Shown here one piece after another: positions 1 to 64,000 of a DNA stretch of 64,000 bases (positions are counted from its first letter, which is position 1; every line of letters starts with the position of its first letter). The DNA comes from Bacillota bacterium (GTDB taxonomy: Bacteria; Bacillota; Clostridia; Lachnospirales; Bianqueaceae). A program made the translations under genes and the position numbers. The stretch spans positions 1 to 64,000 of the forward strand of contig JAFRZL010000049.1 of NCBI GenBank assembly GCA_017442535.1, given 5' to 3'. The notes under the pieces were generated by a model, which was not told the origin of the DNA, searched no databases, and saw only the letters and a program-made list of their open reading frames with translations.

Positions 1-16
1 CCTACTCGGGGAGTTA

Positions 17-131
17 CCGGTGACGATACGCTTGTGGGAAACACCCGTTCCCATCCCGAACACGACGGTTAAGACACAAGCGGCCGATGGTACTTGGCGG
101 GGGACTGCCTGGGAGAGTAGGAGGTTGCCGG
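17..131 (+). rRNA. rrf: 5S ribosomal RNA
   Basis: The segment has the 5S hallmarks: a terminal helix formed by CCGGTGAC at the start and GTTGCCGG at the end, the loop B/C text CCCATCCCGAACACG, and the loop E region GATGGTACTTGGCGGGG. Its length of about 115 nt fits a bacterial 5S. No 23S sequence is visible in the 16 bases before it, so this is the distal end of an rRNA operon that lies mostly left of the window. Confidence 0.95.
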
Positions 132-153
132 TTTTTTTATTCCTTATAAGAAA

Positions 154-174
154 CTGCCGCGAGGCAGCTTTTTT
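154..174 (+). terminator. Intrinsic terminator of the rRNA operon
   Basis: A 5-bp stem CTGCC/GGCAG with loop GCGA (154-167) is followed at once by CTTTTTT. It lies 22 bases after the 5S 3' end and is the expected end of the rRNA transcript. Confidence 0.8.
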
Positions 175-213
175 GTTTCACCAAGGTGGCTTTGAACCTG
201 GAAGGCAGGCATC

Positions 214-242
214 TTGACGCGGAAACGGGAGAGTGCTACAAT
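214..242 (+). promoter_or_regulatory. Sigma-A type promoter for the P-loop kinase-like gene
   Basis: TTGACG at 214-219 and TACAAT at 237-242 are separated by 17 bases, each one mismatch from consensus. The start codon of the next gene is about 70 bases downstream. Confidence 0.75.
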
Positions 243-312
243 ATTCGCGCACCACTTTTACGGATGTGCGATCGTGAGACGGAGAGCTTAAGAACGGGAA
301 GGAGTGGTTTCG

Positions 313-798
313 TTGAATAAAGTGATCGTGATTGGAAGCCCGGGGGCCGGGAAGAGCACTTTTTCCAGAAGGCTGAGGGACAAAACGGGACTGCCTCTGT
401 TTTATCTGGACCGGATCTGGCACTTGGCAGACCGGACGACGATTTCCCGGGAGGAGTTTGACGCAAGGCTGGGGGAGATTTTGCGGCAGGAGCGCTGGAT
501 CATTGACGGAAATTACAGCCGTACAATGGAGGTTAGACTTGCGGCCTGCGATACGGTTTTTTGCCTGGATTATCCGGTGGAGGTGTGCCTCGCGGGTGCG
601 AGGGAGCGTGTCGGGCAGGTGAGAGAAGAGATGCCGTGGGTGGAAGAGACGCTCGATGAAGAGTTCCGGCAGTTTATCGTTGATTTTCCCATAACAAAAA
701 GGCCGCAGATGCTGCGGCTGTTAGAAGAAAAAGGGCATAATAAAGAGGTTCATATTTTCCGCTCCAGGGAGGAAGCGGAACAGTATCTGTCTTTCTGA
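313..798 (+). CDS. Adenylate kinase-like P-loop protein (topology modulation/FlaR-like)
   Basis: The 161-residue product opens with LNKVIVIGSPGAGKST, a Walker A loop within the first 16 residues, as in small P-loop NTPases annotated as topology modulation proteins or AAA nucleoside kinases. After the loop come LPLFYLDRIWH, WIIDGNYSRT and CLDYP, typical of this kinase-like family. I chose the TTG start at 313 because GGAG at 301-304 sits 8 bases upstream; an in-frame GTG at 304 would overlap that ribosome site. The gene has its own promoter and stands alone between the rRNA operon and a convergent hydrolase gene, with a single base between the two stop codons. The family call is fairly firm; the substrate is unknown. 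Confidence 0.75.
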   Translation: MNKVIVIGSPGAGKSTFSRRLRDKTGLPLFYLDRIWHLADRTTISREEFDARLGEILRQERWIIDGNYSRTMEVRLAACDTVFCLDYPVEVCLAGARERVGQVREEMPWVEETLDEEFRQFIVDFPITKRPQMLRLLEEKGHNKEVHIFRSREEAEQYLSF

Positions 799-799
799 C

Positions 800-2317
800 T
801 CAGGAAAGGCTGACCTCCGTAACCGACATGGCGCCGGCCGATCCGGGCGCAGTGGTTTCTGCGAACAGGCCAAAGAGTGTCCCCGTGAAGCAGCGTCCGG
901 CAAGGTCGATGGACAGGAAGCGCGTGGGGAGTTCTCCCAAGAGAAACGTTTCGCCCGACGGGAGGATGGCTTCAAAGCGCATTTTTTGCGCGGAGGCGCA
1001 CAGGACCAAGGTCAGGCGGGTTTCGCTGCACGGGATCTGACAGCAAATGTGGTGCAGACTGTCGAGGTGGGCCTCCAGGACGAGAACGTCCTGCGGCTTT
1101 CCGGAAGCAATGGTGCGGCGAATGCCGGCCTGATAGTAAAACTTGTCAGTTAAATAAGCGGTGATGCCGGTGTAGTCGCCTTCTGCCTGAAGCTGTGGTT
1201 CGACGGTGGCACGGAAAGTGCACTCCAGATCGACGGGGCGCAGGAGCATCATGGTCGGAGACCCGGATTCGGACTGCAGGGTGGTTTCCGAGACATGCAG
1301 CAGAAGGGAATGATCCCGGAATTCATAATGCTCCGCCTGAGGATGGCGGAGGAACAGCCACGGATATTCGGCAGACCCGTGTGAAAAGTCTGTTTGGAAG
1401 GACCAGCGGGGCTGCCCGGCGGTGATCAGAGGCGTTTCTACCGAAAGCAGGCTCTTGCCCACTTGCGGCCAGCCATCATTCCACACAACGGGCATCAGGA
1501 AACTCTCGCGTCCGAGGTGGTAGAGCAGATTGTTGGAAGGCCGGACCGCCAGATGTACCATCCACCAGTTGCCCAGGGGATCCTGCACCAGGTCGGAGTG
1601 GCCGCTGCAGGCGATCTGCTTGCTCGAGTCGGCGCGGTTCGTCAGGATCGGATTGCCTGGATTGTTTTCGTAGGGCCCCCAGATGTGGCGGCTCCGGCCA
1701 ATGGTGGTCATGTGGTTAAAACCGGTTCCGCCCTCAGCGGCCATGATATAATACCAGCCGTCGATCAAGTATAAATGGGGACTCTCCAGATAGCCGCCGC
1801 CCGTTCCACTCCAGATACGCTGCTGGGGACCGAGCATCTTTCCGGTTTGCGGATCCATGCGGCAAAGCCAGATGCCGTCGGGCTCTCCCTGCTGCCGGCG
1901 TTTGCTGCCGCCATTGACACAGTAATACATCTCATCGCCTTCAAAATACATCGAAGGATCTATGCCCTGGTCCGCCTCGGTCCAGATCACATCGCTCCAC
2001 TCGCCGGCGGGATCGGCAGTATGGACGATAAAGTTGCCGACTCCGTGGAAGGGGGCGGTTACATAGAAAACGCCCTGGTGATAACGGATGGTGGGAGCCC
2101 ATACGCCGCCGAAAGACGGAGCTTTCTCGTAGGGCAGCTGGTCGGGACGGCTGACGGCGTTCCCGATCTGGCGCCAGTTGATCAGATCCGTACTGTGATA
2201 AACGGGAATGGCGGGGAAATAGGCAAACGTGCTGGTAACCATATAATAATCATTTCCTACACGAACGATACTGGGATCCGGATTGAATCCGGGAAGAATG
2301 GGGTTGCTGTATGACAT
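800..2317 (-). CDS. Glycoside hydrolase family 43 (beta-xylosidase/arabinofuranosidase type)
   Basis: A 505-residue protein without signal peptide, so probably cytoplasmic. The N-terminal half is a GH43 five-bladed propeller: NPILPGFNPDPSI carries the catalytic base Asp14, GIDPSMYFE the pKa-modulating Asp120, and GGYLESPHLY the general acid Glu178. Residues from about 310 on form the beta-sandwich C-terminal domain usual in xylosidase-type GH43 enzymes (size near 500-550). The family cleaves terminal xylose or arabinose from plant oligosaccharides; which one cannot be told here. No transporter gene adjoins it. It starts at ATG 2317 behind AGGAGGCTC and has a good promoter at 2371-2399. Confidence 0.88.
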   Translation of the reverse strand: MSYSNPILPGFNPDPSIVRVGNDYYMVTSTFAYFPAIPVYHSTDLINWRQIGNAVSRPDQLPYEKAPSFGGVWAPTIRYHQGVFYVTAPFHGVGNFIVHTADPAGEWSDVIWTEADQGIDPSMYFEGDEMYYCVNGGSKRRQQGEPDGIWLCRMDPQTGKMLGPQQRIWSGTGGGYLESPHLYLIDGWYYIMAAEGGTGFNHMTTIGRSRHIWGPYENNPGNPILTNRADSSKQIACSGHSDLVQDPLGNWWMVHLAVRPSNNLLYHLGRESFLMPVVWNDGWPQVGKSLLSVETPLITAGQPRWSFQTDFSHGSAEYPWLFLRHPQAEHYEFRDHSLLLHVSETTLQSESGSPTMMLLRPVDLECTFRATVEPQLQAEGDYTGITAYLTDKFYYQAGIRRTIASGKPQDVLVLEAHLDSLHHICCQIPCSETRLTLVLCASAQKMRFEAILPSGETFLLGELPTRFLSIDLAGRCFTGTLFGLFAETTAPGSAGAMSVTEVSLS

Positions 2318-2370
2318 AGAAGAGCCTCCTTTATTCTGATGATCCGGACATGCTGTTAAAGGACAATCTG

Positions 2371-2399
2371 ACTATAACATAATCAGCCGGGAATGGCAA
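2371..2399 (-). promoter_or_regulatory. Promoter of the GH43 gene
   Basis: On the reverse strand TTGCCA (2399-2394) and TATAGT (2376-2371) are separated by 17 bases; both hexamers match consensus at five of six positions. It lies 54 bases from the GH43 start. Confidence 0.7.
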
Positions 2400-2520
2400 G
2401 AGAACGGGAAGGGATTATTTCAGAAGGAAGCGGCAGAAATCTGTTATTCCCAAGATTTTCTTCTTCCAATTCCGCGCGTTTTGGTATATACTAATAGGGT
2501 ATCCCGGAGGAGGTGATCGC

Positions 2521-4002
2521 GTGCAGGTTTTTGACGGGGCCGAAATGTCGGCGATGGATCGATGGACGATCGAGGTGCAGGGTGTTCCCGGCATCGAATT
2601 GATGGAGCGGGCCGCTGAGGGAGTGGTTGAAGCGGTTCTCCGGCAAGACTGTGCGCGGGTCATTTTTGTGTGCGGGATGGGCAATAACGGCGGAGACGGA
2701 TTTGCGGCCGCCAGGCTCCTTTGCCGGCAGGGCCGCACGGTGGAGGTTTTCACCGTGGGGAATCCCGGCGGGCTTAAGGGCGATGCCCGAATCAATTATG
2801 AGAGACTTGAAGGACTGGCGGTCACGGTAAAGCCTTTTTCTCCGGCTTATGAGGCCGGGCCGCAGGATCTGGTGGTGGACGCGCTCTTCGGGACCGGGCT
2901 TGCAAGGCCGGTCGAGGGCGTTTACGCAGAGGCGGTCGAGTGGATCAACCGTCAGCCGGCGCGGGTGATCGCGGTGGATATCCCTTCGGGAGTTCACGCG
3001 GGGACCGGGCAGGTGATGGGATGCGCAGTCAGAGCGACGGAAACGGTGACGATCAGCCGCCACAAAACAGGGCTATGGCTGTATCCGGGCAGAGACCTCG
3101 CTGGCCGGGTGACGCTGGCGACGATCGGCGTGGATTCACCCAATCCGGTGGAGCTGGCTGGCTGCAAGATGGTTACGGACGCGGCGTTTGCCGCTGAGAT
3201 GATGGTCCCGCGGCTGCTTGCCGGACACAAAGGCACATACGGCCAGGCCGGCATCATGGCGGGCAGCCCCGGCATGATGGGCGCGGCGATTTTTGCCGTG
3301 CGCAGCGCTTATCAGAGCGGAGCGGGGCTGGTGAGATGCCTGATTCCCGCGAGTGAGAGCACGGCGATGACGGTTTCGGTGCCGGAGGCGGTGCAGAAGC
3401 ACTGGAATCCGAACATGCCGCAGCTATTGGAGATGCCGCCCGCGACGGCCTATCTGATCGGGCCGGGGCTTGGCAGATGTAGGGAGGCTTTCATCCGGGC
3501 GCTGTCCCGGATTCCCGACGACAAGCCGCTGGTGCTGGATGCGGATGGGCTGAATATGCTGGCCGAGAGCCCGGAGCTGGCACGTCCGGGCATGATCCTG
3601 ACGCCCCATATGGGGGAGGCAGCCAGGCTTTCAGGCCGTAGTATCGCGGAATTATACCGTAATATGCCGGAAGCGGCGATAGAACTGGCACGCAGGTACC
3701 AGTCGGTCGTCGTGCTCAAGAACGCTTCCACGGTCGTCGCTGCACCGGATGGCCGGATTGCGGTGAATCCCACGGGGAATCCGGGTATGTCCACCGCGGG
3801 CGCGGGAGATGTGCTGGCAGGTCTGATCGTGGGCTGGTGGGCACAGGATCCGGGAGCGGATCCGTTTAAGCTGGCGGCGGCCGCAGTGTGGATGCATGGA
3901 GCGGCCGGCGACAGGGCGGCTGCAGTCAAAGGACAGTACGCATTGATGGCTTCGGATATTCTGGAATACCTGAGGCCGGATCAATTGATAGATTGTTTGT
4001 GA
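2521..4002 (+). CDS. nnr: Bifunctional NAD(P)H-hydrate epimerase / ADP-dependent NAD(P)HX dehydratase
   Basis: This 493-residue fusion repairs hydrated NAD(P)H. The N-terminal YjeF_N domain (about 1-210) shows IELMERA and CGMGNNGGDGFAAARLL (51-67), the epimerase signature with Asp59. The C-terminal carbohydrate-kinase-like domain (about 225-490) shows HKGTYGQAGIMAGSPGMMGA, LDADGLNML, LTPHMGEAARL and the catalytic NPGMSTAGAGDVLAGLI block. A GTG start at 2521 is supported by GGAGGAGGTG at 2506-2515. It lies 15 bases upstream of alr; the nnr-alr pairing is common in Firmicutes. The promoter is probably TTCCAA-17-TATACT at 2464-2492, of modest quality. Confidence 0.95.
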   Translation: MQVFDGAEMSAMDRWTIEVQGVPGIELMERAAEGVVEAVLRQDCARVIFVCGMGNNGGDGFAAARLLCRQGRTVEVFTVGNPGGLKGDARINYERLEGLAVTVKPFSPAYEAGPQDLVVDALFGTGLARPVEGVYAEAVEWINRQPARVIAVDIPSGVHAGTGQVMGCAVRATETVTISRHKTGLWLYPGRDLAGRVTLATIGVDSPNPVELAGCKMVTDAAFAAEMMVPRLLAGHKGTYGQAGIMAGSPGMMGAAIFAVRSAYQSGAGLVRCLIPASESTAMTVSVPEAVQKHWNPNMPQLLEMPPATAYLIGPGLGRCREAFIRALSRIPDDKPLVLDADGLNMLAESPELARPGMILTPHMGEAARLSGRSIAELYRNMPEAAIELARRYQSVVVLKNASTVVAAPDGRIAVNPTGNPGMSTAGAGDVLAGLIVGWWAQDPGADPFKLAAAAVWMHGAAGDRAAAVKGQYALMASDILEYLRPDQLIDCL

Positions 4003-4017
4003 GGAGTACGGGAACGG

Positions 4018-5157
4018 ATGAGTGAATTACGTTACGGCCGGACGACGGCCATTATCGATTTAGCGGCACTTAAGGAGAATGTCAGACATATACGGGCGAA
4101 ACTGGCGCCCGGGACGCAGCTTTGTGCGGTTGTCAAGGCGAATGGCTACGGCCATGGCGCGGCAGCGATCTGCCCGGCCCTGCGGGAGGCGGGAGTGGAC
4201 AGGTTTGCAGTGGCGATCTGGCAGGAAGGCCGGGCGCTCAGAGAGGCGGGTGTCACGGCGCCGATCCACATTTTAGGCGATACGATCGATGAAGAGATGG
4301 ACATGGTCATCCGCTATCAGCTGATACCCACGGTCTTTTCAGAAGAAATGGCCGGGCATTTTGCGGAAGCGGCACGGGAAGCGGGTGTGACGCTCCCCAT
4401 CGATATTAAGTTGGATACCGGGATGCACCGGATCGGTTTCCTCTGCGAGCCGGCTTCGGTGGATGCGATCGAGCGGATCAGCAAACTCCCGAACCTGCGG
4501 ATGGAAGGGGTTTTCACCCATTTCGCACGCGCGGATGAGTGGGACAAGACCACGACGGAAGAGCAGTATGCCCGGTTTACGGGGATGCTGGAGGCGCTCG
4601 GCGAACGCGGAGTGACTTTTGCGGTCCGGCATACGGCCAACAGTGCGGCGATCATGGATATTCCGGGGACGCATCAGAACATGGTCCGCGCCGGGATCAT
4701 CCTTTACGGGCTGTATCCGTCCAGAGAAGTTCACAGGGAAAATCTGGAGCTGAAGCCCGTGCTGCAGTGGGTTTCCCATGTCTCGCATGTAAAGACGCTG
4801 CCTGCGGGGGAGCCCATCAGTTACGGCGGTACACATGTGACCGGCCGAGAGACCATCGTCGCGACGGTACCGGTGGGTTATGCGGACGGTTACCGCAGAG
4901 AGCTTTCCGACCGCGGCGCCGTAGTGATCCGCGGCAAGCTTGCACCGATTCTGGGACGTGTCTGCATGGACCAGATGATGGTGGATGTGACCGATTTTGA
5001 CGAAGTTAAACGCGGTGAGCCGGTGCAGCTGATCGGCGGCCCGATGGATGCGGAAACGATGGCGGAACTCGTCGGAACGATTTCCTATGAAATCGTCTGC
5101 GGGATTTCCGAGCGCGTCCCCCGCGTCTATGTGGACGGAACGGCAGAATCATATTGA
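4018..5157 (+). CDS. alr: Alanine racemase
   Basis: A 379-residue fold-type III PLP enzyme interconverting L- and D-alanine for peptidoglycan. The PLP lysine is Lys40 in AVVKANGYGHGA; the second catalytic residue is Tyr269 in ISYGGTHVTG; RVCMDQMMVDVT is the usual C-terminal motif near the partner active site. Its length matches the family. ATG 4018 follows nnr by 15 bases behind GAGGAGTACGGGA and the two genes are likely co-transcribed. Confidence 0.97.
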   Translation: MSELRYGRTTAIIDLAALKENVRHIRAKLAPGTQLCAVVKANGYGHGAAAICPALREAGVDRFAVAIWQEGRALREAGVTAPIHILGDTIDEEMDMVIRYQLIPTVFSEEMAGHFAEAAREAGVTLPIDIKLDTGMHRIGFLCEPASVDAIERISKLPNLRMEGVFTHFARADEWDKTTTEEQYARFTGMLEALGERGVTFAVRHTANSAAIMDIPGTHQNMVRAGIILYGLYPSREVHRENLELKPVLQWVSHVSHVKTLPAGEPISYGGTHVTGRETIVATVPVGYADGYRRELSDRGAVVIRGKLAPILGRVCMDQMMVDVTDFDEVKRGEPVQLIGGPMDAETMAELVGTISYEIVCGISERVPRVYVDGTAESY

Positions 5158-5220
5158 ATTTGGCCGCGCGATGTGATATGATACAGATAGAATAACGTGC
5201 AGGAAAGGAGAAGACAGCCG

Positions 5221-7242
5221 GTGAATCCAACATTAAAAAAGACGCTGAAGCTATACAGCATCATGTTTTACCTGGTGCTTTTGATGGCGATACTGCTGTC
5301 CATCTTTTACTTCGGCGCGGAGCAGAACATCTTCGGCCTGATTATTGTCGCTGCCATTGTATTGATCGCGCTTGTCGGGCTGATCGGGATCCGGAGCTTC
5401 CGCAGGTCGATCGAGGACAAGGTCCTGAACGACTCCGTGGAAGTCGCCAATCGCGAGATGCAATATATGAAAAACTGGGATTTTCCTTATGCGCTCATGC
5501 GGCAGGGAGGCCGGATTTTCTGGTATAACGGCGCTTTTGATCAGCTTTTTACGGAGTATATTCAGGGAAAAACAGAAAAAGAAGAGCCGCTGCAGCTTGA
5601 GGATCTGCTCGGCCCGCAGAAGTATCCCGAGGAGGGCGGCGCCCTGGAGACCGAGGTCAAATGGAAGGACTCGGTTTACAGGATGATCCTGACGAGGGAG
5701 GAGATCATGGACGCGGACAGCGGGGAGCTTTCCGAACTGCTGTATTCCGTAAGCCTCCTGGATATCTCGCGCGAGCGTGCGCTGGAGCTGGAAAATGCCA
5801 ATATCCGGCCCATTGTTGTTCTGATTTATATCGATAATTACGATCAGGTGCTAAGCAGCATGGAGGAAACGCGCCGGCCCCTGCTCGAAGCCATGATTTA
5901 CAAGCGGATCAATGATCTGACCGCCAAAATCAACGGCGTTCTGACACGGATGGAAAAGGATCGCCTCCTGCTGGTTTTCCCGAATGAGAAGATGGAAGAG
6001 CTGAAAGAGACCCGCTTCCACATTCTGGATGAAGTCCGTTCGATCAATATCGGCAATAAGCTGCCTGTAACGCTGAGTATCGGCGTGGGCGCCTCGGATA
6101 ATCTTAAGAGCAGCCATACCTATGCGCGCGCGGCCGTGGATCTGGCGATGAGCCGCGGCGGCGACCAGGCCGTGCTCAAAGATGATGATAATACCGTCTT
6201 TTACGGAGGCAAGAGCAGCGGCGTGGAGAAGACGACCCGCGTCAGAGCCCGCCTGATTGCCTACACTTTACGGGAAGTGATCGCGGAAGCGGACAAGGTG
6301 CTGCTCATGGGCCACGCGAACCCGGATCTGGACTGCTTTGGTGCCGCGCTGGGCATGGCGCGCAGCATTCAGACGATGGAGAAAGAAGCCTATATCGTGC
6401 TCTCCGAGCCGCATCCGGCGGTGGACGCTCTTTATGAACGCGTCATGAAAGAGGGCGAGTACGTTAACCGGATCCTGATCGGTGAGAAGGCGGAGGCCCA
6501 GGCAGGGCCCAAGACACTCCTGATCGTACTGGATGTCAACCGGCCTTCCATCGTCGCCAACCCCAGGCTTCTGGAGCTCTGTCCCAATGTGGTGGTTATT
6601 GACCACCACCGGACCAGCGTGGATTATATCGCGGGAAGCGTTGTCTCCTATGTGGAACCGTACGCGTCTTCCTGCTGCGAGATGGTGACCGAACTGGTGC
6701 AGTATATGACCGAAGAGGTACATCTGCGCCCGGTGGAAACAGACGCATTATTTGCCGGAATCGCGCTGGATACCAAGAACTTTACAGTTAAAACCGGTAT
6801 CCGGACCTTTGACGCGGCGGCTTTCCTGCGGAGGAACGGCGCGGATTCGCTGCGTGTGCGGCAGATGTTTAAGAATGATATCGATGAATACCGGGCGCGT
6901 GCGCAGATCGTGAGCCGTGCGGAGATCGAGATGAATCAGGTTGCGATTTCCTACTGGGACGGCAAGGGTGTGCCGAATGCTCTGGCACTCGCGGCGGGTG
7001 CAGCCGATGAGCTGCTGGATATCCGCGGCGTGACGGCATCGTTTGTGCTGACCGAAACGGAAGAACTGATCAATGTGAGTGCCAGATCGCTTGGCGAAAT
7101 CAATGTTCAGCTGATTATGGAGAAGATCGGCGGAGGCGGGCATCTGACGGTCGCCGGCGCACAGATGCGCGATATGACAATGGAAGACGCCGTAAAGCTG
7201 CTTAAAAAGACGATTCAGGAGTATTTGAGCACGGTCCGCTGA
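5221..7242 (+). CDS. gdpP: Cyclic-di-AMP phosphodiesterase GdpP
   Basis: A 673-residue membrane protein that hydrolyses c-di-AMP to pApA. Two transmembrane segments occupy about residues 10-55, then a PAS-like region (about 70-160), a degenerate GGDEF domain (about 195-330; SRGGDQAVLK stands where GGDEF would be), then DHH/DHHA1 domains with GHANPDLDCFG (364-374) and VIDHHRTS (Asp461-His462-His463). The DHHA1 signature GGGGHLTVAGAQ is near the C terminus. I start at GTG 5221, about 10 bases after GGAG; an upstream in-frame GTG at 5197 lacks a ribosome site. It is followed directly by rplI and dnaB, the standard Firmicutes order. Confidence 0.96.
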   Translation: MNPTLKKTLKLYSIMFYLVLLMAILLSIFYFGAEQNIFGLIIVAAIVLIALVGLIGIRSFRRSIEDKVLNDSVEVANREMQYMKNWDFPYALMRQGGRIFWYNGAFDQLFTEYIQGKTEKEEPLQLEDLLGPQKYPEEGGALETEVKWKDSVYRMILTREEIMDADSGELSELLYSVSLLDISRERALELENANIRPIVVLIYIDNYDQVLSSMEETRRPLLEAMIYKRINDLTAKINGVLTRMEKDRLLLVFPNEKMEELKETRFHILDEVRSINIGNKLPVTLSIGVGASDNLKSSHTYARAAVDLAMSRGGDQAVLKDDDNTVFYGGKSSGVEKTTRVRARLIAYTLREVIAEADKVLLMGHANPDLDCFGAALGMARSIQTMEKEAYIVLSEPHPAVDALYERVMKEGEYVNRILIGEKAEAQAGPKTLLIVLDVNRPSIVANPRLLELCPNVVVIDHHRTSVDYIAGSVVSYVEPYASSCCEMVTELVQYMTEEVHLRPVETDALFAGIALDTKNFTVKTGIRTFDAAAFLRRNGADSLRVRQMFKNDIDEYRARAQIVSRAEIEMNQVAISYWDGKGVPNALALAAGAADELLDIRGVTASFVLTETEELINVSARSLGEINVQLIMEKIGGGGHLTVAGAQMRDMTMEDAVKLLKKTIQEYLSTVR

Positions 7243-7271
7243 TGCGGCCGGCAGGAAAGGAAGGTCTTATT

Positions 7272-7721
7272 ATGAAAGTTATGCTGCTGCAGGATGTGAA
7301 GAAACTCGGCAAAGCCGGCGAGATCGTGGAGATCAGTGACGGATACGCCAAGAATTTTATTCTGCCCAAGAAGCTTGGCAAGGAAGCCACCAATGAAGTA
7401 CTGAACGAATGGAAGCTCAAGAAGGGGAGCGAGGCGAACCGTAAACTGCAGGAACGCCAGGAAGCGCTTGCAACCGCGGCAGAGCTCTCCAGCAAATCCG
7501 TTGTGCTGCAGGTGAAAGGCGGAGAGAACGGCCGTCTGTTCGGCGCCGTCACGGCCAAGGACATCGCCGAAGCGCTGGATCAGCAGCACGGTGTCAAGAT
7601 CGATAAAAAGAAAATCCAGTTAAAAGAAGCCATCAAAACGGTGGGCAACTACGAGGTCGAGATCAAGCTGCATCCGGTGGCCTCTGCCAAAATCGCCGTA
7701 AAGGTCGAAGCGAACGAATAA
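7272..7721 (+). CDS. rplI: 50S ribosomal protein L9
   Basis: The 149-residue product MKVMLLQDVKKLGKAGEIVE..ISDGYAKNFILP is an L9 signature; the long connecting helix (about 42-75) and C-terminal domain with LFGAVTAKDIA follow. The start at ATG 7272 is set by AGGAAAGGAAGG at 7254-7264. It sits 29 bases after gdpP and 24 before dnaB in one transcript. Confidence 0.98.
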   Translation: MKVMLLQDVKKLGKAGEIVEISDGYAKNFILPKKLGKEATNEVLNEWKLKKGSEANRKLQERQEALATAAELSSKSVVLQVKGGENGRLFGAVTAKDIAEALDQQHGVKIDKKKIQLKEAIKTVGNYEVEIKLHPVASAKIAVKVEANE

Positions 7722-7745
7722 ACCGGAAGGTCAAGGACTTAGAAA

Positions 7746-9107
7746 ATGGCAGACGAAAAGGTTACCCCACGGGTCAAACCCTATAGCGAAGAAGCTGAGC
7801 AGGCGGTGCTCGGCTCGATGCTGATGGACCGGGATGCCGTGATAGCGGTGATGGAACTGATCACCGAAGAAGATTTCTATGTGGAGCGCAACCGGCTGAT
7901 TTTCCGCGCGATGCAGGGACTGTACCGCGAAAACAGTGCGATCGACATGATCACGCTGAAAAACCGCCTGGAGCAGGAAGGCCACCTGGAAGAGTCAGGG
8001 GGCCTCGCTTATATTGGCAATCTGGTTTCGGCCGTGCCCAGCTCGGTTTACGCCAGGCATTATGCGGACATTGTCAGGACAAGGCGGCTGTACAGGAAGT
8101 TTATCGGAATCGGTGACGAGATGGTCAGCCACGGCTACAATATGGATCTATCGATCGATGAGCTTTCGCAGAAGGTGGAGACGGAGGTCTTTCAGATCCT
8201 GTCAAACCAGGACCGTCAGGGCTTCTCGCACATCCATGATATTCTGCTGGAGTATTATGAAGATATCGAGACGATCGCGCGCACGCACGGCGGGATCACA
8301 GGCGTACCGACCGGGTTTGCGGATCTGGACCGGATGACGACCGGACTGCAGCCTGCGGATCTGGTACTGGTAGGAGCCCGGCCTTCCATGGGTAAATCGG
8401 CTTTTGGCCTGAATATTGTGCAGTACGCCGCGGTGCGGCAGCATAAAGTCTGCGCGGTTTTCAGCCTGGAAATGAGTAAAAAACAGTGTGCCAACCGTTT
8501 GCTCTGCGCGGAGGCAATGGTCGATTCCGGAAAGATCCGGAGCGGCCGCCTGGAGGATGAGGACTGGGGTAAGCTCCTGGAAGCGCTCGCGCCCTTGTCG
8601 GAGGCCGAAATCTATATCGACGATACGCCCGGCATTACGGTGGCCGAGGTGCGCTCCAAATGCCGCAAGCTCAAGCTGGAGCATGGGCTGGACCTGATCA
8701 TGATCGACTACCTGCAGCTGATGAGCGGATCGGCCTCTTCCAGCGAGAACCGCCAGCAGGAAATCTCTGAGATTTCCCGCAGCCTTAAGGCGCTGGCACG
8801 TGAGATGCAGGCCCCCGTCCTGGCCCTTTCGCAGCTGTCGCGTGCACTGGAATCCCGTTCGGATCGCCGTCCCATGCTCTCCGATCTGCGTGAGTCAGGC
8901 GCGATCGAGCAGGATGCGGATGTTGTCATGTTCCTGTACCGCGATGAATATTACAACAAGGATTCGGCGGACCATAATATCGCGGAAGTCATCATTTCCA
9001 AACAGAGAAACGGCTCCACCGGCACGGTGAAGCTTGCATGGCTCGGACAGTATACTAAATTTGCGAATCTGCAGCTAAGTGAGCTGCCGCCGACCCCCGG
9101 ACCGTAA
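7746..9107 (+). CDS. dnaB: Replicative DNA helicase DnaB
   Basis: A 453-residue hexameric fork helicase (called DnaC in Bacillus). The N-terminal primase-interaction domain (about 10-110) begins with YSEEAEQAVLGSML. The RecA-like domain has Walker A GARPSMGKSAF with Lys217, Walker B LIMIDYLQLM, and the DLRESGAIEQDADVVMFLYRDEYY block. Length is typical. Last member of the gdpP-rplI-dnaB block; I see no clear terminator in the next 110 bases. Confidence 0.97.
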   Translation: MADEKVTPRVKPYSEEAEQAVLGSMLMDRDAVIAVMELITEEDFYVERNRLIFRAMQGLYRENSAIDMITLKNRLEQEGHLEESGGLAYIGNLVSAVPSSVYARHYADIVRTRRLYRKFIGIGDEMVSHGYNMDLSIDELSQKVETEVFQILSNQDRQGFSHIHDILLEYYEDIETIARTHGGITGVPTGFADLDRMTTGLQPADLVLVGARPSMGKSAFGLNIVQYAAVRQHKVCAVFSLEMSKKQCANRLLCAEAMVDSGKIRSGRLEDEDWGKLLEALAPLSEAEIYIDDTPGITVAEVRSKCRKLKLEHGLDLIMIDYLQLMSGSASSSENRQQEISEISRSLKALAREMQAPVLALSQLSRALESRSDRRPMLSDLRESGAIEQDADVVMFLYRDEYYNKDSADHNIAEVIISKQRNGSTGTVKLAWLGQYTKFANLQLSELPPTPGP

Positions 9108-9141
9108 GTCTGCCGGTTCGAAAATATTTTAAAAAATAGGC

Positions 9142-9170
9142 TTGCATTTTACTGCGAAATGTGATACAGT
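9142..9170 (+). promoter_or_regulatory. Extended -10 promoter of the ferredoxin gene
   Basis: TTGCAT (9142-9147), 17 bases, then TGA-TACAGT with the -10 at 9165-9170. The TG dinucleotide makes it an extended -10 promoter, which can offset the weak -35. Confidence 0.6.
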
Positions 9171-9221
9171 GAATTCGTCAAAGCTCCACGGAGCTGCATT
9201 TATTTGAAGGAGGAATGAATG

Positions 9222-9392
9222 ATGGCATACGTTATTTCCGAAGACTGCATCGAGTGCGGCGCTTGCGCAGCTGAGTGTCCCGTTGAGGCGATTTCCGAGG
9301 GCGACGGCAAGTACGAGATCGATCCCGATACCTGCATCGAGTGCGGCAATTGCGCTGAAGTTTGCCCCGTAGGTGCGCCGAGAGCGGAGTAA
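9222..9392 (+). CDS. 2[4Fe-4S] ferredoxin
   Basis: A 56-residue clostridial-type ferredoxin carrying low-potential electrons. Two cluster motifs are intact: CIECGACAAECP (first) and CIECGNCAEVCP (second), each CxxCxxCxxxCP. AAGGAGG at 9207-9213 is 8 bases from ATG 9222 (an alternative ATG is at 9219). It has its own promoter and a strong terminator, so it forms a short, probably abundant, single-gene transcript. Confidence 0.97.
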   Translation: MAYVISEDCIECGACAAECPVEAISEGDGKYEIDPDTCIECGNCAEVCPVGAPRAE

Positions 9393-9404
9393 TTCTATGA
9401 GTGT

Positions 9405-9436
9405 AAAAAATTCTCCGAGTGATCGGAGAATTTTTT
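9405..9436 (+). terminator. Terminator after ferredoxin
   Basis: A perfect 14-bp stem (9405-9418 with 9423-9436) around loop GTGA, ending in TTTTTT. The A and T tracts at both ends make it potentially bidirectional. Confidence 0.92.
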
Positions 9437-9481
9437 CTTCTGCGGCTTTTTAAGCTAAATTGATGGAAGGAGGAGATTGTC

Positions 9482-9709
9482 ATGGCAGCACAGGTTAGTA
9501 AAGACATGATTATTAATGATATTCTGGCGATCGACCCGAATCTGGCTATGATCCTGATGCAGAGCGGTATGCACTGTGTCAATTGCTTTGCGGCGATGGG
9601 AGAGACCCTGGCGGAGGCCTGCTTCGTTCACGGTCTGGATGAGGACGTGATCACCGCAGAGCTGAACGAGTATCTGACGGCCAAAGAAACCGGAGAGGTT
9701 CTGGCCTGA
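9482..9709 (+). CDS. DUF1858 redox-disulfide domain protein
   Basis: A 75-residue cytoplasmic protein with the layout of the DUF1858 / hybrid-cluster-associated disulfide family: MIINDILAIDPNLAMILMQS then a GMHCVNCFAAMGETLAEAC segment with two cysteines (CVNC) and later LNEYL. The CxxC pair suggests thiol redox or metal binding; this is family knowledge, not shown here. GGAGGAG precedes ATG 9482. It has no visible promoter of its own after the ferredoxin terminator and is closed by the next hairpin. Confidence 0.85.
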   Translation: MAAQVSKDMIINDILAIDPNLAMILMQSGMHCVNCFAAMGETLAEACFVHGLDEDVITAELNEYLTAKETGEVLA

Positions 9710-9730
9710 GGATCCCGGCATAAAGAATAA

Positions 9731-9758
9731 GAGCGGCCGCAGTAACGGCCGCTCTTTT
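9731..9758 (+). terminator. Terminator after the DUF1858 gene
   Basis: Stem GAGCGGCCG/CGGCCGCTC (9731-9739 with 9746-9754) followed by TTTTAA. It also ends just before the 3' end of the convergent mecA gene. Confidence 0.85.
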
Positions 9759-9765
9759 AATATGT

Positions 9766-10425
9766 TTATTGATTGGAAGCATGCAGCGTCTGAATGGCCC
9801 GCCTGGGCAGCAGCAGGCGCGCGTGCTCCTGAAGCCAGAGACCTGTCAGGGGGTCGTCCAGGATCTCGGCAGCGTATTCGGAGGCCAGCAGCATCAGCTG
9901 ACGCGTGGGGACAGTGGAGCGCTTGTACCAGAATTCCAGATAATAACTGCCAGCACTTTCATCATAGAAGAGTCGGTTGCGCAGAGCGAGCTTGTCGGGT
10001 ATGAGCGCCGCCATGGCTGAGAGATCGCGGAAGCTGTTGAAACGCAGCAGGAAATGATTCCCCTCCGGCGTTTCGGGAGCCGTGCCCGGATCAGGAGCCG
10101 CAGACAGTTTGCCAAGGCCTTCCGGTACGGAGAGACCGCCGGAAGTCAGTGCGGACACCGGATCAACGCCCTTGCCGGGCTTATTGACCTTCGTAATGAT
10201 AATCATAATAGATCCTTTGGCCATGGGGACCGCTTCGATGCGGATGGCCCGTCCGGACAGATCAAAGCCGTACTCACGGTGGGCATGCTCCAGCATGTCG
10301 TGGAACAGTGCCTTGGCCTTGTCCGAACCGTAGGAAAGCTCGGACAGTTTGATCTGCCTCATGGCTAAATCCTCCGGACTCAGCGTGAAACGGATCTGAT
10401 CGGGGTTGACGCGCTCGGATTTCAT
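9766..10425 (-). CDS. mecA: Adaptor protein MecA (ClpC adaptor)
   Basis: A 219-residue protein starting MKSERVNPDQIRFTLSPEDL, with LSYGSDKAKALFHDMLEHA typical of the MecA N-terminal domain and a C-terminal domain (about 120-210) with FLLRFNSFRDLSAMA and YYLEFWYKR. MecA hands substrates to the ClpC-ClpP protease. The start at 10425 is set by AAAGGAGGGCG just upstream; the frame stays open further upstream but only through the promoter region, so the longer form is rejected. Divergent from purA. Confidence 0.9.
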   Translation of the reverse strand: MKSERVNPDQIRFTLSPEDLAMRQIKLSELSYGSDKAKALFHDMLEHAHREYGFDLSGRAIRIEAVPMAKGSIMIIITKVNKPGKGVDPVSALTSGGLSVPEGLGKLSAAPDPGTAPETPEGNHFLLRFNSFRDLSAMAALIPDKLALRNRLFYDESAGSYYLEFWYKRSTVPTRQLMLLASEYAAEILDDPLTGLWLQEHARLLLPRRAIQTLHASNQ

Positions 10426-10464
10426 AATGTCCGCGCCCTCCTTTCTGAAATGAATGTATGGATT

Positions 10465-10493
10465 ATTATAATCGAAAACACGGATTTTGTAAA
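10465..10493 (-). promoter_or_regulatory. Promoter of mecA
   Basis: On the reverse strand TTTACA (10493-10488), 17 bases, TATAAT (10470-10465): eleven of twelve consensus positions. Confidence 0.8.
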
Positions 10494-10518
10494 GGGTTTT
10501 GCGATCGAAAAAATGCAG

Positions 10519-10547
10519 TTGATTTTTTGGTGGAAATAGAGTAAAAT
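10519..10547 (+). promoter_or_regulatory. Promoter of purA
   Basis: TTGATT (10519-10524), 17 bases, TAAAAT (10542-10547). It is 37 bases before the purA start; no purine riboswitch fits in that space. Confidence 0.65.
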
Positions 10548-10584
10548 AAAAGTAGTCTGTACCTATAGAATGGAGGAGTAAGTC

Positions 10585-11886
10585 ATGCCCAGTATTGCCG
10601 TGATCGGAACACAGTGGGGAGATGAAGGAAAGGCTAAGATCGTAGATCTTTTGGCGCAGAGGGCGGATGCTGTCGTGCGCAGTTCCGGTGGTAATAATGC
10701 CGGACATTCCGTCATCGTGGCCGGGACCAAATATCGTTTTTCTTCCGTGCCTTGCGGCATTCTGCATCCGCATGTGCTGGGGATTATGGGCAATGGCACG
10801 GCTATCAATCCTCCGGAGCTTCTTGCAGAACTGGAATCGCTTCGGGAGGACGGACTGGCTGTGGAGAATGTGCGGATCAGTTCACGCGCGCACCTGGTCA
10901 TGCCCTATCATCTGATCCTGGACGAGCTGATGGATGACGCGTGGGGCGATGATGAGAATAATCCGGCCGGTTCCAGACGCGGGGTCCGTCCCTGCTATAT
11001 GGATAAAATCGCGCGCGTCGGGATCCGGGTCTGTGATCTGCTGGATCCGGAAGGCTTTGCGCGCAAGGTCCGCGCGAATGTGACGCTTAAGAACCGCACG
11101 ATCTCGCGTGTATACGGCGGTATCCATCAGGTGGACGCGGATCAGATCATCAAGGATTATCTGGGTTACGCCGATAGGCTGAAACCGTACATTGCGGATA
11201 CCGGTTATCTGCTGTACCAGATGCTTTCCGAGGGCAAGAGGATCGTCTTTGAGGGCGCGCAGGCTACGATGCTGGATCCTGATTTCGGGACCTATCCCTA
11301 TGTTACTTCCTCGCACCCTTCGATCGGCGGCTTCTTCACCGGCAGCGGCGTCGGCAACAGGCAAATCACCCATACACTCGGCGTGGTTAAGGCATATACG
11401 ACACGGACCGGCCGCGGCCCGCTCCCGACCGAGGTCTTCGGGCGCACGGCGGACGATCTGCGCGCGCAGGGCAATGAGTATGAAGCATCCGGATCATATC
11501 GGCGCATTGGCTGGTTTGACGCGATGGCGCTTCGTTATGCCGCGCGGGTCAATGGTCTGGAGGGACTGGCGCTGACCAAGATGAATGCACTGCGCGATTT
11601 CCGTGAGGTCAAGCTCTGCGTCGGCTACCGTTACGAGAACGAGATACTGAACGTCGTTCCGCCGAGCAGCGATGTGCTGGCGCAATGCGAACCCGTTTAC
11701 GAAACGATGCCCGGCTGGGGACAGATCGATGGCTGCAATTCCTTTGAGGAACTGCCGGAACGCGCCCGCAACTTCATCAGCCGCATTGAAGAGCTGACAG
11801 GTGTCCCCGTAATGGTGGTTGAAGTCGGCATGGGCCGCAACAAGCTGCTGGTCCGCGGCGCCGTAAAGGACTGGATCCATGGATAA
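10585..11886 (+). CDS. purA: Adenylosuccinate synthase
   Basis: A 433-residue GTP-dependent enzyme that converts IMP and aspartate to adenylosuccinate in AMP synthesis. IGTQWGDEGKAKIVDLLA (8-25) is the P-loop-like IMP/GTP site; GGNNAGHSV, GTAINP and RTGRGPLPTE follow in the family order. Asp15 and His42-type residues are retained. One deviation: the usual GDEGKGKI/V reads GDEGKAKI. GGAGGAGTAAGTC precedes ATG 10585. Its end overlaps the next gene by 8 bases, so the two are translationally coupled. Confidence 0.97.
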   Translation: MPSIAVIGTQWGDEGKAKIVDLLAQRADAVVRSSGGNNAGHSVIVAGTKYRFSSVPCGILHPHVLGIMGNGTAINPPELLAELESLREDGLAVENVRISSRAHLVMPYHLILDELMDDAWGDDENNPAGSRRGVRPCYMDKIARVGIRVCDLLDPEGFARKVRANVTLKNRTISRVYGGIHQVDADQIIKDYLGYADRLKPYIADTGYLLYQMLSEGKRIVFEGAQATMLDPDFGTYPYVTSSHPSIGGFFTGSGVGNRQITHTLGVVKAYTTRTGRGPLPTEVFGRTADDLRAQGNEYEASGSYRRIGWFDAMALRYAARVNGLEGLALTKMNALRDFREVKLCVGYRYENEILNVVPPSSDVLAQCEPVYETMPGWGQIDGCNSFEELPERARNFISRIEELTGVPVMVVEVGMGRNKLLVRGAVKDWIHG

Positions 11887-12421
11887 TAAAGACATGCTTA
11901 AATTCGCGGTAGGCGAGGAATTTCCCCTGCCGCCGCAGACGGAGGAGGGCATCACCTTCTCCATCGAACCCTATACGATGCTGCTGATTTACCGCTTCAG
12001 GCATCCCAATGAGCAGGAAAAGCGCGCGTTCGCGACAGGCGATGTGAGTTTCGGTGTGACCGAGCTGCGGCAGACCCTCTTTATTCTGTCCCGCTTTGCG
12101 CCGCTTGCCTGGATGGATACGCCCTACAGCACACATTTGTCCTCAACGGTCAAATCTTTTCCGGACCTGAGGCCCGGTCAGGGCTACGCGATCGATGCGT
12201 TCCTGGTGGACTGCGCGGATAATAAGCTGCTGGCCCACCGGCTGATCCATCTGGATACACACTCTTCCGAGAAGCTTCGCAGTCTGGTGATGGAGGAGCA
12301 GGCGCGTACGGATTTCGATCAGGAAAAGTATCATCAGGCGGTAGAAGAGGTCTACCGGTCCTATTCACCGCGTGATCTGGTCAAATTGGCGACCATTATG
12401 ACAAAGATCAAGAAAAAGTAA
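11879..12421 (+). CDS. Uncharacterised cytoplasmic protein coupled to purA
   Basis: A 180-residue protein that I do not recognise. It lacks a signal peptide and membrane segments. Visible stretches are PYTMLLIYRFRHPNEQEKRA, FILSRFAPLAWMDTPYSTH and a lysine-rich end TIMTKIKKK. ATG 11879 lies inside the last codons of purA (ATGGATAA), so translation is coupled to purA. Codon use resembles the neighbours. The overlap hints at co-regulation but does not reveal a function. Confidence 0.8.
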   Translation: MDNKDMLKFAVGEEFPLPPQTEEGITFSIEPYTMLLIYRFRHPNEQEKRAFATGDVSFGVTELRQTLFILSRFAPLAWMDTPYSTHLSSTVKSFPDLRPGQGYAIDAFLVDCADNKLLAHRLIHLDTHSSEKLRSLVMEEQARTDFDQEKYHQAVEEVYRSYSPRDLVKLATIMTKIKKK

Positions 12422-12439
12422 TTCGGAGGCTTTTACCAT

Positions 12440-13513
12440 ATGGCTACCCGCAGTAAACGGTCCGGCGCAACGATTGCCGGCATCGTCTTCCTTTCCATTC
12501 TGTTGGCGATCGTTGTGGTGGCGCTGGCAGTCGTCGCTTATGTTTACATCCGCCTCGGGAGTATCAAAAAGCTTCCCGTGGATCCTGAGCATTTTGCCGA
12601 GGAGTCCTTTGACGGATCGAACGAATCCGTGCAGGAAACATTTGAGACCGATAGTCTGCCCGACGACACGTCGGTCCTGATCATCGATGACAGTGAGATC
12701 TCCTGGGATGTTTCCTGGGAGGAGAATGAAAACAGTGAGGAGACCGAAAACAGTCAGGAAGAGACTGCTTCAGGAGACTGGCTGTTCTCGGACAGCAATA
12801 TCACGAATATTATGCTGATCGGCGTGGACGGCCACGGTTATTCCGGACGTTCGGACACCATGATTCTGATCACGCTTGACCGGGGCACCGGAGAGGTGCA
12901 TATGACCTCCTTTATGCGGGACCTGTATGTGCAGATCCCGGGCTACAGCAATAACCGTCTGAACGCCGCGTATGCTTTTGGAGGCATCAGGCTGATGGAT
13001 CGCACGTTTGAGCGGAATTTCGGTATCCATATCGACGGGCATGTTCTCGTGAACTTCGATTCATTCCCGCAGGTGATCAATGCCATGGGCGGCGTGGATA
13101 TCACACTGACCCAGGCAGAGGCCGAGATCGTGGGTGTCGGCGGAGCCGGCACATATCGGCTGAACGGCAGTCAGGCCATGAAATATGCCCGGATCCGCAA
13201 GATTGACAGCGATTTCAGCCGGACCAACCGTCAGCGCACTTTGCTGAATTCCCTTTTTAAGCGTATGAAAAAACTCGGTTTCACCGAAATGGTCAACATG
13301 GCCAATAAGGTGCTGAACCTGGTTTACACCGACATGAATGCCAACCGTATCCTGGGCCTGGCCGGTGATTTCATGAGTGTCGGCGAGATCCAGCAGCTGC
13401 GCGTGCCCGGAAATGGAGAATACTACGACGCCTATATCCGGAAGATGATGGTGCTGGTGCCCTACCTCGGTACGATCCACGAGAGGCTCGGACGCGAGCT
13501 GTATCACAAGTAA
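12440..13513 (+). CDS. LytR-CpsA-Psr family cell-wall glycopolymer transferase
   Basis: A 357-residue membrane-anchored enzyme: one transmembrane helix at about 11-36, an acidic Ser/Glu/Asn-rich linker (about 50-112), then the extracellular LCP domain. Catalytic-type motifs are NIMLIGVDGHGYSGRSDTMI, MTSFMRDLYVQIPGY, LNAAYAFGG and YARIRKIDSDFSRTNRQR, giving the conserved Asp and Arg residues that bind polyprenyl pyrophosphate. The family links teichoic acids or other glycopolymers to peptidoglycan. It is 18 bases after the previous gene behind TTCGGAGGC and ends at a strong terminator. Confidence 0.93.
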   Translation: MATRSKRSGATIAGIVFLSILLAIVVVALAVVAYVYIRLGSIKKLPVDPEHFAEESFDGSNESVQETFETDSLPDDTSVLIIDDSEISWDVSWEENENSEETENSQEETASGDWLFSDSNITNIMLIGVDGHGYSGRSDTMILITLDRGTGEVHMTSFMRDLYVQIPGYSNNRLNAAYAFGGIRLMDRTFERNFGIHIDGHVLVNFDSFPQVINAMGGVDITLTQAEAEIVGVGGAGTYRLNGSQAMKYARIRKIDSDFSRTNRQRTLLNSLFKRMKKLGFTEMVNMANKVLNLVYTDMNANRILGLAGDFMSVGEIQQLRVPGNGEYYDAYIRKMMVLVPYLGTIHERLGRELYHK

Positions 13514-13562
13514 TATCGTAGTCCCGCTGCGGGAGAGGCAAAAATACACGCAAAGACATATA

Positions 13563-13593
13563 ACGGCACAGCCATAAAGGCTGTGCCGTCTTT
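13563..13593 (+). terminator. Terminator of the purA-LCP transcript
   Basis: An 11-bp perfect stem ACGGCACAGCC/GGCTGTGCCGT (13563-13573, 13579-13589) is followed by CTTTG. The T tract is short. Confidence 0.8.
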
Positions 13594-13657
13594 GATTCTG
13601 CATGGAAGTGGACCGGGACGAGTAATGACACTGGGCATATAAAAAGCAGTGTCTTTT

Positions 13658-14584
13658 TCACCCCAGTGTCTGCACAAATCCGATGATCACCGGCATGGTG
13701 ATGATGGACAGGAGGGTCGTGAACGAGACCAGGCCCACGGAGAGGTCGATATCGCAGTTGTATTTTTCTGCGAACATGGAAGTAAAGGCCGCGGCCGGCG
13801 CACTGGCGGAGATCAGGCTGGCAACCATGACGTCGCCGCGGATGCCGAGCAGCATGATCAGGCCGAGTGAAATCAGGGGAGAGATCACCAGACGCAGGAG
13901 CATAGTCCAGTAACTCTTTTTGTCACGGAGGACCTTCCCCAGCTTGGCATTGGAAAGATAAAAACCGATCAGCATCATGGGCAGCGGCGTATTCAGCGCG
14001 GCTACATACTGGATGGGTGCGGCAATTACATGGGGAAGCTTAAAGGATGTAAAGAAAAAGATCAGACCGACAATGACGGACAGAATGGCGGGATTCAGCA
14101 TCAGTCCACGGAACGAAAGGACTTTGCGGTCGCGCGACATGGTATAAATCCCATAGCTAAGGGCCAGAAGGTTGTAGACGGTGATATAAGTGGCTCCGTA
14201 GAAGACGCCCACGTCACCCAGGACGGCCTGCTGCAGGGGCAGCGCCATGAAGCCCGCGTTGGAGAAAACGATCGCAAAGCGGTAGACAGATTCGCGGCGC
14301 TTATCGGGATCGTGCAGCAGCAGGCGTGAGAGCAGAATGCTTACAAAATGGCAGAGAAAAGCTGCCAGAAAAGCGAGCAGCAGGCCTTTTAACATCGTAG
14401 GATCGTAGGACCGCTGGTAGGCGTTGATGATGACACAGGGCATCACAAAATACATGACAATATTGGTGAGTCCCGAGGAAACGGTGCTGTTGATCAACTT
14501 GGTTTTACCACAAGTATAGCCCATGGCGATCAGGATGAACAAGATGAGGACCTGTTCACCCACTGTCAGCATATTCTGAAGCAT
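13658..14584 (-). CDS. AEC (auxin efflux carrier) family transporter
   Basis: A 308-residue polytopic protein with about ten hydrophobic helices in two halves. MGYTCGKTKLINSTVSSGLTNIVMYFVMPCVI is the family pattern at the first repeat, and FSNAGFMALPLQQAVLG the central one; ISASAPAAAFTSMFAEKYNCD lies in the second half. Bacterial AEC members export or exchange carboxylates such as malate; the substrate here is unknown. It is the last gene of a reverse-strand run behind the flavoprotein (25-base gap), and the pairing would fit handling of a dicarboxylate, which is inference. Confidence 0.9.
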   Translation of the reverse strand: MLQNMLTVGEQVLILFILIAMGYTCGKTKLINSTVSSGLTNIVMYFVMPCVIINAYQRSYDPTMLKGLLLAFLAAFLCHFVSILLSRLLLHDPDKRRESVYRFAIVFSNAGFMALPLQQAVLGDVGVFYGATYITVYNLLALSYGIYTMSRDRKVLSFRGLMLNPAILSVIVGLIFFFTSFKLPHVIAAPIQYVAALNTPLPMMLIGFYLSNAKLGKVLRDKKSYWTMLLRLVISPLISLGLIMLLGIRGDVMVASLISASAPAAAFTSMFAEKYNCDIDLSVGLVSFTTLLSIITMPVIIGFVQTLG

Positions 14585-14609
14585 CTATCTGTAACCCCCT
14601 GTTTAATCA

Positions 14610-16565
14610 TTATACGGAAAGATCGGAGACATTACCGTTCTCACGATAGGACTTCCAGACATTTTCAAAGAAGTCGGACGAGCGGTCGGGCAGGGCATGC
14701 ACCGGTCTCCAGCGGATCTCGGCGGAGAGGCCGGATCCTTGAGCTGTGGGAAAGATTTCCTGCACCAGCTGATCCAGTGCGCTGTCATCCGGAACAAAGC
14801 GGAACTGTTCGGGGATCGGATCGATGGCGAGGACGGGCAGGGCGCCCGATGTATGGTCATAGAGAGCGCTGCCGCGGCTGCATCCCGCACGTCCGGCAAA
14901 ATCAAGCATGGCCTGCAGGTAGACCTTTGCGGTCAGCAGCTGGTCGTAAAGCCGGAAAGCGTTGGCGATGCCGCGGGCCGTATCCGCGCAGCCAACTTTT
15001 TCCGGGAAGTGGACCAGCAGGCCGTCAAGCTCTGCGAGATCCTCCCGCATGCGGTCGGATGAGCGGAAGGCGCCGGCGTCGGCGCTCATTTTTTTGCGCC
15101 ATTCGGCGGTCAGGGTGGAAGTATTGTCTTCGGAGCTCCGAAGCGAGGCGATCATGGCAAGTGTATCCTCAAGCTGGGTTATGCAGACATCGTCCATGGG
15201 CAGGATTTCGGCCTGGCGGCGGCGGACCGCGATATAGCGGGTGGCGCGGAGAGCGCCGACCTGGCCAGCATTCAATGCGGTTCCCCCGGGACGGTAGACA
15301 CCGTGCGTGCCGGCTGCTTCGCCGATGGCAAAGATGCCGGGAACATTGGTGTGCCACCAGGCATCGACGGCAAAGCCGCCGTTATTATGCTGGGCACAGA
15401 GTGCGATCTCAAGGGGCTCCGTCGCCAGATCCACTCCCTTGGAGCGGTAGAAATCAATGGCCGGCTGATTCATGGCGGCGAGACGTGCATACGGCGTGGA
15501 GGCCAGATCTTCTTCACTCAACACATGGCCCAGATATTCCGCGGCTTCCTGCGGCAGGTCAGCAAAAGAAATGGCTCTGTCGTCCGGATTGCTGCGGTAG
15601 TCCAGGAAAACACGGCGGCCTTTAAGCACGGTTTCACGGTAGACCATCAGGTCGATCCGGGACGAGCCGTCCGCCGCTTTGCGGCTGTCAAAGGGCCACT
15701 GGTAGCCTTTCAGGAAGATCTGTCCGAGCATTTCGGTCCGGTCGGGGAAGCCTTCCGGCAGGAAATCACGGGGATCGCTCCCGTCGGCCGCGGTCGAGAT
15801 AAAGCGGGGCAGAGCCTGCATATAGGTGCCCGATACGTTCCAGCGGGGACGGACCGAGGCCAGTCCGTACTGCCATTCGGTCAGATTGCGGCCCGCGATC
15901 CCGGCCTGAAAAGCGATGCCGGTGCATCCGTGCTGGCTCGCCGGATAGACGCTGTCCTGGTAGAGGCAAGCGGGTCCGCCCGTGGCAAGTACCAATGTGG
16001 CACAGCGGATCAGCACGGGCTCACCCGAAGCAAGTTCCAGGCACAGGATCCCGCGGACACCATCAGGCCCCGCGAGGATTCGGATCATCTGGAAGCCGTC
16101 CAGTACGGTGATCCCGGCCTCCTGAACCGCCGCGTCCAGCGCCTCCGTCATCAGTTTAGAGGTCAGAGGTCCGGCGGAAGTGGCACGGCTGCGCGGATCG
16201 TGATCGGTTTTGTAGCCGACATATTCGCCATAGGAATTGGTCGGGAAGGGCACACCCAACTCGGCCAGATGCAGGAACGCGGGGACCGATCCGGCCGCTT
16301 CGGCAAGCGCCAGATCGCCGTCCACGGATTTGCCCGCGAAAAGCGTCTCGGCCATCTCGGTTACAGAGTCGGGGGCATCCCCGGAAAGCGTCAGTTTATA
16401 ATAGGTCTGCTTGTCCGAACCGGTGTTGCGGGAGGTGCCCATCATACGGCCCTCGGTCACAAGCGCCAGATCCCGCATACCCAGGCGATGCAGGCGCTCC
16501 GCCGCGGCAAATCCCGCCGCGCCGCTTCCGACAATCAGATTCTGGTAATTCATCGTGCGAATCAT
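14610..16565 (-). CDS. FAD-dependent oxidoreductase of the fumarate reductase/aspartate oxidase superfamily
   Basis: A 651-residue soluble flavoprotein. The dinucleotide fold opens with NLIVGSGAAGFAAAERL; a second FAD-contact block is IFAIGEAAGTHGVYRPGGTALNAGQVGALRATR. SQHGCTGIAFQAGI and a C-terminal helical domain (about 480-600) match the succinate dehydrogenase/fumarate reductase/NadB layout. No secretion signal, haem site or Fe-S partner gene is nearby. The start is MIRTMNYQN at 16565 because GGAGG lies 8 bases upstream; an in-frame ATG 15 bases earlier is itself inside the ribosome site. Substrate is unknown; it lies between DUF1015 and AEC genes in an apparent operon. Confidence 0.85.
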   Translation of the reverse strand: MIRTMNYQNLIVGSGAAGFAAAERLHRLGMRDLALVTEGRMMGTSRNTGSDKQTYYKLTLSGDAPDSVTEMAETLFAGKSVDGDLALAEAAGSVPAFLHLAELGVPFPTNSYGEYVGYKTDHDPRSRATSAGPLTSKLMTEALDAAVQEAGITVLDGFQMIRILAGPDGVRGILCLELASGEPVLIRCATLVLATGGPACLYQDSVYPASQHGCTGIAFQAGIAGRNLTEWQYGLASVRPRWNVSGTYMQALPRFISTAADGSDPRDFLPEGFPDRTEMLGQIFLKGYQWPFDSRKAADGSSRIDLMVYRETVLKGRRVFLDYRSNPDDRAISFADLPQEAAEYLGHVLSEEDLASTPYARLAAMNQPAIDFYRSKGVDLATEPLEIALCAQHNNGGFAVDAWWHTNVPGIFAIGEAAGTHGVYRPGGTALNAGQVGALRATRYIAVRRRQAEILPMDDVCITQLEDTLAMIASLRSSEDNTSTLTAEWRKKMSADAGAFRSSDRMREDLAELDGLLVHFPEKVGCADTARGIANAFRLYDQLLTAKVYLQAMLDFAGRAGCSRGSALYDHTSGALPVLAIDPIPEQFRFVPDDSALDQLVQEIFPTAQGSGLSAEIRWRPVHALPDRSSDFFENVWKSYRENGNVSDLSV

Positions 16566-16617
16566 TCCGGCTACCTCCATGAAACAGATTCAGATAATGC
16601 CACCCGCAGGCAGCGGA

Positions 16618-17898
16618 TTATTCAACAACTTTGCGGCACTCCAGGTAGAAGCGTTTATCCTCGGCGTGGCCCATCGAGAACGTCTTGCGCGGCAGCACGC
16701 CTCCGTGCACAATGGCCCCGAAGAGCTGCTCTTTGGCGATTCCGTTAAAGGAAATGGCGATGCAGCCAGGCTCCCTCCCGAGGCTGCGAACTGTCTCCAG
16801 CCCGTGGATATAGTCAATGGAGACTTCGGGATGTTCCGCCAGATAGGCATCCAGCAGAGGCTGCAGGATCTGGACCGGCAGCAGACCGGCTTCGGCGGGG
16901 ATGCTCAAGGTGCGGCGCTCCAGTTCGCTCTGGAAATACAGGCTGATTTCGCCCTGGCGGGACATGCCACCGTGGAAAGCGGGCTCTTTGGCGCGCAGAT
17001 AGTTCAGCAGATCATCCAGTTCGGCGCCGCGGATCAGGCGGTAAATCGGCTCGAAATCCAGTGCGGGATCATGGATGTTGACCAGCTCGGCCAGTGCGTA
17101 GCGGGCGGGATGAATGGCCGCGCGCTCGGGGCCGATGGCTGCCTTGACCTGCTCATAGCATTCCTTGGCCGCCGCGAGCGAATGATTGCCGTCACCCACG
17201 GCCAGCACCAGCGGATGAGCAGTCGAGCGGTATTTGCGGCGGAAATAATCCGGATCGGACCATTTGGCCATGCAGCCGCGGACCAGCTCCATGGCCGCTT
17301 CGTCCAGCAGATATCCGGTCAGATGGCCGCTCTCATGCATCAGATCAAAGTCGTAGAGTTTGGTCAGATTTTCACGGCCGGCCGCAATCACCTCGATCAG
17401 CTCATGCTCGCGATCGTCGGCCAGAAGCATCAAATGGGGCATTTCCAGCGGTGCACCCTGGCGGATCCGCACACGGGCAGGGATGCGGGAGAGGACCGTT
17501 TCTTCGGTCGCCCGGATATAGGAGCCCGCCTCCGCGTGATAATCGTACTGCTCCAGATCGATCAGCCCCAGCAGACCGTAACGCGTCCGCCCATCGCGCA
17601 GGCGGCGTTCCACCAGCACGCAGGCATCCGGATATTCCGCAAAAAGCCCTTCCTCCAGATAATTACGCATGGTTTGGCCGATGCATTCGATCCGTGCCGA
17701 GACGCTCTCTTCGCCCTCGGGCAAATAGACTTCGGGCAGCACCATGTGCAGCGCCGAAGGCACGCCCGCCGCAATGGCCTCGGTCTCGGCCCAGTAAGCG
17801 GGCTCGGACGTATACTGGTCACAGGCAATCGTCGCAAAGCGGGTCAGATCGCACTGGGGCAGCAGGATGGTGCCGCCGCCGAAAAAGCAGTTTTCCAT
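16618..17898 (-). CDS. DUF1015 family protein (SerK-related)
   Basis: A 426-residue soluble protein of the DUF1015 family: CDLTRFATIACDQYTSEPAYW near the start, RYGLLGLIDLEQYDY in the middle, and VLAVGDGNHSLAAAKECYE with the conserved GDGNHS motif. A characterised archaeal relative is the ADP-dependent serine kinase SerK; bacterial members often sit with serine genes. Here the gene lies 84 bases downstream of tRNA-Ser(UGA). The start at 17898 is set by GGAGG 8 bases before. I see no separate promoter in the 49 bases between the tRNA terminator and the ribosome site, so read-through may be needed. Kinase activity is inference. Confidence 0.85.
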   Translation of the reverse strand: MENCFFGGGTILLPQCDLTRFATIACDQYTSEPAYWAETEAIAAGVPSALHMVLPEVYLPEGEESVSARIECIGQTMRNYLEEGLFAEYPDACVLVERRLRDGRTRYGLLGLIDLEQYDYHAEAGSYIRATEETVLSRIPARVRIRQGAPLEMPHLMLLADDREHELIEVIAAGRENLTKLYDFDLMHESGHLTGYLLDEAAMELVRGCMAKWSDPDYFRRKYRSTAHPLVLAVGDGNHSLAAAKECYEQVKAAIGPERAAIHPARYALAELVNIHDPALDFEPIYRLIRGAELDDLLNYLRAKEPAFHGGMSRQGEISLYFQSELERRTLSIPAEAGLLPVQILQPLLDAYLAEHPEVSIDYIHGLETVRSLGREPGCIAISFNGIAKEQLFGAIVHGGVLPRKTFSMGHAEDKRFYLECRKVVE

Positions 17899-17947
17899 GA
17901 TGATTTCCTCCATTCGCGGGGGTATTTGACCGCAGCGCGGCCGCTAT

Positions 17948-17974
17948 AAAAAAAACTGTATCGCAGGGATACAG
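17948..17974 (-). terminator. Terminator after tRNA-Ser
   Basis: On the reverse strand CTGTATC/GATACAG (7-bp stem, 17974-17956) is followed by eight T residues. It lies just after the tRNA 3' end and before the DUF1015 gene. Confidence 0.85.
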
Positions 17975-17981
17975 ATAAGAA

Positions 17982-18067
17982 CGGAGAGAGTAGGATTCGA
18001 ACCCACGGCCCCTTGCGGAGTCACTGGTTTTCAAGACCAGCTCCATAAACCACTCGGACATCTCTCC
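17982..18067 (-). tRNA. tRNA-Ser (anticodon UGA)
   Basis: Reverse strand: acceptor GGAGAGA pairs with TCTCTCC, the anticodon arm CTGGTCTTGAAAACCAG gives anticodon TGA, a class II variable arm (TGACTCCGCAAGGGGCC) follows, then the T arm GGGTTCGAATCC. The discriminator is G. CCA is not encoded. It has a perfect-consensus promoter and its own terminator. Confidence 0.96.
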
Positions 18068-18099
18068 AAGCAGGGACTTGATCCCTTGCAACATATGTT

Positions 18100-18128
18100 A
18101 TTATAGCGAAAAAGCCGGAGATTGTCAA
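18100..18128 (-). promoter_or_regulatory. Consensus promoter of tRNA-Ser
   Basis: Reverse strand TTGACA (18128-18123), 17 bases, TATAAT (18105-18100): a full match to consensus. Confidence 0.88.
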
Positions 18129-18169
18129 TGCTGCGCGGAAAATTTTCCCACGGATGCGGGTGAAGAAAA

Positions 18170-18197
18170 GCGCACACAGCCTCTTGACCGTGTGCGC
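18170..18197 (-). terminator. Terminator of the B12-regulated ECF operon
   Basis: An 8-bp GC-rich stem GCGCACAC/GTGTGCGC (18170-18177 with 18190-18197). On the reverse strand it is followed by TTTTCTTC just after the S-component stop; on the forward strand the tail is ATTTCTT, so it might also work there. Confidence 0.75.
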
Positions 18198-18202
18198 ATT
18201 TC

Positions 18203-18721
18203 TTATTCCGAACGGTGAATCCGCTCGTGTTTTTTCACAAAGATCGCCAGCTTGTCCATCAGATACATCAGTGGCTTGTAGAGTACGATCCCGGCCGCCA
18301 GGTTGCCGAGGCAGTGGCTGATATCAAAGGGGAATCCATTGATCCACCACGCCAGAAAGGTTCCGGGTCCGCCGATAAAAAGATAAGGCAGGGCACAGAA
18401 GAACCCGAACAGCAGGCCGTAAAACGCCAGAACGATGCACCAGAGCCACCACGAGCCCACTTTGCGCAACGCGTAAACGACCAGACACAGGATCGCCCAG
18501 ATATACAGATAGACGCACCACCAGATGCCGAAGCCGTAGGTAAGCCCCTCCAGCAGGACAAAGATATAGATGGGGAGCAGCGTCTGCAGGCCGAACGTCA
18601 GCGTGGTGACCAGAATCAAAATGGATACCAGCTCGATATTGGGAAGTGCCGCGAGCGCCACCTGCGCCACATAGAAGAGGGCGCCCAGGAGCGCAAACAG
18701 CACGATCCTATAGGTCGACAT
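18203..18721 (-). CDS. ECF transporter S component, probably cobalamin-related
   Basis: A 172-residue integral membrane protein with five to six helices, rich in Trp and Tyr (GFGIWWCVYLYIWAILC, GSWWLWCIVLAFYGLLFG), the size and topology of an ECF substrate-binding S component; the charged C-terminal tail KKHERIHR is cytoplasmic. It begins one base after the DUF4430 stop and shares the cobalamin riboswitch. The shared ECF ATPase and T genes are not in this window, as expected for group II ECF systems. Substrate specificity for B12 or a precursor comes from the riboswitch, not from residues. Confidence 0.8.
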   Translation of the reverse strand: MSTYRIVLFALLGALFYVAQVALAALPNIELVSILILVTTLTFGLQTLLPIYIFVLLEGLTYGFGIWWCVYLYIWAILCLVVYALRKVGSWWLWCIVLAFYGLLFGFFCALPYLFIGGPGTFLAWWINGFPFDISHCLGNLAAGIVLYKPLMYLMDKLAIFVKKHERIHRSE

Positions 18722-18722
18722 T

Positions 18723-19130
18723 TTACCAGCCGGTGGTCAGCGTGATCTCAAACTTATCGCCGTTCGCGATGGGAGTGGTATCCACGCCGGTCATCAGCGC
18801 CTCGCCTCCCTTGGTAAAACACCACCACTGCTGTTTGGAATCATCCGCTTTGACGCCCGTGACGGTGGTTACGAACAGGCCGTACTCGGACTCCGTGCCT
18901 TCGATCAGCTTTTCTTCTTCAAGCGCGCCTCTGAGAAATTCCTGGTCCGTGTGCAGGGTATAGGTTTTGGTATTGTTTTCACCCAAAACGACCTCAACGG
19001 TAACGGTCTTGGCTCCTTTGGAAGTAGAGGGGCGGGTCAATGCGTAAATGATGGCTGCTGCCGCAATCAGCGCAACAAGAACGCACGAAATGATGATCAG
19101 AAGTTTTTTGTTTTTAGCATTCTCACTCAT
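18723..19130 (-). CDS. Membrane-anchored DUF4430 (transcobalamin C-like) protein
   Basis: A 135-residue protein with a short charged N terminus, one hydrophobic helix (LLIIISCVLVALIAAAAII, about 9-28), a short linker and an outside domain (about 40-135) with TLHTDQEFLRGALEEEKLIEG, QQWWCFTKGGEAL and TPIANGDKFEITLT, the DUF4430 pattern. DUF4430 resembles the C-terminal domain of intrinsic factor/transcobalamin, so an extracellular corrinoid-binding role is plausible. I start at 19130 because AAGGA lies 8 bases away; the ATG at 19139 touches the ribosome site. Directly downstream of the cobalamin riboswitch. Confidence 0.82.
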   Translation of the reverse strand: MSENAKNKKLLIIISCVLVALIAAAAIIYALTRPSTSKGAKTVTVEVVLGENNTKTYTLHTDQEFLRGALEEEKLIEGTESEYGLFVTTVTGVKADDSKQQWWCFTKGGEALMTGVDTTPIANGDKFEITLTTGW

Positions 19131-19159
19131 TTCATTCATCCTTTCATATTAGATTGTAA

Positions 19160-19380
19160 GCACAGCCGGAATGCTCCGGGGTCTCGCAGAGCATGGCGGC
19201 AGCCTCAGGCAAGTCTTCTGGCTTGGGATCAGCCGATTCGTCTTCCCAAAAGGGGCGCACGCCCTGCTTTCAGTGACTGCTTTCCCGGCCGCGGCAGGCC
19301 GGAGCATGAATCGGCCGCATGGATCCTTCACAGCGACGAGTTCGCATGGGATTCGCACCCATTTCCTTTATTGAGGTGTG
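19160..19380 (-). promoter_or_regulatory. Cobalamin (B12) riboswitch
   Basis: On the reverse strand the segment contains the diagnostic parts: GGGTGCGAATCCCATGCG (about 19360-19343), CGTCGCTGTGA close to the consensus GCCACTGTGA, AAGCAGTCACTG, and the B12 box AGCCAGAAGACTTGCC (19223-19208). Downstream are two mutually exclusive hairpins: ATGCTC/GAGCAT (19194-19171) and CCGGA/TCCGG (19179-19166), located before the DUF4430 ribosome site. No clear T tract follows, so control may be at translation. Confidence 0.93.
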
Positions 19381-19415
19381 CGTACGCACTCCCACCTGCG
19401 GCCCGTGCGAAAGGT

Positions 19416-19444
19416 ATTATAGCATAAAATGGAAGGAATGGGAA
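19416..19444 (-). promoter_or_regulatory. Promoter upstream of the cobalamin riboswitch
   Basis: Reverse strand TTCCCA (19444-19439), 17 bases, TATAAT (19421-19416). The -10 is perfect, the -35 weak; the start point would fall a few bases before the riboswitch. Confidence 0.65.
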
Positions 19445-19523
19445 CAGGGGAAATGGATTTGGGATAAAATACCATGCTTTCAGGGAAATAACTCAGAAAA
19501 AATATAATGAAATGAGATGATGC

Positions 19524-19552
19524 TTGACAGGCCTTGCAAACCTGAATATAAT
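19524..19552 (+). promoter_or_regulatory. Consensus promoter of the small membrane protein gene
   Basis: TTGACA (19524-19529), 17 bases, TATAAT (19547-19552): a perfect match, 46 bases before the start codon. Confidence 0.88.
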
Positions 19553-19597
19553 AGAAATATGGTAAAATCATGTTTGCTTAAAAGGAGGCCTTATAAA

Positions 19598-20002
19598 ATG
19601 CGTCAGAAACTGAAAAGTTGTTTGCTGTTTCTCGCGGGAATGCTGGCCGCAGCGCTGGTCATTTTTGCGATTCTGATGATTCGGAATCATGCCGCGATTC
19701 AGCATCGTCTTGATTTGGCCAAAATGGCTTTTCCAACAGAAATCAATACAACCGAGTATAGCCTGGATACCTATGCACAGCACGAAAAGAACTGGACCAA
19801 AGGGGAATTTGAGGGGATGACATATTATGTTACGGCCTGCCCCAGCCCTCGCTTGTATATGGCTACGAAAGAAGGCGAACTGCTGGTATTCGATTTTGAC
19901 ACACACCAGATGATCCAATATAAGGATGGAAAAGTCTTTGATCGGAGCCTCGGAAGCTTCGACTTCAGAGGATTCGTAGAGTATTCGAATTTTAAGGAAT
20001 AA
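19598..20002 (+). CDS. Small single-pass membrane protein of unknown function
   Basis: The 134-residue product has a basic N terminus (MRQKLKSC), one hydrophobic helix (about 9-29, LLFLAGMLAAALVIFAILMI) and an external domain with EGMTYYVTACPSPRLYMATK and GELLVFDFDTHQMIQY. I recognise no family. AAAAGGAGG before ATG 19598 and a perfect promoter indicate a well expressed gene; an earlier in-frame ATG at 19517 lies upstream of the promoter and is rejected. Base composition is more AT-rich than the neighbours. It ends 9 bases before a hairpin cluster. Confidence 0.75.
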   Translation: MRQKLKSCLLFLAGMLAAALVIFAILMIRNHAAIQHRLDLAKMAFPTEINTTEYSLDTYAQHEKNWTKGEFEGMTYYVTACPSPRLYMATKEGELLVFDFDTHQMIQYKDGKVFDRSLGSFDFRGFVEYSNFKE

Positions 20003-20010
20003 GATGCAAA

Positions 20011-20137
20011 AACGCGCCTGCTACGCAAAGCAGGCGCGTTTTGGTCACAGTATACAAGAACGTAAGCCTCCTGCATGCTTTGCTACGCAAAGCATGCGGT
20101 TCGATGGTCACAGTGTACAAGAATTACCAACCATCGA
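20011..20137. repeat. Hairpin and direct-repeat cluster
   Basis: Three hairpins in a row: AACGCGCCTGC/GCAGGCGCGTT (20011-20021, 20030-20040, followed by TTTT), GCATGCTTTG/CAAAGCATGC (20073-20082, 20088-20097) and TCGATGGT/ACCATCGA (20101-20108, 20130-20137). The first two share the core CTACGCAAAGCA. An 18-base sequence starting GGTCACAG is repeated at 20043-20060 and 20106-20123 with one difference. The first hairpin probably terminates the preceding gene; the whole lies against the 3' end of the convergent symporter gene. Confidence 0.75.
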
Positions 20138-20139
20138 AA

Positions 20140-21678
20140 TTAGTCCAAAGAATTCTTCTGCGCGGCGGGCACCTTGCGCTCGTAGCAGGCGAAGGCGTCT
20201 TCCACAAGTTGCTTGTCGGGTTTGCGGCTGAAGAGGCTGACGATCGGGACGATGATCAGCCCCGCGAGCATCGTGAAGGCGCCGCAGTTGATCGGCGACT
20301 GCAGAATGGCTGGGAAAGCACTCCGGGCAAAAAGGTTCAGCAGCATAACGCCCGATCCGAAGACAAAGCTCACCCAGCAGGACAGTTTTGTCGTCTTTTT
20401 CCAGTACAGGCTGTAGAGGAAGGGGGCCAGGAAGGAGCCGGCGAGCGCGCCCCAGGACACGCCCATCAGCTGCGCGATGTACTTGACTGCGTCGTTTTTG
20501 CTCTGCACCTGGAAGACCGCGATGGCGGCAGAGATAAAGATGAAGACGACGACGAAGCAGCGGATCAGGAGAACCTGCTTTTTGTCGGTCATTTTCTTGA
20601 TCAGATGATCTTTGAGCAAGTCGATCGTCAGCGTTGAGGACGATGTGATGACGAGGGAGGAAAGTGTGGACATCGAGGCCGAAAGGACCAGGATCACAAC
20701 CAGTGCGATCAGCATATCCGGCAGGCCGGAGAGCATGGCCGGAATAATGGCGTCATAGCCGACGCTGGCTACGTCCACATCATACAGACGTCCGAAGCCG
20801 CCCAGGAAATAGCAGCCGCCCGCGACGACGACCGCGAAAAGTGTGGAAATCACAGTGCCTTTGTGGATATGGTTCTCGGATTTGATGGCGTAGAATTTCT
20901 GCACCATCTGGGGAAGACCCCAGGTGCCAAGCGAGGTCAGAATGACGACGCCGAGCAGATTCAGCGGATCGGGGCCGAAGAAGGAGTTAAAGGCGCCCGG
21001 CGCGCTCGAGACGCTCGGATCGCTGACGGCAGCGAGTGCGTTCAGCGACTCGACAAAGCCTCCGCGGGTCCCCAGCACGGCCGCGATGACGGCCACGATG
21101 CCGACCAGCATGATGATACCCTGAATGAAATCATTGATCGCAGTTGCCATATAGCCTCCCGCGATAACATAGATTCCGGTCAGCACGGACATCATCACAA
21201 TACACCATACGTAGGGAATGCCGAAAGCCATTTCAAAAAGCCTGGACAGGCCGTTGTACAGCGAAGCCGTATAGGGGATCAGGAAAATGAATACAATGAT
21301 GGAAGCGCCGATTTTGAGCGCGGTACTGTCATAGCGCTTGCCGAAAAAGTCGGGCATGGTCGCAGAATTCAGATATTGCGTCATGATGCGGGTGCGTCTG
21401 CCGAGGACCGCCCAGGCGAGGAGCGAGCCGATCAGGGCATTGCCCAAGCCGATCCAGGTCGAAGCGATACCGTATTTCCAGCCGAACTGTCCGGCATAAC
21501 CGATAAAAATGACAGCGGAGAAATACGAGGTGCCGTATGCAAAAGCGGTCAGCCAAGGGCCAACGCTCCGGCCGCCCAATACAAAGCCGTTAACATCGGC
21601 TGCATGGCGGCGGCAGTAAATACCAACGGCAACCATAATGCCAAAGAACAGGACCAACATCAGAACTTTCAGAAACAT
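20140..21678 (-). CDS. Sodium:solute symporter (SSS family)
   Basis: A 512-residue inner-membrane transporter with about 13 helices. Family marks include VNGFVLGGRSVGPWLTAFAYGTSYFSAVIF near the N terminus, LNSATMPDFFGKRYDS, GGYMATAINDFIQGIIM and SMSTLSSLVITSSSTLTIDLL, which holds the sodium-site serines. It resembles the PutP/PanF branch; the solute is unknown. AGGTACTG precedes ATG 21678. It stands alone between the repeat cluster and the divergent tcdA. Confidence 0.93.
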   Translation of the reverse strand: MFLKVLMLVLFFGIMVAVGIYCRRHAADVNGFVLGGRSVGPWLTAFAYGTSYFSAVIFIGYAGQFGWKYGIASTWIGLGNALIGSLLAWAVLGRRTRIMTQYLNSATMPDFFGKRYDSTALKIGASIIVFIFLIPYTASLYNGLSRLFEMAFGIPYVWCIVMMSVLTGIYVIAGGYMATAINDFIQGIIMLVGIVAVIAAVLGTRGGFVESLNALAAVSDPSVSSAPGAFNSFFGPDPLNLLGVVILTSLGTWGLPQMVQKFYAIKSENHIHKGTVISTLFAVVVAGGCYFLGGFGRLYDVDVASVGYDAIIPAMLSGLPDMLIALVVILVLSASMSTLSSLVITSSSTLTIDLLKDHLIKKMTDKKQVLLIRCFVVVFIFISAAIAVFQVQSKNDAVKYIAQLMGVSWGALAGSFLAPFLYSLYWKKTTKLSCWVSFVFGSGVMLLNLFARSAFPAILQSPINCGAFTMLAGLIIVPIVSLFSRKPDKQLVEDAFACYERKVPAAQKNSLD

Positions 21679-21759
21679 AGCAGTACCTCCCGGATGGTTA
21701 GGGGATTGTGGGATGACCGGACGGACATATAATAAGTCCGAATGGCATTACACCATCCG

Positions 21760-21788
21760 ATTATACCGCTTTAAAGTGGTAAATGCAA
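21760..21788 (-). promoter_or_regulatory. Promoter of the symporter gene
   Basis: Reverse strand TTGCAT (21788-21783), 17 bases, TATAAT (21765-21760). Confidence 0.6.
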
Positions 21789-21849
21789 GTAAAAAAAGAT
21801 TATTTCTAATTAAACCGAATACACGTCGGCCGGACTTTTACCGGCAGCC

Positions 21850-21878
21850 TTTACAAATACCCCCATTTATGCTAAACT
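21850..21878 (+). promoter_or_regulatory. Promoter of tcdA
   Basis: TTTACA (21850-21855), 17 bases, TAAACT (21873-21878) preceded by TGC, giving an extended -10. Confidence 0.7.
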
Positions 21879-21909
21879 GCGGATAGAGTATGAGAAAGAG
21901 GTGCGAAGG

Positions 21910-22614
21910 ATGGAAACAATGTTTGACCGGACCGCAAAACTGTTGGGCACGGAGGCGCTTAGCAAACTCGGTGCCTGCCGGGTGGCTGTTTTCGGCCTGG
22001 GCGGTGTGGGCGGCTATGTGGTGGAAGCGCTGGCGCGTTCAGGCATCGGGCAGCTGGACCTGATCGATCATGACAGCGTGAGTCTATCCAATCTGAACCG
22101 GCAGATTCTAGCACTGCACAGTACGATCGGCATGCTTAAAACCGATGTGGCCGCGGAACGGATTCATGATATCAATCCGGACTGCGTCGTCCATACCTAT
22201 CCTGTTTTTTATCTGCCTGAAACGCGGGATCAGTTTGACTTTACGCAATATGATTATGTGGTCGACGCGATCGACACGGTAACCGGCAAAATCGGCCTGA
22301 TCGAGCAGGCCTATGCCGCAGGGACGCCCATCATCTGCGCTATGGGAGCAGGCAACAAACTGGATCCCAACGCGTTCGAGGTGACGGATATTTACAAAAC
22401 ATCAGTCTGTCCGCTTGCCAAGGTCATGCGGCACGAATGCCGCAAGCGGGGCATTCCCGCGCTGAAAGTCGTCTATTCCAGGGAAATTCCGCGGCAGCCG
22501 GAGACGGATCCCGGCGTGCGCAAACAAGCCCCCGGATCCGTCGCTTTTGTACCGTCGGTGGCCGGTCTGATTCTGGCCGGCGAAGTGGTCAGAGATCTGC
22601 TGGAGCGTAAATGA
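21910..22614 (+). CDS. tcdA: tRNA threonylcarbamoyladenosine dehydratase (TcdA/CsdL, ThiF/E1-like)
   Basis: A 234-residue E1-like enzyme that cyclises t6A37 in tRNA. FDRTAKLLGTEALSKLGACRVAVFGLGGVGGYVVEALARSG has the nucleotide-binding GxGGVG loop; DHDSVSLSNLNRQI is the E1 ATP/Mg block; GAGNKLDPNAFEVTDIYKTSVCPLAKVMR and the end SVAGLILAGEVVRDL are specific to the TcdA group. I use ATG 21910, 9 bases after AGAGG; an in-frame GTG at 21901 touches the ribosome site. Monocistronic, with a strong terminator. Confidence 0.92.
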   Translation: METMFDRTAKLLGTEALSKLGACRVAVFGLGGVGGYVVEALARSGIGQLDLIDHDSVSLSNLNRQILALHSTIGMLKTDVAAERIHDINPDCVVHTYPVFYLPETRDQFDFTQYDYVVDAIDTVTGKIGLIEQAYAAGTPIICAMGAGNKLDPNAFEVTDIYKTSVCPLAKVMRHECRKRGIPALKVVYSREIPRQPETDPGVRKQAPGSVAFVPSVAGLILAGEVVRDLLERK

Positions 22615-22644
22615 ATAATCCTGAACTACATGCCTGAAAGAAAA

Positions 22645-22680
22645 GGGGCGGGGAGTTAATCTCCCCGCCCCGATTGTTTT
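22645..22680 (+). terminator. Terminator of tcdA
   Basis: A perfect 11-bp stem GGGGCGGGGAG/CTCCCCGCCCC (22645-22655, 22661-22671), loop TTAAT, followed by GATTGTTTT. Confidence 0.88.
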
Positions 22681-22727
22681 GGACGTTATGGATTCCACTG
22701 TCTTAAACCGGCTTTATTGAGGCGGAT

Positions 22728-23930
22728 TTAGCCCATGGAAGCCCTGATCGCATCCGCAAGCTGGTCCAGCTGCTCCAGCTGTGCCTCTTTGAGGGCGGAG
22801 CGGATGGTGACGACGGGTTCAAGTACCGTCATTTTCTTCATGGAATCCACGATTTCGCGCATCAGTTTGCCGGAAACCGGAGCCCAGGAACCGTTTTCGA
22901 TGATGGCGACGGTACGGTTCTGCAGTGCGTGAGCGGCCAGATCTGTCAGGAAGGTCTCCATCGAGGTAAAGATTCCGTTGTTATAGGTCGCGCTGGCAAG
23001 GACCAGATGGCTCGCGCGGAAGGCTTCGCCCACCAGCTCCGAGAGATCGGTCTTGGAAGTGTCATAGAGGCGCACATTGGTGACCCCGCGCTCGGCAAGT
23101 TTAGAGGCGAGCAGTTCCGCCGCGGCTGTCGTGTGGCCGTAAACCGAGCCGACAGCGATCAGAACGGACTTTTCTTCGGGAGTATAACTGCTCCACTTGG
23201 CGTACTTATCCACAAACCAGGCGATGTTCTCGCGCCAGATGGGGCCGTGCAGCGGACAGATCATCCTGATATCCAGAGCGGAAGCTTTCTTGAGCAGCAT
23301 CTGCACCTGCGTACCATATTTGCCGACAATATTGGCATAGTAGCGGCGGGCATCGGGCAGCCACTCCTGCTCGAAATTCACTTCGTCCGCAAAGATGGAG
23401 CCGCTGAATGCGCCGAAGGTGCCGAAAGCATCGGCGGAGAAGAGGATCCCGGTGGCAGTATCGTAGGAGACCATGACTTCGGGCCAGTGAACCATCGGAG
23501 CCATGATGAATTTGAAGGTATGATGCCCGGTCTCCAGGACATCACCTTCCTTTACAATTTGCACTTCGTCAGTCGTATCGAAATCAAAAAACTGATGGAT
23601 CAGATTGAGCGCCTTGGCCGATGTCACGATTTTAACCTCGGGATAGGTGCATTTTAATTCTTCCAGCGTGGCAGCATGGTCCGGCTCCATGTGATGAACG
23701 ATGACATAATCCAAAGGACGGCCGTCCAGCACATAATCCAGATTCTCAAAGAACTGGCCGGAAACGGAGCTGTCCGCGGTATCGAAGAGTACGGTTTTGT
23801 CATCGAGCAGGACATACGAATTATAGGTGACACCGCGCCCCAGAGGATACATATTTTCAAACAGAGACAGACGGCGGTCGCTCGCGCCAACCCAGAACAA
23901 ATCATCACAGATCGGTTGAATATGATGCAT
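22728..23930 (-). CDS. fprA: Flavodiiron protein (FprA-type oxygen/NO reductase)
   Basis: A 400-residue two-domain flavoprotein. The metallo-beta-lactamase-like domain (1-250) carries the diiron ligands HHMEPDHAATLEE with His80, Glu82, Asp84 and His85, and later VHWPEVM and CPLHGPIW histidines. The flavodoxin domain (about 252-395) has VGSVYGHTTAAAELLA, the FMN phosphate loop. It reduces O2 to water or NO to N2O in anaerobes. The start at 23930 lies 9 bases after AGGAGG; upstream in-frame codons contain the ribosome site. No rubredoxin gene is adjacent. Confidence 0.95.
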   Translation of the reverse strand: MHHIQPICDDLFWVGASDRRLSLFENMYPLGRGVTYNSYVLLDDKTVLFDTADSSVSGQFFENLDYVLDGRPLDYVIVHHMEPDHAATLEELKCTYPEVKIVTSAKALNLIHQFFDFDTTDEVQIVKEGDVLETGHHTFKFIMAPMVHWPEVMVSYDTATGILFSADAFGTFGAFSGSIFADEVNFEQEWLPDARRYYANIVGKYGTQVQMLLKKASALDIRMICPLHGPIWRENIAWFVDKYAKWSSYTPEEKSVLIAVGSVYGHTTAAAELLASKLAERGVTNVRLYDTSKTDLSELVGEAFRASHLVLASATYNNGIFTSMETFLTDLAAHALQNRTVAIIENGSWAPVSGKLMREIVDSMKKMTVLEPVVTIRSALKEAQLEQLDQLADAIRASMG

Positions 23931-23966
23931 GATAAAATACCTCCTAATCATCCTTCATGGATTAAT

Positions 23967-23995
23967 AGTATAGCATAACAAAAGCATAAAGTAAA
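23967..23995 (-). promoter_or_regulatory. Promoter of the flavodiiron gene
   Basis: Reverse strand TTTACT (23995-23990), 17 bases, TATACT (23972-23967). Confidence 0.7.
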
Positions 23996-24010
23996 GAGCG
24001 CACCCGGCTG

Positions 24011-25852
24011 TTATTCCAGTTCCAAAGCCTTCGCCTCGAAAGAAGCCAGATGATAGCAGCTTTCGGGAGTGGGCAGGTCGTCGGGCAGATCGACCAGCAT
24101 ACCACCCTTTCCACAGTCCTCGATGGTGTTGAAGGGCAGGGTTTCCTTGGTGGTAAAAATGACGCGCCCGGCTTTTTCAAGGGGCTGGTTGAAATTCCAG
24201 TCTTTTTCGCTGAGCGTTTCGGCATCTGTCGCGAGGGTGATCCTGGCGGAGCCTTTGACGCAGTCTACGACCATCCGGACATTGAGCCATTCATCGGGGT
24301 ATTCCATCCATTCGCGGGGAGCACCGCCGGTCTTGACGCGCAGCATGTGATCCGCGTCAAACATCAGCCGGATGGCTTCGCGGCCCTGGGCATCTTCCAC
24401 CATGACGACGATGGCCGTGCCGGGGACAATGGCTTCGGGCAGGACGCGGAAGCTGATTTCCGAGAGGACTGCGGGCTGGATCAGCCTTTCCGCACGGGGA
24501 CGGTCATAAGGGTCGTGATCCGAAAGGGTCAGGACCGTCCGCCCATCGAGGGAAGCCGTTTCCACGCCGCACCACTGCGGAATGTACAGGTTCCAGGCAT
24601 CCGGCTTTTCCCCGGCGGGATACGCGGCAAAATCATCGCAGACATCCTCGGTTTCGGCGCCGGCAATCGGAACGGGAGCCTCCAGAACCCAGATATCTTC
24701 CTTATTAATACTGTATGTCAACCAGAGCTTGCCGTCGTGCGGACGGGGGTTGCATTCCGCAATGCCGCGCATATACTGCGCACCGAGATTCTTAAGGCCG
24801 CCCTCATAGCGGCAGGGAGAAATCTCCGGCACGAGCGCCAGCATATGGTCAAAATCTTCACCGTTTTCACCGGTAACAATGGCCAGAGGCCAGCGGTGCG
24901 CACCGTTCCGGGACGGGTTAAAGACCAGTGCATAGCGGCCGTCATCGGTTTTCTGTCCCCAGACCTTGGCGGTATTGGTCTCAAGCGAGTAGGAAGGTTT
25001 GCGGTCGGTCCAGGTCTCGCCCTTATCGGAAGAGCGGATGACCAGGCCGTTTTTGTAGACACCCATCACGTCGCCGTCAGGGAGCGTATAATAGGAAAGA
25101 GCGGCTCCGCCCGGGGCGGTAAAGAGTTCCTTGTCATAACGCTGCTCCTCCCACCATTGCTGCACCACCAGACGGTTATCCAGATATTCACGGCAGGCCT
25201 CAACGAACGCGGGATCCTCACTCTCTTCGAAATAGGGGAAGACATCGGTATTTTCCCGCGTATAGCCGCCCGGGGCGTTATAGCGCAGGAAATAGATCGG
25301 TGAAAAGCTCAGATCGGGATAAATCTCACGCACAACGCGCCCTACACCATAGCCGTTATTCGGCGCGATATGAATATGCGGAGAAATGCCGTAAAAGGCA
25401 CTCGCGAGCAGCTTGCCGCTCCTGGTCACATAGAAAGCCATCCGCTGATGGCAGTTGCACTGCCAGGTTTTGCCAAGCAGATCCTTACCGGGACCCAGAT
25501 ACGGATCGGTATCGATCTCGATGGAAGGGAAAATCTGAACCGGCTTCTCCCAATGACGGCCATCGGTGGAAGTCACCAGGAAAGTCTGGGAGGGAGGCAT
25601 GTGCTCGGTCACAGGATTGCTCAGATATTCGACAAAGAAACGGCCCTGCCACCAGGCGATCATAGCGGCATGATTATATGTCCAGCCGCACCCGTCCACC
25701 GCATTCGCGGCATCCCTGCAAGCACGCATGATCTGATAATTCTTGACACCCTTCACATGGGCCAGACCACCGTCGTGAAAACGGATATCGGCCTGCTTCC
25801 CGCCATGAATACGAATGCGGTCGGCTTTTAACAGTTCTTCTTTATAGCTCAT
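24011..25852 (-). CDS. Sialidase-superfamily propeller protein, predicted glycan-active, function unknown
   Basis: A 613-residue protein without signal peptide. The first part (about 15-400) shows sialidase/BNR-like beta-propeller features: FLVTSTDGRHWEKP, VIRSSDKGETWTDRKPSY (Asp-box type SSDKGETW), DDGRYALVFNPSRNGAHRWP and KLWLTYSINKEDIWV. The last 200 residues (about 420-610) look like a concanavalin-type beta-sandwich (SFRVLPEAIVPGTAIVVMVE). I cannot assign a substrate; a cytoplasmic exo-glycosidase or lyase of rhamnose or uronic glycans is a guess. It stands alone with a strong promoter. Confidence 0.65.
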   Translation of the reverse strand: MSYKEELLKADRIRIHGGKQADIRFHDGGLAHVKGVKNYQIMRACRDAANAVDGCGWTYNHAAMIAWWQGRFFVEYLSNPVTEHMPPSQTFLVTSTDGRHWEKPVQIFPSIEIDTDPYLGPGKDLLGKTWQCNCHQRMAFYVTRSGKLLASAFYGISPHIHIAPNNGYGVGRVVREIYPDLSFSPIYFLRYNAPGGYTRENTDVFPYFEESEDPAFVEACREYLDNRLVVQQWWEEQRYDKELFTAPGGAALSYYTLPDGDVMGVYKNGLVIRSSDKGETWTDRKPSYSLETNTAKVWGQKTDDGRYALVFNPSRNGAHRWPLAIVTGENGEDFDHMLALVPEISPCRYEGGLKNLGAQYMRGIAECNPRPHDGKLWLTYSINKEDIWVLEAPVPIAGAETEDVCDDFAAYPAGEKPDAWNLYIPQWCGVETASLDGRTVLTLSDHDPYDRPRAERLIQPAVLSEISFRVLPEAIVPGTAIVVMVEDAQGREAIRLMFDADHMLRVKTGGAPREWMEYPDEWLNVRMVVDCVKGSARITLATDAETLSEKDWNFNQPLEKAGRVIFTTKETLPFNTIEDCGKGGMLVDLPDDLPTPESCYHLASFEAKALELE

Positions 25853-25881
25853 GAAAACGTCCCCCTTATCACTTTTTATTC

Positions 25882-25910
25882 AGTATAGCATAAAGGTGAG
25901 TAGTTGTAAA
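25882..25910 (-). promoter_or_regulatory. Promoter of the propeller gene
   Basis: Reverse strand TTTACA (25910-25905), 17 bases, TATACT (25887-25882). Confidence 0.75.
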
Positions 25911-25979
25911 GCCGGAGCCGGGGCGGCGTGAAGCAGTGACGCGGACACTGTCACATGCCTGAAAACGGCTTAAATAAGC

Positions 25980-26041
25980 GAAAAAACAGAAAAAACAGCT
26001 TAATGGATAAAAAGAATTTAAAATGGAGAAAAAGGATTTAA
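25980..26041. repeat. Two sets of A-rich tandem repeats before the Tad operon
   Basis: A 9-base unit GAAAAAACA is repeated twice (25980-25988, 25989-25997). Directly after it a 20-base unit beginning AATGGA is repeated in exact tandem (26002-26021, 26022-26041) with 18 of 20 identical bases. The 20-base period is close to two helical turns, which would put repeated sites on one face of the DNA, upstream of the likely promoter. Confidence 0.8.
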
Positions 26042-26052
26042 TTATGCCAAGC

Positions 26053-26208
26053 CCCACAAAAGGAAGATCATCGCTTATAATAGGCACACCCGACCGGACA
26101 AGGCCGGGAATAAACGAAAAGGGAAAGGAGGACCGCGGGACGATCAGAGGTTAGGCCAGATTGTGTTCCGGGCGAGCCGCCAACTCGCCCACCCCCTTTT
26201 TATGGGGG
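26053..26208 (+). promoter_or_regulatory. Candidate promoter and structured leader of the Tad operon
   Basis: TATAAT at 26076-26081 is a full -10, with only a weak -35 (CCCACA, 17 bases before), as in activator-dependent promoters. The leader then has a GC hairpin around 26092-26108 and a 7-bp stem GGGCGAG/CTCGCCC (26170-26176, 26184-26190), followed by ACCCCCTTTTT. A second possible stem CCCCC/GGGGG (26192-26196, 26204-26208) straddles the T tract. This could be an attenuator; no known riboswitch class was recognised. Confidence 0.45.
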
Positions 26209-26233
26209 AATGATTCCACGCGGAGATAAGCCA

Positions 26234-27289
26234 ATGAATGTGAGTTTGATACCGGTCCGGATCCGGCTGCGGGATGAGCAGCATCAGCGGGAGCTGGTTC
26301 GTTTCCTGCGTCATCATTATGAGAAGGAGATTCGAGTGACCGAGGCGGAGGAAGGGATCCTGCTGACAGACGAGGAGGGAAATGCCCCCGGCCGGATTAT
26401 GCTTCGGCCCGACAGGGATGGGAATGATCCGGAAAGCCTGTGGCAGAGTGCGGACGTGATCGCAAAGATGCTGATTCGGCAGAGCCGGGCGTCTGACATG
26501 GAGAGCCGGAACGAATTAAGTGAGGCGCCTCTGGGCGAATTCCACGAACCCGGCGTCTGGCGGCGGTTTCCTTCCCTGTGTTGTGTATACTCGCCTGCCG
26601 GAGGATGCGGCAAGACGACTTTTTCAATGGCTTATGCCGAGATCCTGGCGAGGAAATACCCGCAGAAGAAAGTCCTGTACTGGAATCTGGAGGGGGCCTC
26701 GGATTGGAAGCTTTTTATGCAGGCCGAGGGCCGGTATCAGATGACCGATTATATATACGGGATTCTGATCGGCGAGAAGGATCAGATGGGGGATGATCTG
26801 GAAGAAATGGCTGTCAGGCAGGAGAACGGGATTTATTTTATCAGGCCGGGTGCGTCACTGCGCGATCTGGCGGATTTGGATTATGAAGATCTGATCCATG
26901 TGCTGGAAGCCATGTCCGGGAGCTTTTCATATATTATATGCGACATGAATACGGCATTTGAACCCATCAACAGCCCCCTCCTCCGGATGGCGGGAAGACG
27001 TTATCTGATCCTGGGCCATACAGCAGGAGCTTCTTATAAGTTTAGAGATTTTGTGGATCATCTGGAATACAGAGGGCTTAAGAATGAGTTGTTCGATGAG
27101 AGGACGGTGGTACTGTGCCCCTCTAATACGACTGAGCCCACATGGCTCCGGGGGAAAGAAGCCGCGGTGGAACGGCTGCCGGTACTGCCACATCCTTCCC
27201 GGCTGTACAGGGAAGCAGGCGGCAAACTGAGATTCAGGACGGACAGTGATTTTTATGGAAGAATTCAGCAAATGGTCGGGATGTCATGA
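26234..27289 (+). CDS. tadZ: Tad pilus ATPase TadZ/CpaE-like
   Basis: A 351-residue protein. The N-terminal 100 residues resemble an atypical receiver-like domain; the MinD/ParA-type ATPase domain begins at CCVYSPAGGCGKTTFSMA, a deviant Walker A with GGCGKTT. TadZ localises the pilus assembly machine at the pole or membrane. ATG 26234 is 8 bases after GGAG. First gene of a ten-gene run on the same strand with overlaps or gaps of at most 23 bases; its end overlaps the next gene. Confidence 0.87.
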   Translation: MNVSLIPVRIRLRDEQHQRELVRFLRHHYEKEIRVTEAEEGILLTDEEGNAPGRIMLRPDRDGNDPESLWQSADVIAKMLIRQSRASDMESRNELSEAPLGEFHEPGVWRRFPSLCCVYSPAGGCGKTTFSMAYAEILARKYPQKKVLYWNLEGASDWKLFMQAEGRYQMTDYIYGILIGEKDQMGDDLEEMAVRQENGIYFIRPGASLRDLADLDYEDLIHVLEAMSGSFSYIICDMNTAFEPINSPLLRMAGRRYLILGHTAGASYKFRDFVDHLEYRGLKNELFDERTVVLCPSNTTEPTWLRGKEAAVERLPVLPHPSRLYREAGGKLRFRTDSDFYGRIQQMVGMS

Positions 27290-28481
27290 TGAGAAACGCT
27301 ATCAGTATCTGCGGAGGGTTGTACAGGAGAAGCTGGGGACGGAGCAGGAGGAATCGGATGCTCAGGTACGCAGGCAGATCAGTGAATCTATTACCGAGAG
27401 TGCCGGAGAGAAATATATCTCTGTTAAGGAAAGAGTCCGTCTTGGACGGCGCCTCTTCGATTCTCTGCGGGGTCTGGACATTTTGCAGCCGTTACTGGAA
27501 GATGCTGAGATCACGGATATCATGGTGAACGGACTATCTCGGATTTATGTGGAAAAAAACGGACAGCTAGTCTGCACAGGTCTCAGGTTCGAATCGATCA
27601 CCAGGCTGGAGGATGTGATCCAGCAAATCGTCGGAAGTGTGAACCGCCAGGTCAACGAATCGCGGCCCATCGTGGATGCAAGGCTGGCGGACGGATCCCG
27701 GGTTAATGTTATTTTGCCCCCGATTGCACTGAACGGCCCGATCCTGACCATCCGCAAATTTCGCAAAGACCCGATCCGTATGGAGGAAATGCTGCAGTGG
27801 GGGACGATCACCGAGGAGGCAGCGCTGTTTCTGAAACAGGCTGTAGAAAGCCGCTATAATATTTTTGTATGTGGAGGGACCGGGGCCGGTAAAACGACCC
27901 TGCTGAATGTTTTGTCCAATTATATTCCCCCGCAGGAAAGGATCATTACGATCGAAGATGCCGCAGAGCTGAGGCTGTCCTCGCTGGATAATGTGGTGAC
28001 ACTCGAGACCCGCAATGGCGGTGTCGACGGCAAAGGAATCGTCACGATCCGCGAATTGATCCGGACCAGCCTCCGGGCCCGACCGGACCGTATCATCGTA
28101 GGAGAAATCCGCGGAGCGGAAGCACTGGATATGCTTAGCGCCATGAACACGGGACACGAAGGAAGCCTTAGTACCGGGCATTCTAACTCGGCGGAAGACA
28201 TGATCTCCAGGATTGAAACGATGGTACTGATGGGGGCTTCACTGCCGATGGCGGCTATCCGGCAGCAGATTGCTTCTGCGATCGATCTGTTTGTCTATAT
28301 TACGCGCATGGCCGGAGGGCAGCGTAGGGTGACACAAATTATGCAGGTCAGCGGTATGCAGGACGGCAATGTGTGGCTGGAACCGCTTTTCAGCTGGCAG
28401 GAGGACCGACTCCTTCGAACGGAGGCGGCACTGCGCCGCAGGAAGGGTATTTTTCAGACATATGAAGAAGGACGGACATAA
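27255..28481 (+). CDS. tadA: Tad pilus assembly ATPase TadA/CpaF
   Basis: A 408-residue secretion motor of the CpaF family. Residues about 70-160 form the N-terminal domain (DILQPLLEDAEITDIMVNGLSRIYVEKNGQL). The ATPase core has Walker A FVCGGTGAGKTTLLNVLSN, Asp box TIEDAAELRL, RPDRIIVGEIRGAEALDMLSAMNTGHEGSLSTGHSN with Walker B and His box. It powers assembly, and perhaps retraction, of Flp pili. ATG 27255 and an in-frame GTG at 27246 are both possible; both overlap tadZ. Confidence 0.95.
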   Translation: MEEFSKWSGCHDEKRYQYLRRVVQEKLGTEQEESDAQVRRQISESITESAGEKYISVKERVRLGRRLFDSLRGLDILQPLLEDAEITDIMVNGLSRIYVEKNGQLVCTGLRFESITRLEDVIQQIVGSVNRQVNESRPIVDARLADGSRVNVILPPIALNGPILTIRKFRKDPIRMEEMLQWGTITEEAALFLKQAVESRYNIFVCGGTGAGKTTLLNVLSNYIPPQERIITIEDAAELRLSSLDNVVTLETRNGGVDGKGIVTIRELIRTSLRARPDRIIVGEIRGAEALDMLSAMNTGHEGSLSTGHSNSAEDMISRIETMVLMGASLPMAAIRQQIASAIDLFVYITRMAGGQRRVTQIMQVSGMQDGNVWLEPLFSWQEDRLLRTEAALRRRKGIFQTYEEGRT

Positions 28482-29208
28482 TTCCGTGGCAGGACGGTAC
28501 CTGCAGAAATTACCGGTGGGACTGGGCTGCGGCCTGGCTCTCGGCGGCATGTTATTTTTGTTCTTTAAGAGCATCTGGATGCTGCTTGCCGGAGGAGTAT
28601 TGGGACTGTTTATCGGTCCTGTGATCTATATCAAGTGGCAGGAGAGGCGCGAATCCAGGCAAAGACGTAACGAATTCCGGGAGTGCCTCGAGATCATGAT
28701 TCCTGTTCTGCAGAGCGGCAGATCCATGGAAGGGACGATACGTGCTTTGCTGGAAACCGATATGGATGAGGAAGAAATGCCATGGATGTATCGAGAGCTT
28801 CAGATGGTCAGGCATGGGATGGAATTGAACCGCCCGGTCGAGGAGCTGTTCGAGGAATTGGGAGAGAGGAGCGGGATTACCGAAATCCGTGATTTTGCAG
28901 AGATACTCCGGATCGGGAAGCGCAGCAGCGGCGACATCACCGGTATGATGCGCGATACGGCCGGGATATTAAAAGATAAAATGGAAGCCGAAGAGGAACT
29001 GCGGGTGATTCTGGCTAAACGCAAGCTGGAGCAGCGGATCCTGGGAGGGATGCCTTTTGTGATTTTTATTATGCTCTGGACCATGTCCCCCGGCTATCTG
29101 GAACCGCTTTATCAGTCGCTGGAAGGGAGGATGATTATGGTCGTCTGTGTGCTGATGATGGGTTTTAGTTATTATTTATCCTTCCGGATGGGACGGATCA
29201 CCATATGA
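28462..29208 (+). CDS. tadB: Tad pilus platform protein TadB-like
   Basis: A 248-residue membrane protein with a T2SSF domain: ECLEIMIPVLQSGRSMEGTIRALLE and ELGERSGITEIRDFAEILRIGKRSSGDITGMM. Two helices lie at about 15-55 and two near the C terminus (LGGMPFVIFIMLWTM, MIMVVCVLMMGFSYYLSF). ATG 28462 overlaps tadA by 20 bases; a GTG at 28486 with AGAAGGACGG before it is an alternative. Platform for the TadA motor. Confidence 0.88.
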   Translation: MKKDGHNSVAGRYLQKLPVGLGCGLALGGMLFLFFKSIWMLLAGGVLGLFIGPVIYIKWQERRESRQRRNEFRECLEIMIPVLQSGRSMEGTIRALLETDMDEEEMPWMYRELQMVRHGMELNRPVEELFEELGERSGITEIRDFAEILRIGKRSSGDITGMMRDTAGILKDKMEAEEELRVILAKRKLEQRILGGMPFVIFIMLWTMSPGYLEPLYQSLEGRMIMVVCVLMMGFSYYLSFRMGRITI

Positions 29209-29217
29209 GGGAAGAAA

Positions 29218-30612
29218 ATGATCTGGATACTGATAGGACTGGAAGTAATTGGAGTGACGGGAGGAATTGTCCTTTATGCACTGCGCCCGGGACGGATCAG
29301 GGATGAACCCCGAAAGGGCATCACTCGTTTTTTATATGCCGTTGGGGAATGGATCGTATCCAAAATTCCGTTAAGCCATCGAATGAATGAAGTTACGCGG
29401 CTGGCCGGATCACTGCATCCGCAGATGTCTGCCAGAACGGCCTACCGCCGCTATGCGGCGGAGAGAGCCGGACAGATGTATGGACTCATGCTGCTGACCA
29501 ATCTGCTGCTGATTTTCGGAATCGGCGGAGCCAAAGCGTCCGTCGATGTCGGTTATGAAGTTCAGAGACCGGCCTATGGGGAAGCGGACAGAACAGAAAC
29601 GCTGGTTGCGGTGGATGAAGAAGGACGTGAAGCGGAGATCAGGATATCTGTTCCCCACCAGGCGCCTAACCCGGAACAGGCCAGACAGGCGATTCAGGAG
29701 GCGGCAAAGGACTTGCTGGAACGCACAGAAAGGCTGAAGAAGACAGCAGAGGCTTTTATCCTGCCGACACAGCTTGGAGAGGTGACGGTTCAATATACAT
29801 CGGACGAGGAAGTCTGGATCGGCAGTGACGGCTATGTGCGCTGGAGGACGGAACCGCTGGGTCAGGAACAATGGTTTGAAGCGACACTTTCCCTGGCCGG
29901 AGAAGAGGAGATATACCGTTTTATGATCCTGCATGAAAGGATCCTGGAAGCGGATTTCCGGGAGCAGGTGGAGGAAGCGGTGAATCTTGCGGAATTGACC
30001 GATGATACCTTTGTGCTCCCCGATCAGGCTGAGGGCAGGCGCCTTATGTGGGAGACTCCGGATGAACAGAAAGGTATCGGCAGAATGATACTGTTATTAT
30101 GGCTTCTGCCGCTGGGTATCATTCCGCTTGGCCGGAGTGAATTAAGGCATATGCGCAAAGACAGAAATAAGCGGATGGAAGCATCTTATCCGCTGATGCT
30201 GCAGAAATTGACAATATATCTTAGTGCAGGTCTCAGCATTCAGGCTGCATGGGAGAGAATCGCACAGAAAGGGGATCCCAAGGATCCGCTAATGGAAGAA
30301 ATGAGAGTCACCCGGGTTCAGATCCGGAACGGAATGTCCGTTCAGACGGCTTTTCTGGAATTTGGGAAAAGGGTGCAGAATGCAGAGTTGAGGCGACTTG
30401 CCAATATGCTTTGCAGAGATCTGCGCAGGGGTAATGAATACTTGTTGGATAAACTGACGGAGCTGAACAGGCAGGCTTGGGACCGTCACAGAAAGACCAT
30501 CCAGATACAGTCAGAGGAAACCGAAACCAAAATGCTGATACCGATGATGCTGATGCTGGGTGCGATTCTGCTGATCGTAATGACTCCTGCCATGCTGACG
30601 CTCCGATTATAA
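29218..30612 (+). CDS. tadC: TadC-like platform protein with a large inserted domain
   Basis: At 464 residues this is far longer than the roughly 300 usual for TadC. Helix 1 is at 1-22 and helix 2 at about 88-104. Residues about 105-287 form an extra, charged segment with a coiled-coil-like part (QARQAIQEAAKDLLERTERL, 154-173) and beta-rich part (LPTQLGEVTVQYTSDEEVWI). Helix 3 is at about 288-305, then the T2SSF domain (KLTIYLSAGLSIQAAWERIA, 330-349) and a last helix at about 437-461. By topology the insert should be outside the membrane. It lies 9 bases after tadB in the operon. Confidence 0.82.
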   Translation: MIWILIGLEVIGVTGGIVLYALRPGRIRDEPRKGITRFLYAVGEWIVSKIPLSHRMNEVTRLAGSLHPQMSARTAYRRYAAERAGQMYGLMLLTNLLLIFGIGGAKASVDVGYEVQRPAYGEADRTETLVAVDEEGREAEIRISVPHQAPNPEQARQAIQEAAKDLLERTERLKKTAEAFILPTQLGEVTVQYTSDEEVWIGSDGYVRWRTEPLGQEQWFEATLSLAGEEEIYRFMILHERILEADFREQVEEAVNLAELTDDTFVLPDQAEGRRLMWETPDEQKGIGRMILLLWLLPLGIIPLGRSELRHMRKDRNKRMEASYPLMLQKLTIYLSAGLSIQAAWERIAQKGDPKDPLMEEMRVTRVQIRNGMSVQTAFLEFGKRVQNAELRRLANMLCRDLRRGNEYLLDKLTELNRQAWDRHRKTIQIQSEETETKMLIPMMLMLGAILLIVMTPAMLTLRL

Positions 30613-30627
30613 ATCGGGAGGAGCAAA

Positions 30628-30843
30628 ATGGAACAAAAGAATCAGATTAAGATGGCGGATGGCCGGAATTGGCTGCAAAAGGAATATAGCGGACTGGGAA
30701 CACTGGAACTCGTGCTGATTATAGTGGTGCTCGTGGCCCTTGTCCTGATGTTTAAAGAGACGATTGTGGATTTTGTTGCCGGCATTCTGGACGGGATCGA
30801 ATCACAGGGAGGCACCTTTAATCCCACGTCGATCGTAAAATAG
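30628..30843 (+). CDS. flp: Flp-type IVb prepilin
   Basis: A 71-residue prepilin, the main pilus subunit. The leader ends in SG and cleavage after Gly22 would leave a mature 49-residue pilin starting LGTLELVLIIVVLVALVL, with Glu27 at the essential +5 position and a hydrophobic helix. The tail is short (DGIESQGGTFNPTSIVK). GGGAGGAG precedes ATG 30628. Only one flp copy is present. Confidence 0.93.
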   Translation: MEQKNQIKMADGRNWLQKEYSGLGTLELVLIIVVLVALVLMFKETIVDFVAGILDGIESQGGTFNPTSIVK

Positions 30844-30845
30844 CC

Positions 30846-31355
30846 GTGAAAGACGGCGGATGCCTTTCCCGCGAATGGGAAGGGAGGCTGACCATTGAGA
30901 TCGCGATCCTGCTGCCGGTTCTTTTTCTGCTCATGATCTGGCTGCTCAGAGTGCTCTTTGATTGGGGCACACAGGCGGTTGTGGATGGCATCGGCCATCG
31001 GCTGGTATTGCTTTGCCAGAGCAAGTCGGGAGAAGATTGGCAGGAGGAAGCATACCGCGAGGCTTACAGCTGCGTTGAGAGCAACGGTCTCGCTAACCGG
31101 CTGGAATTTCTGGACATCCATCGAGAGGATCATCTGCTGTATGCAACGGTCAGCGTGGAGCTTGAGATAAGGCATTTTATCTGGGGCAGCAGAAAATTTG
31201 CTTCCGAAGAGAAAGCGGTTCTGTTCCAGAACGCGTCGACAAGGCAGAGAATGGATTTTATTTGGGAGGCCGGAGAATTACTTCCCGGGATCGGGCCTGC
31301 CCTTCGAGCATATCAGGAGAAGCTGATGGAGTGGGAGGCCGGGATGTCCGGTTAG
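30846..31355 (+). CDS. tadE: TadE-like minor pseudopilin
   Basis: A 169-residue protein with a class III leader: cleavage after Gly13 gives RLTIEIAILLPVLFLLMIWLL with Glu18 at +5. The remainder is an external domain with QAVVDGIGHRLVLLCQS and no recognised motif. GTG 30846 is two bases after the flp stop, so translation is coupled. Likely a minor subunit or initiation factor of the Flp pilus. Confidence 0.83.
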   Translation: MKDGGCLSREWEGRLTIEIAILLPVLFLLMIWLLRVLFDWGTQAVVDGIGHRLVLLCQSKSGEDWQEEAYREAYSCVESNGLANRLEFLDIHREDHLLYATVSVELEIRHFIWGSRKFASEEKAVLFQNASTRQRMDFIWEAGELLPGIGPALRAYQEKLMEWEAGMSG

Positions 31356-31364
31356 GAGGCTGAG

Positions 31365-33410
31365 ATGAAAGATAAACGGTATGCCGGAGGGATTACAGTG
31401 TATTTCGCCATGATCGTGCTTTCGGTATTGATGCTGTTTCTGGCTGTTTTATGGCTGACCATGCGGTATGCGGAAAAAAACGATTGCCTTAGAATGACAC
31501 AGACAGCCGGAAATGCGGCTCTCGGGAGTTACCAGGAAGAACTGGCGGACTGGTACGGGCTATTCGGGACGGACAGAAGATGGCTGGAGAGGCGCGTACA
31601 AGGGTTTTTGCGGATGAATGAGAAGCTTCCCATCGGAAGGATCCGGCAGCTTCCTCAATATTTGCTGCAGCCTACGAATCTGTGGAAGGGATTGTTTGCT
31701 TACGAAAGTGAGCAGGTCGATGCAGTCACGCTGCATACGCTGGACGAGAAAGATATTCTGCTGGACCAGATTGATGACTTTATGGGTTACCATTTTGTGG
31801 AGGAAGGGATGGAGCTTCTCATGGGTTACCTAAAAGATCTGCAGGAGGCGGCTGACGGGAGCAGCATCGAGGCACGGTATGCCGGCCTTCAGCAGCTTAT
31901 TCTGGAATATGGAGAAAACTATGAGAAGCTCGTCAGATGCTTTTATCCGGAGAGAGGAGCCAAAGTCTATATCACCATGACGGAGCAGGAAAAGTACCGG
32001 CCGTCCATGCTGTACAGTGCTCTGCAGCGGCTTTCCGGAGGAGGAAAAACGATCTGGTATCCGGAAATTGTGGAGAAGGTGGACTGGTGGAGGCAAAATG
32101 CCGGGAAGCTGTCGCAGCAGAATGCGGAGGCGGCCCGGCTCCTCCGGATTATGTCCCGGCAGGTGGTTCAGATTCAGGATAAGATGAGGGATATGGATTT
32201 ATACATTTCCAATCTGAGTCAGGAAGAGCAGGCAGGGGACAGGGTCAAACGCATTGTGGAGGAAATAGCCGGAGTAAAGGACAAACTCTGGGGACTGCAC
32301 GGAGAGATCGAACCTTTAATGGCGGATGTTTTGCGCAACGAAAAGCTGGCAGAAGCACTAACGGTTCCGCTGGAGCAGGTCATGACAGAGTATTGGCTGC
32401 TTCGGGATTTGCCGGATATAGTATTACAGAGGGCCTTGTCTGCAGCAGAGGGTTTTATGGATTATAAAGGCGATTTGAAGCTCGAATATGCACGGAGGAA
32501 GGGCGCCAGTCTGTGGGATCTGAGCGAGCTGCTGAGATGGATCCGCAAGTGGAAGATTGACTTGCATCCATATGGAGAGGATGAATGGATCATCAATGAT
32601 AATTCATGGGTGGATGAATTATGGGCTGATGATTCGCTGGAAGATGCACTGGATGCCGCCCGTGAGGGAGGCAAATCCCTTTTGGCACAAATCTATGATA
32701 AAGCCGCGCTCATGGAATATGGTGTCGGAATGTTCTGCAATTTGCAGGACCAAGTGCAGGCAGAGAAAGGAAAAATCCCGGTCAACCTGCGGCATGAGAC
32801 TTTTCCGGCAACGGTTTTCCGCAATGAAACCGAGTTTCTGATACATGGCAGTTATAATGAATACCGGAACTTAAAGGGGGTGCAGTACCGGATTCTCGGA
32901 ATCCGTCTGATGATGAATCTGCTGCATCTGCTCACAGATTCGGAAAAACAGGCCAGGATACAGACGATTGCCGAAGGAACAGGCGGACTGATCGTTCCCG
33001 GTGTCGGGACAGGGATCGCCTATGGAGTGATCATTATAGCATGGGCTGCGGCCGAGTCCTACGTGGATTACAGTATACTGTTACAGGGCGGGAAGGTACC
33101 GATAGTAAAAACGGCTGATGAATGGCATACTTCGCTCGAAAAAGTGCTGAAGAAAAAAGCCGAGGAAGTCATGCAGGATAGCGAAGAAGCGAAAGGGTTG
33201 GATTATGAAACGTACTTGCGCATCCTGCTGCTGATGACGGACAGGGATACCTTGCTTAACAGGATGCAGGAATTGATCGAAAGAAATTTAAGAGCCGGGG
33301 GAGCGGGCGGATTTTCAATGGATGAAATGAGCGTGGCCTACAGAATTGTTACGGTTATCAGTGGACGGGTGGGAAGATATGAATCAGCGGCGATTTTCCG
33401 GTATGAATGA
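31365..33410 (+). CDS. DUF5702-type Tad-associated surface protein
   Basis: A 681-residue protein opening with RYAGGITVYFAMIVLSVLMLFLAVLWLTM, an N-terminal helix with the GGITVYFA text seen in DUF5702 proteins of Clostridial Tad loci; no Glu stands at +5. The rest is a long, mostly helical external region (SQEEQAGDRVKRIVEEIAG and others) with a late hydrophobic stretch at about 545-565 (GGLIVPGVGTGIAYGVIIIAWAAAE). Role is unknown; the position suggests a structural or anchoring part. Its end overlaps the next gene by 32 bases. Confidence 0.78.
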   Translation: MKDKRYAGGITVYFAMIVLSVLMLFLAVLWLTMRYAEKNDCLRMTQTAGNAALGSYQEELADWYGLFGTDRRWLERRVQGFLRMNEKLPIGRIRQLPQYLLQPTNLWKGLFAYESEQVDAVTLHTLDEKDILLDQIDDFMGYHFVEEGMELLMGYLKDLQEAADGSSIEARYAGLQQLILEYGENYEKLVRCFYPERGAKVYITMTEQEKYRPSMLYSALQRLSGGGKTIWYPEIVEKVDWWRQNAGKLSQQNAEAARLLRIMSRQVVQIQDKMRDMDLYISNLSQEEQAGDRVKRIVEEIAGVKDKLWGLHGEIEPLMADVLRNEKLAEALTVPLEQVMTEYWLLRDLPDIVLQRALSAAEGFMDYKGDLKLEYARRKGASLWDLSELLRWIRKWKIDLHPYGEDEWIINDNSWVDELWADDSLEDALDAAREGGKSLLAQIYDKAALMEYGVGMFCNLQDQVQAEKGKIPVNLRHETFPATVFRNETEFLIHGSYNEYRNLKGVQYRILGIRLMMNLLHLLTDSEKQARIQTIAEGTGGLIVPGVGTGIAYGVIIIAWAAAESYVDYSILLQGGKVPIVKTADEWHTSLEKVLKKKAEEVMQDSEEAKGLDYETYLRILLLMTDRDTLLNRMQELIERNLRAGGAGGFSMDEMSVAYRIVTVISGRVGRYESAAIFRYE

Positions 33411-34386
33411 GAGAGGGTCCTTTACTGTTGAAGCGGCACTGGTTTTCCCTCTGTTTATCGTGATTTGGATCCCTTTCCTATATCTGGTGAAATATGTAGT
33501 CCTGTATGAGAACTTAAAAGAAAATGTTCATCAGACTGCCTATATTATGTCAGTGTCAGGCTATGCATTTGAACGCGCGGGGCTAAGAGATGTTCAGAAT
33601 GCTTCATGGGGAGAAAAACAAATCGTTGACCTGGACGAGGCCACCGGAGGTTTGTCGGAAAAATGGCTTGAGTCGTTCGGAGAAAACGCGGACGTTCTTG
33701 CCGGTGCGCTGCAGTATTGTGAGAGGATTCTGGATCGTGGGATCGGTGCAGATAAGGTGCTGGGACGGGAACTGTGGAAACTAGCCGTGGACGAAACAGG
33801 AGTCCTGGCTGCCGGAGCGATTTCGGGTGCCCTGACTGATAAACAAATCTGGAGGACGTTTGGAGCGGAAGGTCCTCCCAGGTTTTCCTATTCTGAGTTC
33901 TTTTACCGGCAGGGGGACGTTAGTGACTGGATTTCTCTGGTCGCTTATCTGCCGATTAGGTGGCCTGACCCGTTTGGCTTTTTTTCGGAACAGAATATCG
34001 TTGTCAGCGAGCAGACGCGGGCATTTGTCGGATTGTCATCAAGGAGAACTGAGATTGAAAAAGAAGAGACCGCAGAGGAAGAATCTGCAACGTATTACCG
34101 GATTGGAGGAGGAATCCACTATCATGTACTCAGCTGCTACCTGATTGCCAAGGATACGGTTATGTTGACAAGAGAAGAAGCAATGAGCCGGAAATATCGG
34201 AAATGTGATCAATGCCACAGCGGTAAAAGCGAAATCGTATACGTGACGCCGCGAGGGGAATGTTATCATCGGGCAAACTGCCCCTGCCTTTTTCCGGATG
34301 TTCATGAGCTTTCTGAGGAAGAACTGGCAAGCGGCAAGTACACACCGTGTGCACTATGTCTGTCAGACGGCGGGTGGTTTTCGTGA
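33379..34386 (+). CDS. TadE-like pseudopilin with duplicated putative zinc module
   Basis: A 335-residue protein. The class III leader MNQRRFSGMNERG is cut after Gly13, giving SFTVEAALVFPLFIV with Glu18 at +5. The C-terminal 97 residues hold two copies of one motif with identical spacing: His249-x3-Cys253-x22-Cys276-x2-Cys279 and His297-x3-Cys301-x22-Cys324-x2-Cys327. Both copies share L(T/S)xEE..KY..C..C. Similar HxxxC/CxxC mini-domains are known as Ada-like metal-binding tails on nucleases; on a pilin-like protein this is unusual. ATG 33379 follows GGGAAGAT. Coupled to the peptidase gene. Confidence 0.82.
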   Translation: MNQRRFSGMNERGSFTVEAALVFPLFIVIWIPFLYLVKYVVLYENLKENVHQTAYIMSVSGYAFERAGLRDVQNASWGEKQIVDLDEATGGLSEKWLESFGENADVLAGALQYCERILDRGIGADKVLGRELWKLAVDETGVLAAGAISGALTDKQIWRTFGAEGPPRFSYSEFFYRQGDVSDWISLVAYLPIRWPDPFGFFSEQNIVVSEQTRAFVGLSSRRTEIEKEETAEEESATYYRIGGGIHYHVLSCYLIAKDTVMLTREEAMSRKYRKCDQCHSGKSEIVYVTPRGECYHRANCPCLFPDVHELSEEELASGKYTPCALCLSDGGWFS

Positions 34387-34823
34387 TCTATTCGATCTGT
34401 CTTGCGGTAATCCTGGGAGTTCTCGCGGCAGAAGATCTGCGGAAACACTCTTTGAAAGGCAGTACTTTGGTGATCTATTCTGCACTGGGGATGCTGACCG
34501 CGCTGCTGCGCGTGATGGGCACAGGAAGTGAACTGCCCCTGTTGGATGCAGTCTTTATGATGGCGCTACTATTGCTGATAAGAGTGATATTAAAAGGACA
34601 TGTCGGTACGGGGGACCTGTGGATACTGGCCGGCCTTCCCCTTTATCTGAAGAGCCATGAAATCTGGGAAGTTCTGTTCTGGGGAATTCTATGCATGCTG
34701 CCGCCGGCGCTGATGCAGTGGATGGAAGAGAAAGATGGACGGGGAGGGCTTCCTTTCGTTCCGTTTTTATGGGCCGGCGTGATGATATTGATAGGGAGGT
34801 ATTTGCAGTATGGCGATTATTAA
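34383..34823 (+). CDS. tadV: A24-family prepilin peptidase (TadV-like)
   Basis: A 146-residue polytopic aspartic peptidase. Catalytic aspartates are in AAEDLRKHSLKG (Asp18 in this numbering) and GHVGTGDLWIL (Asp78), the GxGD motif. I choose GTG 34383 since GTGA overlaps the upstream TGA by four bases, a classic coupled start, and the first helix begins at once; an in-frame ATG at 34356 adds nine basic residues. It should process Flp and the TadE-like leaders. Confidence 0.88.
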   Translation: MIYSICLAVILGVLAAEDLRKHSLKGSTLVIYSALGMLTALLRVMGTGSELPLLDAVFMMALLLLIRVILKGHVGTGDLWILAGLPLYLKSHEIWEVLFWGILCMLPPALMQWMEEKDGRGGLPFVPFLWAGVMILIGRYLQYGDY

Positions 34824-35535
34824 AATGGAGCAGGAGAGAGGAAAGACGGTGGTTCGTGTCTCTCCCGAGCCCGGCACGGAGTGGATTCGGTATCAAAAGG
34901 AGATGGCGGTACACGGAATGCTGCCACATTTGCCACCGGTTGAGGAGACGGAAGAGGGAATCCTGGAATACAGACCCTTGGGGATCCCGCTGGAGGATCA
35001 TTTGAAGAAGCATCCGGAGGACGCAGGATTAGTAATGGAAGAGCTGCGGCAGATTCCTCTTGAAATGGAGGCAGCCCTGCTGGATGCGGGCCAGTGCAGG
35101 AGCGGACTCAAGGAATTGTTCTGGGATCAGCGAAAAAACAAACTTCAGGTGATTTTTGTACCGGAGGAGTCAGATATTTACTATTCCGAATGGCTGGAAC
35201 TGGTCATGAAAGACATTGTACAACTGGGGATCTCTGAACAATGGGAAGCTGTGGACGTCTGTTATTGCTATGAATTCCTGTACAAGGTCTGGTTTGGAGG
35301 CTGGGAAGAGCCTGAGGATGATCCGGAGATTGAAGACTTGTCTGATTTTGCGGATGTATTTCCTGAGGAGGATGAATCAGCGGGCTCTGACCCGGAAGAA
35401 AAGGAGGAAGATCCGTTTCCCCTCTATCAATGGGAAGATGATCTGCCCGGTATTTCACTCTCCGAAGCGCAGGATCACAAAGCTGATAACCCGTTTTCCC
35501 GGCTTTTCAGCAAAAAGAGCCGTACTCCGAACTGA
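34810..35535 (+). CDS. DUF6382-like cytoplasmic protein of the Tad locus
   Basis: A 241-residue soluble protein without membrane helices. The first 165 residues (TEEGILEYRPLGIPLEDHL, VVRVSPEPGTEWIRYQKEMAV) match the general look of DUF6382 proteins that end Clostridial Tad operons. The tail from about 170 is very acidic (EEPEDDPEIEDLSDFADVFP) and ends in a basic RLFSKKSRTPN; the FHA domain that such proteins often carry is missing. The start overlaps tadV by 14 bases. The last codons run into the bidirectional hairpin at 35518-35549. Confidence 0.7.
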   Translation: MAIIKMEQERGKTVVRVSPEPGTEWIRYQKEMAVHGMLPHLPPVEETEEGILEYRPLGIPLEDHLKKHPEDAGLVMEELRQIPLEMEAALLDAGQCRSGLKELFWDQRKNKLQVIFVPEESDIYYSEWLELVMKDIVQLGISEQWEAVDVCYCYEFLYKVWFGGWEEPEDDPEIEDLSDFADVFPEEDESAGSDPEEKEEDPFPLYQWEDDLPGISLSEAQDHKADNPFSRLFSKKSRTPN

Positions 35536-35549
35536 TTCGGAGTACGGCT
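35511..35549 (-). terminator. Terminator of the GH95 gene
   Basis: A perfect 14-bp stem (35518-35531 with 35536-35549, loop CTGA). The T tract (CTCTTTTTG) is on the reverse strand only, so it mainly ends GH95 transcription; the 5' arm overlaps the last codons of the Tad operon. Confidence 0.85.
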
Positions 35550-35562
35550 GCCGGCAATTCGA

Positions 35563-38043
35563 TTATCCGCGGAACAAGAGTTTTCCCTTTAAGTATACGT
35601 AGGTGCCTTTGCGGTCAAAGGATGCGGAGATGGATGAGGGTGGAGCGGGTTTGGATGAAGCAATGCTGAACCCGCTTATATTCCGAGTGGTTTCACGGAT
35701 GGTAAGATCACGGATTTGCGTTGGCTCTGCCAACGGATGGTCTACATGGAAAACAGCGTGATGCAGCTGATGATTGGACCAGTAGAGATCCACCGTCAAT
35801 CCGTGAGGTGCTCGCAGGCCTAACATAGAGCCTGCAGCAAAACAGGAAGCAGGAGGAAGCGCGGGGAGCAAAAGGATCTCCCGACCGTCTGCTTGGAGAA
35901 GACATTCAGCGATGCCGGCACAGGTGCCGAAATTGCCGTCGATCTGGAAGGGCGGATGGGCATCCAGCAGATTCGGATAGGAACCTCCGCCGGTCAGTTT
36001 TACCTGATCTCCTGCCGGCACGACACGAAGCTGCCGGTTAAGCAGATGAAGGACATGCGCGCCATCACGAAGACGTGCCCAGAGATTGATTTTCCACGCA
36101 AGGCTCCACCCGGTGCCCTCATCTCCGCGCAGGCGCAGACTGGTTTTACAGGCTTCGAACAGAGATTTGGTGCGGTCGGGGCTGATCTGATGTGCCGGAT
36201 ACAGTCCATAGAGGTGGGAAACATGGCGGTGATGAGGATCGGCTTCTTCATACTCTTCATCCCATTCCAGCAACTGACCTTGAGACCCGATACGCTCACC
36301 CTGGAGAAGGGGCAGGATTGTCTGAATCCGTGAAATATCTTCTTCGGAAGCGGAGAGGGCGGGAAGTGCATCTGCTGCGGTCAAAATGGTTAGGGCCTCC
36401 AGATAATGCGAGAAGACTTCGCGGACAATGGCTTGACTCATGGTTGCTTCTCTCGCGATTTTTGCTTTTTCGCCGTGATAGAGAAAAACATTTTCCGGGG
36501 AAGCGGCCGGAGTCAGGATATAATTGCCGGCAGCGTTCGGAAGCAGATTGTCCAGGAAAAACAGGGAACAGGCTTCCAAAACAGGGAGCGCCTGCTCCGC
36601 CAGAAAGGCAGGATCATCCGAATAGAGGTAATGATCCCATAGATGACGGCTGAGCCACCCGAGAGAAGCATTCCAATAGGCAAAATAGAAGCCTTTGCGG
36701 CCGCGCCCGACGGGGTTTGTTAAGCCCCAGATGTCGGAATTGTGATGCGCCACACTGCCGCGGGAATGATATTGCTCGCGCGCGGTGATCGCTCCGTGCC
36801 GCTGCAGCAGGGAAATAAGATCAAAAAGCGGTTCTGCCATTTCGGGAAGGGCGCAGATTTCCGCGGGCCAGTAGTTCATTTGCGTAATAATATTGATCGT
36901 ATAGTTGCTGCTCCAGACGGGACGAATCAAATGGCTCCAGATTCCCTGCAGATTAGCAGCCTGCGAACCGGGGCGGGAGGAAGAAATCAGAAGATAACGG
37001 CCATAATGGAATAAAAGCGAATAGAGAACGGGATCCTCCTGGTGCTCCGCAAAGCGCTGCAGGCGCACATCGGTGGGAATATCCTCGGATTCAGCGGATA
37101 AGGAGAATTTAGCGCGGCTATAATAGGCACTGTACTCACTGAGATGGCGGCGGTAAAGCTCTTCCGGCTCAAAGGAACAGAGATTTTGAATATCTTTTTC
37201 AGCACGGATTTCTTCAATCTTGTCTTTTGAATCCGGCTCCTGATCGGGACCGCAGAAACCGGAGCGGATGGCGGTAAGCAGAGTAACCTGATCCGCATTC
37301 TCAATGAGGAGCCCGTCTGCTACATGAGTCATGCTGCCGCCTTTGACAAGAGGTTTGACGATAACACAGCCCCGCATTCCGCTGCGGCCATCCGGCATCT
37401 CCTGAATAATCGGGTTTTCCGCATCATGGATATAGCTTGGCTCTACATGGGCGGGGCAGCGGAAAGTGGCTTTCATGCGGCGGTGATAGTAGTCGGTTTC
37501 AAAGGGAAGGGGAGAGGTGTAGGAAAGTTTCAGATTGATCTTTCCGGGACGATCAGCGGAAAAGTGCATGATCAGCCCATTATCCGGGCAGGAGGCAAAA
37601 TATTCTCTCAGGTAATGGACGCCATCATCGGTAAAACGAACAGAGGCAGTGGCGGTGTTTAGATCAAGATCCCGAACATAGTCGGAAACAGATCCGGTCA
37701 GAGAGGGGAATTCCAACAGCAGATTGCCGGCAGGCATGTAGGATTCGGTAAAATCTCCGAGCATTTCCCGGTCGATGAGGTCTCCGGCTTCAGTGAAGCG
37801 GTGTTCTGCAACCAGGGTGCGGCATTCTTCAAGCACGGAGGGATCAACCAGGCGATTCGTGTTCCGGGGAAAACCGGACCAGAGCGTATCTTCATTCAGA
37901 GGAATGGAGTCACAGTCGACCTTTCCTCCGATCATTGCACCAAGACGTCCGCTCCCGATGGGAAGGGATTCCTCCCATGTCGCGGCCGGTTGATGATAGT
38001 AGAGACGGTGAGACAATTCAGATGCTTTTCTTGTGGATGGCAT
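35563..38043 (-). CDS. Glycoside hydrolase family 95 (alpha-L-fucosidase type)
   Basis: An 826-residue protein with GH95 order: N-terminal beta-sandwich domain (LYYHQPAATWEESLPIGSGRLGAMIGG, LNEDTLWSG), an (alpha/alpha)6 barrel with NLQGIW, NYTINIITQMNYWPAEICALPE and DIWGLTNPVGRG, and HRHVSHLYGLYPAHQISPD and DGNFGTCAGIAECLLQ near the active site. GH95 removes alpha-1,2-fucose or alpha-galactose from glycans. There is no signal peptide, so intracellular. AGGTCCGG before ATG 38043. It is divergent from an XRE regulator with shared operator-like repeats. Confidence 0.9.
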   Translation of the reverse strand: MPSTRKASELSHRLYYHQPAATWEESLPIGSGRLGAMIGGKVDCDSIPLNEDTLWSGFPRNTNRLVDPSVLEECRTLVAEHRFTEAGDLIDREMLGDFTESYMPAGNLLLEFPSLTGSVSDYVRDLDLNTATASVRFTDDGVHYLREYFASCPDNGLIMHFSADRPGKINLKLSYTSPLPFETDYYHRRMKATFRCPAHVEPSYIHDAENPIIQEMPDGRSGMRGCVIVKPLVKGGSMTHVADGLLIENADQVTLLTAIRSGFCGPDQEPDSKDKIEEIRAEKDIQNLCSFEPEELYRRHLSEYSAYYSRAKFSLSAESEDIPTDVRLQRFAEHQEDPVLYSLLFHYGRYLLISSSRPGSQAANLQGIWSHLIRPVWSSNYTINIITQMNYWPAEICALPEMAEPLFDLISLLQRHGAITAREQYHSRGSVAHHNSDIWGLTNPVGRGRKGFYFAYWNASLGWLSRHLWDHYLYSDDPAFLAEQALPVLEACSLFFLDNLLPNAAGNYILTPAASPENVFLYHGEKAKIAREATMSQAIVREVFSHYLEALTILTAADALPALSASEEDISRIQTILPLLQGERIGSQGQLLEWDEEYEEADPHHRHVSHLYGLYPAHQISPDRTKSLFEACKTSLRLRGDEGTGWSLAWKINLWARLRDGAHVLHLLNRQLRVVPAGDQVKLTGGGSYPNLLDAHPPFQIDGNFGTCAGIAECLLQADGREILLLPALPPASCFAAGSMLGLRAPHGLTVDLYWSNHQLHHAVFHVDHPLAEPTQIRDLTIRETTRNISGFSIASSKPAPPSSISASFDRKGTYVYLKGKLLFRG

Positions 38044-38127
38044 AACCGGACCTCCGTTTTTTAACTGATCTGACTCAAAACAGCATGTTTTGGCCTTTGA
38101 CTGATATACATACAGGATAAATTTGAC

Positions 38128-38194
38128 ATATGCATGTACAATGCATATTCTTTTTACACATGTTAACGTTTTGTGTTATAATAGGGATATGCAT
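38128..38194. promoter_or_regulatory. Operator-like ATATGCAT repeats
   Basis: ATATGCAT at 38128-38135, its inverted partner ATGCATAT at 38141-38148 (5-base spacer), and a third copy at 38187-38194. They flank the -35 and cover the start point of the XRE promoter, and lie in the GH95 upstream region. Confidence 0.6.
38153..38182 (+). promoter_or_regulatory. Promoter of the XRE regulator
   Basis: TTTACA (38153-38158), 18 bases, TATAAT (38177-38182) preceded by TGT, giving an extended -10. Confidence 0.75.
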
Positions 38195-38223
38195 CAAATC
38201 TATATCAGACAGGAGGCAGTGCG

Positions 38224-38556
38224 ATGGCTGTAAAACACATCGGAGAACGAATGAGGGAACTGCGAGAGGAAAGAATGTTGACATCTAAAAGGGTCGCTGA
38301 GATTTTGCAGCTGACACCGCAGTGCTATTCCCACTACGAAATGGGAAGAAGAAATCCCGGCATCCAGGATCTGATCAGTCTTTCCAAACTGTATGGCATT
38401 ACACTGGATGAGATGGTTGACGGCGTTTATTTTGGCAAAACCAGTTTTGAGGAGCTTACTGAAAAACCGGTTGATTATGGTTTGTCGAGCAGTGAGCGCC
38501 GCGAACTGTCCTTCTACCGGGAGTATCTGATCTGGAAGCGCAGTAAGAGCGATTAA
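38224..38556 (+). CDS. XRE-family transcriptional regulator
   Basis: A 110-residue protein with a Cro/CI HTH at about 5-65: GERMRELREERMLTSKRVAEILQLTPQCYSHYEMGRRNPGIQDLISLSKLYGITLDEMV. The C-terminal 40 residues (SSSERRELSFYREYLIWKRS) may serve dimerisation. ATG 38224 follows AGGAGGCAGTGCG. It likely binds the ATATGCAT repeats at its own promoter and next to GH95; this is inference. Its stop overlaps the stop of the convergent beta-helix gene by four bases. Confidence 0.88.
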   Translation: MAVKHIGERMRELREERMLTSKRVAEILQLTPQCYSHYEMGRRNPGIQDLISLSKLYGITLDEMVDGVYFGKTSFEELTEKPVDYGLSSSERRELSFYREYLIWKRSKSD

Positions 38557-40904
38557 TCGACAGACTCAGAGCCTGACCAGCTCATCTCCCGCAGCGCAAT
38601 GCGGCCGGTTCCTGTTTGCCATACTCCCCACCCCGAAGCAGGAGCGGGAGCGGGCAAACAAACGGAAAGAGAAACCTTTTCTGTCAGGCCGGAGGCGATC
38701 TGACCTGACAGAAGGGGTTGATTATTATAGGCAGACAGGCTTAATGTGTTTTGATCCAGCTGCATTTGGATATGGCAATCTCCTCTGAAACAACCGGTAT
38801 AGACCGGCTGGCTCAGGGGCGTGCAAATGCCTTTTTCCCAAGAACAAAGCAGGAAGCGTACACCATCACTAAACTGCGGTATGCGTTCGATCCGCACACC
38901 GTAACCTGTAAGAGAAAAGGCATCCAGTCCGATATACAGATCCAGGTATTGGCCGGTAGGACTGGCAAATCCCTGCCCGGCTGTTTTTTCGGGGCGGATA
39001 ATCCATTTTTGTTGTTGAACGGGGTAGGGTTGGGTTTGAGTAAAGAGGAGGCGGCTACCCCGGTGAGTAGACATTAGGCCCGGGTAAACGAGGCCGTCAC
39101 ATTCCATATTTCCATAGCTCCAGGGTTTGCTGGGGCGGGCTTTTAATGACCATAAATGCTCGGAAGGATAATCGTCAGGACGGGCGGCATCCACTTGCCA
39201 ACAGCCTTCTGCAAGAGGAAGCGACGGATATCGTGGATGTTCGGACGCATCGGTGACGGCTAGATCTTCCATAAGGGGCAGATCCGAAAAATCAGTATGA
39301 AATCCGGCATAATGGATTCCGCTGATCGGGAAGCCCTTGGTTTTGATAGGCAAACCGGGAAGTGTTCCCTCGGCCTGAGGGATAACTTCGGCGAATAAAT
39401 ACTGTTCGTTGTCCCGAATGCTTAGCGGATAGACGGCTTTGCCGGTAAGAACAGGAATAGCCTGGCTAAAAGAGTCCGTTTTGGAACGATACCAGCATAT
39501 GGAGGAACAATCCGAATTTGTTCTGTCCAAACGATATTGAACGGTGAGGACGGGTTCGGCATCGTCTCCCGCTTCGATCAGGACAGGCTTTTCGGAGAAT
39601 TCCGGAGCAGGGAGGGGTTCATAATCCAGGGAATACAGACCGGCCCCTTCAAGACCTTGCGGAGTTTTGCCGACAACCAGTACATCGTGCACACAGGAAT
39701 CCGGGTTAAGATTGGTAATACGAAGCCAATGATCCCCGTGCGGCTCCAAGCGACAGATCCCGGAGGGGGACACAGTCCAGCGAATGGGCTCGGATCCAGT
39801 ATATTGCTCTGCCACGATATCGAGGGATTGCCGGACAGGCAGCCTGGCTTCCACGGGTTGTAAGCGGATACGCCATGAAATACGGCCGAGTGCCTTGAAA
39901 CGTTCCCGTTGACAGCATGGATCCCAGTCATCTGCACCGCGAAGCAGATTCCAGACATTATATTCATTTCCCACCTTGAAAGCCCGCAGCAGATCGGGCT
40001 TGTTTTCCAATGCGCATGAGGATTCGGGACTTGATGGGCTAATGGGGAATGAATTGTGATAGGTAAAGCAGCGAAGTGCCGGGTGAGGGCTGACGTGCCA
40101 ACAGACTTCCCCAACATTGCCGGAGAGAGTGCAGTCCAGAACGGCAAGACTGCGGTGTTGGGCCTTTGAAAAATAAACATGATCGTTCATGTCAGGATAC
40201 ATTAAACGGCCTTCGAAATGACAGCCTGCATAAACCAGCATGGTTTCACAGGCGCTTCCTGAAGGATGATTGCCGTACCAGACAAAGTGGCAGTTCTCAA
40301 AGAAATTGATATCGCCGGTCCCTATGGAATCATCTGTCGACTGGAAGAAGCAGTCTTTGTAATAGATCCTGCCCATGTGGCGGCTATAGGAAAAGACATT
40401 CAGGAGGCTGATAAAGCGGCAGCGGATGAATTTCCAGCGATCAGGAGAACCAACAGGGAGAATGACCTGCGCCTGTGTAACACCGGGCGCGCGGCGGGGG
40501 TGGTTTTTAGAAGGATCGGGTGCATATTCCAGATCCACATTGCAGTAATTCCCGAAGGTGATGTTCTCGGCAGTAAAATCACTGCCTGCAATACCAAGCG
40601 TATTCCAATTGCCGATGGCACCCCGCATTTGCCCGCGATCCCCGTAGATAACTGTGTCCGCAGGACTTTGGCCCAGTCCGATCAATGTCAGATGCTGCTG
40701 CGTCAGGGTAAGGCCTACCAGATGGTTATCCGAATTATCTGAAAGGGGATCGTCCGTCCAATAGACATCGGGAGCAAGATAGATGGTTGCACCGTCTGCG
40801 GCAGCGGCGGATGCTTCCTGAAGGGTGGCAAACGTATGAGCTTGCCCACGGCGTGTTGCGTCAACAAGGATGTGGGTGTCATCCAGATGCGGTATTTCGA
40901 TCAT
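38553..40904 (-). CDS. Right-handed beta-helix protein (pectinesterase/pectate-lyase-like), putative carbohydrate-active
   Basis: A 783-residue protein without signal peptide. The first 330 residues resemble the pectinesterase fold: AHTFATLQEASAAAADGATIYLAPDVYWTD, FTAENITFGNYC, RIYYKDCFFQSTDDSIGTGDINFFENCHF and VYFSKAQHRSLAVLDCT. The usual pectinesterase QDTL and catalytic RDGR-type blocks are not obvious, so activity is open. The middle (about 340-540) looks like Ig/Fn3-type domains, and the C-terminal 190 residues like a concanavalin sandwich. AGGAG precedes ATG 40904; it is 32 bases after the lipoprotein gene and likely co-transcribed. Confidence 0.72.
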   Translation of the reverse strand: MIEIPHLDDTHILVDATRRGQAHTFATLQEASAAAADGATIYLAPDVYWTDDPLSDNSDNHLVGLTLTQQHLTLIGLGQSPADTVIYGDRGQMRGAIGNWNTLGIAGSDFTAENITFGNYCNVDLEYAPDPSKNHPRRAPGVTQAQVILPVGSPDRWKFIRCRFISLLNVFSYSRHMGRIYYKDCFFQSTDDSIGTGDINFFENCHFVWYGNHPSGSACETMLVYAGCHFEGRLMYPDMNDHVYFSKAQHRSLAVLDCTLSGNVGEVCWHVSPHPALRCFTYHNSFPISPSSPESSCALENKPDLLRAFKVGNEYNVWNLLRGADDWDPCCQRERFKALGRISWRIRLQPVEARLPVRQSLDIVAEQYTGSEPIRWTVSPSGICRLEPHGDHWLRITNLNPDSCVHDVLVVGKTPQGLEGAGLYSLDYEPLPAPEFSEKPVLIEAGDDAEPVLTVQYRLDRTNSDCSSICWYRSKTDSFSQAIPVLTGKAVYPLSIRDNEQYLFAEVIPQAEGTLPGLPIKTKGFPISGIHYAGFHTDFSDLPLMEDLAVTDASEHPRYPSLPLAEGCWQVDAARPDDYPSEHLWSLKARPSKPWSYGNMECDGLVYPGLMSTHRGSRLLFTQTQPYPVQQQKWIIRPEKTAGQGFASPTGQYLDLYIGLDAFSLTGYGVRIERIPQFSDGVRFLLCSWEKGICTPLSQPVYTGCFRGDCHIQMQLDQNTLSLSAYNNQPLLSGQIASGLTEKVSLSVCLPAPAPASGWGVWQTGTGRIALREMSWSGSESVD

Positions 40905-40936
40905 ATGGCATTCTCCTGTAGATGGATAGAAAATGA

Positions 40937-41767
40937 TTATTTGATGCGGGTTGCCTCCATTTCGGACCCGTTAAAGCGGATCGTCATCCGATCTCCTTCG
41001 AAAGAGAGGATTTCCAAGGCATAGGTGCCGGAGAATAATAAGCTCTTGGTATGAATCTGCGCAGTCGTTCCGTCCAGGGACCAGTCAAAATCGATCGGGA
41101 ACCAGTACAGCGGTATTTTCATGGAACCGGTGTGATCCGCGCGAATCGTAATCTCGGAGCGGCCGGCCTGACTGTTGGATTCCCAGGTGCCGATGAAGGA
41201 TTCTTCCGTAAAGGACGGGGCGGCGGATTCTTCCTGTTTGCTTTCCTCGCGGGAGGATTCATCCGGACGGGAGGAATCTTCGGGGGACATGCTTTCCTCG
41301 GGAGAAGATTCTTCTGCGGAGGACTCTTCCGGCTCAGCGGCTGGATCATTAGGCGAAGTGCGCAGCAGGAGAGTGTCGGATTCTTCGGACCAGCGCATGC
41401 TCTTGGTGTTGATTCGGGCAATCGTAATCAGACGGCTGTAACCGGATTGGTCGGTCAGCCGAAGAGTATTTTCATAGAGTGCCCAGGTATAGGTGTTGGC
41501 TTCGAACGAATCGTTTTCAGAACTGATGACACAGGTTTTATCCGGGAAGAAGCAATAGTGGAGGAGGCCGCCCGACTTCAAATGATACCAGTTGCCAAGG
41601 AGAAGCGATTCGACAGTGACAGGCGCTGCCGATTCATCCTGAAAAGAAATGTCATCCGCCCGATCCGGCAAGGAAGACTCTTCAGCGGGCTTGTTTTTTC
41701 CGCATCCGGCAAGGGAAAAAGTAAGTATTAGGATGCATGTTAAGGCTATTATAAAGTGTTTACGCAT
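40937..41767 (-). CDS. Lipoprotein with two lipocalin-like modules and an EESS linker
   Basis: A 276-residue exported lipoprotein: signal MRKHFIIALTCILILTFSLAGCGK with lipobox LAGC. Two similar modules, SLLLGNWYHLKSGG and SFIGTWESNSQAGRSE, each followed by beta-strands, suggest a duplicated small barrel; they are joined by a Ser/Glu/Pro linker (about 150-195) of EESS-type repeats. The repeat resembles spacers of Gram-positive surface lipoproteins. The start at 41767 is 8 bases after AGGAGG. Function unknown; it precedes the beta-helix gene in one transcript. Confidence 0.78.
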   Translation of the reverse strand: MRKHFIIALTCILILTFSLAGCGKNKPAEESSLPDRADDISFQDESAAPVTVESLLLGNWYHLKSGGLLHYCFFPDKTCVISSENDSFEANTYTWALYENTLRLTDQSGYSRLITIARINTKSMRWSEESDTLLLRTSPNDPAAEPEESSAEESSPEESMSPEDSSRPDESSREESKQEESAAPSFTEESFIGTWESNSQAGRSEITIRADHTGSMKIPLYWFPIDFDWSLDGTTAQIHTKSLLFSGTYALEILSFEGDRMTIRFNGSEMEATRIK

Positions 41768-41791
41768 GGGATACACCTCCTGATTATAAAA

Positions 41792-41820
41792 AGTATAATA
41801 TAATTTTGCCTTCTCGTCAA
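41792..41820 (-). promoter_or_regulatory. Promoter of the lipoprotein/beta-helix genes
   Basis: Reverse strand TTGACG (41820-41815), 17 bases, TATACT (41797-41792). Confidence 0.78.
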
Positions 41821-41931
41821 TCCTTATGGAAAAAGAATTACGGACAAATACGCAGATGATGCTGAATCCTCTTGTATTTCGGCCTCAAATATGATATGGT
41901 GAAGGCAAGACACAGATAGGAGGAACTGGAA

Positions 41932-43263
41932 ATGACGATACCCGGGAAGGCTTATGAAAATGCGAAGGAAATGCTTGACTTTATTGAACGGAGTCCCAGC
42001 TGCTACCATGTGGTCGCGAATGTCAAAACAATGCTGAAAGAGGCCGGTTACCTCGAGCTTTCAGAGGCGGAGGACTGGACCGAGTGCCTGAAGGAGGAGA
42101 CGGGAACACGTCGATTCTTTGTTGTGCGCAATGACTCTTCTCTGATCGCAGTGCAGATGCCCGGCGGCAAGGCAAGGGGATTTCATATTTCTGCGGCACA
42201 TAGTGATTCTCCCTGCTATAAAATCAAGGAAAAGCCTGAAATCACGGTGGAAGGCGCCTATACCAAGCTGAATGTGGAAGGTTATGGAGGCATGATCCGT
42301 TCCACCTGGCTGGACCGGCCGCTTTCCGTAGCCGGCCGGATCGCCGTGGAGACACCGGAAGGGATCAGGACGCAGCTGGTTTGCGTGGACCGGGATCTCT
42401 GTGTCATCCCCAATCTGGCGATTCATATGAACCGGGGCATGAATGAAGGCTTTGAATACAACCAGCAGGTGGATATGCTTCCGCTCTTCGGGGACGGAGA
42501 GGTTGAGAAAGGAGATCTGCTGAAAGTTGTGGCGGAGGCCGCGGGTCTGTATGAAGGGGAAGAACCCTGCCCGGACAGAATCCTGGGGCATGACCTTTTC
42601 CTGTATACCCGGCAGAAAGGGTTGATGATCGGAACGAAAGGCGAATTTGTAATGTCGCCGCGGCTGGATGATCTGCAGTGCGTTTTCGCGGAAGTGAAGG
42701 GGTTGCTGGCTGCGGAGCCCGGGAACTTTATCAATGTCTGTGTGGTGTTTGATAATGAAGAAGTCGGCAGTGGGACAAGGCAGGGAGCGGACTCGACCTT
42801 CCTGGAGGATGTGTTGCAGCGTATCTGCGCAGTGCGTGGCGGGGACGGATTAACTCTTGAACAGCGGATCCCCGAAAGCTTTATGATTTCAGCAGACAAT
42901 GCACATGCGGTCCATCCGAACCATCCGGAAAAAGCCGATCCGACGAACCGGCCATATCTGAACGGAGGCATCGTCATTAAGTTCCACGGAAGCCAGAAAT
43001 ATACAACGGACGCGGTTTCGGCAGCACAGATGAAGCACATCTGCAGCCGGGCGGGCGTACCGTATCAGACCTATACCAATCGTTCGGATGTGGCCGGAGG
43101 TTCTACACTCGGACATATTTCGACCGCACATGTTTCCGTCGCGACAGTGGACATCGGGCTGCCGCAGCTTGCCATGCATTCCTCGGTAGAGACGGCCGGA
43201 ACAATGGATACGGAGTACGCGGTCCGGATGTTTACCGAGTATTTCTCGGAGGAACTGGGGTAA
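41932..43263 (+). CDS. M18 family aminopeptidase (aspartyl aminopeptidase type)
   Basis: A 443-residue dinuclear zinc aminopeptidase removing N-terminal acidic residues. Metal ligands are in FHISAAHSDSPCYKIK (His), NEEVGSGT (the Glu pair in VVFDNEEVGSGTRQGADS), SADNAHAVHPNHP (Asp and His) and the late STAHVSVATVDIGLPQLAMHSSVET (His). AGGAGGAACTGGAA precedes ATG 41932. A possible extended -10 promoter lies at 41872-41900 (TTGTAT-17-TATGGT). Single gene closed by a terminator. Confidence 0.94.
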   Translation: MTIPGKAYENAKEMLDFIERSPSCYHVVANVKTMLKEAGYLELSEAEDWTECLKEETGTRRFFVVRNDSSLIAVQMPGGKARGFHISAAHSDSPCYKIKEKPEITVEGAYTKLNVEGYGGMIRSTWLDRPLSVAGRIAVETPEGIRTQLVCVDRDLCVIPNLAIHMNRGMNEGFEYNQQVDMLPLFGDGEVEKGDLLKVVAEAAGLYEGEEPCPDRILGHDLFLYTRQKGLMIGTKGEFVMSPRLDDLQCVFAEVKGLLAAEPGNFINVCVVFDNEEVGSGTRQGADSTFLEDVLQRICAVRGGDGLTLEQRIPESFMISADNAHAVHPNHPEKADPTNRPYLNGGIVIKFHGSQKYTTDAVSAAQMKHICSRAGVPYQTYTNRSDVAGGSTLGHISTAHVSVATVDIGLPQLAMHSSVETAGTMDTEYAVRMFTEYFSEELG

Positions 43264-43348
43264 GCTGAAATAAGAACTGATCATGGCCTGTGGCGGGATC
43301 GGCAACACCATCAAGGGTACCAGCGAGGCGAGTAATCGCTTCAAATAA

Positions 43349-43380
43349 CAAAACAGCAGGTGGTCCACCTGCTGTTTTGG
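43349..43380 (+). terminator. Terminator of the M18 gene
   Basis: Stem CAAAACAGCAGGTG/CACCTGCTGTTTTG (43349-43362, 43366-43379). Nearly the same hairpin closes the lipoprotein gene at 47241-47275. The 85 bases before it hold nothing else convincing. Confidence 0.8.
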
Positions 43381-43437
43381 GTTCCGGAATTGAATCAGAG
43401 AAAAAAGGTGCTCATACTCGACGGCCGCCGCGAAGAA

Positions 43438-44313
43438 TTATTCTTCGTACAGCTTAAGCACGTCGAGAAGCTTCTTGTCGAGTTCGGGCAGATCGATGTT
43501 GAACGGCCTGCGGGAAGGGCCAACCGGCATTCCGGCAAGCTGCATTCCGCGCTTGATGACGGGGAGCGACCCGATGCCCGGGAAGAGGGAGCGCAGGGGT
43601 ACGAGGCTCTGCTGGGCGAGTTCGGCCTCTTCCAGACGGCCTTCCTCGAACAGACGGAAGATGGATACCATACGCTTGGGGCAGATATTCGCACAACCGG
43701 CAATGCCGCCGTTCATGCCGGCTTTGAGGCCGGGCAGAATGTGGGAATCATTGCCGCAGAGGACGATAAAGTCATCGGGTGTCTCATGGAGATAGGCCAG
43801 AGTGTTGTCGAAATTGCCGCTCGAATCCTTGATGCCGATAATATACGGATTCTCGGCAAGCCGCTTTACCAGAGAGGGCTCCATGTTGATACCCGTGCGC
43901 GGCGGGATATTGTACAGGATCATGGGAATGCGGCAGGTGTTCGCCACTTCGGTGTAATGGCGATACATGACTTCCTGCGAACTCTGCGCGAAATACGGCT
44001 CAATGACGCTCACGAGGTCGTATCCCAGCTCCTTGGCATACAGGGTGAGCTCGATGGTTTCCGCAGTGGTAACGCAGCCGGTACCGGCCATGATGGGAAT
44101 GCGTCCTTTGGCCGTTTCGGCCATCACGCGCATGACCAATTTCTTTTCGTCGTGGCTGAGGGCGTAGAATTCCCCATTGGTGCCCAGACAGAAGAGCGCT
44201 GCGGCACCCGCTGCAATCTGGCGCTCACACTGGTTTCTGAGTTCTTCTACATTAATGCTTTCATCCTCGTGCATGGGGGTGACCATGGCGGGAATAATGC
44301 CTCTTAGTTTCAT
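43438..44313 (-). CDS. Dihydrodipicolinate synthase/N-acetylneuraminate lyase family aldolase
   Basis: A 291-residue class I aldolase of the DapA/NanA superfamily. The Schiff-base lysine is Lys162 in YIIGIKDSSGN; Tyr134 in ILYNIPPRTG and the GTNGEFYALSHDEK pyruvate-binding loop (44-57) are intact. GTNGEF instead of GTTGE and the lone genomic position favour a catabolic sugar-acid aldolase or lyase over the lysine pathway, which is inference. GGAGGTGCAGCA precedes ATG 44313, and a strong promoter lies at 44384-44412. Confidence 0.88.
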   Translation of the reverse strand: MKLRGIIPAMVTPMHEDESINVEELRNQCERQIAAGAAALFCLGTNGEFYALSHDEKKLVMRVMAETAKGRIPIMAGTGCVTTAETIELTLYAKELGYDLVSVIEPYFAQSSQEVMYRHYTEVANTCRIPMILYNIPPRTGINMEPSLVKRLAENPYIIGIKDSSGNFDNTLAYLHETPDDFIVLCGNDSHILPGLKAGMNGGIAGCANICPKRMVSIFRLFEEGRLEEAELAQQSLVPLRSLFPGIGSLPVIKRGMQLAGMPVGPSRRPFNIDLPELDKKLLDVLKLYEE

Positions 44314-44383
44314 TGCTGCACCTCCGTGGTTGGTTTAATCCGGCAGACTACCGGGAATCATTCAAATGAACCATTATATGCTG

Positions 44384-44412
44384 ATTATATCATGCGGGGC
44401 TTTTTTTGTAAA
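44384..44412 (-). promoter_or_regulatory. Promoter of the DapA-like gene
   Basis: Reverse strand TTTACA (44412-44407), 17 bases, TATAAT (44389-44384): eleven of twelve consensus positions. Confidence 0.8.
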
Positions 44413-44497
44413 GCTGTTTCCGCCGGCATGATTTTTCGGTCAGGTCATGGGGCATATTTATGAGTTTCCGATTTGCGAATCTTTTTTTCGTTACCCA

Positions 44498-44526
44498 TTG
44501 ACAGACGCTGCCATCTGTGGTATAAT
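44498..44526 (+). promoter_or_regulatory. Consensus promoter of the second XRE gene
   Basis: TTGACA (44498-44503), 17 bases, TATAAT (44521-44526): a perfect match. Confidence 0.88.
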
Positions 44527-44574
44527 CAAGAACTCCGTTTCTGAAGGAGAGACTACCGCAAAGGAGGAAGGACT

Positions 44575-44913
44575 ATGAACCAGAGTTTGTTTCCCGTGAT
44601 TGACCTCGCCGCGACGGGCGAGAATATCATTCGGCTTAGAGAACGTAAGGGCCTTTCGGTCAGAGATTTGCAGGATTATTTCGGATTTGAGGCGCCACAG
44701 GCAATTTACAAGTGGCAGAGCGGAAAGAGCCTTCCGACGGTGGACAATCTGTTCGCCCTGAGCGTTTTGCTCGAGACTCCCATGAATGAAATCATCGTGC
44801 GGGTACAGCCCGCACGGATCATCCGGCCGCAGGGGCCGGTACATACAGGAAAGCAGCAGGCAGAGGCCTGCTGCTCTGTTTTTTTCGAGAGATGCATATG
44901 TCGGGGAGTATAA
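44575..44913 (+). CDS. Small XRE-family DNA-binding protein
   Basis: A 112-residue protein with an HTH at about 15-75: TGENIIRLRERKGLSVRDLQDYFGFEAPQAIYKWQSGKSLPTVDNLFALSVLLETPMNEIIV. The last 20 residues (from GKQQAEACCSVFF) are encoded by an intrinsic terminator hairpin and its T tract, an odd arrangement that makes this tail doubtful. AAAGGAGGAAGGACT precedes ATG 44575. It stands alone with a perfect promoter; target genes unknown. Confidence 0.83.
   Translation: MNQSLFPVIDLAATGENIIRLRERKGLSVRDLQDYFGFEAPQAIYKWQSGKSLPTVDNLFALSVLLETPMNEIIVRVQPARIIRPQGPVHTGKQQAEACCSVFFERCICRGV
44852..44886 (+). terminator. Terminator overlapping the XRE 3' end
   Basis: Stem AGCAGCAGGC/GCCTGCTGCT (44852-44861, 44866-44875), loop AGAG, then CTGTTTTTTT. 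The XRE stop codon is 27 bases further on. Confidence 0.88.
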
Positions 44914-45078
44914 TACAAGCCGTGTGACAGACGCATATACCGCACCTGAAAAAAGGATTTGCGTTAAAGGCGGAGAAATACTATTGAGGATGCTTCGAGC
45001 TCCGGCCGTCGGTCCGGGTTTGAAGTATCAGACCGAACGCCGGACAGAATTCAAATCACAGATAAATGAGGAAGAAGT

Positions 45079-47214
45079 ATGATGAAAACGATCAGACAGT
45101 GGTTTTGCGCGGTTCTCATCGCGGCCCTTTCAGCCACGATGTTTGCCGGATGCGCTTCCGGAGGAAAGCCCGGCACAGATTCACCCGGAGCGGAAAGCAG
45201 TGTCGGGGAAGCCTCCCGCGTTGATCCGGCGGGATCTGAGTCCGGGGAGAATGAGCTGGATACACTGTTCCAGGAGCTTACTCTGACACAGGACTCCGAC
45301 GATATCCTGACGGTGGAGCCGGCGGAGGACACTTGGAAGGAGAGCTACCCGGACGGTCTCTGCGTACGTTTTGAGGGCTTTAACGAAGCGGAGTACGCGC
45401 ATTTTCTGTCGCATCCCATCCTGAAGCAGGTGGATCCGCGGGTGAGCCGTCTGGGCGATGTATGGATCGGAAAAGGAGGGCAAACCCTCATCGACAAATA
45501 TATCCGGAATACGGATCCTTCCGCCGATGTCAGCGCGAAAACACTGTACTGCGCACTCAGAAGGGCGGCCTTACTTTACTCGGATCCCGCTTTATTCGAG
45601 TCGATACCGGAAGATGTCCGGCACAGGGATGTTTTCCTGGTAGAAAGCGAACTGTATCAGTGGGATTACGATGGGCAGGGCGAAGTGCCGTATCCCGGCT
45701 ATACCGGACCGATCATCACGAGCGGATACTATCTGATGCGGCTGGTCCCGGAGGGGGAGGAGCCGGACAGCAAAAACGTGGAATACATTATGTTCAGCGA
45801 TTACCAGCTTGTTGGAGGAGGCTCCGACGTTGAATGCAAGCAGGCTGTGGAAAAGGACGGCGTGCTGGTGACCTACGATTACATGACCAGGAAATACCTG
45901 CGGGAATTCCTGCAGGATGAAAGCCGCTATGCGTATCTGATGCGCGACTCCGAATACCATTACGAGGCACTGGTGGATTCCATTTACGGCCATACGGCTT
46001 CTGCTATGGCAGTGGAACTGGGATCGAAGGTGCTTAAAGAGGAACTGACCAGGGAAGTCTATATCTCCATTCTTTACCGGTTGCTTGCCATGCAGGAGGC
46101 CGGGTTCGCAGACTGCTATGAATCCATGGAGAGATATTACTATATCAGTCAGGCTGAGAATCTACGGGACCATGCGGTGGACGTTTTGACGGATCTTTCC
46201 GGTTATTTAAGCACCCAGGAGCTCGATCCCCTGCTTCCGGTTCCGATGTCCCGCAACCCGCTCAAAAACCTTTCACGCCTGTATAAAGAGGAACTGGCGG
46301 AATTCGCGATCGATGAATTTGAAGCATTGGGCGATTCGGCGGAAGAATCACTGACTGTCTGCACACTGATATACAAGACCGGCGTTACGAACCGTTTTCT
46401 GAGGACGCTCGCGGAGAATACGAATGAGCCAATGCTGAAAAGCGCCTGCGAGGATCTGATCCAATACAATCATACAACCTTCGGAGCGGTAGGAGACTTT
46501 ATGAAACGCTACGGCGTAAAGTCCGCGGTGGGCTTTGTGAACAGTCTGTGGGGCGTGGATACGATGGAACTGGTCAGAGGGATTCAGACGGGGGATTCCG
46601 GCGAGGCTGTGCAGGGCGTGCTGAAGACGGTGCAGGGGATCGGCGTGTATGCCCTGAAGACACTTGCCGCTTTTGTGACGGATGCCGGGGAATTCACATA
46701 CGATCTGTGCATCTTTGCCGGAGATGCCGCTGCCGATACGACAAGCCAGTATCAGAGCATGGTCTCTATGAAAGCCATTTCCGACATCGCCTATGCGCTG
46801 AGGCAGGCCATGTATCCGATCGCCACGCGTGCCTATCAGGATATCACCCCGGAGGAGATGCAGGAATTCGTCTACCTGGGACAGCTCCTGGTGATTGCCC
46901 GCGCGAGCGGAGAATACTGCTGGGAACAGCTGGTAACGAAGCACGGCGGCCTGGCGGAACTGTTCAACCTGGATAATATCGTGGCGGCGGAGAGGTATTA
47001 TGATGAAGGTCAGCAGCGCTGGAGGCAGTTGTATCTGGACTTTGATGCGATCATCACTATGGACAGGCGGACCGCGGTGACCCACTATGAAATCCCCTGG
47101 TCGAGCGGCGACGGCAGCGGAGGAGGATTCTCCGGCGGAGGCGGTGAAGGCGATGGAGGCGGCGGAGGCGGCGCCCGAGGAAATAATAGCGGCGGTGGAG
47201 GCGGCGGACGGTAA
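45079..47214 (+). CDS. Large lipoprotein with glycine-rich C-terminal tail, unknown function
   Basis: A 711-residue exported lipoprotein: signal MMKTIRQWFCAVLIAALSAT then MFAGCASGG with lipobox FAGC, followed by a Ser/Gly/Glu linker (about 27-60). The body (about 60-670) is mostly helical (KNLSRLYKEELAEFAIDEFE, RQAMYPIATRAYQDITPEEM) with Tyr-rich parts and no family that I recognise. The last 32 residues are almost only glycine (GGGFSGGGGEGDGGGGGGAR), like tails of TPM-domain membrane proteins, although no TPM domain or C-terminal membrane helix is seen. ATG 45079 or 45082 follows GAGGAAG. Closed by a strong terminator. Confidence 0.8.
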   Translation: MMKTIRQWFCAVLIAALSATMFAGCASGGKPGTDSPGAESSVGEASRVDPAGSESGENELDTLFQELTLTQDSDDILTVEPAEDTWKESYPDGLCVRFEGFNEAEYAHFLSHPILKQVDPRVSRLGDVWIGKGGQTLIDKYIRNTDPSADVSAKTLYCALRRAALLYSDPALFESIPEDVRHRDVFLVESELYQWDYDGQGEVPYPGYTGPIITSGYYLMRLVPEGEEPDSKNVEYIMFSDYQLVGGGSDVECKQAVEKDGVLVTYDYMTRKYLREFLQDESRYAYLMRDSEYHYEALVDSIYGHTASAMAVELGSKVLKEELTREVYISILYRLLAMQEAGFADCYESMERYYYISQAENLRDHAVDVLTDLSGYLSTQELDPLLPVPMSRNPLKNLSRLYKEELAEFAIDEFEALGDSAEESLTVCTLIYKTGVTNRFLRTLAENTNEPMLKSACEDLIQYNHTTFGAVGDFMKRYGVKSAVGFVNSLWGVDTMELVRGIQTGDSGEAVQGVLKTVQGIGVYALKTLAAFVTDAGEFTYDLCIFAGDAAADTTSQYQSMVSMKAISDIAYALRQAMYPIATRAYQDITPEEMQEFVYLGQLLVIARASGEYCWEQLVTKHGGLAELFNLDNIVAAERYYDEGQQRWRQLYLDFDAIITMDRRTAVTHYEIPWSSGDGSGGGFSGGGGEGDGGGGGGARGNNSGGGGGGR

Positions 47215-47240
47215 AGCTGCAGCCATACTCTCCCGTATAC

Positions 47241-47275
47241 AGCAAAACAGCAGGTTTTCACCTGCTGTTTTTTGC
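47241..47275 (+). terminator. Terminator of the glycine-tail lipoprotein
   Basis: Stem AAAACAGCAGGT/ACCTGCTGTTTT (47244-47255, 47260-47271) with flanking AGC/GCT, loop TTTC, and six T. Confidence 0.88.
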
Positions 47276-47310
47276 TGCAAATCATACTTTAGAGGCAATG
47301 GAATATACTG

Positions 47311-47659
47311 CGCCAGCCGGGGATGCGGCCTGAGGTCGGCCGGCCGACCAATGGGGACGCCGCCGCTTCCGTTAGACCGGATAAATCCGGCCTGCGGGGA
47401 GACGGAGGACGTCGGGGGTGCCGGAGATCCGGCAAATGATCACTCTGATGGAGACGTAAGGGTGAAGGGCGATCGGCGGGTCGGACGAGAGTACGCAAAA
47501 GCGCGGGAAGGAAAGAAGGAATGGCAAAACGCGGAGCGAAAATGAGATCCGGTGTTTTAATAATCCTTTCTTCAAGGCTTTTGAGATGTGCAGCGTTATA
47601 GTTCATCTGCACCTGAACCGATCGGCGGGCTTTGGCTCCGGCCGCATCCCCGGCTGGCG
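47311..47659. repeat. Perfect 20-bp inverted repeat enclosing 309 bp
   Basis: Bases 47311-47330 are the exact reverse complement of 47640-47659. The interior has no convincing gene, only short hairpins such as CCGGATAAATCCGG. No flanking direct duplication was found (ACTG left, CATG right). It could be a non-autonomous element, an RNA with a long closing stem, or a decayed gene flank. This fills the 455-base gap between genes. Confidence 0.7.
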
Positions 47660-47669
47660 CATGTGGGGC

Positions 47670-48311
47670 TTACTTGACGGAGCGGGCTTCGAGGAAGGCC
47701 TCAAAGACCTGGGCGAAGGTGTCGTTGACGTCAAAAGGCGCCTCGTAGGAAACAGAGGATTCCACCATGCAGCGGTCCAGGGCGGCAGACGTGGCGTCCG
47801 AAGCCTTGTTCAGCTGGTTCATATACTGGCGGACTTTATTGCGGTCATAGTTGATGGTACGCACGCGGCGGACGTCCACACGGTAGGCCACCTGATTGCC
47901 CTCGGCGTTGAAGCGGTAGCCGGTACCGCCTCCGGGCAGCAGCACTTCCGAACTGCGCAGGTCCGTCATGGTGGAAAACACGCGGGCGAGGGACTGGCGA
48001 CGGCCGTTCAGGCTGATTTCACTGTCCAGATGGACAGGCAGTCCAGCCTTGGCGGCGTAGATGGCTTCGGAGAGCTTCTCCTGCTCGCCGAACAGGTAAA
48101 GTGCGAAGTCCACCATTTCGGTGATGCGGTCGGCATACTCGCAGTCGGGAACGACGGGGATAACCTCATTCTCCAGCTCGGGCATAACCTTTTTGTGAAG
48201 GTATGTGTTCTCGACCGTGACGATATTGTCCTCCGTCATGAGGATGGACTCGGCCTCGTCCATCAGAGACTGGAGTTTATTTTGAAAACGGAAAGCTTCT
48301 TTCAGATTCAT
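47670..48311 (-). CDS. Uncharacterised soluble protein
   Basis: A 213-residue protein, no signal or membrane helix. It starts MNLKEAFRFQNKLQSLMDEA and has a helical first third, a central EISLNGRRQSLARVFSTMTD and a strand-rich RVDVRRVRTINYDRNKVRQY. No catalytic motif or family is recognised; the text resembles anonymous proteins of Clostridia. The start at 48311 is 7 bases after AGGAGG; an ATG 18 bases upstream would include the ribosome site. Likely promoter at 48351-48379 (TTGTTT-17-TATAAT, reverse strand). Confidence 0.75.
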   Translation of the reverse strand: MNLKEAFRFQNKLQSLMDEAESILMTEDNIVTVENTYLHKKVMPELENEVIPVVPDCEYADRITEMVDFALYLFGEQEKLSEAIYAAKAGLPVHLDSEISLNGRRQSLARVFSTMTDLRSSEVLLPGGGTGYRFNAEGNQVAYRVDVRRVRTINYDRNKVRQYMNQLNKASDATSAALDRCMVESSVSYEAPFDVNDTFAQVFEAFLEARSVK

Positions 48312-48350
48312 TTCAGTACCTCCTGACAATCAATGTTTGATGATGGATCC

Positions 48351-48379
48351 ATTATAACACGATTCCGCCGGAAAAACAA
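48351..48379 (-). promoter_or_regulatory. Promoter of the gene at 47670-48311
   Basis: Reverse strand TTGTTT (48379-48374), 17 bases, TATAAT (48356-48351); strong -10, weak -35. Confidence 0.55.
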
Positions 48380-48478
48380 TCAACTGCCGGTTGAATCCGC
48401 GGAAAACCGAAGAGGCCCTATTTGTGAATCTGTCTAAAAAAAGCTCCAAAAGGGGCCCTCATTTCTTGGTTTTGGCTA

Positions 48479-48507
48479 TTGCACCGGAGCGGCAATTCTG
48501 CTATAAT
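48479..48507 (+). promoter_or_regulatory. Extended -10 promoter of carAB
   Basis: TTGCAC (48479-48484), 17 bases, TGC-TATAAT with the -10 at 48502-48507. The start point should lie near 48514, giving a leader of about 128 nt. Confidence 0.7.
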
Positions 48508-48530
48508 TATTTTTCAGCAGGGTGCAAGCA

Positions 48531-48595
48531 GGCTGCGAATCAGAATAGACAGTTGCGCTGCGCAGTCGGGGGACCCGCCTCGATTGCGTTTTTTT
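48531..48595 (+). promoter_or_regulatory. Candidate transcription attenuator in the carA leader
   Basis: An 11-bp stem (48561-48571 with 48578-48588, two wobble pairs) is followed by seven T (48589-48595), an intrinsic terminator about 46 bases before carA. GGCTGCG at 48531-48537 can pair with CGCAGTC at 48561-48567, the 5' arm of that terminator, giving a mutually exclusive antiterminator. No PyrR-binding loop, T-box sequence or Arg-rich leader peptide was recognised. Confidence 0.65.
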
Positions 48596-48641
48596 CTGCG
48601 CATCAGCAGGCGCCCGCAGGACTCAAAGAGGAGGACCAGGC

Positions 48642-49739
48642 ATGGAGAGAGACTTATATCTCGTTCTTGAAAACGGAGAGGTTTTCAGGGGCAAGCGCTT
48701 CGGCGCGGAGGGAGAGGCCGCTGGTGAAGTCGTTTTTCATACAGGTATGGTGGGATATCTGGAGACGCTGACCGATCCCGGGTATTGTGGACAGATTGTA
48801 GTACAGACTTTTCCGCTGATCGGGAATTACGGTTTGATTCCGGATGAACAGATCGGCGATAGGGCCTATTTAAAAGCTTATATTGTGAGAGAGTGGTGTC
48901 AATCTCCTTCTAATTATCGCAGTGAAGGAACGGTTGACGCTTTTTTAAAGCAGCAGGGTGTGGTCGGGCTGTATGACATCGATACGCGCGAGCTGACCAG
49001 GATCCTCCGTGAAAACGGGACGATGAAGGGGGCGCTTGCCGAGTCGCCGGAGAGGGCACACGAGGTGCTCACAGCTTTTATCAAAGAGGATAAAGCCACG
49101 GAAGGGCATGCGAGCAAAGTCGAGCTGGTGACGCGCCGGGAGGTGCTGACCGTGCCGGCCAAGGGCGAGACGAGGTTCAGAGTTGCCGTGATGGATTACG
49201 GCTGCACCCGGAATCTGGTCCGCATGCTGACTGAGCGGGGCATGGAAGTGACGCTTTTCCCGGCGGGAACAGCGGCACTGGACGTCCTTGTGACGGATCC
49301 CGACGGAATCATCCTGAGTAACGGCCCGTTCGACCCGGAGGAAGACGCCGAGCTCATATTTGAAGCACAGAGGCTGGTATACTCCGGCAAGCCGCTGATG
49401 GGAGTGGATTTCGGCCATCTGCTGCTCGCGCTCGCGAGAGGCGCCCGGATGACAAAACTTAAGCATGGGCACCGCGGAGCCAACCAGCCCGTGAAGCATC
49501 TGCCGAGCGACCGCGTCTATATTGCAAGCCATGCCCAGGGGTATGCGGTCGACGCGGATTTCCTGCCGATGAATGCCTGGGCCACCTTTGAGAACCTGAA
49601 TGATAAAACGGTGGAAGGCCTGCAGTATACGGATATTCCTGCCTTCAGCGTGCAGTTCATCCCTGAGGACGGACGCGGTAAATCAACGACGGGCTTCCTC
49701 TTTGACCAGTTCGAGAAGTTCATGAAAGACGCGCAGTAA
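48642..49739 (+). CDS. carA: Carbamoyl-phosphate synthase small subunit with degenerate glutaminase site
   Basis: A 365-residue CarA homologue. The N-terminal domain (1-150) is normal (HTGMVGYLETLTDPGYCGQI, FPLIGNYG). The class I amidotransferase domain (about 180-360) aligns over its full length but its active site is lost: the nucleophile motif G-I-C-x-G-H-Q reads GVDFGHL, with Asp256 for Cys; the HPE motif reads IPE, with Ile340 for His and Glu342 kept; QNHGY reads HAQGY; SNGPGDP reads SNGPFDP. So glutamine hydrolysis is not expected, and ammonia should be the nitrogen source. AGAGGAGGACC precedes ATG 48642. Followed by carB after 18 bases. Confidence 0.93.
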   Translation: MERDLYLVLENGEVFRGKRFGAEGEAAGEVVFHTGMVGYLETLTDPGYCGQIVVQTFPLIGNYGLIPDEQIGDRAYLKAYIVREWCQSPSNYRSEGTVDAFLKQQGVVGLYDIDTRELTRILRENGTMKGALAESPERAHEVLTAFIKEDKATEGHASKVELVTRREVLTVPAKGETRFRVAVMDYGCTRNLVRMLTERGMEVTLFPAGTAALDVLVTDPDGIILSNGPFDPEEDAELIFEAQRLVYSGKPLMGVDFGHLLLALARGARMTKLKHGHRGANQPVKHLPSDRVYIASHAQGYAVDADFLPMNAWATFENLNDKTVEGLQYTDIPAFSVQFIPEDGRGKSTTGFLFDQFEKFMKDAQ

Positions 49740-49757
49740 GCGGAAAGGAACAGTAAA

Positions 49758-52700
49758 ATGCCACGAAATAAAGACTTGAAAAAAGTAATGGTGATCGGAT
49801 CCGGCCCCATTGTGATCGGACAGGCGGCGGAATTTGATTACGCGGGCACGCAGGCCTGCCGCGCACTGCAGGAAGAGGGGCTGGAAGTCGTACTGATCAA
49901 CTCCAACCCCGCGACGATCATGACGGATGAAGCGATGGCGGATCATATCTACATCGAACCGCTGACACTGGAGACGGTTAAGCGGATCATCGAAAAAGAG
50001 CGCCCGGACAGCATCCTGTCCACATTGGGCGGACAGACCGGACTGACCCTGTCCATGCAGCTGGCCCGTGAAGGCTTCCTGGAAAGCCATGGCGTGAAGC
50101 TCCTGGGTGCCAAGCCCGAAACGATCGACAAAGCCGAGGACCGGCAGTCCTTTAAGGATACGATGGAGTCCATCCATCAGCCCTGCATCCCCTCCAAGGT
50201 CGTGACGACGCTGGAGGACGGCCTGGCCTATGCGGAAGAAATCGGCTATCCTGTGATCATCCGGCCCGCGTTCACCCTGGGCGGCACGGGCGGCGGTATC
50301 TGCCATAATGTCGAGGAGATGAAAGAAATCTGCGCCAATGGTCTGCGCCTGTCGCCGATCACGCAGGTGCTGGTCGAAAAATGCATTTCCGGCTGGAAAG
50401 AAATCGAATTCGAAGTCATCCGCGATGCCAAGGGCAACAGTATAACGGTCTGCAGCATGGAAAATGTGGACCCGGTGGGCGTGCATACCGGTGATTCGAT
50501 CGTACTGGCACCTGCGGTCACACTCTCCCATGATGAATACCAGATGCTTCGTACCGCTGCGCTGGATATCGTGGAGGCGCTGGGAGTGGAGGGCGGCTGC
50601 AATGTGCAGTTCGCGCTCTATCCGGAGAGCAGGGAATACGCGGTTATTGAGGTCAATCCGCGCGTATCCCGTTCATCGGCGCTTGCTTCCAAGGCGACCG
50701 GATATCCGATCGCTAAGGTGGCGACCAAGATCGCGATCGGTTATACACTGGATGAGATCCGGAACGCGGTAACCGGTACGACCTATGCATGCTTCGAACC
50801 CACGATCGACTATGCGGTGGTTAAGCTTCCCAAATGGCCCTTTGACAAATTCGTTTATGCCAAGCGGACGCTCGGAACGCAGATGAAGGCAACGGGCGAA
50901 GTCATGGCGATCGGCACGAGCTTTGAACAGGCCATGATGAAAGCCGTCCGCGGAGCCGAGATCGGGCTGGATACGATGAACCTGCCCAAGCTCGCGGAGC
51001 TTAGCGACGAGAAACTGATCGCGCGTATGGAAGACTGCGATGACGAACGCATTTTCATCATTTACGAGGCGCTGAAGCGCGGCGTCAGCGTGGAGCGTGT
51101 GCATGAAATCACGATGATCGACGAGTGGTTCCTGTATAAGTTCCTGAACCTGATCGATTATGAGCGCAGACTGCAGGCGGAGCCCATGACTGAAGAGCTC
51201 TATCATGAAGGCAAGAAACTGGGATATCCTGACAAGGCGATCGCCCGCCTGAGCAGCAAGAGCCTGCCCCGTCACGAAAATGCCGTCTTTAAGATGGTGG
51301 ATACCTGCGCGGCTGAATATGCGGCCCAGACACCGTATTTCTACTCCACATATGACGAGGAAAACGAGGCGGAGGAATTCATCCGCAACCGCCATGACTC
51401 CAAGCCGACGGTGATCGTATTCGGTTCCGGGCCGATCCGGATCGGTCAGGGCATCGAATTCGACTATGCTTCGGTGCACTGCGTGTGGGCTCTGAAGAAA
51501 GCAGGCTTCCAGGTCGTCATTGTCAATAACAATCCCGAGACGGTTTCCACGGACTTTGATACGGCCGACCGCCTGTATTTTGAGCCGTTGACGCCTGAGG
51601 ATGTGATGAACATCATCCGGGTCGAGAAACCCTACGGCGTGGTGGTGGCTTTTGGCGGACAGACGGCTATCAAGCTGACCAAGTTCCTGGACGAGCAGGG
51701 CGTACGAATCCTGGGGACCCAGGCCGACAGCATCGACGCGGCCGAGGACCGCGAACGCTTCGACGCGCTGCTCGAGAAGCTCAAGATCAAGCGCCCGCAG
51801 GGACATACGGTCTTTACGACGGAAGAGGCTCTCCGTGCGGCCCACGATCTGGACTTCCCGGTGCTGATGAGACCTTCTTACGTGCTGGGCGGCCAGAACA
51901 TGATTATCGCGTTCTCTGACGAGGATATCGTGGAGTACATGCAGATCATCCTTTCCCACAATATCGAGAATCCGGTTCTGATCGACAAGTATTATATGGG
52001 GACGGAGATCGAGGTGGATGCCATCTGTGACGGTGAAGACATCCTGATCCCCGGTATCATGGAGCATATCGAGCGCGCGGGAGTGCATTCCGGCGACTCC
52101 ATCGCAGTCTACCCCGCCTGGAATCTGAGTGACAATCTGCGTAACAAAATCGTGAATCATTCCCGCAAGTTGGCGCTGGCGCTGAAAACCATGGGCCTGG
52201 TCAACATCCAGTACGTAGTATTTGAAAACGAGGTCTATGTGATCGAGGTCAATCCGCGCTCATCCCGTACGATCCCCTATATCAGCAAGGTTTCCGGCGT
52301 GCCGATGGTGGACCTGGCGACCCGCTGCATGCTGGGCGAGAAGCTCAGCAATATGGGTTACGGCACGGGCCTGTACCGCCGCCCCAAATACATGTGCGTC
52401 AAGGTCCCGGTCTTCAGCTTTGAGAAATTGATCGACCTGGATGTACAGCTTGGCCCCGAAATGAAGTCCACCGGTGAAGTGCTGGGTATCGGCCGTACGC
52501 TCGAAGAAGCTTTGTACAAGGGCCTCGTGGCTGCCGGCTACAAGATGAAGAAATCGGGAGGCATCTTTATCACGGTCCGCGACCAGGATAAGGGCGAAAT
52601 CGCCGAAATCGCTGAAAAATACTACCAGATGGGCTTCCGTCTGTACGCTACCCGCGGCACCGCTGAGCTCCTGGAGGACGAGGGCATGCCGGTCATGGTC

Positions 52701-52958
52701 GTCCCCAAGATCTACAAGAACGCCAAATACAATTCCATGACGCTGGTGGAGAGCGGCGAAATCAATTATATAATCTCTTCGTCCAAGAAGGGCCGCCTGC
52801 CGCAGCGCGACAGCGTGAAAATCCGCCGCAAAGCCGTGGAGCACGCGATCCCCTGCCTGACCTCTCTGGACACCGCGAATGCTCTGGCAGACAGCCTGAT
52901 GAGCCACTATTCTCAGGAGAACACCGAGCTGGTGGAACTGAAGGATATGAAGGACTGA
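49758..52958 (+). CDS. carB: Carbamoyl-phosphate synthase large subunit
   Basis: A 1066-residue enzyme (E. coli form 1073) making carbamoyl phosphate from bicarbonate, ammonia and two ATP. Two homologous halves each hold an ATP-grasp domain: [25 protein letters not shown] and [24 protein letters not shown] begin them; [22 protein letters not shown] and [22 protein letters not shown] are the paired metal/ATP blocks. The C-terminal MGS-like allosteric domain (about 935-1060) has [13 protein letters not shown]. No active-site loss is evident, unlike its partner CarA. Co-transcribed with carA; ends before a strong terminator. Confidence 0.97.
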   Translation: [1066 protein letters not shown]

Positions 52959-52992
52959 GTTTCTCTCCGTAGAGAAACAACTGCAAACAAGC

Positions 52993-53046
52993 CGTGTTTC
53001 GGCGCCCCCCGGGAGGGGAAGCTTCGCGCCGGAGCACGTTTTTTTT
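52993..53046 (+). terminator. Terminator of carAB
   Basis: Nested stems CGTG/CACG and CGGCGC/GCGCCG (52993-53038) with an inner CCCC/GGGG stem, followed by eight T (53039-53046). A smaller hairpin GTTTCTCT/AGAGAAAC lies just after the carB stop. Confidence 0.85.
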
Positions 53047-53062
53047 CGGCCCGTGTTCCGGC

Positions 53063-53091
53063 TTGACTTTCCGCCCGATCCGGAGTATAAT
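53063..53091 (+). promoter_or_regulatory. Promoter of the GNAT-like gene
   Basis: TTGACT (53063-53068), 17 bases, TATAAT (53086-53091): eleven of twelve consensus positions. Confidence 0.82.
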
Positions 53092-53153
53092 GACCGCAGT
53101 TATTTGGCTTTCCCAAGAGCCTGAATTGTAATTACAGACAGGAGGCAGTTGTC

Positions 53154-54299
53154 ATGGCAGCCAGTCAGAATGTGGAAATTGTGGAAGTATTGACCAAGGC
53201 GCAGCGCCGTAAATTCGTGGATTATCCCAATCAGTTGTACAAGGATAATCCTTATTTTGTGCCTGCCTTTTACGGGGATGATCTGGATGACTGGGATCCC
53301 AAGAAGAATCCTGCCTTTGAATACTGTGAGGCCAGGTGCTTTCTGGCTTACCGCGACGGGCAGATCGTGGGCCGTATCGGGGCGATCCTGAGTCACCGCG
53401 CCAACGAGAAATGGGGCACGAAGCGGATGAGGTTCTCGCAGGTGGATTTTATCGATGATCCCGCCGTATCCAAGGCGCTCTTTGACAAGGTGGAGGAATG
53501 GGCCCGCGAGAAAGGCTGTGACGAGCTGCAGGGGCCTCTCGGCTTCAGCGATATGGACCGCGAGGGCATGCTGGTGGACGGATTCGACAGGCGCAGCATG
53601 TTTATCACCTATTATAACGATCCTTATTACATTGAACATATGGAGAGAATGGGCTTCGAGAAGGACGCGGACTGGATTGAATACATGCTGATGGTGCCCC
53701 AGCCAGGAGATCCCAACTATGTGAAAATCAACCGGATCGCGGAGGCTGTGCTGAAGCGCAGCAACACGCATCTGGTCAAGCTGAAAAAGCGTTCCGAGTA
53801 CAAGCCCTATATCCGCAAGGTTTTTGAACTGGCGAATGTGGCTTACGCACCCTTGTACGGCACAGTGGAATTCAACGACCGACAGGTGGAACGCTATGCG
53901 AATAAGTTTATCCCGCTGATCAATCCGGACTACTGTCTGCTGCTCGAGGACGAAAACAACGAGCTGGTTGCCTTTGGCATCGCGGCCCCGTCGATGGCGG
54001 AGGCCATGAAGGCCTGCCACGGACATCTCTTCCCCTTCGGCTGGATCGGCGTCCTCAAATCACTCCGCAAAAACGACGCGCTTGATCTGCTGCTCGTGGC
54101 GGTGCGTCCCGACCTGCAGCGCCTGGGCCTTAACGGCATCCTGATGAACCGGATGATGCAGAGCGCCCTCAAAAACGGCATCAAATGCGCCGAAACCGGC
54201 CCGATGCTGGAGAAAAACGCCAAGATCCTGGCACAGTTCAAGATGTTCGCGCAGGAGCCCAAGAAGCGCCGCCGCTGCTTCGTAAAGAAGATCGTTTAA
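53154..54299 (+). CDS. GNAT-like N-acetyltransferase family protein, substrate unknown
   Basis: A 381-residue cytoplasmic protein. FVDYPNQLYKDNPYFVPAFYGDDLDDWDPKKNPAFEYCEA and FLAYRDGQIVGRIGAILSHRANE form a GNAT-like first half, and DELQGPLGFSDMDREGMLVDGFD is a conserved block of this large GNAT-like group found in anaerobes. A second GNAT-like fold covers about 210-380 (LLLVAVRPDLQRLGLNGILMNRM, with an RxxGxxG-type acyl-CoA loop). AGGAGGCAGTTGTC precedes ATG 53154. It is monocistronic between two terminators. Confidence 0.8.
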   Translation: MAASQNVEIVEVLTKAQRRKFVDYPNQLYKDNPYFVPAFYGDDLDDWDPKKNPAFEYCEARCFLAYRDGQIVGRIGAILSHRANEKWGTKRMRFSQVDFIDDPAVSKALFDKVEEWAREKGCDELQGPLGFSDMDREGMLVDGFDRRSMFITYYNDPYYIEHMERMGFEKDADWIEYMLMVPQPGDPNYVKINRIAEAVLKRSNTHLVKLKKRSEYKPYIRKVFELANVAYAPLYGTVEFNDRQVERYANKFIPLINPDYCLLLEDENNELVAFGIAAPSMAEAMKACHGHLFPFGWIGVLKSLRKNDALDLLLVAVRPDLQRLGLNGILMNRMMQSALKNGIKCAETGPMLEKNAKILAQFKMFAQEPKKRRRCFVKKIV

Positions 54300-54343
54300 G
54301 ATTTCCGTCAATAGCTGCTTTCGCTTTCTTCATCAAAAGAAAT

Positions 54344-54374
54344 AAAGTCCCGGTGCGGTGAGCACAGGGACTTT
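54344..54374. terminator. Bidirectional terminator between the GNAT-like and AraC genes
   Basis: AAAGTCCC/GGGACTTT (54344-54351, 54367-54374) with inner GTGC/GCAC. Short T tracts occur on both strands, serving both convergent genes. Confidence 0.78.
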
Positions 54375-54386
54375 GTGATACACATA

Positions 54387-55601
54387 TTATTGCTGCAGTT
54401 TTTTACGGTATTCCGAAGGCGAGATGCCCTTGCGGCGCCGGAAAAGCCTTGTAAAATATGTCAGATCCTCTATGCCGCAGGCCGAAGCGATCTCCTGAAT
54501 GGGCTGATCCTGAGTATTCATCAGGAAAATTGCTTGGTCGATACGGCGGTCATTGATATAATCGGTGAGCGTGGATCCGGTTTCCTTATGGAAAAGAGTG
54601 GACAGATAGCTCCTGTTGACAGAGTAAGTGTCTGCCAGAAGCCGGAGGGACAGGGGCTCTGTCAAATGGCAGGAGATGTGCAGGATGATCTTTCGAACGA
54701 GGGGAGAATATCCTTTGGTCTGCTGAGAACCGACAAGCAGGCAATACTTACGTACGATCTCTTTCTCAAAGGGGGAGAGCTCTGCAATCGAAGAGAGATC
54801 TTCGATACTGATGGCGATGCTTCTTGACAGGGAGTCAAGATAAACAGGATGGACGTTTGCCCGTTCGGCAGCCTTGCGGCAGAGGGTATTCAAAATGATC
54901 ATATAATTCTTGCGGCTGCGCAGATGTGGGACGCCACGATCATCCAGATCGGAAAAAACTTTGGAAGAAACGCAGCGAATAGCCGTCTCCGTGTCTCCGT
55001 GCGAAATAGCGTCCATCATCCGTGCCTCTATCGCATAGCGCTTTTCGATCAATGATCTGGTATCCTGACTGGATTCCATCGGCGGATGCGGGGCAAAGGT
55101 GACGGCAGCATCTTCTTTTTCGATTATGGCCTGTATACTGTACTGACCGGGCCCGAAGAGCGCGTCTGCCAGGCTTTCAAAAAAACCTTCCATGATCTGA
55201 AGATTTTCGATGAATGGAATGGTGGCGTAATACTGCATCAGAAAGGGAACCATGGCTGCGGAGACCCCTAGCTGACGGCAAAGGATCTGTGCCTGAGAAA
55301 GGGAGGCATGTTCCGTCATATAAGGGCCTGTTACAAAGAGAAGTGGAGCTTCCTGTTCCGGAATGGGAAGCACAATATAATGACACAGATATGAATCCCG
55401 GACATAATAGACATAGTGCCTGCCGAAGAGCTGGGGATCCAGATCATCCAAAAAACTGCGAAACTTAGCAGAAGCGATCAACTGGGAACGGAGCCCGAAA
55501 TCCAGAGAGACGGGCCAGGGATCATTCAGGCTTACAATTTGGGTCTTAAGACGCACTTTGCCAAGATAGTTTTCCGCGAGACCGAGTATGGGATGGTGCA
55601 T
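54387..55601 (-). CDS. AraC-family transcriptional regulator
   Basis: A 404-residue regulator. The last 100 residues hold two HTH motifs: SLRLLADTYSVNRSYLSTLFHKETGSTL and QPIQEIASACGIEDLTYFTRLFRRRKGISPSEYRKKLQ. The N-terminal 280 residues are a sensor-like domain with IVLPIPEQEAPLLFVTGPYM, longer than the classic sugar-binding cupin of AraC. The start is ATG 55601; a GTG at 55610 is closer to GGAGG, so the choice is uncertain. It is divergent from the transporter/glucuronidase cluster and probably controls it in response to a glycoside. Confidence 0.9.
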   Translation of the reverse strand: MHHPILGLAENYLGKVRLKTQIVSLNDPWPVSLDFGLRSQLIASAKFRSFLDDLDPQLFGRHYVYYVRDSYLCHYIVLPIPEQEAPLLFVTGPYMTEHASLSQAQILCRQLGVSAAMVPFLMQYYATIPFIENLQIMEGFFESLADALFGPGQYSIQAIIEKEDAAVTFAPHPPMESSQDTRSLIEKRYAIEARMMDAISHGDTETAIRCVSSKVFSDLDDRGVPHLRSRKNYMIILNTLCRKAAERANVHPVYLDSLSRSIAISIEDLSSIAELSPFEKEIVRKYCLLVGSQQTKGYSPLVRKIILHISCHLTEPLSLRLLADTYSVNRSYLSTLFHKETGSTLTDYINDRRIDQAIFLMNTQDQPIQEIASACGIEDLTYFTRLFRRRKGISPSEYRKKLQQ

Positions 55602-55639
55602 AATGAACACGAGCCTCCGTATGCTGATATTTGGTTTTA

Positions 55640-55668
55640 ATCATACTATTTTTTGAACAATTTGTCAA
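55640..55668 (-). promoter_or_regulatory. Promoter of the AraC-type gene
   Basis: Reverse strand TTGACA (55668-55663), 17 bases, TATGAT (55645-55640). Confidence 0.78.
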
Positions 55669-55704
55669 TAACAAATATCATACGCAAATAAACAAAAATT
55701 AAAC

Positions 55705-55733
55705 TGGAAAAACTGTGTTACCCCCTATATAAT
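55705..55733 (+). promoter_or_regulatory. Promoter of the glycoside cluster
   Basis: TGGAAA (55705-55710), 17 bases, TATAAT (55728-55733). The weak -35 suits an AraC-type activator binding just upstream, in the AT-rich stretch 55670-55704. Confidence 0.68.
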
Positions 55734-55790
55734 TTGAGTATAGTAATGCGTAGTCTTCTCCTGACCGGGAGAAGGCAGAAAGGGGTAATT

Positions 55791-57320
55791 ATGTCAACCG
55801 GTACTAGCAAGTACGATGTCGGCAATGGCATTCACCGCGTGCCGACCTGGCGCATCTATGGATACGTTCTGAACAATACGGCTACCAATCTCTACCTGTT
55901 CATGATGAATTTCATCTCTTATTTCATCACCGGATGGGTAGGCATGGGCGTTGTGCTGGCAGGAAGTTTCTCCATGATCATGCGCATCTGGGATGGTGTC
56001 ACCGATCCGTTCATCGGGTACATCGTGGACAAAACAAATGGTAAGCTCGGTAAAAACAGACCCTTTATGATCATCGGCAATGTGATCCTGTGACTGTGCA
56101 GCTTCCTGATGTTCTTTGTAGTTCCCAAGCTTCCCGAGGGTGTATTCCGAATTGCTGCGTTCTTCCTGATCAACGCTGTCTATTACATCGGCTATACCTT
56201 CCAGTGTGTCGTTACCAAGTCTGCACAGACCTGCGTAACCAATGATCCCAAGCAGCGTCCTATCTTTGGTGTATTCGATGCGATCAACAATTCGATCCTC
56301 TTCACCGGATGCGGATGGCTGATCTCCAACTATTTCGCACCCAAGTACCATGGACTGCAGACCGATATCGGTCTCTTCCATGAGATGTGGATCTATGTGG
56401 CGATTATTTCCGCTGTATTTACTGCTATTGCCGTTATCTCTATCTGGCCCAAAGACAACAGCAAGTATTACGGAACCGGTAAGCCGCAGCGCGTAACCTT
56501 CAAAGACTATTTTGAGACGATCAAGCATAACCGTGCGATCCAGATGCTGGTCCTTGCCGCTTCTACCGATAAGCTGGGATCCGCTGCCCGCAATACGACG
56601 GTTACGGTGATCATGTACGCCATTGTTGTCGGCAACTATGCATTGAGCGGCGCCTTTAATATCTACACCACGATCGGTAATATCCTCTTTATCATTCTGG
56701 GAATGGGCATTATCGCGACGCGCTTCGGTCAAAAGAAAGCCATGGTGCTATCCAGCTGGATTGCGCTGGCCGGCAATATTCTGCTGGTACTGCTTTGGGT
56801 GCTTGGTGATCCCAAGACACTCGGCCTGCCGGGCTATACCAATGGCTATGGTCAGGAATTCGCGGTGGCAGGACTCAGCTTCTTTACGATCGCTCTGTTT
56901 GTGCTGACGGTTGTGACCGGAGGATTCCAGCAGGTCAGCTCCAATATCGTTATCCCGATGACGGCTGACTGTGCTGATTACGAGACCTATCGTACCGGCA
57001 AATATGTTCCCGGCCTGATGGGTACGCTGTTCAGCTTCATCGATAAGCTGGTATCCAGTCTGGCTCCCTTTATTGCGGGTCTGATGCTTGCGGGCATTGG
57101 CTTCCGCGAGAAAATGCCCGACGTGGATACTCCGTTCTCGCCTGAACTGAAAATGGTAGGTCTGTTCCTGATGTACGGTCTGGTCATCATCGGTCTGATC
57201 TTTAATCTGGTCGCGATGAAGTTCTATCCGCTGACTGCCGAGAAGATGGAAGAGGTTCGCGAGAAAATCGCCGACATCAAGGCGCAGTACGAGAACGAGA
57301 GCGCGGCAGAAGCAAAATAA
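55791..57320 (+). pseudogene. GPH-family (glycoside-pentoside-hexuronide) sugar:cation symporter, interrupted by an in-frame stop
   Basis: A MelB/UidB-like transporter read in one frame over 510 codons, with a TGA at codon 101 (56091-56093). Before it: MSTGTSKYDVGNGIHRVPTW, SMIMRIWDGVTDPFIGYIVDKTNGKLGKNRPFMIIGN, the family cation-site Asp region. After it the reading continues LCSFLMFFVVPKLPEG through to a charged end AQYENESAAEAK. Frame and homology are unbroken on both sides, so only one base need differ. No ribosome site precedes the ATG at 56109. Other genes here end in TGA, so recoding is unlikely. Probable substrate, from uidA nearby, is a beta-glucuronide. Confidence 0.85.
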
Positions 57321-57347
57321 GGGTTTCGGCCCGGAAAGGATTCTCTG

Positions 57348-57719
57348 ATGGCTGACAAGAAAAAAACGCCCCTGTCCAACGATCAGGTCAAGGAACTGAT
57401 CGGATTGGAAGAAGAATTGAAAGAGCTGCAGCAGAAGCACGGCATTGAGGAAAAGGGCAGCCTGTGGGAGAGGCTGATAAGCAGGTATTACACCTTTAAG
57501 GACGCTCACACCCACAAAAATCCCGTTAACCGCAAGAAATACTGCAAGCTCTGCCTGCTGGGCATTTTCGGTGTGCATCATTTTTATGCCGGCCACTGGG
57601 TGAAAGGTATTTTCTACTGCATCCTGAGCTGGACAGGCATATCGATTGCCATGAGTCTGATCGACGCAATGATTGCGATTCCGATGGAGCCTGATGAGAA
57701 CGGAATGATTTTGATCTGA
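57348..57719 (+). CDS. TM2-domain protein
   Basis: A 123-residue protein: a charged, partly coiled N-terminal region (VKELIGLEEELKELQQKHG) then the TM2 domain (about 65-115) with YCKLCLLGIFGVHHFYAGHW and SWTGISIAMSLIDAMIAIPM, two helices joined by a short turn with the G(I/V)HHFYAG motif. Family role is unclear. GGAAAGGATTCTCTG precedes ATG 57348. It lies between the transporter and uidA, followed by a partial terminator. Confidence 0.85.
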   Translation: MADKKKTPLSNDQVKELIGLEEELKELQQKHGIEEKGSLWERLISRYYTFKDAHTHKNPVNRKKYCKLCLLGIFGVHHFYAGHWVKGIFYCILSWTGISIAMSLIDAMIAIPMEPDENGMILI

Positions 57720-57724
57720 GAGAA

Positions 57725-57755
57725 AGGGCTGTCGGAAACGGCAGCCCTGTTTGTT
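57725..57755 (+). terminator. Partial terminator between the TM2 gene and uidA
   Basis: Stem AGGGCTG/CAGCCCT (57725-57731, 57742-57748) followed by GTTTGTTTA. The broken T tract suggests partial termination, with lower expression of the downstream enzymes than of the first genes. Confidence 0.6.
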
Positions 57756-57777
57756 TATCCTGATAAGGAGGTACTAC

Positions 57778-59592
57778 ATGTTATACCCGATAATGAGTAA
57801 TTCGCGAACAGTGACGGATCTGTCCGGCGTCTGGGAGTTCAAACTGGATGACGGCAAAGGATTTGAGCAGGAGTGGTTTAAGGAGAAATTGACCGATCCC
57901 ATGACGATGCCGGTTCCGGCTTCCTATAATGATCTGAAGGAAGGTGTAGGCTTCAGGGATCATTATGGCTGGGTTTTTTATCAGAGATCGATCGCGGTGC
58001 CCCGTTTTGTCAGAGAAACACAACGCGTTGTTCTGCGCTGCGATGCTGTGACGCATGTGGCAAAGGTTTATCTGAACGGAGAGTTGATCGGAGAACACAA
58101 GGGCGGCTTCCTGCCTTTTGAAATCGAGGTGCAGGATAAGCTGCGGGACGGAGACAATCTGCTTACGATCGCTGTCAGTAATATTATCGATTATACGACG
58201 CTTCCGGTGGGCGGGCAGAGTGCCATGATGAGCAATGCGTCTATCGCCGGACGCGGTTACAGGCCCAGAAAGAAACAGAACTATCCTAATTTCGACTTCT
58301 TTAATTATTGCGGTATTACCAGACCGGTGCGTCTGTATACGACGCCGAAAGATTATCTGAAGGATATCACGCTTCTCGCTGACGTGAAGGGATCCGCCGC
58401 GGATCTGGCCTACGATCTGGATGTTGTGGGGAATGGAGAAGCCAAGGTCGAGGTATATGACCGCGAGGGCCGTAAAGTCGCTCAAAGCGAGGGCTTAAAA
58501 GGCAGCCTTCATATTGAAAACGTACAGCTCTGGCAGCCGCTTGCCGCTTATCTGTATGAGGTACGTGTAACGTTCGGAGAGGATGTTTACACGCTTCCTT
58601 ACGGAATCCGGACTGTCAAAGTGGAGGGAACCAGATTCCTGATCAACGGCAAACCGTTCTACTTTAAGGGATACGGCAAGCATGAGGATACCTTCCCCGG
58701 CGGACGCGGTATGAATCTGCCCATGTATGTGAAGGATATTTCGCTGATGAAATGGCAGGGAGCCAACAGTTTCCGCTGCAGCCATTATCCCTACAGTGAA
58801 GAGATGATGCGGCTTGCGGATGAGGAGGGCATTGTGGTGATCGATGAGACACCTGCAGTCGGGGTGAATTTTGACTTCGGCGGAGGAGCTAATTTCAATG
58901 GACAGAGGGTAAAGACCTTTGATAAGGAGCACGGCATTCAGACATTTGAGCATCATAAGGATGTGATCCGTGATCTGGTCGCGCGTGATAAGAATCATGC
59001 CTGTGTCGTGATGTGGAATATTGCGAATGAGCCGGACTCTTATACAGAAGGCGCCTATGAATATTTTAAGCCGCTGTACGATTTATGCCGGGAACTCGAT
59101 CCGGAAAAGCGCCCCTGTACGCTGACCAGTGTCCAGATGGCGGGCGGCCCCGATACGGATATTTCCGCGAAACTGAGCGATGTGATCTGCCTGAATCGTT
59201 ATTACGGCTGGTATGTCGGCGGGCCTGATCTGGAAGGCCCTGAAGAATTGCTGCGCGCCGAACTGCAGCAGTGGGAAAAGCTTGGCAAGCCGCTGGTCTT
59301 CACGGAGTTCGGAGCCGACACGGTCATGGGCCTGCACGATACTACTCCGGTAATGTATTCCGAGGAATATCAGGTTGAGTATTATAAGATGAACAGCCGG
59401 GTCTTTGATGAATTCGCTTTTGTAGTCGGTGAGCAGGTATGGAATTTTGCCGATTTTGCGACCAGCCAGAGCCTGGTCCGGGTGCAGGGCAATAAGAAGG
59501 GGCTCTTTACCAGAGACCGCAAGCCGAAGCTGGCGGCACATTACTATCGTGAGCGCTGGAACAGCATCCCCGATTTTGGCTATAAAGAATAA
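57778..59592 (+). CDS. uidA: Beta-glucuronidase (GH2)
   Basis: A 604-residue GH2 enzyme hydrolysing beta-D-glucuronides. Domains: jelly-roll (about 1-180; LSGVWEFKLDD, HYGWVFYQRS), Ig-like (about 180-275) and TIM barrel. The acid/base is Glu418 in MWNIANEPDS, the nucleophile Glu510 in VFTEFGADTV, close to E. coli UidA Glu413 and Glu504. NFADF and KG motifs near 555-570 (NKKGLFTRDRKP, the NxK glucuronate-binding motif) support glucuronidase rather than galactosidase. No signal peptide. AAGGAGG is 8 bases before ATG 57778. Confidence 0.96.
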   Translation: MLYPIMSNSRTVTDLSGVWEFKLDDGKGFEQEWFKEKLTDPMTMPVPASYNDLKEGVGFRDHYGWVFYQRSIAVPRFVRETQRVVLRCDAVTHVAKVYLNGELIGEHKGGFLPFEIEVQDKLRDGDNLLTIAVSNIIDYTTLPVGGQSAMMSNASIAGRGYRPRKKQNYPNFDFFNYCGITRPVRLYTTPKDYLKDITLLADVKGSAADLAYDLDVVGNGEAKVEVYDREGRKVAQSEGLKGSLHIENVQLWQPLAAYLYEVRVTFGEDVYTLPYGIRTVKVEGTRFLINGKPFYFKGYGKHEDTFPGGRGMNLPMYVKDISLMKWQGANSFRCSHYPYSEEMMRLADEEGIVVIDETPAVGVNFDFGGGANFNGQRVKTFDKEHGIQTFEHHKDVIRDLVARDKNHACVVMWNIANEPDSYTEGAYEYFKPLYDLCRELDPEKRPCTLTSVQMAGGPDTDISAKLSDVICLNRYYGWYVGGPDLEGPEELLRAELQQWEKLGKPLVFTEFGADTVMGLHDTTPVMYSEEYQVEYYKMNSRVFDEFAFVVGEQVWNFADFATSQSLVRVQGNKKGLFTRDRKPKLAAHYYRERWNSIPDFGYKE

Positions 59593-59652
59593 TATTTCCT
59601 GTGAGGCGGGGGGGGCGACTGGCCCCCGGGCCATTCAGAAAGAGAGGCAAAC

Positions 59653-61395
59653 ATGGTTGATCTTAAAGCAAAACCGTTTTATCTGACGGATGAGCAGATT
59701 GCGTGGGTGGAGGATACCATTGCTTCCATGACGCTTGATGAGAAGCTGGGTCAGCTTTTCATTCTGATGAAAGCGATTCCCGGCGTAAACGAGGACGAGA
59801 TACGCCTGACGCTGAATACCTGGCATCAGGGCGGCCTGCGCTGGCAGGGCGGAGATAAAGCCACGGCTCAGTACCAGAATAGGGTCTATCAGGAGAACAG
59901 CCGGATACCGCTGCTGATTGCGGCAAACTGTGATGACGGCGGAAGCGGCGTTTGTCCGCAGGGAACTTTTGTAGCCACAGCCGCGGAAGCAGGCGCGTCC
60001 GAAACCACGGAAACGGCTTATCATATCGGCTATGTGGCCGGCAGGGAAGCGGCCGCGCTAGGTGTCAACTGGATGTTCAATCCCGTGGCGGACCTGTACC
60101 GCAACTGGCGCAATACGATCGTGAATACACGCAGCTTCGGCGCAGATCCCGACAAGGTGCTCGAGCGCTGCCGCGCCTATATCAGGGGCATCAAGGACGC
60201 CGCACCCTATATGGCCTGCACTGCCAAGCATTTCCCGGGAGACGGCCAGGATGAACTGGATCCGCATCTGTCCCTGGCGCATAATGATCTTGGCTTTGAA
60301 GAGTGGATGGCAACATACGGCAAGGTTTATCGCGGACTGATAGATGATGGACTGGAAGCTATTATGCCGGGACAGATTTCTTTGCCGGCGGCAAGCCGCT
60401 ATTATCGTCCCGGTATCAAGGACGAAGAAATCATGCCGGCTACGCTGTCACCTGAGCTTCTGCGCGATTTGTTGCGCGGCGAACTCGGATTTAATGGGGT
60501 GCTGGTCTCCGATGCGAGCCATATGATCGGTATGTCCGGCGTCATGAAACGCAGTGAAGCCGTGCCGAAATGCTTTGCGGCAGGCTGCGATATGTTCCTC
60601 TTTGCCAATGACATGGCAGAGGATATCGAATTCCTGAAGCAGGGTATAGCGGATGGAATCGTGACGGAGGAATGTCTGTCAGACGCACTGCACCGCGTGC
60701 TGGGGCTGAAGGCACATCTGGGCCTCAACGAAAACCGCCGCATTCCGGAAGAGGCCGACCTGGAAGTCATCGGCTGTGAGAAGCATCATATGTACGCCGG
60801 ACAGGCAGCGGATGAAGGCATTACCCTGGTAAAGGACACCCGTCATCTGCTTCCGATCGATCCGGCTACGCATAAGAACGCGTTCCTGATCTATGTACAG
60901 ACCACTCCCAACAGCAAGGCTTATCAGGGGGATCCCGTCCGCACCATGGTGACGGAAGCGCTGGAAAAAGCTGGATTCAACGTGACACAGTGCCCGAATT
61001 TCTATGACCTGGAAGTAAAGAACGGTCCCAGTCCCCGAAATATGGGTATTATGATGGGGCACAGCAGCCGCAAGGAGTTCATCGAAAAATATGATGTGGT
61101 TTTTGTGGTCGTCAATGTTAAGGGATATGCGCAGCAGAACAATGTGCGTCTAATCTGGAGCTGCAATCATTCGATTGAAATGCCCTGGTATACGGAAGAA
61201 GTGCCCACGGTCGGCATCAGCCTGAATTATACCAACCATCTGGTGGATCTGGCTTATCTGCACACCTTTATCAATGCCTACGGGCCTACCAAAGAGCATG
61301 TTGAGGCGCTGGTGGACAAACTGACAGGCAAGAGTCCGTTTAAGGGAACCGCTGAGGACACCGTCTTCTGCGGACGCTGGGATACCCGTTTGTAA
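59653..61395 (+). CDS. Glycoside hydrolase family 3 (NagZ-type)
   Basis: A 580-residue GH3 enzyme. The barrel holds KHFPGDGQDELDPH (192-205) with the Asp203-x-His205 dyad of NagZ-like enzymes, and the nucleophile Asp287 in VLVSDASHMIGM. The second alpha/beta domain spans about 370-575 (EGITLVKDTRHLLPI). The dyad favours beta-N-acetylhexosaminidase or a related phosphorylase over beta-glucosidase; the substrate is inference. GAGAGGC precedes ATG 59653. It follows uidA by 60 bases. Confidence 0.92.
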   Translation: MVDLKAKPFYLTDEQIAWVEDTIASMTLDEKLGQLFILMKAIPGVNEDEIRLTLNTWHQGGLRWQGGDKATAQYQNRVYQENSRIPLLIAANCDDGGSGVCPQGTFVATAAEAGASETTETAYHIGYVAGREAAALGVNWMFNPVADLYRNWRNTIVNTRSFGADPDKVLERCRAYIRGIKDAAPYMACTAKHFPGDGQDELDPHLSLAHNDLGFEEWMATYGKVYRGLIDDGLEAIMPGQISLPAASRYYRPGIKDEEIMPATLSPELLRDLLRGELGFNGVLVSDASHMIGMSGVMKRSEAVPKCFAAGCDMFLFANDMAEDIEFLKQGIADGIVTEECLSDALHRVLGLKAHLGLNENRRIPEEADLEVIGCEKHHMYAGQAADEGITLVKDTRHLLPIDPATHKNAFLIYVQTTPNSKAYQGDPVRTMVTEALEKAGFNVTQCPNFYDLEVKNGPSPRNMGIMMGHSSRKEFIEKYDVVFVVVNVKGYAQQNNVRLIWSCNHSIEMPWYTEEVPTVGISLNYTNHLVDLAYLHTFINAYGPTKEHVEALVDKLTGKSPFKGTAEDTVFCGRWDTRL

Positions 61396-61406
61396 AAGGA
61401 GAAACT

Positions 61407-62267
61407 ATGACAGATTTGAATCATTTCGTTCCCCGGCATCCGTCCGCCGTCTGTGTTGACTCTGACGGATGCGCCATGGACACCATGAATATCAAACATT
61501 TCCGCTGCTTCGGTCCCTGCATGATCACCGAATGGGGGCTTGAAGAGTGGCGGGAGGAGCTCCTGGACCGCTGGAATGTCATTAATCTGTTCTCTGCGAC
61601 ACGTGGTATTAATCGTTTTAAAGGGCTTGCCAAAGAGCTTGCCGAGATTGACCGTACTTACAAGCCGATCGAGGGGATAGAGAAGCTCAGAGAGTGGGCG
61701 GACGAGGCGCCGGAGCTCTCCAATGACGCTCTCGCGGCATACTGCGAGGCAGAGGAGGCCACCGGCAGAAAATGTCCGGAGATCCTGAAAAAAGCTCTGA
61801 ACTGGAGCCGAGAAGTCAATGCCGCGATCCGCAGGCTTCCCGAAGAGGAAATCCATGATTTCCCGGGCGTTCGGGAGGCGCTTGCCATGGCGCATGAAGC
61901 GTCGGATGTGGCGGTTGTGTCGAGCGCCAACCGTGACGCGGTGCTTGCAGAGTGGACGCGTTTCGAATTGCTTCCGCACGTGGATCTGGTCTGTGCGCAG
62001 GACACGGGCAGCAAGGCTTACTGCGTGAAGCAGCTGCGGCAGAAAGGCTATGCCAGGGACCGGCTGCTGCTTTGCGGCGACGCCCCGGGAGATCTGCAGG
62101 CAGCCATCTCGGGAGACTCGCTTTTCTATCCGATCCTGGTAGGGAAGGAAGCGGAGAGCTGGGAGGAGTTCCGCCGCGAGGCACTGCTGAGGTTTTACGC
62201 AGGAACCTTTGACGGCGCGTATCAGGAGGAACTGATCCGTAGATTCAAGGAGAATTTACAGAGCTGA
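61407..62267 (+). CDS. HAD-family hydrolase
   Basis: A 286-residue phosphatase-like protein. Motif I is VDSDGCAMDTM with Asp18 and Asp20; motif II VVSSANRDAV; motif IV CGDAPGDLQAA. A helical cap lies at about 30-150. HAD members near glycosidase genes often act on sugar phosphates; this is inference. AAGGAGAAACT precedes ATG 61407, 11 bases after GH3. Last gene of the cluster, closed by a terminator. Confidence 0.88.
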   Translation: MTDLNHFVPRHPSAVCVDSDGCAMDTMNIKHFRCFGPCMITEWGLEEWREELLDRWNVINLFSATRGINRFKGLAKELAEIDRTYKPIEGIEKLREWADEAPELSNDALAAYCEAEEATGRKCPEILKKALNWSREVNAAIRRLPEEEIHDFPGVREALAMAHEASDVAVVSSANRDAVLAEWTRFELLPHVDLVCAQDTGSKAYCVKQLRQKGYARDRLLLCGDAPGDLQAAISGDSLFYPILVGKEAESWEEFRREALLRFYAGTFDGAYQEELIRRFKENLQS

Positions 62268-62275
62268 TATGACGG

Positions 62276-62305
62276 GCTCCGCGGATGAATCCGCGGAGCT
62301 TTTTT
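62276..62305 (+). terminator. Terminator of the glycoside cluster
   Basis: Stem GCTCCGCGG/CCGCGGAGC (62276-62284, 62291-62299), loop ATGAAT, then TTTTTT. Confidence 0.9.
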
Positions 62306-62414
62306 CTGCAATTTGTTAAAAATCGTCCGGCCCCCTTTTCTTTTTGCTCCAAATGATATATAATTATAATGCGGCTGTATGGCGGCCGACTAGTGGATTT
62401 GTAGGAGAGGGAAA

Positions 62415-63389
62415 ATGCTGATTCCTGTTTTATTATTACTTCTTGGTTTTGGACTGCTTATCAAGGGCGGCGACTGGTTTGTAGACGGCGCCGTGGGTAT
62501 TGCCCATCGTTTTCATCTGCCGGAGCTCTTGATCGGTGCGACGATTGTATCGATCGGAACGACGCTTCCGGAAGTCATGGTCTCTGCGGATGCGGCATTT
62601 GTCGGCAACAGCGGGATCTCTTACGGGAACGCGATCGGCTCCATCATATGCAATACCAGTCTGATAGCGGCACTGACCATTGCGATCCGGCCCATGGGCG
62701 TGGACAAACGTACTCTGTACTTCCCGGTTGCCGTGTTTTTCGCGGTGGCGCTGCTGTATGCGGGCTTTGCCTATTTTACCGGGCGGTTTGACCGCTGGAA
62801 CGGTATCCTGCTGCTCGCGATTTTTGTAACATATCTGGCGGTTACCGTCATACAGATGAAGAAGCATCCTGTGCAGGCCGAAGAGGACGAAGAGGGAGAA
62901 GCCAAGGTGAAGGAACGTCCGCTCTGGCTGGAGCTGGTGCTGCTGGTCGTCGGCGCGGCTGCGATCGCTTTCGGTGCGAACCTGTTGGTCGATAACGGTA
63001 CCAAGATCGCCGCAGCGCTGGGCGTGCCCGACTCCGTCATCGGTCTGACCATTATCGCGCTGGGCACTTCACTGCCGGAACTCGTGACCGCGATCACCGC
63101 CCTGGTCAAAGGCCGGAGCGCGCTGTCGCTCGGTAATATCATCGGTGCCAATCTCTTTAATCTGGTTCTCGTCTCGGGTGCTGCGATCACGATTTCACCG
63201 TTCTCGCTGCCTGCCGGCAAGTTCCTCGCGGGGCATAACGCGTCCCTGCTGGTGGATATCCCGGTGATGTTCCTGGTGATGGCGATTCTCTGCATCCCGC
63301 CCATCCTGCACGGCAAGCTGAAGCGCTGGCAGGGTATCCTGCTGCTTGCGATCTATGCAGCGTATACGGTCTTCCAATTCCTGCTTTGA
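62415..63389 (+). CDS. Calcium/sodium antiporter (CaCA family, YrbG-like)
   Basis: A 324-residue inner-membrane exchanger with ten helices in two inverted repeats. The alpha repeats are GATIVSIGTTLPEVMVSADAA..GNAIGSIICN and GLTIIALGTSLPELVTAITAL..LGNIIGANLFN, with the ion-binding Glu in each LPE. A charged central loop (about 155-175, QAEEDEEGEAKVKERP) joins the halves. AGGAGAGGGAAA precedes ATG 62415. Single gene between terminators. Confidence 0.95.
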   Translation: MLIPVLLLLLGFGLLIKGGDWFVDGAVGIAHRFHLPELLIGATIVSIGTTLPEVMVSADAAFVGNSGISYGNAIGSIICNTSLIAALTIAIRPMGVDKRTLYFPVAVFFAVALLYAGFAYFTGRFDRWNGILLLAIFVTYLAVTVIQMKKHPVQAEEDEEGEAKVKERPLWLELVLLVVGAAAIAFGANLLVDNGTKIAAALGVPDSVIGLTIIALGTSLPELVTAITALVKGRSALSLGNIIGANLFNLVLVSGAAITISPFSLPAGKFLAGHNASLLVDIPVMFLVMAILCIPPILHGKLKRWQGILLLAIYAAYTVFQFLL

Positions 63390-63400
63390 TACGAAATATA

Positions 63401-63431
63401 AGCGCGGAGGAATTCTTTCCTTCGCGCTTTT
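63401..63431 (+). terminator. Terminator of the antiporter gene
   Basis: A 12-bp stem (63401-63412 with 63417-63428, one wobble), loop TTCT, followed by TTT. Confidence 0.78.
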
Positions 63432-63485
63432 GCTATGTTGGGAAATACTATTTGACTTTTTTGAAAAATCCCCCTGCGTCAGGGC

Positions 63486-63516
63486 TTGCATGTGACGCTA
63501 CGTCATGTAGTAGAAT
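63486..63516 (+). promoter_or_regulatory. MerR-type promoter/operator
   Basis: TTGCAT (63486-63491) and TAGAAT (63511-63516) are 19 bases apart, the long spacer typical of MerR-controlled promoters. Within the spacer lies the dyad TGACG-CTA-CGTCA (63493-63505). It sits 25 bases before the MerR gene, suggesting autoregulation. Confidence 0.75.
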
Positions 63517-63540
63517 CCATGGCGTAAGGAGGTGAAAGCT

Positions 63541-64000
63541 ATGTCAATGTACACGACGGGAGAGGTCGCGAAGCTCTGCGGCGTGACGGTCAGGACGGTT
63601 CAGTATTATGATACCCGCGGCATTCTGGTACCGAGCGAACTGACGGAAGGCGGGCGGAGGCTTTATTCCGAGGACGACGTGAGGCGGATGAAGGTCATCT
63701 GTTTCCTGCGGGATGTGGATCTGCCGATCGACGCGATTTCACAGATCCTGAAAGAGGAGCATCCCGAGAAGGTGATCGCGCTCTTGATCGAGCAGCAGGA
63801 GAAGGCCCTTATGGATGATATTTCCGAGAAACAGGAGAAGCTGGAAAAGCTCCGCGAGCTGAAAAACGGCCTGAAGAGCAAAGAGACTTTCTCTCTCGAA
63901 TCCATCGGTGACATAGCCGTCATTATGGAAGGCAAGAAAAAACTGAAAAGAATGCATTGGATGATGATCCTGACCGGAATCCCGGTCACGGCGCTGCAAT
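63541..64000 (+). CDS. MerR-family transcriptional regulator (partial at window end)
   Basis: At least 153 residues, cut by the window edge. MYTTGEVAKLCGVTVRTVQYYDTRGILVPSELTEGGRRLYSEDDVRRMK is the winged HTH (about 3-70); a coiled coil follows (EQQEKALMDDISEKQEKLEKLRELKNG, about 85-115). The end (KKLKRMHWMMILTGIPVTALQ) becomes hydrophobic, so a membrane segment fused to the regulator is likely. AAGGAGGTGAAAGCT precedes ATG 63541. Confidence 0.9.
   Translation, partial: MSMYTTGEVAKLCGVTVRTVQYYDTRGILVPSELTEGGRRLYSEDDVRRMKVICFLRDVDLPIDAISQILKEEHPEKVIALLIEQQEKALMDDISEKQEKLEKLRELKNGLKSKETFSLESIGDIAVIMEGKKKLKRMHWMMILTGIPVTALQ

Follow-up and report, generated by a model that had tools for sequence, protein, structure and literature searches.

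A CarA homologue with a predicted dead glutaminase site beside an intact CarB: a probable ammonia-fed carbamoyl phosphate synthetase in Bacillota

What can a small subunit of carbamoyl phosphate synthetase (CPS) do when its glutaminase site seems to have been taken apart, and the synthase subunit encoded beside it has not? The question is raised by a carA gene in the window, by which we mean the whole 64,000-nucleotide stretch analysed here (contig JAFRZL010000049.1 of a Bacillota bacterium, a gut-type anaerobe). The gene lies on the forward strand at 48642–49739, an open frame of 365 codons for a protein of 365 aa that scores 356 bits against TIGR01368 (cut-off 307) and 359 bits against NF009475. 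Both Pfam domains are present: the N-terminal CPSase_sm_chain domain (PF00988, 48660–49034, forward strand), where 3 of 31 conserved positions are changed, including the glutamine-site Ser47, which is Gly, and the class-I glutamine amidotransferase domain (PF00117, residues 183–359, 49188–49718, forward strand), which appears to be catalytically dead. By the ORF positions, the carA stop is separated by 18 bases from the start of carB (49758–52958, forward strand), a synthase subunit of 1066 aa that is full-length with the conserved residues of TIGR01369. By score, by domains and by its carB neighbour the protein belongs to the TIGR01368 and NF009475 families. Of the Cys-His-Glu triad of a glutamine-hydrolyzing CarA, however, only the Glu is left, the Cys being replaced by Asp and the His by Ile. 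Judged from these residues, it is a CarA homologue to which the name 'glutamine-hydrolyzing' should not apply, and since its score lies above the NCBI family cut-off, automatic annotation will misname it so. There were no pyrimidine or arginine genes beside the pair among the Pfam/NCBIfam family matches of its neighbours, and no Rfam match that would point to an RNA regulator near carA. Two ORFs in the vicinity, 45079–47214 (711 aa) and 47670–48329 (219 aa), have no Pfam/NCBIfam match.

The damage was assessed in the numbering of E. coli CarA, verified on the K-12 protein, at 72 positions where 141 intact CarAs agree to at least 97%. The window CarA breaks 15 of the 72, as compared to a median of 0 and a maximum of 3 in the intact proteins (n=141), and 10 of the 15 belong to the glutamine site. 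In the CarA alignment, Gly47 replaces Ser47 (S47G, 48780–48782) and Thr189 replaces the invariant Lys202 (K202T, 49206–49208), both on the forward strand like all the positions that follow. The usual NGPGDP reads NGPFDP (G243F, 49320–49337), and the nucleophile elbow, usually GICLGHQ, is GVDFGHL (49401–49421) through C269D (49407–49409), L270F (49410–49412) and Q273L (49419–49421). QNHGY is found as HAQGY (49530–49544; Q310H, N311A, H312Q), and FHPE as FIPE (49656–49667), with H353I at 49659–49661 and Glu355 kept at 49665–49667. The invariant Pro360 is replaced by Lys347 (P360K, 49680–49682), which adjoins the tunnel residue Gly359, kept as Gly346. The initial annotation had described Asp256 (GAT, 49407) in place of the Cys, Ile340 (ATC, 49659) in place of the His, a kept Glu342, and the motifs GVDFGHL, NGPFDP, HAQGY and FIPED; all of this is read in the sequence where it was placed, and the glutamine site has lost more residues than were noticed then. 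We take L270 and, presumably, Q273 to be the two glutamine-binding positions whose loss goes with ammonia use. In CPS I and in Alcolapia CPS III, two such positions have been lost in enzymes that use ammonia (PMC4655335, PMC7657897), and Cys269 and His353 are essential to glutamine hydrolysis in CPS (PMC6245113). A sequencing or assembly error as the cause was rejected: many codons differ, and C269D and Q273L are common to relatives, so that such an error is not a reasonable explanation.

Outside this site the protein is predicted to fold as a CarA. The AlphaFold2 model has a pLDDT of 91 and a pTM of 0.90, and superimposes on E. coli CarA (1cs0_B) with a TM of 0.93 and on CPS1 with a TM of 0.86. 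The window CarB keeps every position at which 129 other CarBs are at least 98% conserved, the ammonia-gate residues C232, A251 and A314 among them; a few rows of this set, one of the window's own CarB included, are second copies of the partners of dead CarAs, but so small a number does not account for the conservation. The initial annotation's view of a conserved fold outside the site and of a conserved, full-length CarB is thereby borne out. Against the same 129 CarBs no compensating change in CarB, or adaptation to low ammonia, was found. At the level of sequence it is strongly supported that the glutaminase was lost while the synthase subunit stayed intact.

The window genome (G000; 2.25 Mb in 52 contigs, 79.7% complete) also has a second carA, with GICLGHQ, QNHGY and FHPEA all intact and 45% identity to the window CarA, in a complete arginine operon with the order argG-argC-unknown-argJ-argB-argD-argF-carA-carB on contig C1. 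As both are in the same genome, the window carA is a paralogue, and a loss of the organism's only CPS was rejected on account of this second intact carA-carB. A carbamoyltransferase-family gene is also present on contig C34, and is probably pyrB because argF sits on C1. The arginine-operon carB encodes a CarB–DapF fusion (L083:5291-9325; 1344 aa, CarB 1–1047, DapF 1068–1342). CarB ORFs of this length (about 1330–1345 aa) stand beside carA in numerous relatives (G001, G002, G216, L012, L017, L060, L068), and in several of these an LL-diaminopimelate aminotransferase-like gene comes next.

Within the same family, the genomes G004 (E14__bin111) and G005 (Clostridiales bacterium UBA1390), 94% and 96% complete, have dead CarAs with the C269D and Q273L of the window, and with the His replaced by Arg and the Glu by Gly. 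The three CarAs form one clade (support 100/99 on the careful tree, 99 on the larger quick tree), and their CarBs likewise (support 100). The initial annotation had proposed to look for a conserved Asp256/Ile340 clade; the Asp is indeed common to a supported clade, but the Ile is not. In both G004 and G005 the dead carA adjoins the single carB of the genome, and an orphan intact carA, without a carB, lies in a glnA-regulator-carA-pyrG-dapL-purF operon, the gene names being read by eye from the translations and not by family search. The orphan CarAs keep all glutamine-site residues. The operon at L102:5763-13078 and L104:6093-13294, which combines glutamine synthetase, a protein like a response regulator, carA, CTP synthase, LL-DAP aminotransferase and PurF, suggests that several enzymes that use glutamine are under a shared nitrogen control. 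G006 and G007, both of the same genus, have one carA each, and it is intact.

Damaged glutaminase domains were found in 11 of 152 distinct CarAs, which is no unbiased frequency, the sample being from Bacillota and sorted by how closely its members resemble the window CarA; all 11 have open full-length frames. Besides those of the window, G004 and G005 they are L008 (C269S, H353N), L012 (C269S), L017 (C269G, E355D), L060 (C269N, H312N), L068 (C269G, H353D), G216 (C269G, H353T), G369 (C269G, H353Y) and G244, where the Cys is kept together with H353Q, S47G and Q273L. No damage was seen in a further forty CarAs of the order. This order is probably Lachnospirales: the CarA of one member, G255, is the same as that of Clostridium sp. 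ASF356, which belongs there. The number of separate losses, counted on CarA trees, is 5 on the careful tree (4–6 in the bootstraps, never 1) and 7 on the larger quick tree; the corresponding count on a CarB tree was set aside, because CarBs entered there more than once had rows marked as intact. In six genomes no CarA other than the dead one was found: G369 (99% complete), G216 (89%) and G392–G395, which are the genomes of L008, L012, L017 and L060. The second, intact carA that had been proposed as a check is thus present in the window genome, G004 and G005, but was not found in these six. All six have ATC/OTC-family genes, two in 4 of the 6 and one in G216 and G393. Carbamate kinase, as a common alternative source, was above its cut-off in G392 only, with 287 bits in G369 (cut-off 358) and below 36 bits in the others.

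Some unusual arrangements of the two subunits were observed in the same set. A second, deeply divergent carB occurs in G001 (C1:15739-15972) and G002 (C78:14272-14505), where the single carA is located elsewhere, beside the other carB. Similar divergent CarBs in G008–G011, G015 and G017 make up a separate clade, which may act without a small subunit. At L272:4197-5258 (G244:C19) a CarA-like protein with intact glutaminase motifs and no carB beside it lies in an apparent non-ribosomal peptide cluster.

The dead carA genes are under purifying selection. Between G004 and G005 the dN/dS is 0.082 for the dead CarA, 0.057 for the intact CarA and 0.017 for CarB, and between the dead CarAs of L012 and L060 it is 0.118. 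The dN of the glutaminase domain, again between G004 and G005, is 0.10 for the dead pair and 0.093 for the intact pair; dS is near saturation in some of the domain splits, and a domain-wise omega is unreliable. The ratio of glutaminase-domain to CarB divergence has a median of 1.37 and a maximum of 1.66 in 92 intact pairs, and is 1.68–2.29 in eight dead CarAs, including 2.17 for the window. It is 1.60 in G216, 1.52 in G244 and 1.26 in G369, where the low value makes it look like a recent loss. The N-domain/CarB ratios of the dead CarAs other than the window's are within the intact range, and the excess divergence of the dead CarAs is mainly in the glutaminase domain. Two observations on the window CarA speak against an ammonia-fed enzyme: its N-domain ratio, 1.79, is higher than in all 92 intact pairs, and no other end branch in the CarA tree of 152 rows is as long as its own, 1.02.

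The explanation that we consider probable is that these genes encode a two-subunit CPS without glutamine hydrolysis, which runs on free ammonia and has CarA as a structural or regulatory subunit. The dead CarA would fold and probably dock on CarB, so as to stabilise it or control its activity, and would neither bind nor split glutamine. Ammonia would enter from solution, and CarB would carry out its normal two-ATP reaction from bicarbonate and ammonia. We infer that the complex forms, is active and uses ammonia as its cellular substrate, and that CarA may be retained because it stabilises CarB, serves allostery or gives ammonia access. Ammonia is the substrate from which CarB forms carbamoyl phosphate (PMC6245113), and E. 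coli CPS is reported to stay normally active on external ammonia when its tunnel is blocked or perforated (PMC4655335), which implies that a complex with a dead CarA should be ammonia-fed. Against this stands the very high, probably unphysiological, ammonia concentration needed by E. coli CPS (PMC6245113), and with the intact CarAB in the window genome, the flux of the window copy may not be needed. A tunnel blockage of the CPS1 kind was looked for and is absent: the Gly293 position is Ala in the window CarA, as in most relatives, dead and intact, and since it is not Gln the old tunnel need not be closed. The initial annotation had offered an ammonia-fed CarAB or a CarA kept only for structure; the former is the best explanation here, and the latter is no separate alternative, because an ammonia-fed enzyme needs a structural CarA.

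The gene arrangement suggests, as the main rival, that subunits are swapped: one CarB would be served by an intact CarA in glutamine mode or by the dead CarA in ammonia mode or idle, with the dead CarA as a competing or regulatory subunit. G004 and G005, where the only carB adjoins the dead carA and an orphan CarA keeps every glutamine-site residue, are what this would look like, but the intact carA of the window genome has its own carB, and no second CarA was found in the six other dead-CarA genomes. We hold such swapping to be rather unlikely. With a similarly low probability, some members of the family may have a switchable synthetase, where ammonia or glutamine is chosen through the small subunit on a shared CarB.

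It is conceivable that CarA is dispensable and decaying into a pseudogene, with CarB idle or acting on ammonia by itself. The long branch of the window CarA and the raised divergence of the glutaminase domain would agree with such a decay, but frames are open and full-length in 11 of 11 damaged CarAs, dN/dS is 0.08–0.12, the N-domain is mostly conserved, the fold is predicted with high confidence and the dead state has been kept across two genera. A pseudogene was judged unlikely from the dN/dS and the open frames, and we consider decay improbable. That the pocket has taken on another reaction or ligand, in which Asp256 has acquired a function, could explain why window, G004 and G005 have the same residue at the nucleophile position. 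The His is replaced differently among them, by Ile or Arg, G004 and G005 no longer have the Glu, and the rest of the site varies from member to member, unlike a conserved new site; a re-used pocket is very improbable.

If the ammonia-fed CarAB is confirmed, an ammonia-only CPS has evolved several times in bacteria by disabling of the glutaminase, sometimes apparently in the only CPS of the organism. A 2015 structural paper has all CPS types except CPS1 using glutamine (PMC4655335), and no bacterial CarA of the glutaminase-dead type was found in the open-licence literature searched. The bacterial cases would be independent replicates of the CPS1 transition, and a test of why a dead domain is kept. 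They would also make the automatic name wrong for a recognisable gene set, and would hint at how the synthesis of pyrimidines and arginine is coupled directly to ammonium in some anaerobes.

CPS I uses ammonia and not glutamine as substrate, and is activated by N-acetylglutamate. The glutaminase domain of vertebrate CPS1 is, as in the window CarA, kept but inactive, with the Cys replaced (Ser294 in human) and the glutamine-binding residues changed beside an intact synthase part (PMC4655335, PMC7657897). The inactive domain by which CPS I is recognised, with the Cys and/or glutamine-binding residues gone, is thus found in the window CarA. The two differ in that CPS1 is one fused chain and CarAB two genes, that the window CarA has lost both Cys and His and has more of the site erased, and that it lacks the tunnel-blocking Gln that CPS1 has at the Gly293 position; the parallel to CPS1 drawn in the initial annotation holds for the inactive domain, but not for the blocked tunnel or the fused chain. 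The loss in bacteria arose independently of CPS1, and repeatedly. Alcolapia CPS III is a further parallel. Compared to E. coli CPS, the window CarAB has the same domain order, fold (TM 0.93), family scores, carA-carB order and CarB residues, but E. coli CPS has the catalytic Cys and His and the glutamine-site residues, and the window CarA is without Cys, His and most of the site. In the E. coli CarA mutants C269S (1c30) and G359F (1m6v), the glutaminase or the tunnel is likewise disabled in a folded small subunit; these changes are engineered, whereas that of the window is natural and has been kept. The NAD synthetases are likewise a bacterial amidotransferase family, and free ammonia is argued to serve some of them as the donor under physiological conditions (PMC3376133). 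Their ammonia-using forms have no glutaminase domain and are taken as ancestral, whereas in the window CarA the domain is kept and disabled, a derived loss.
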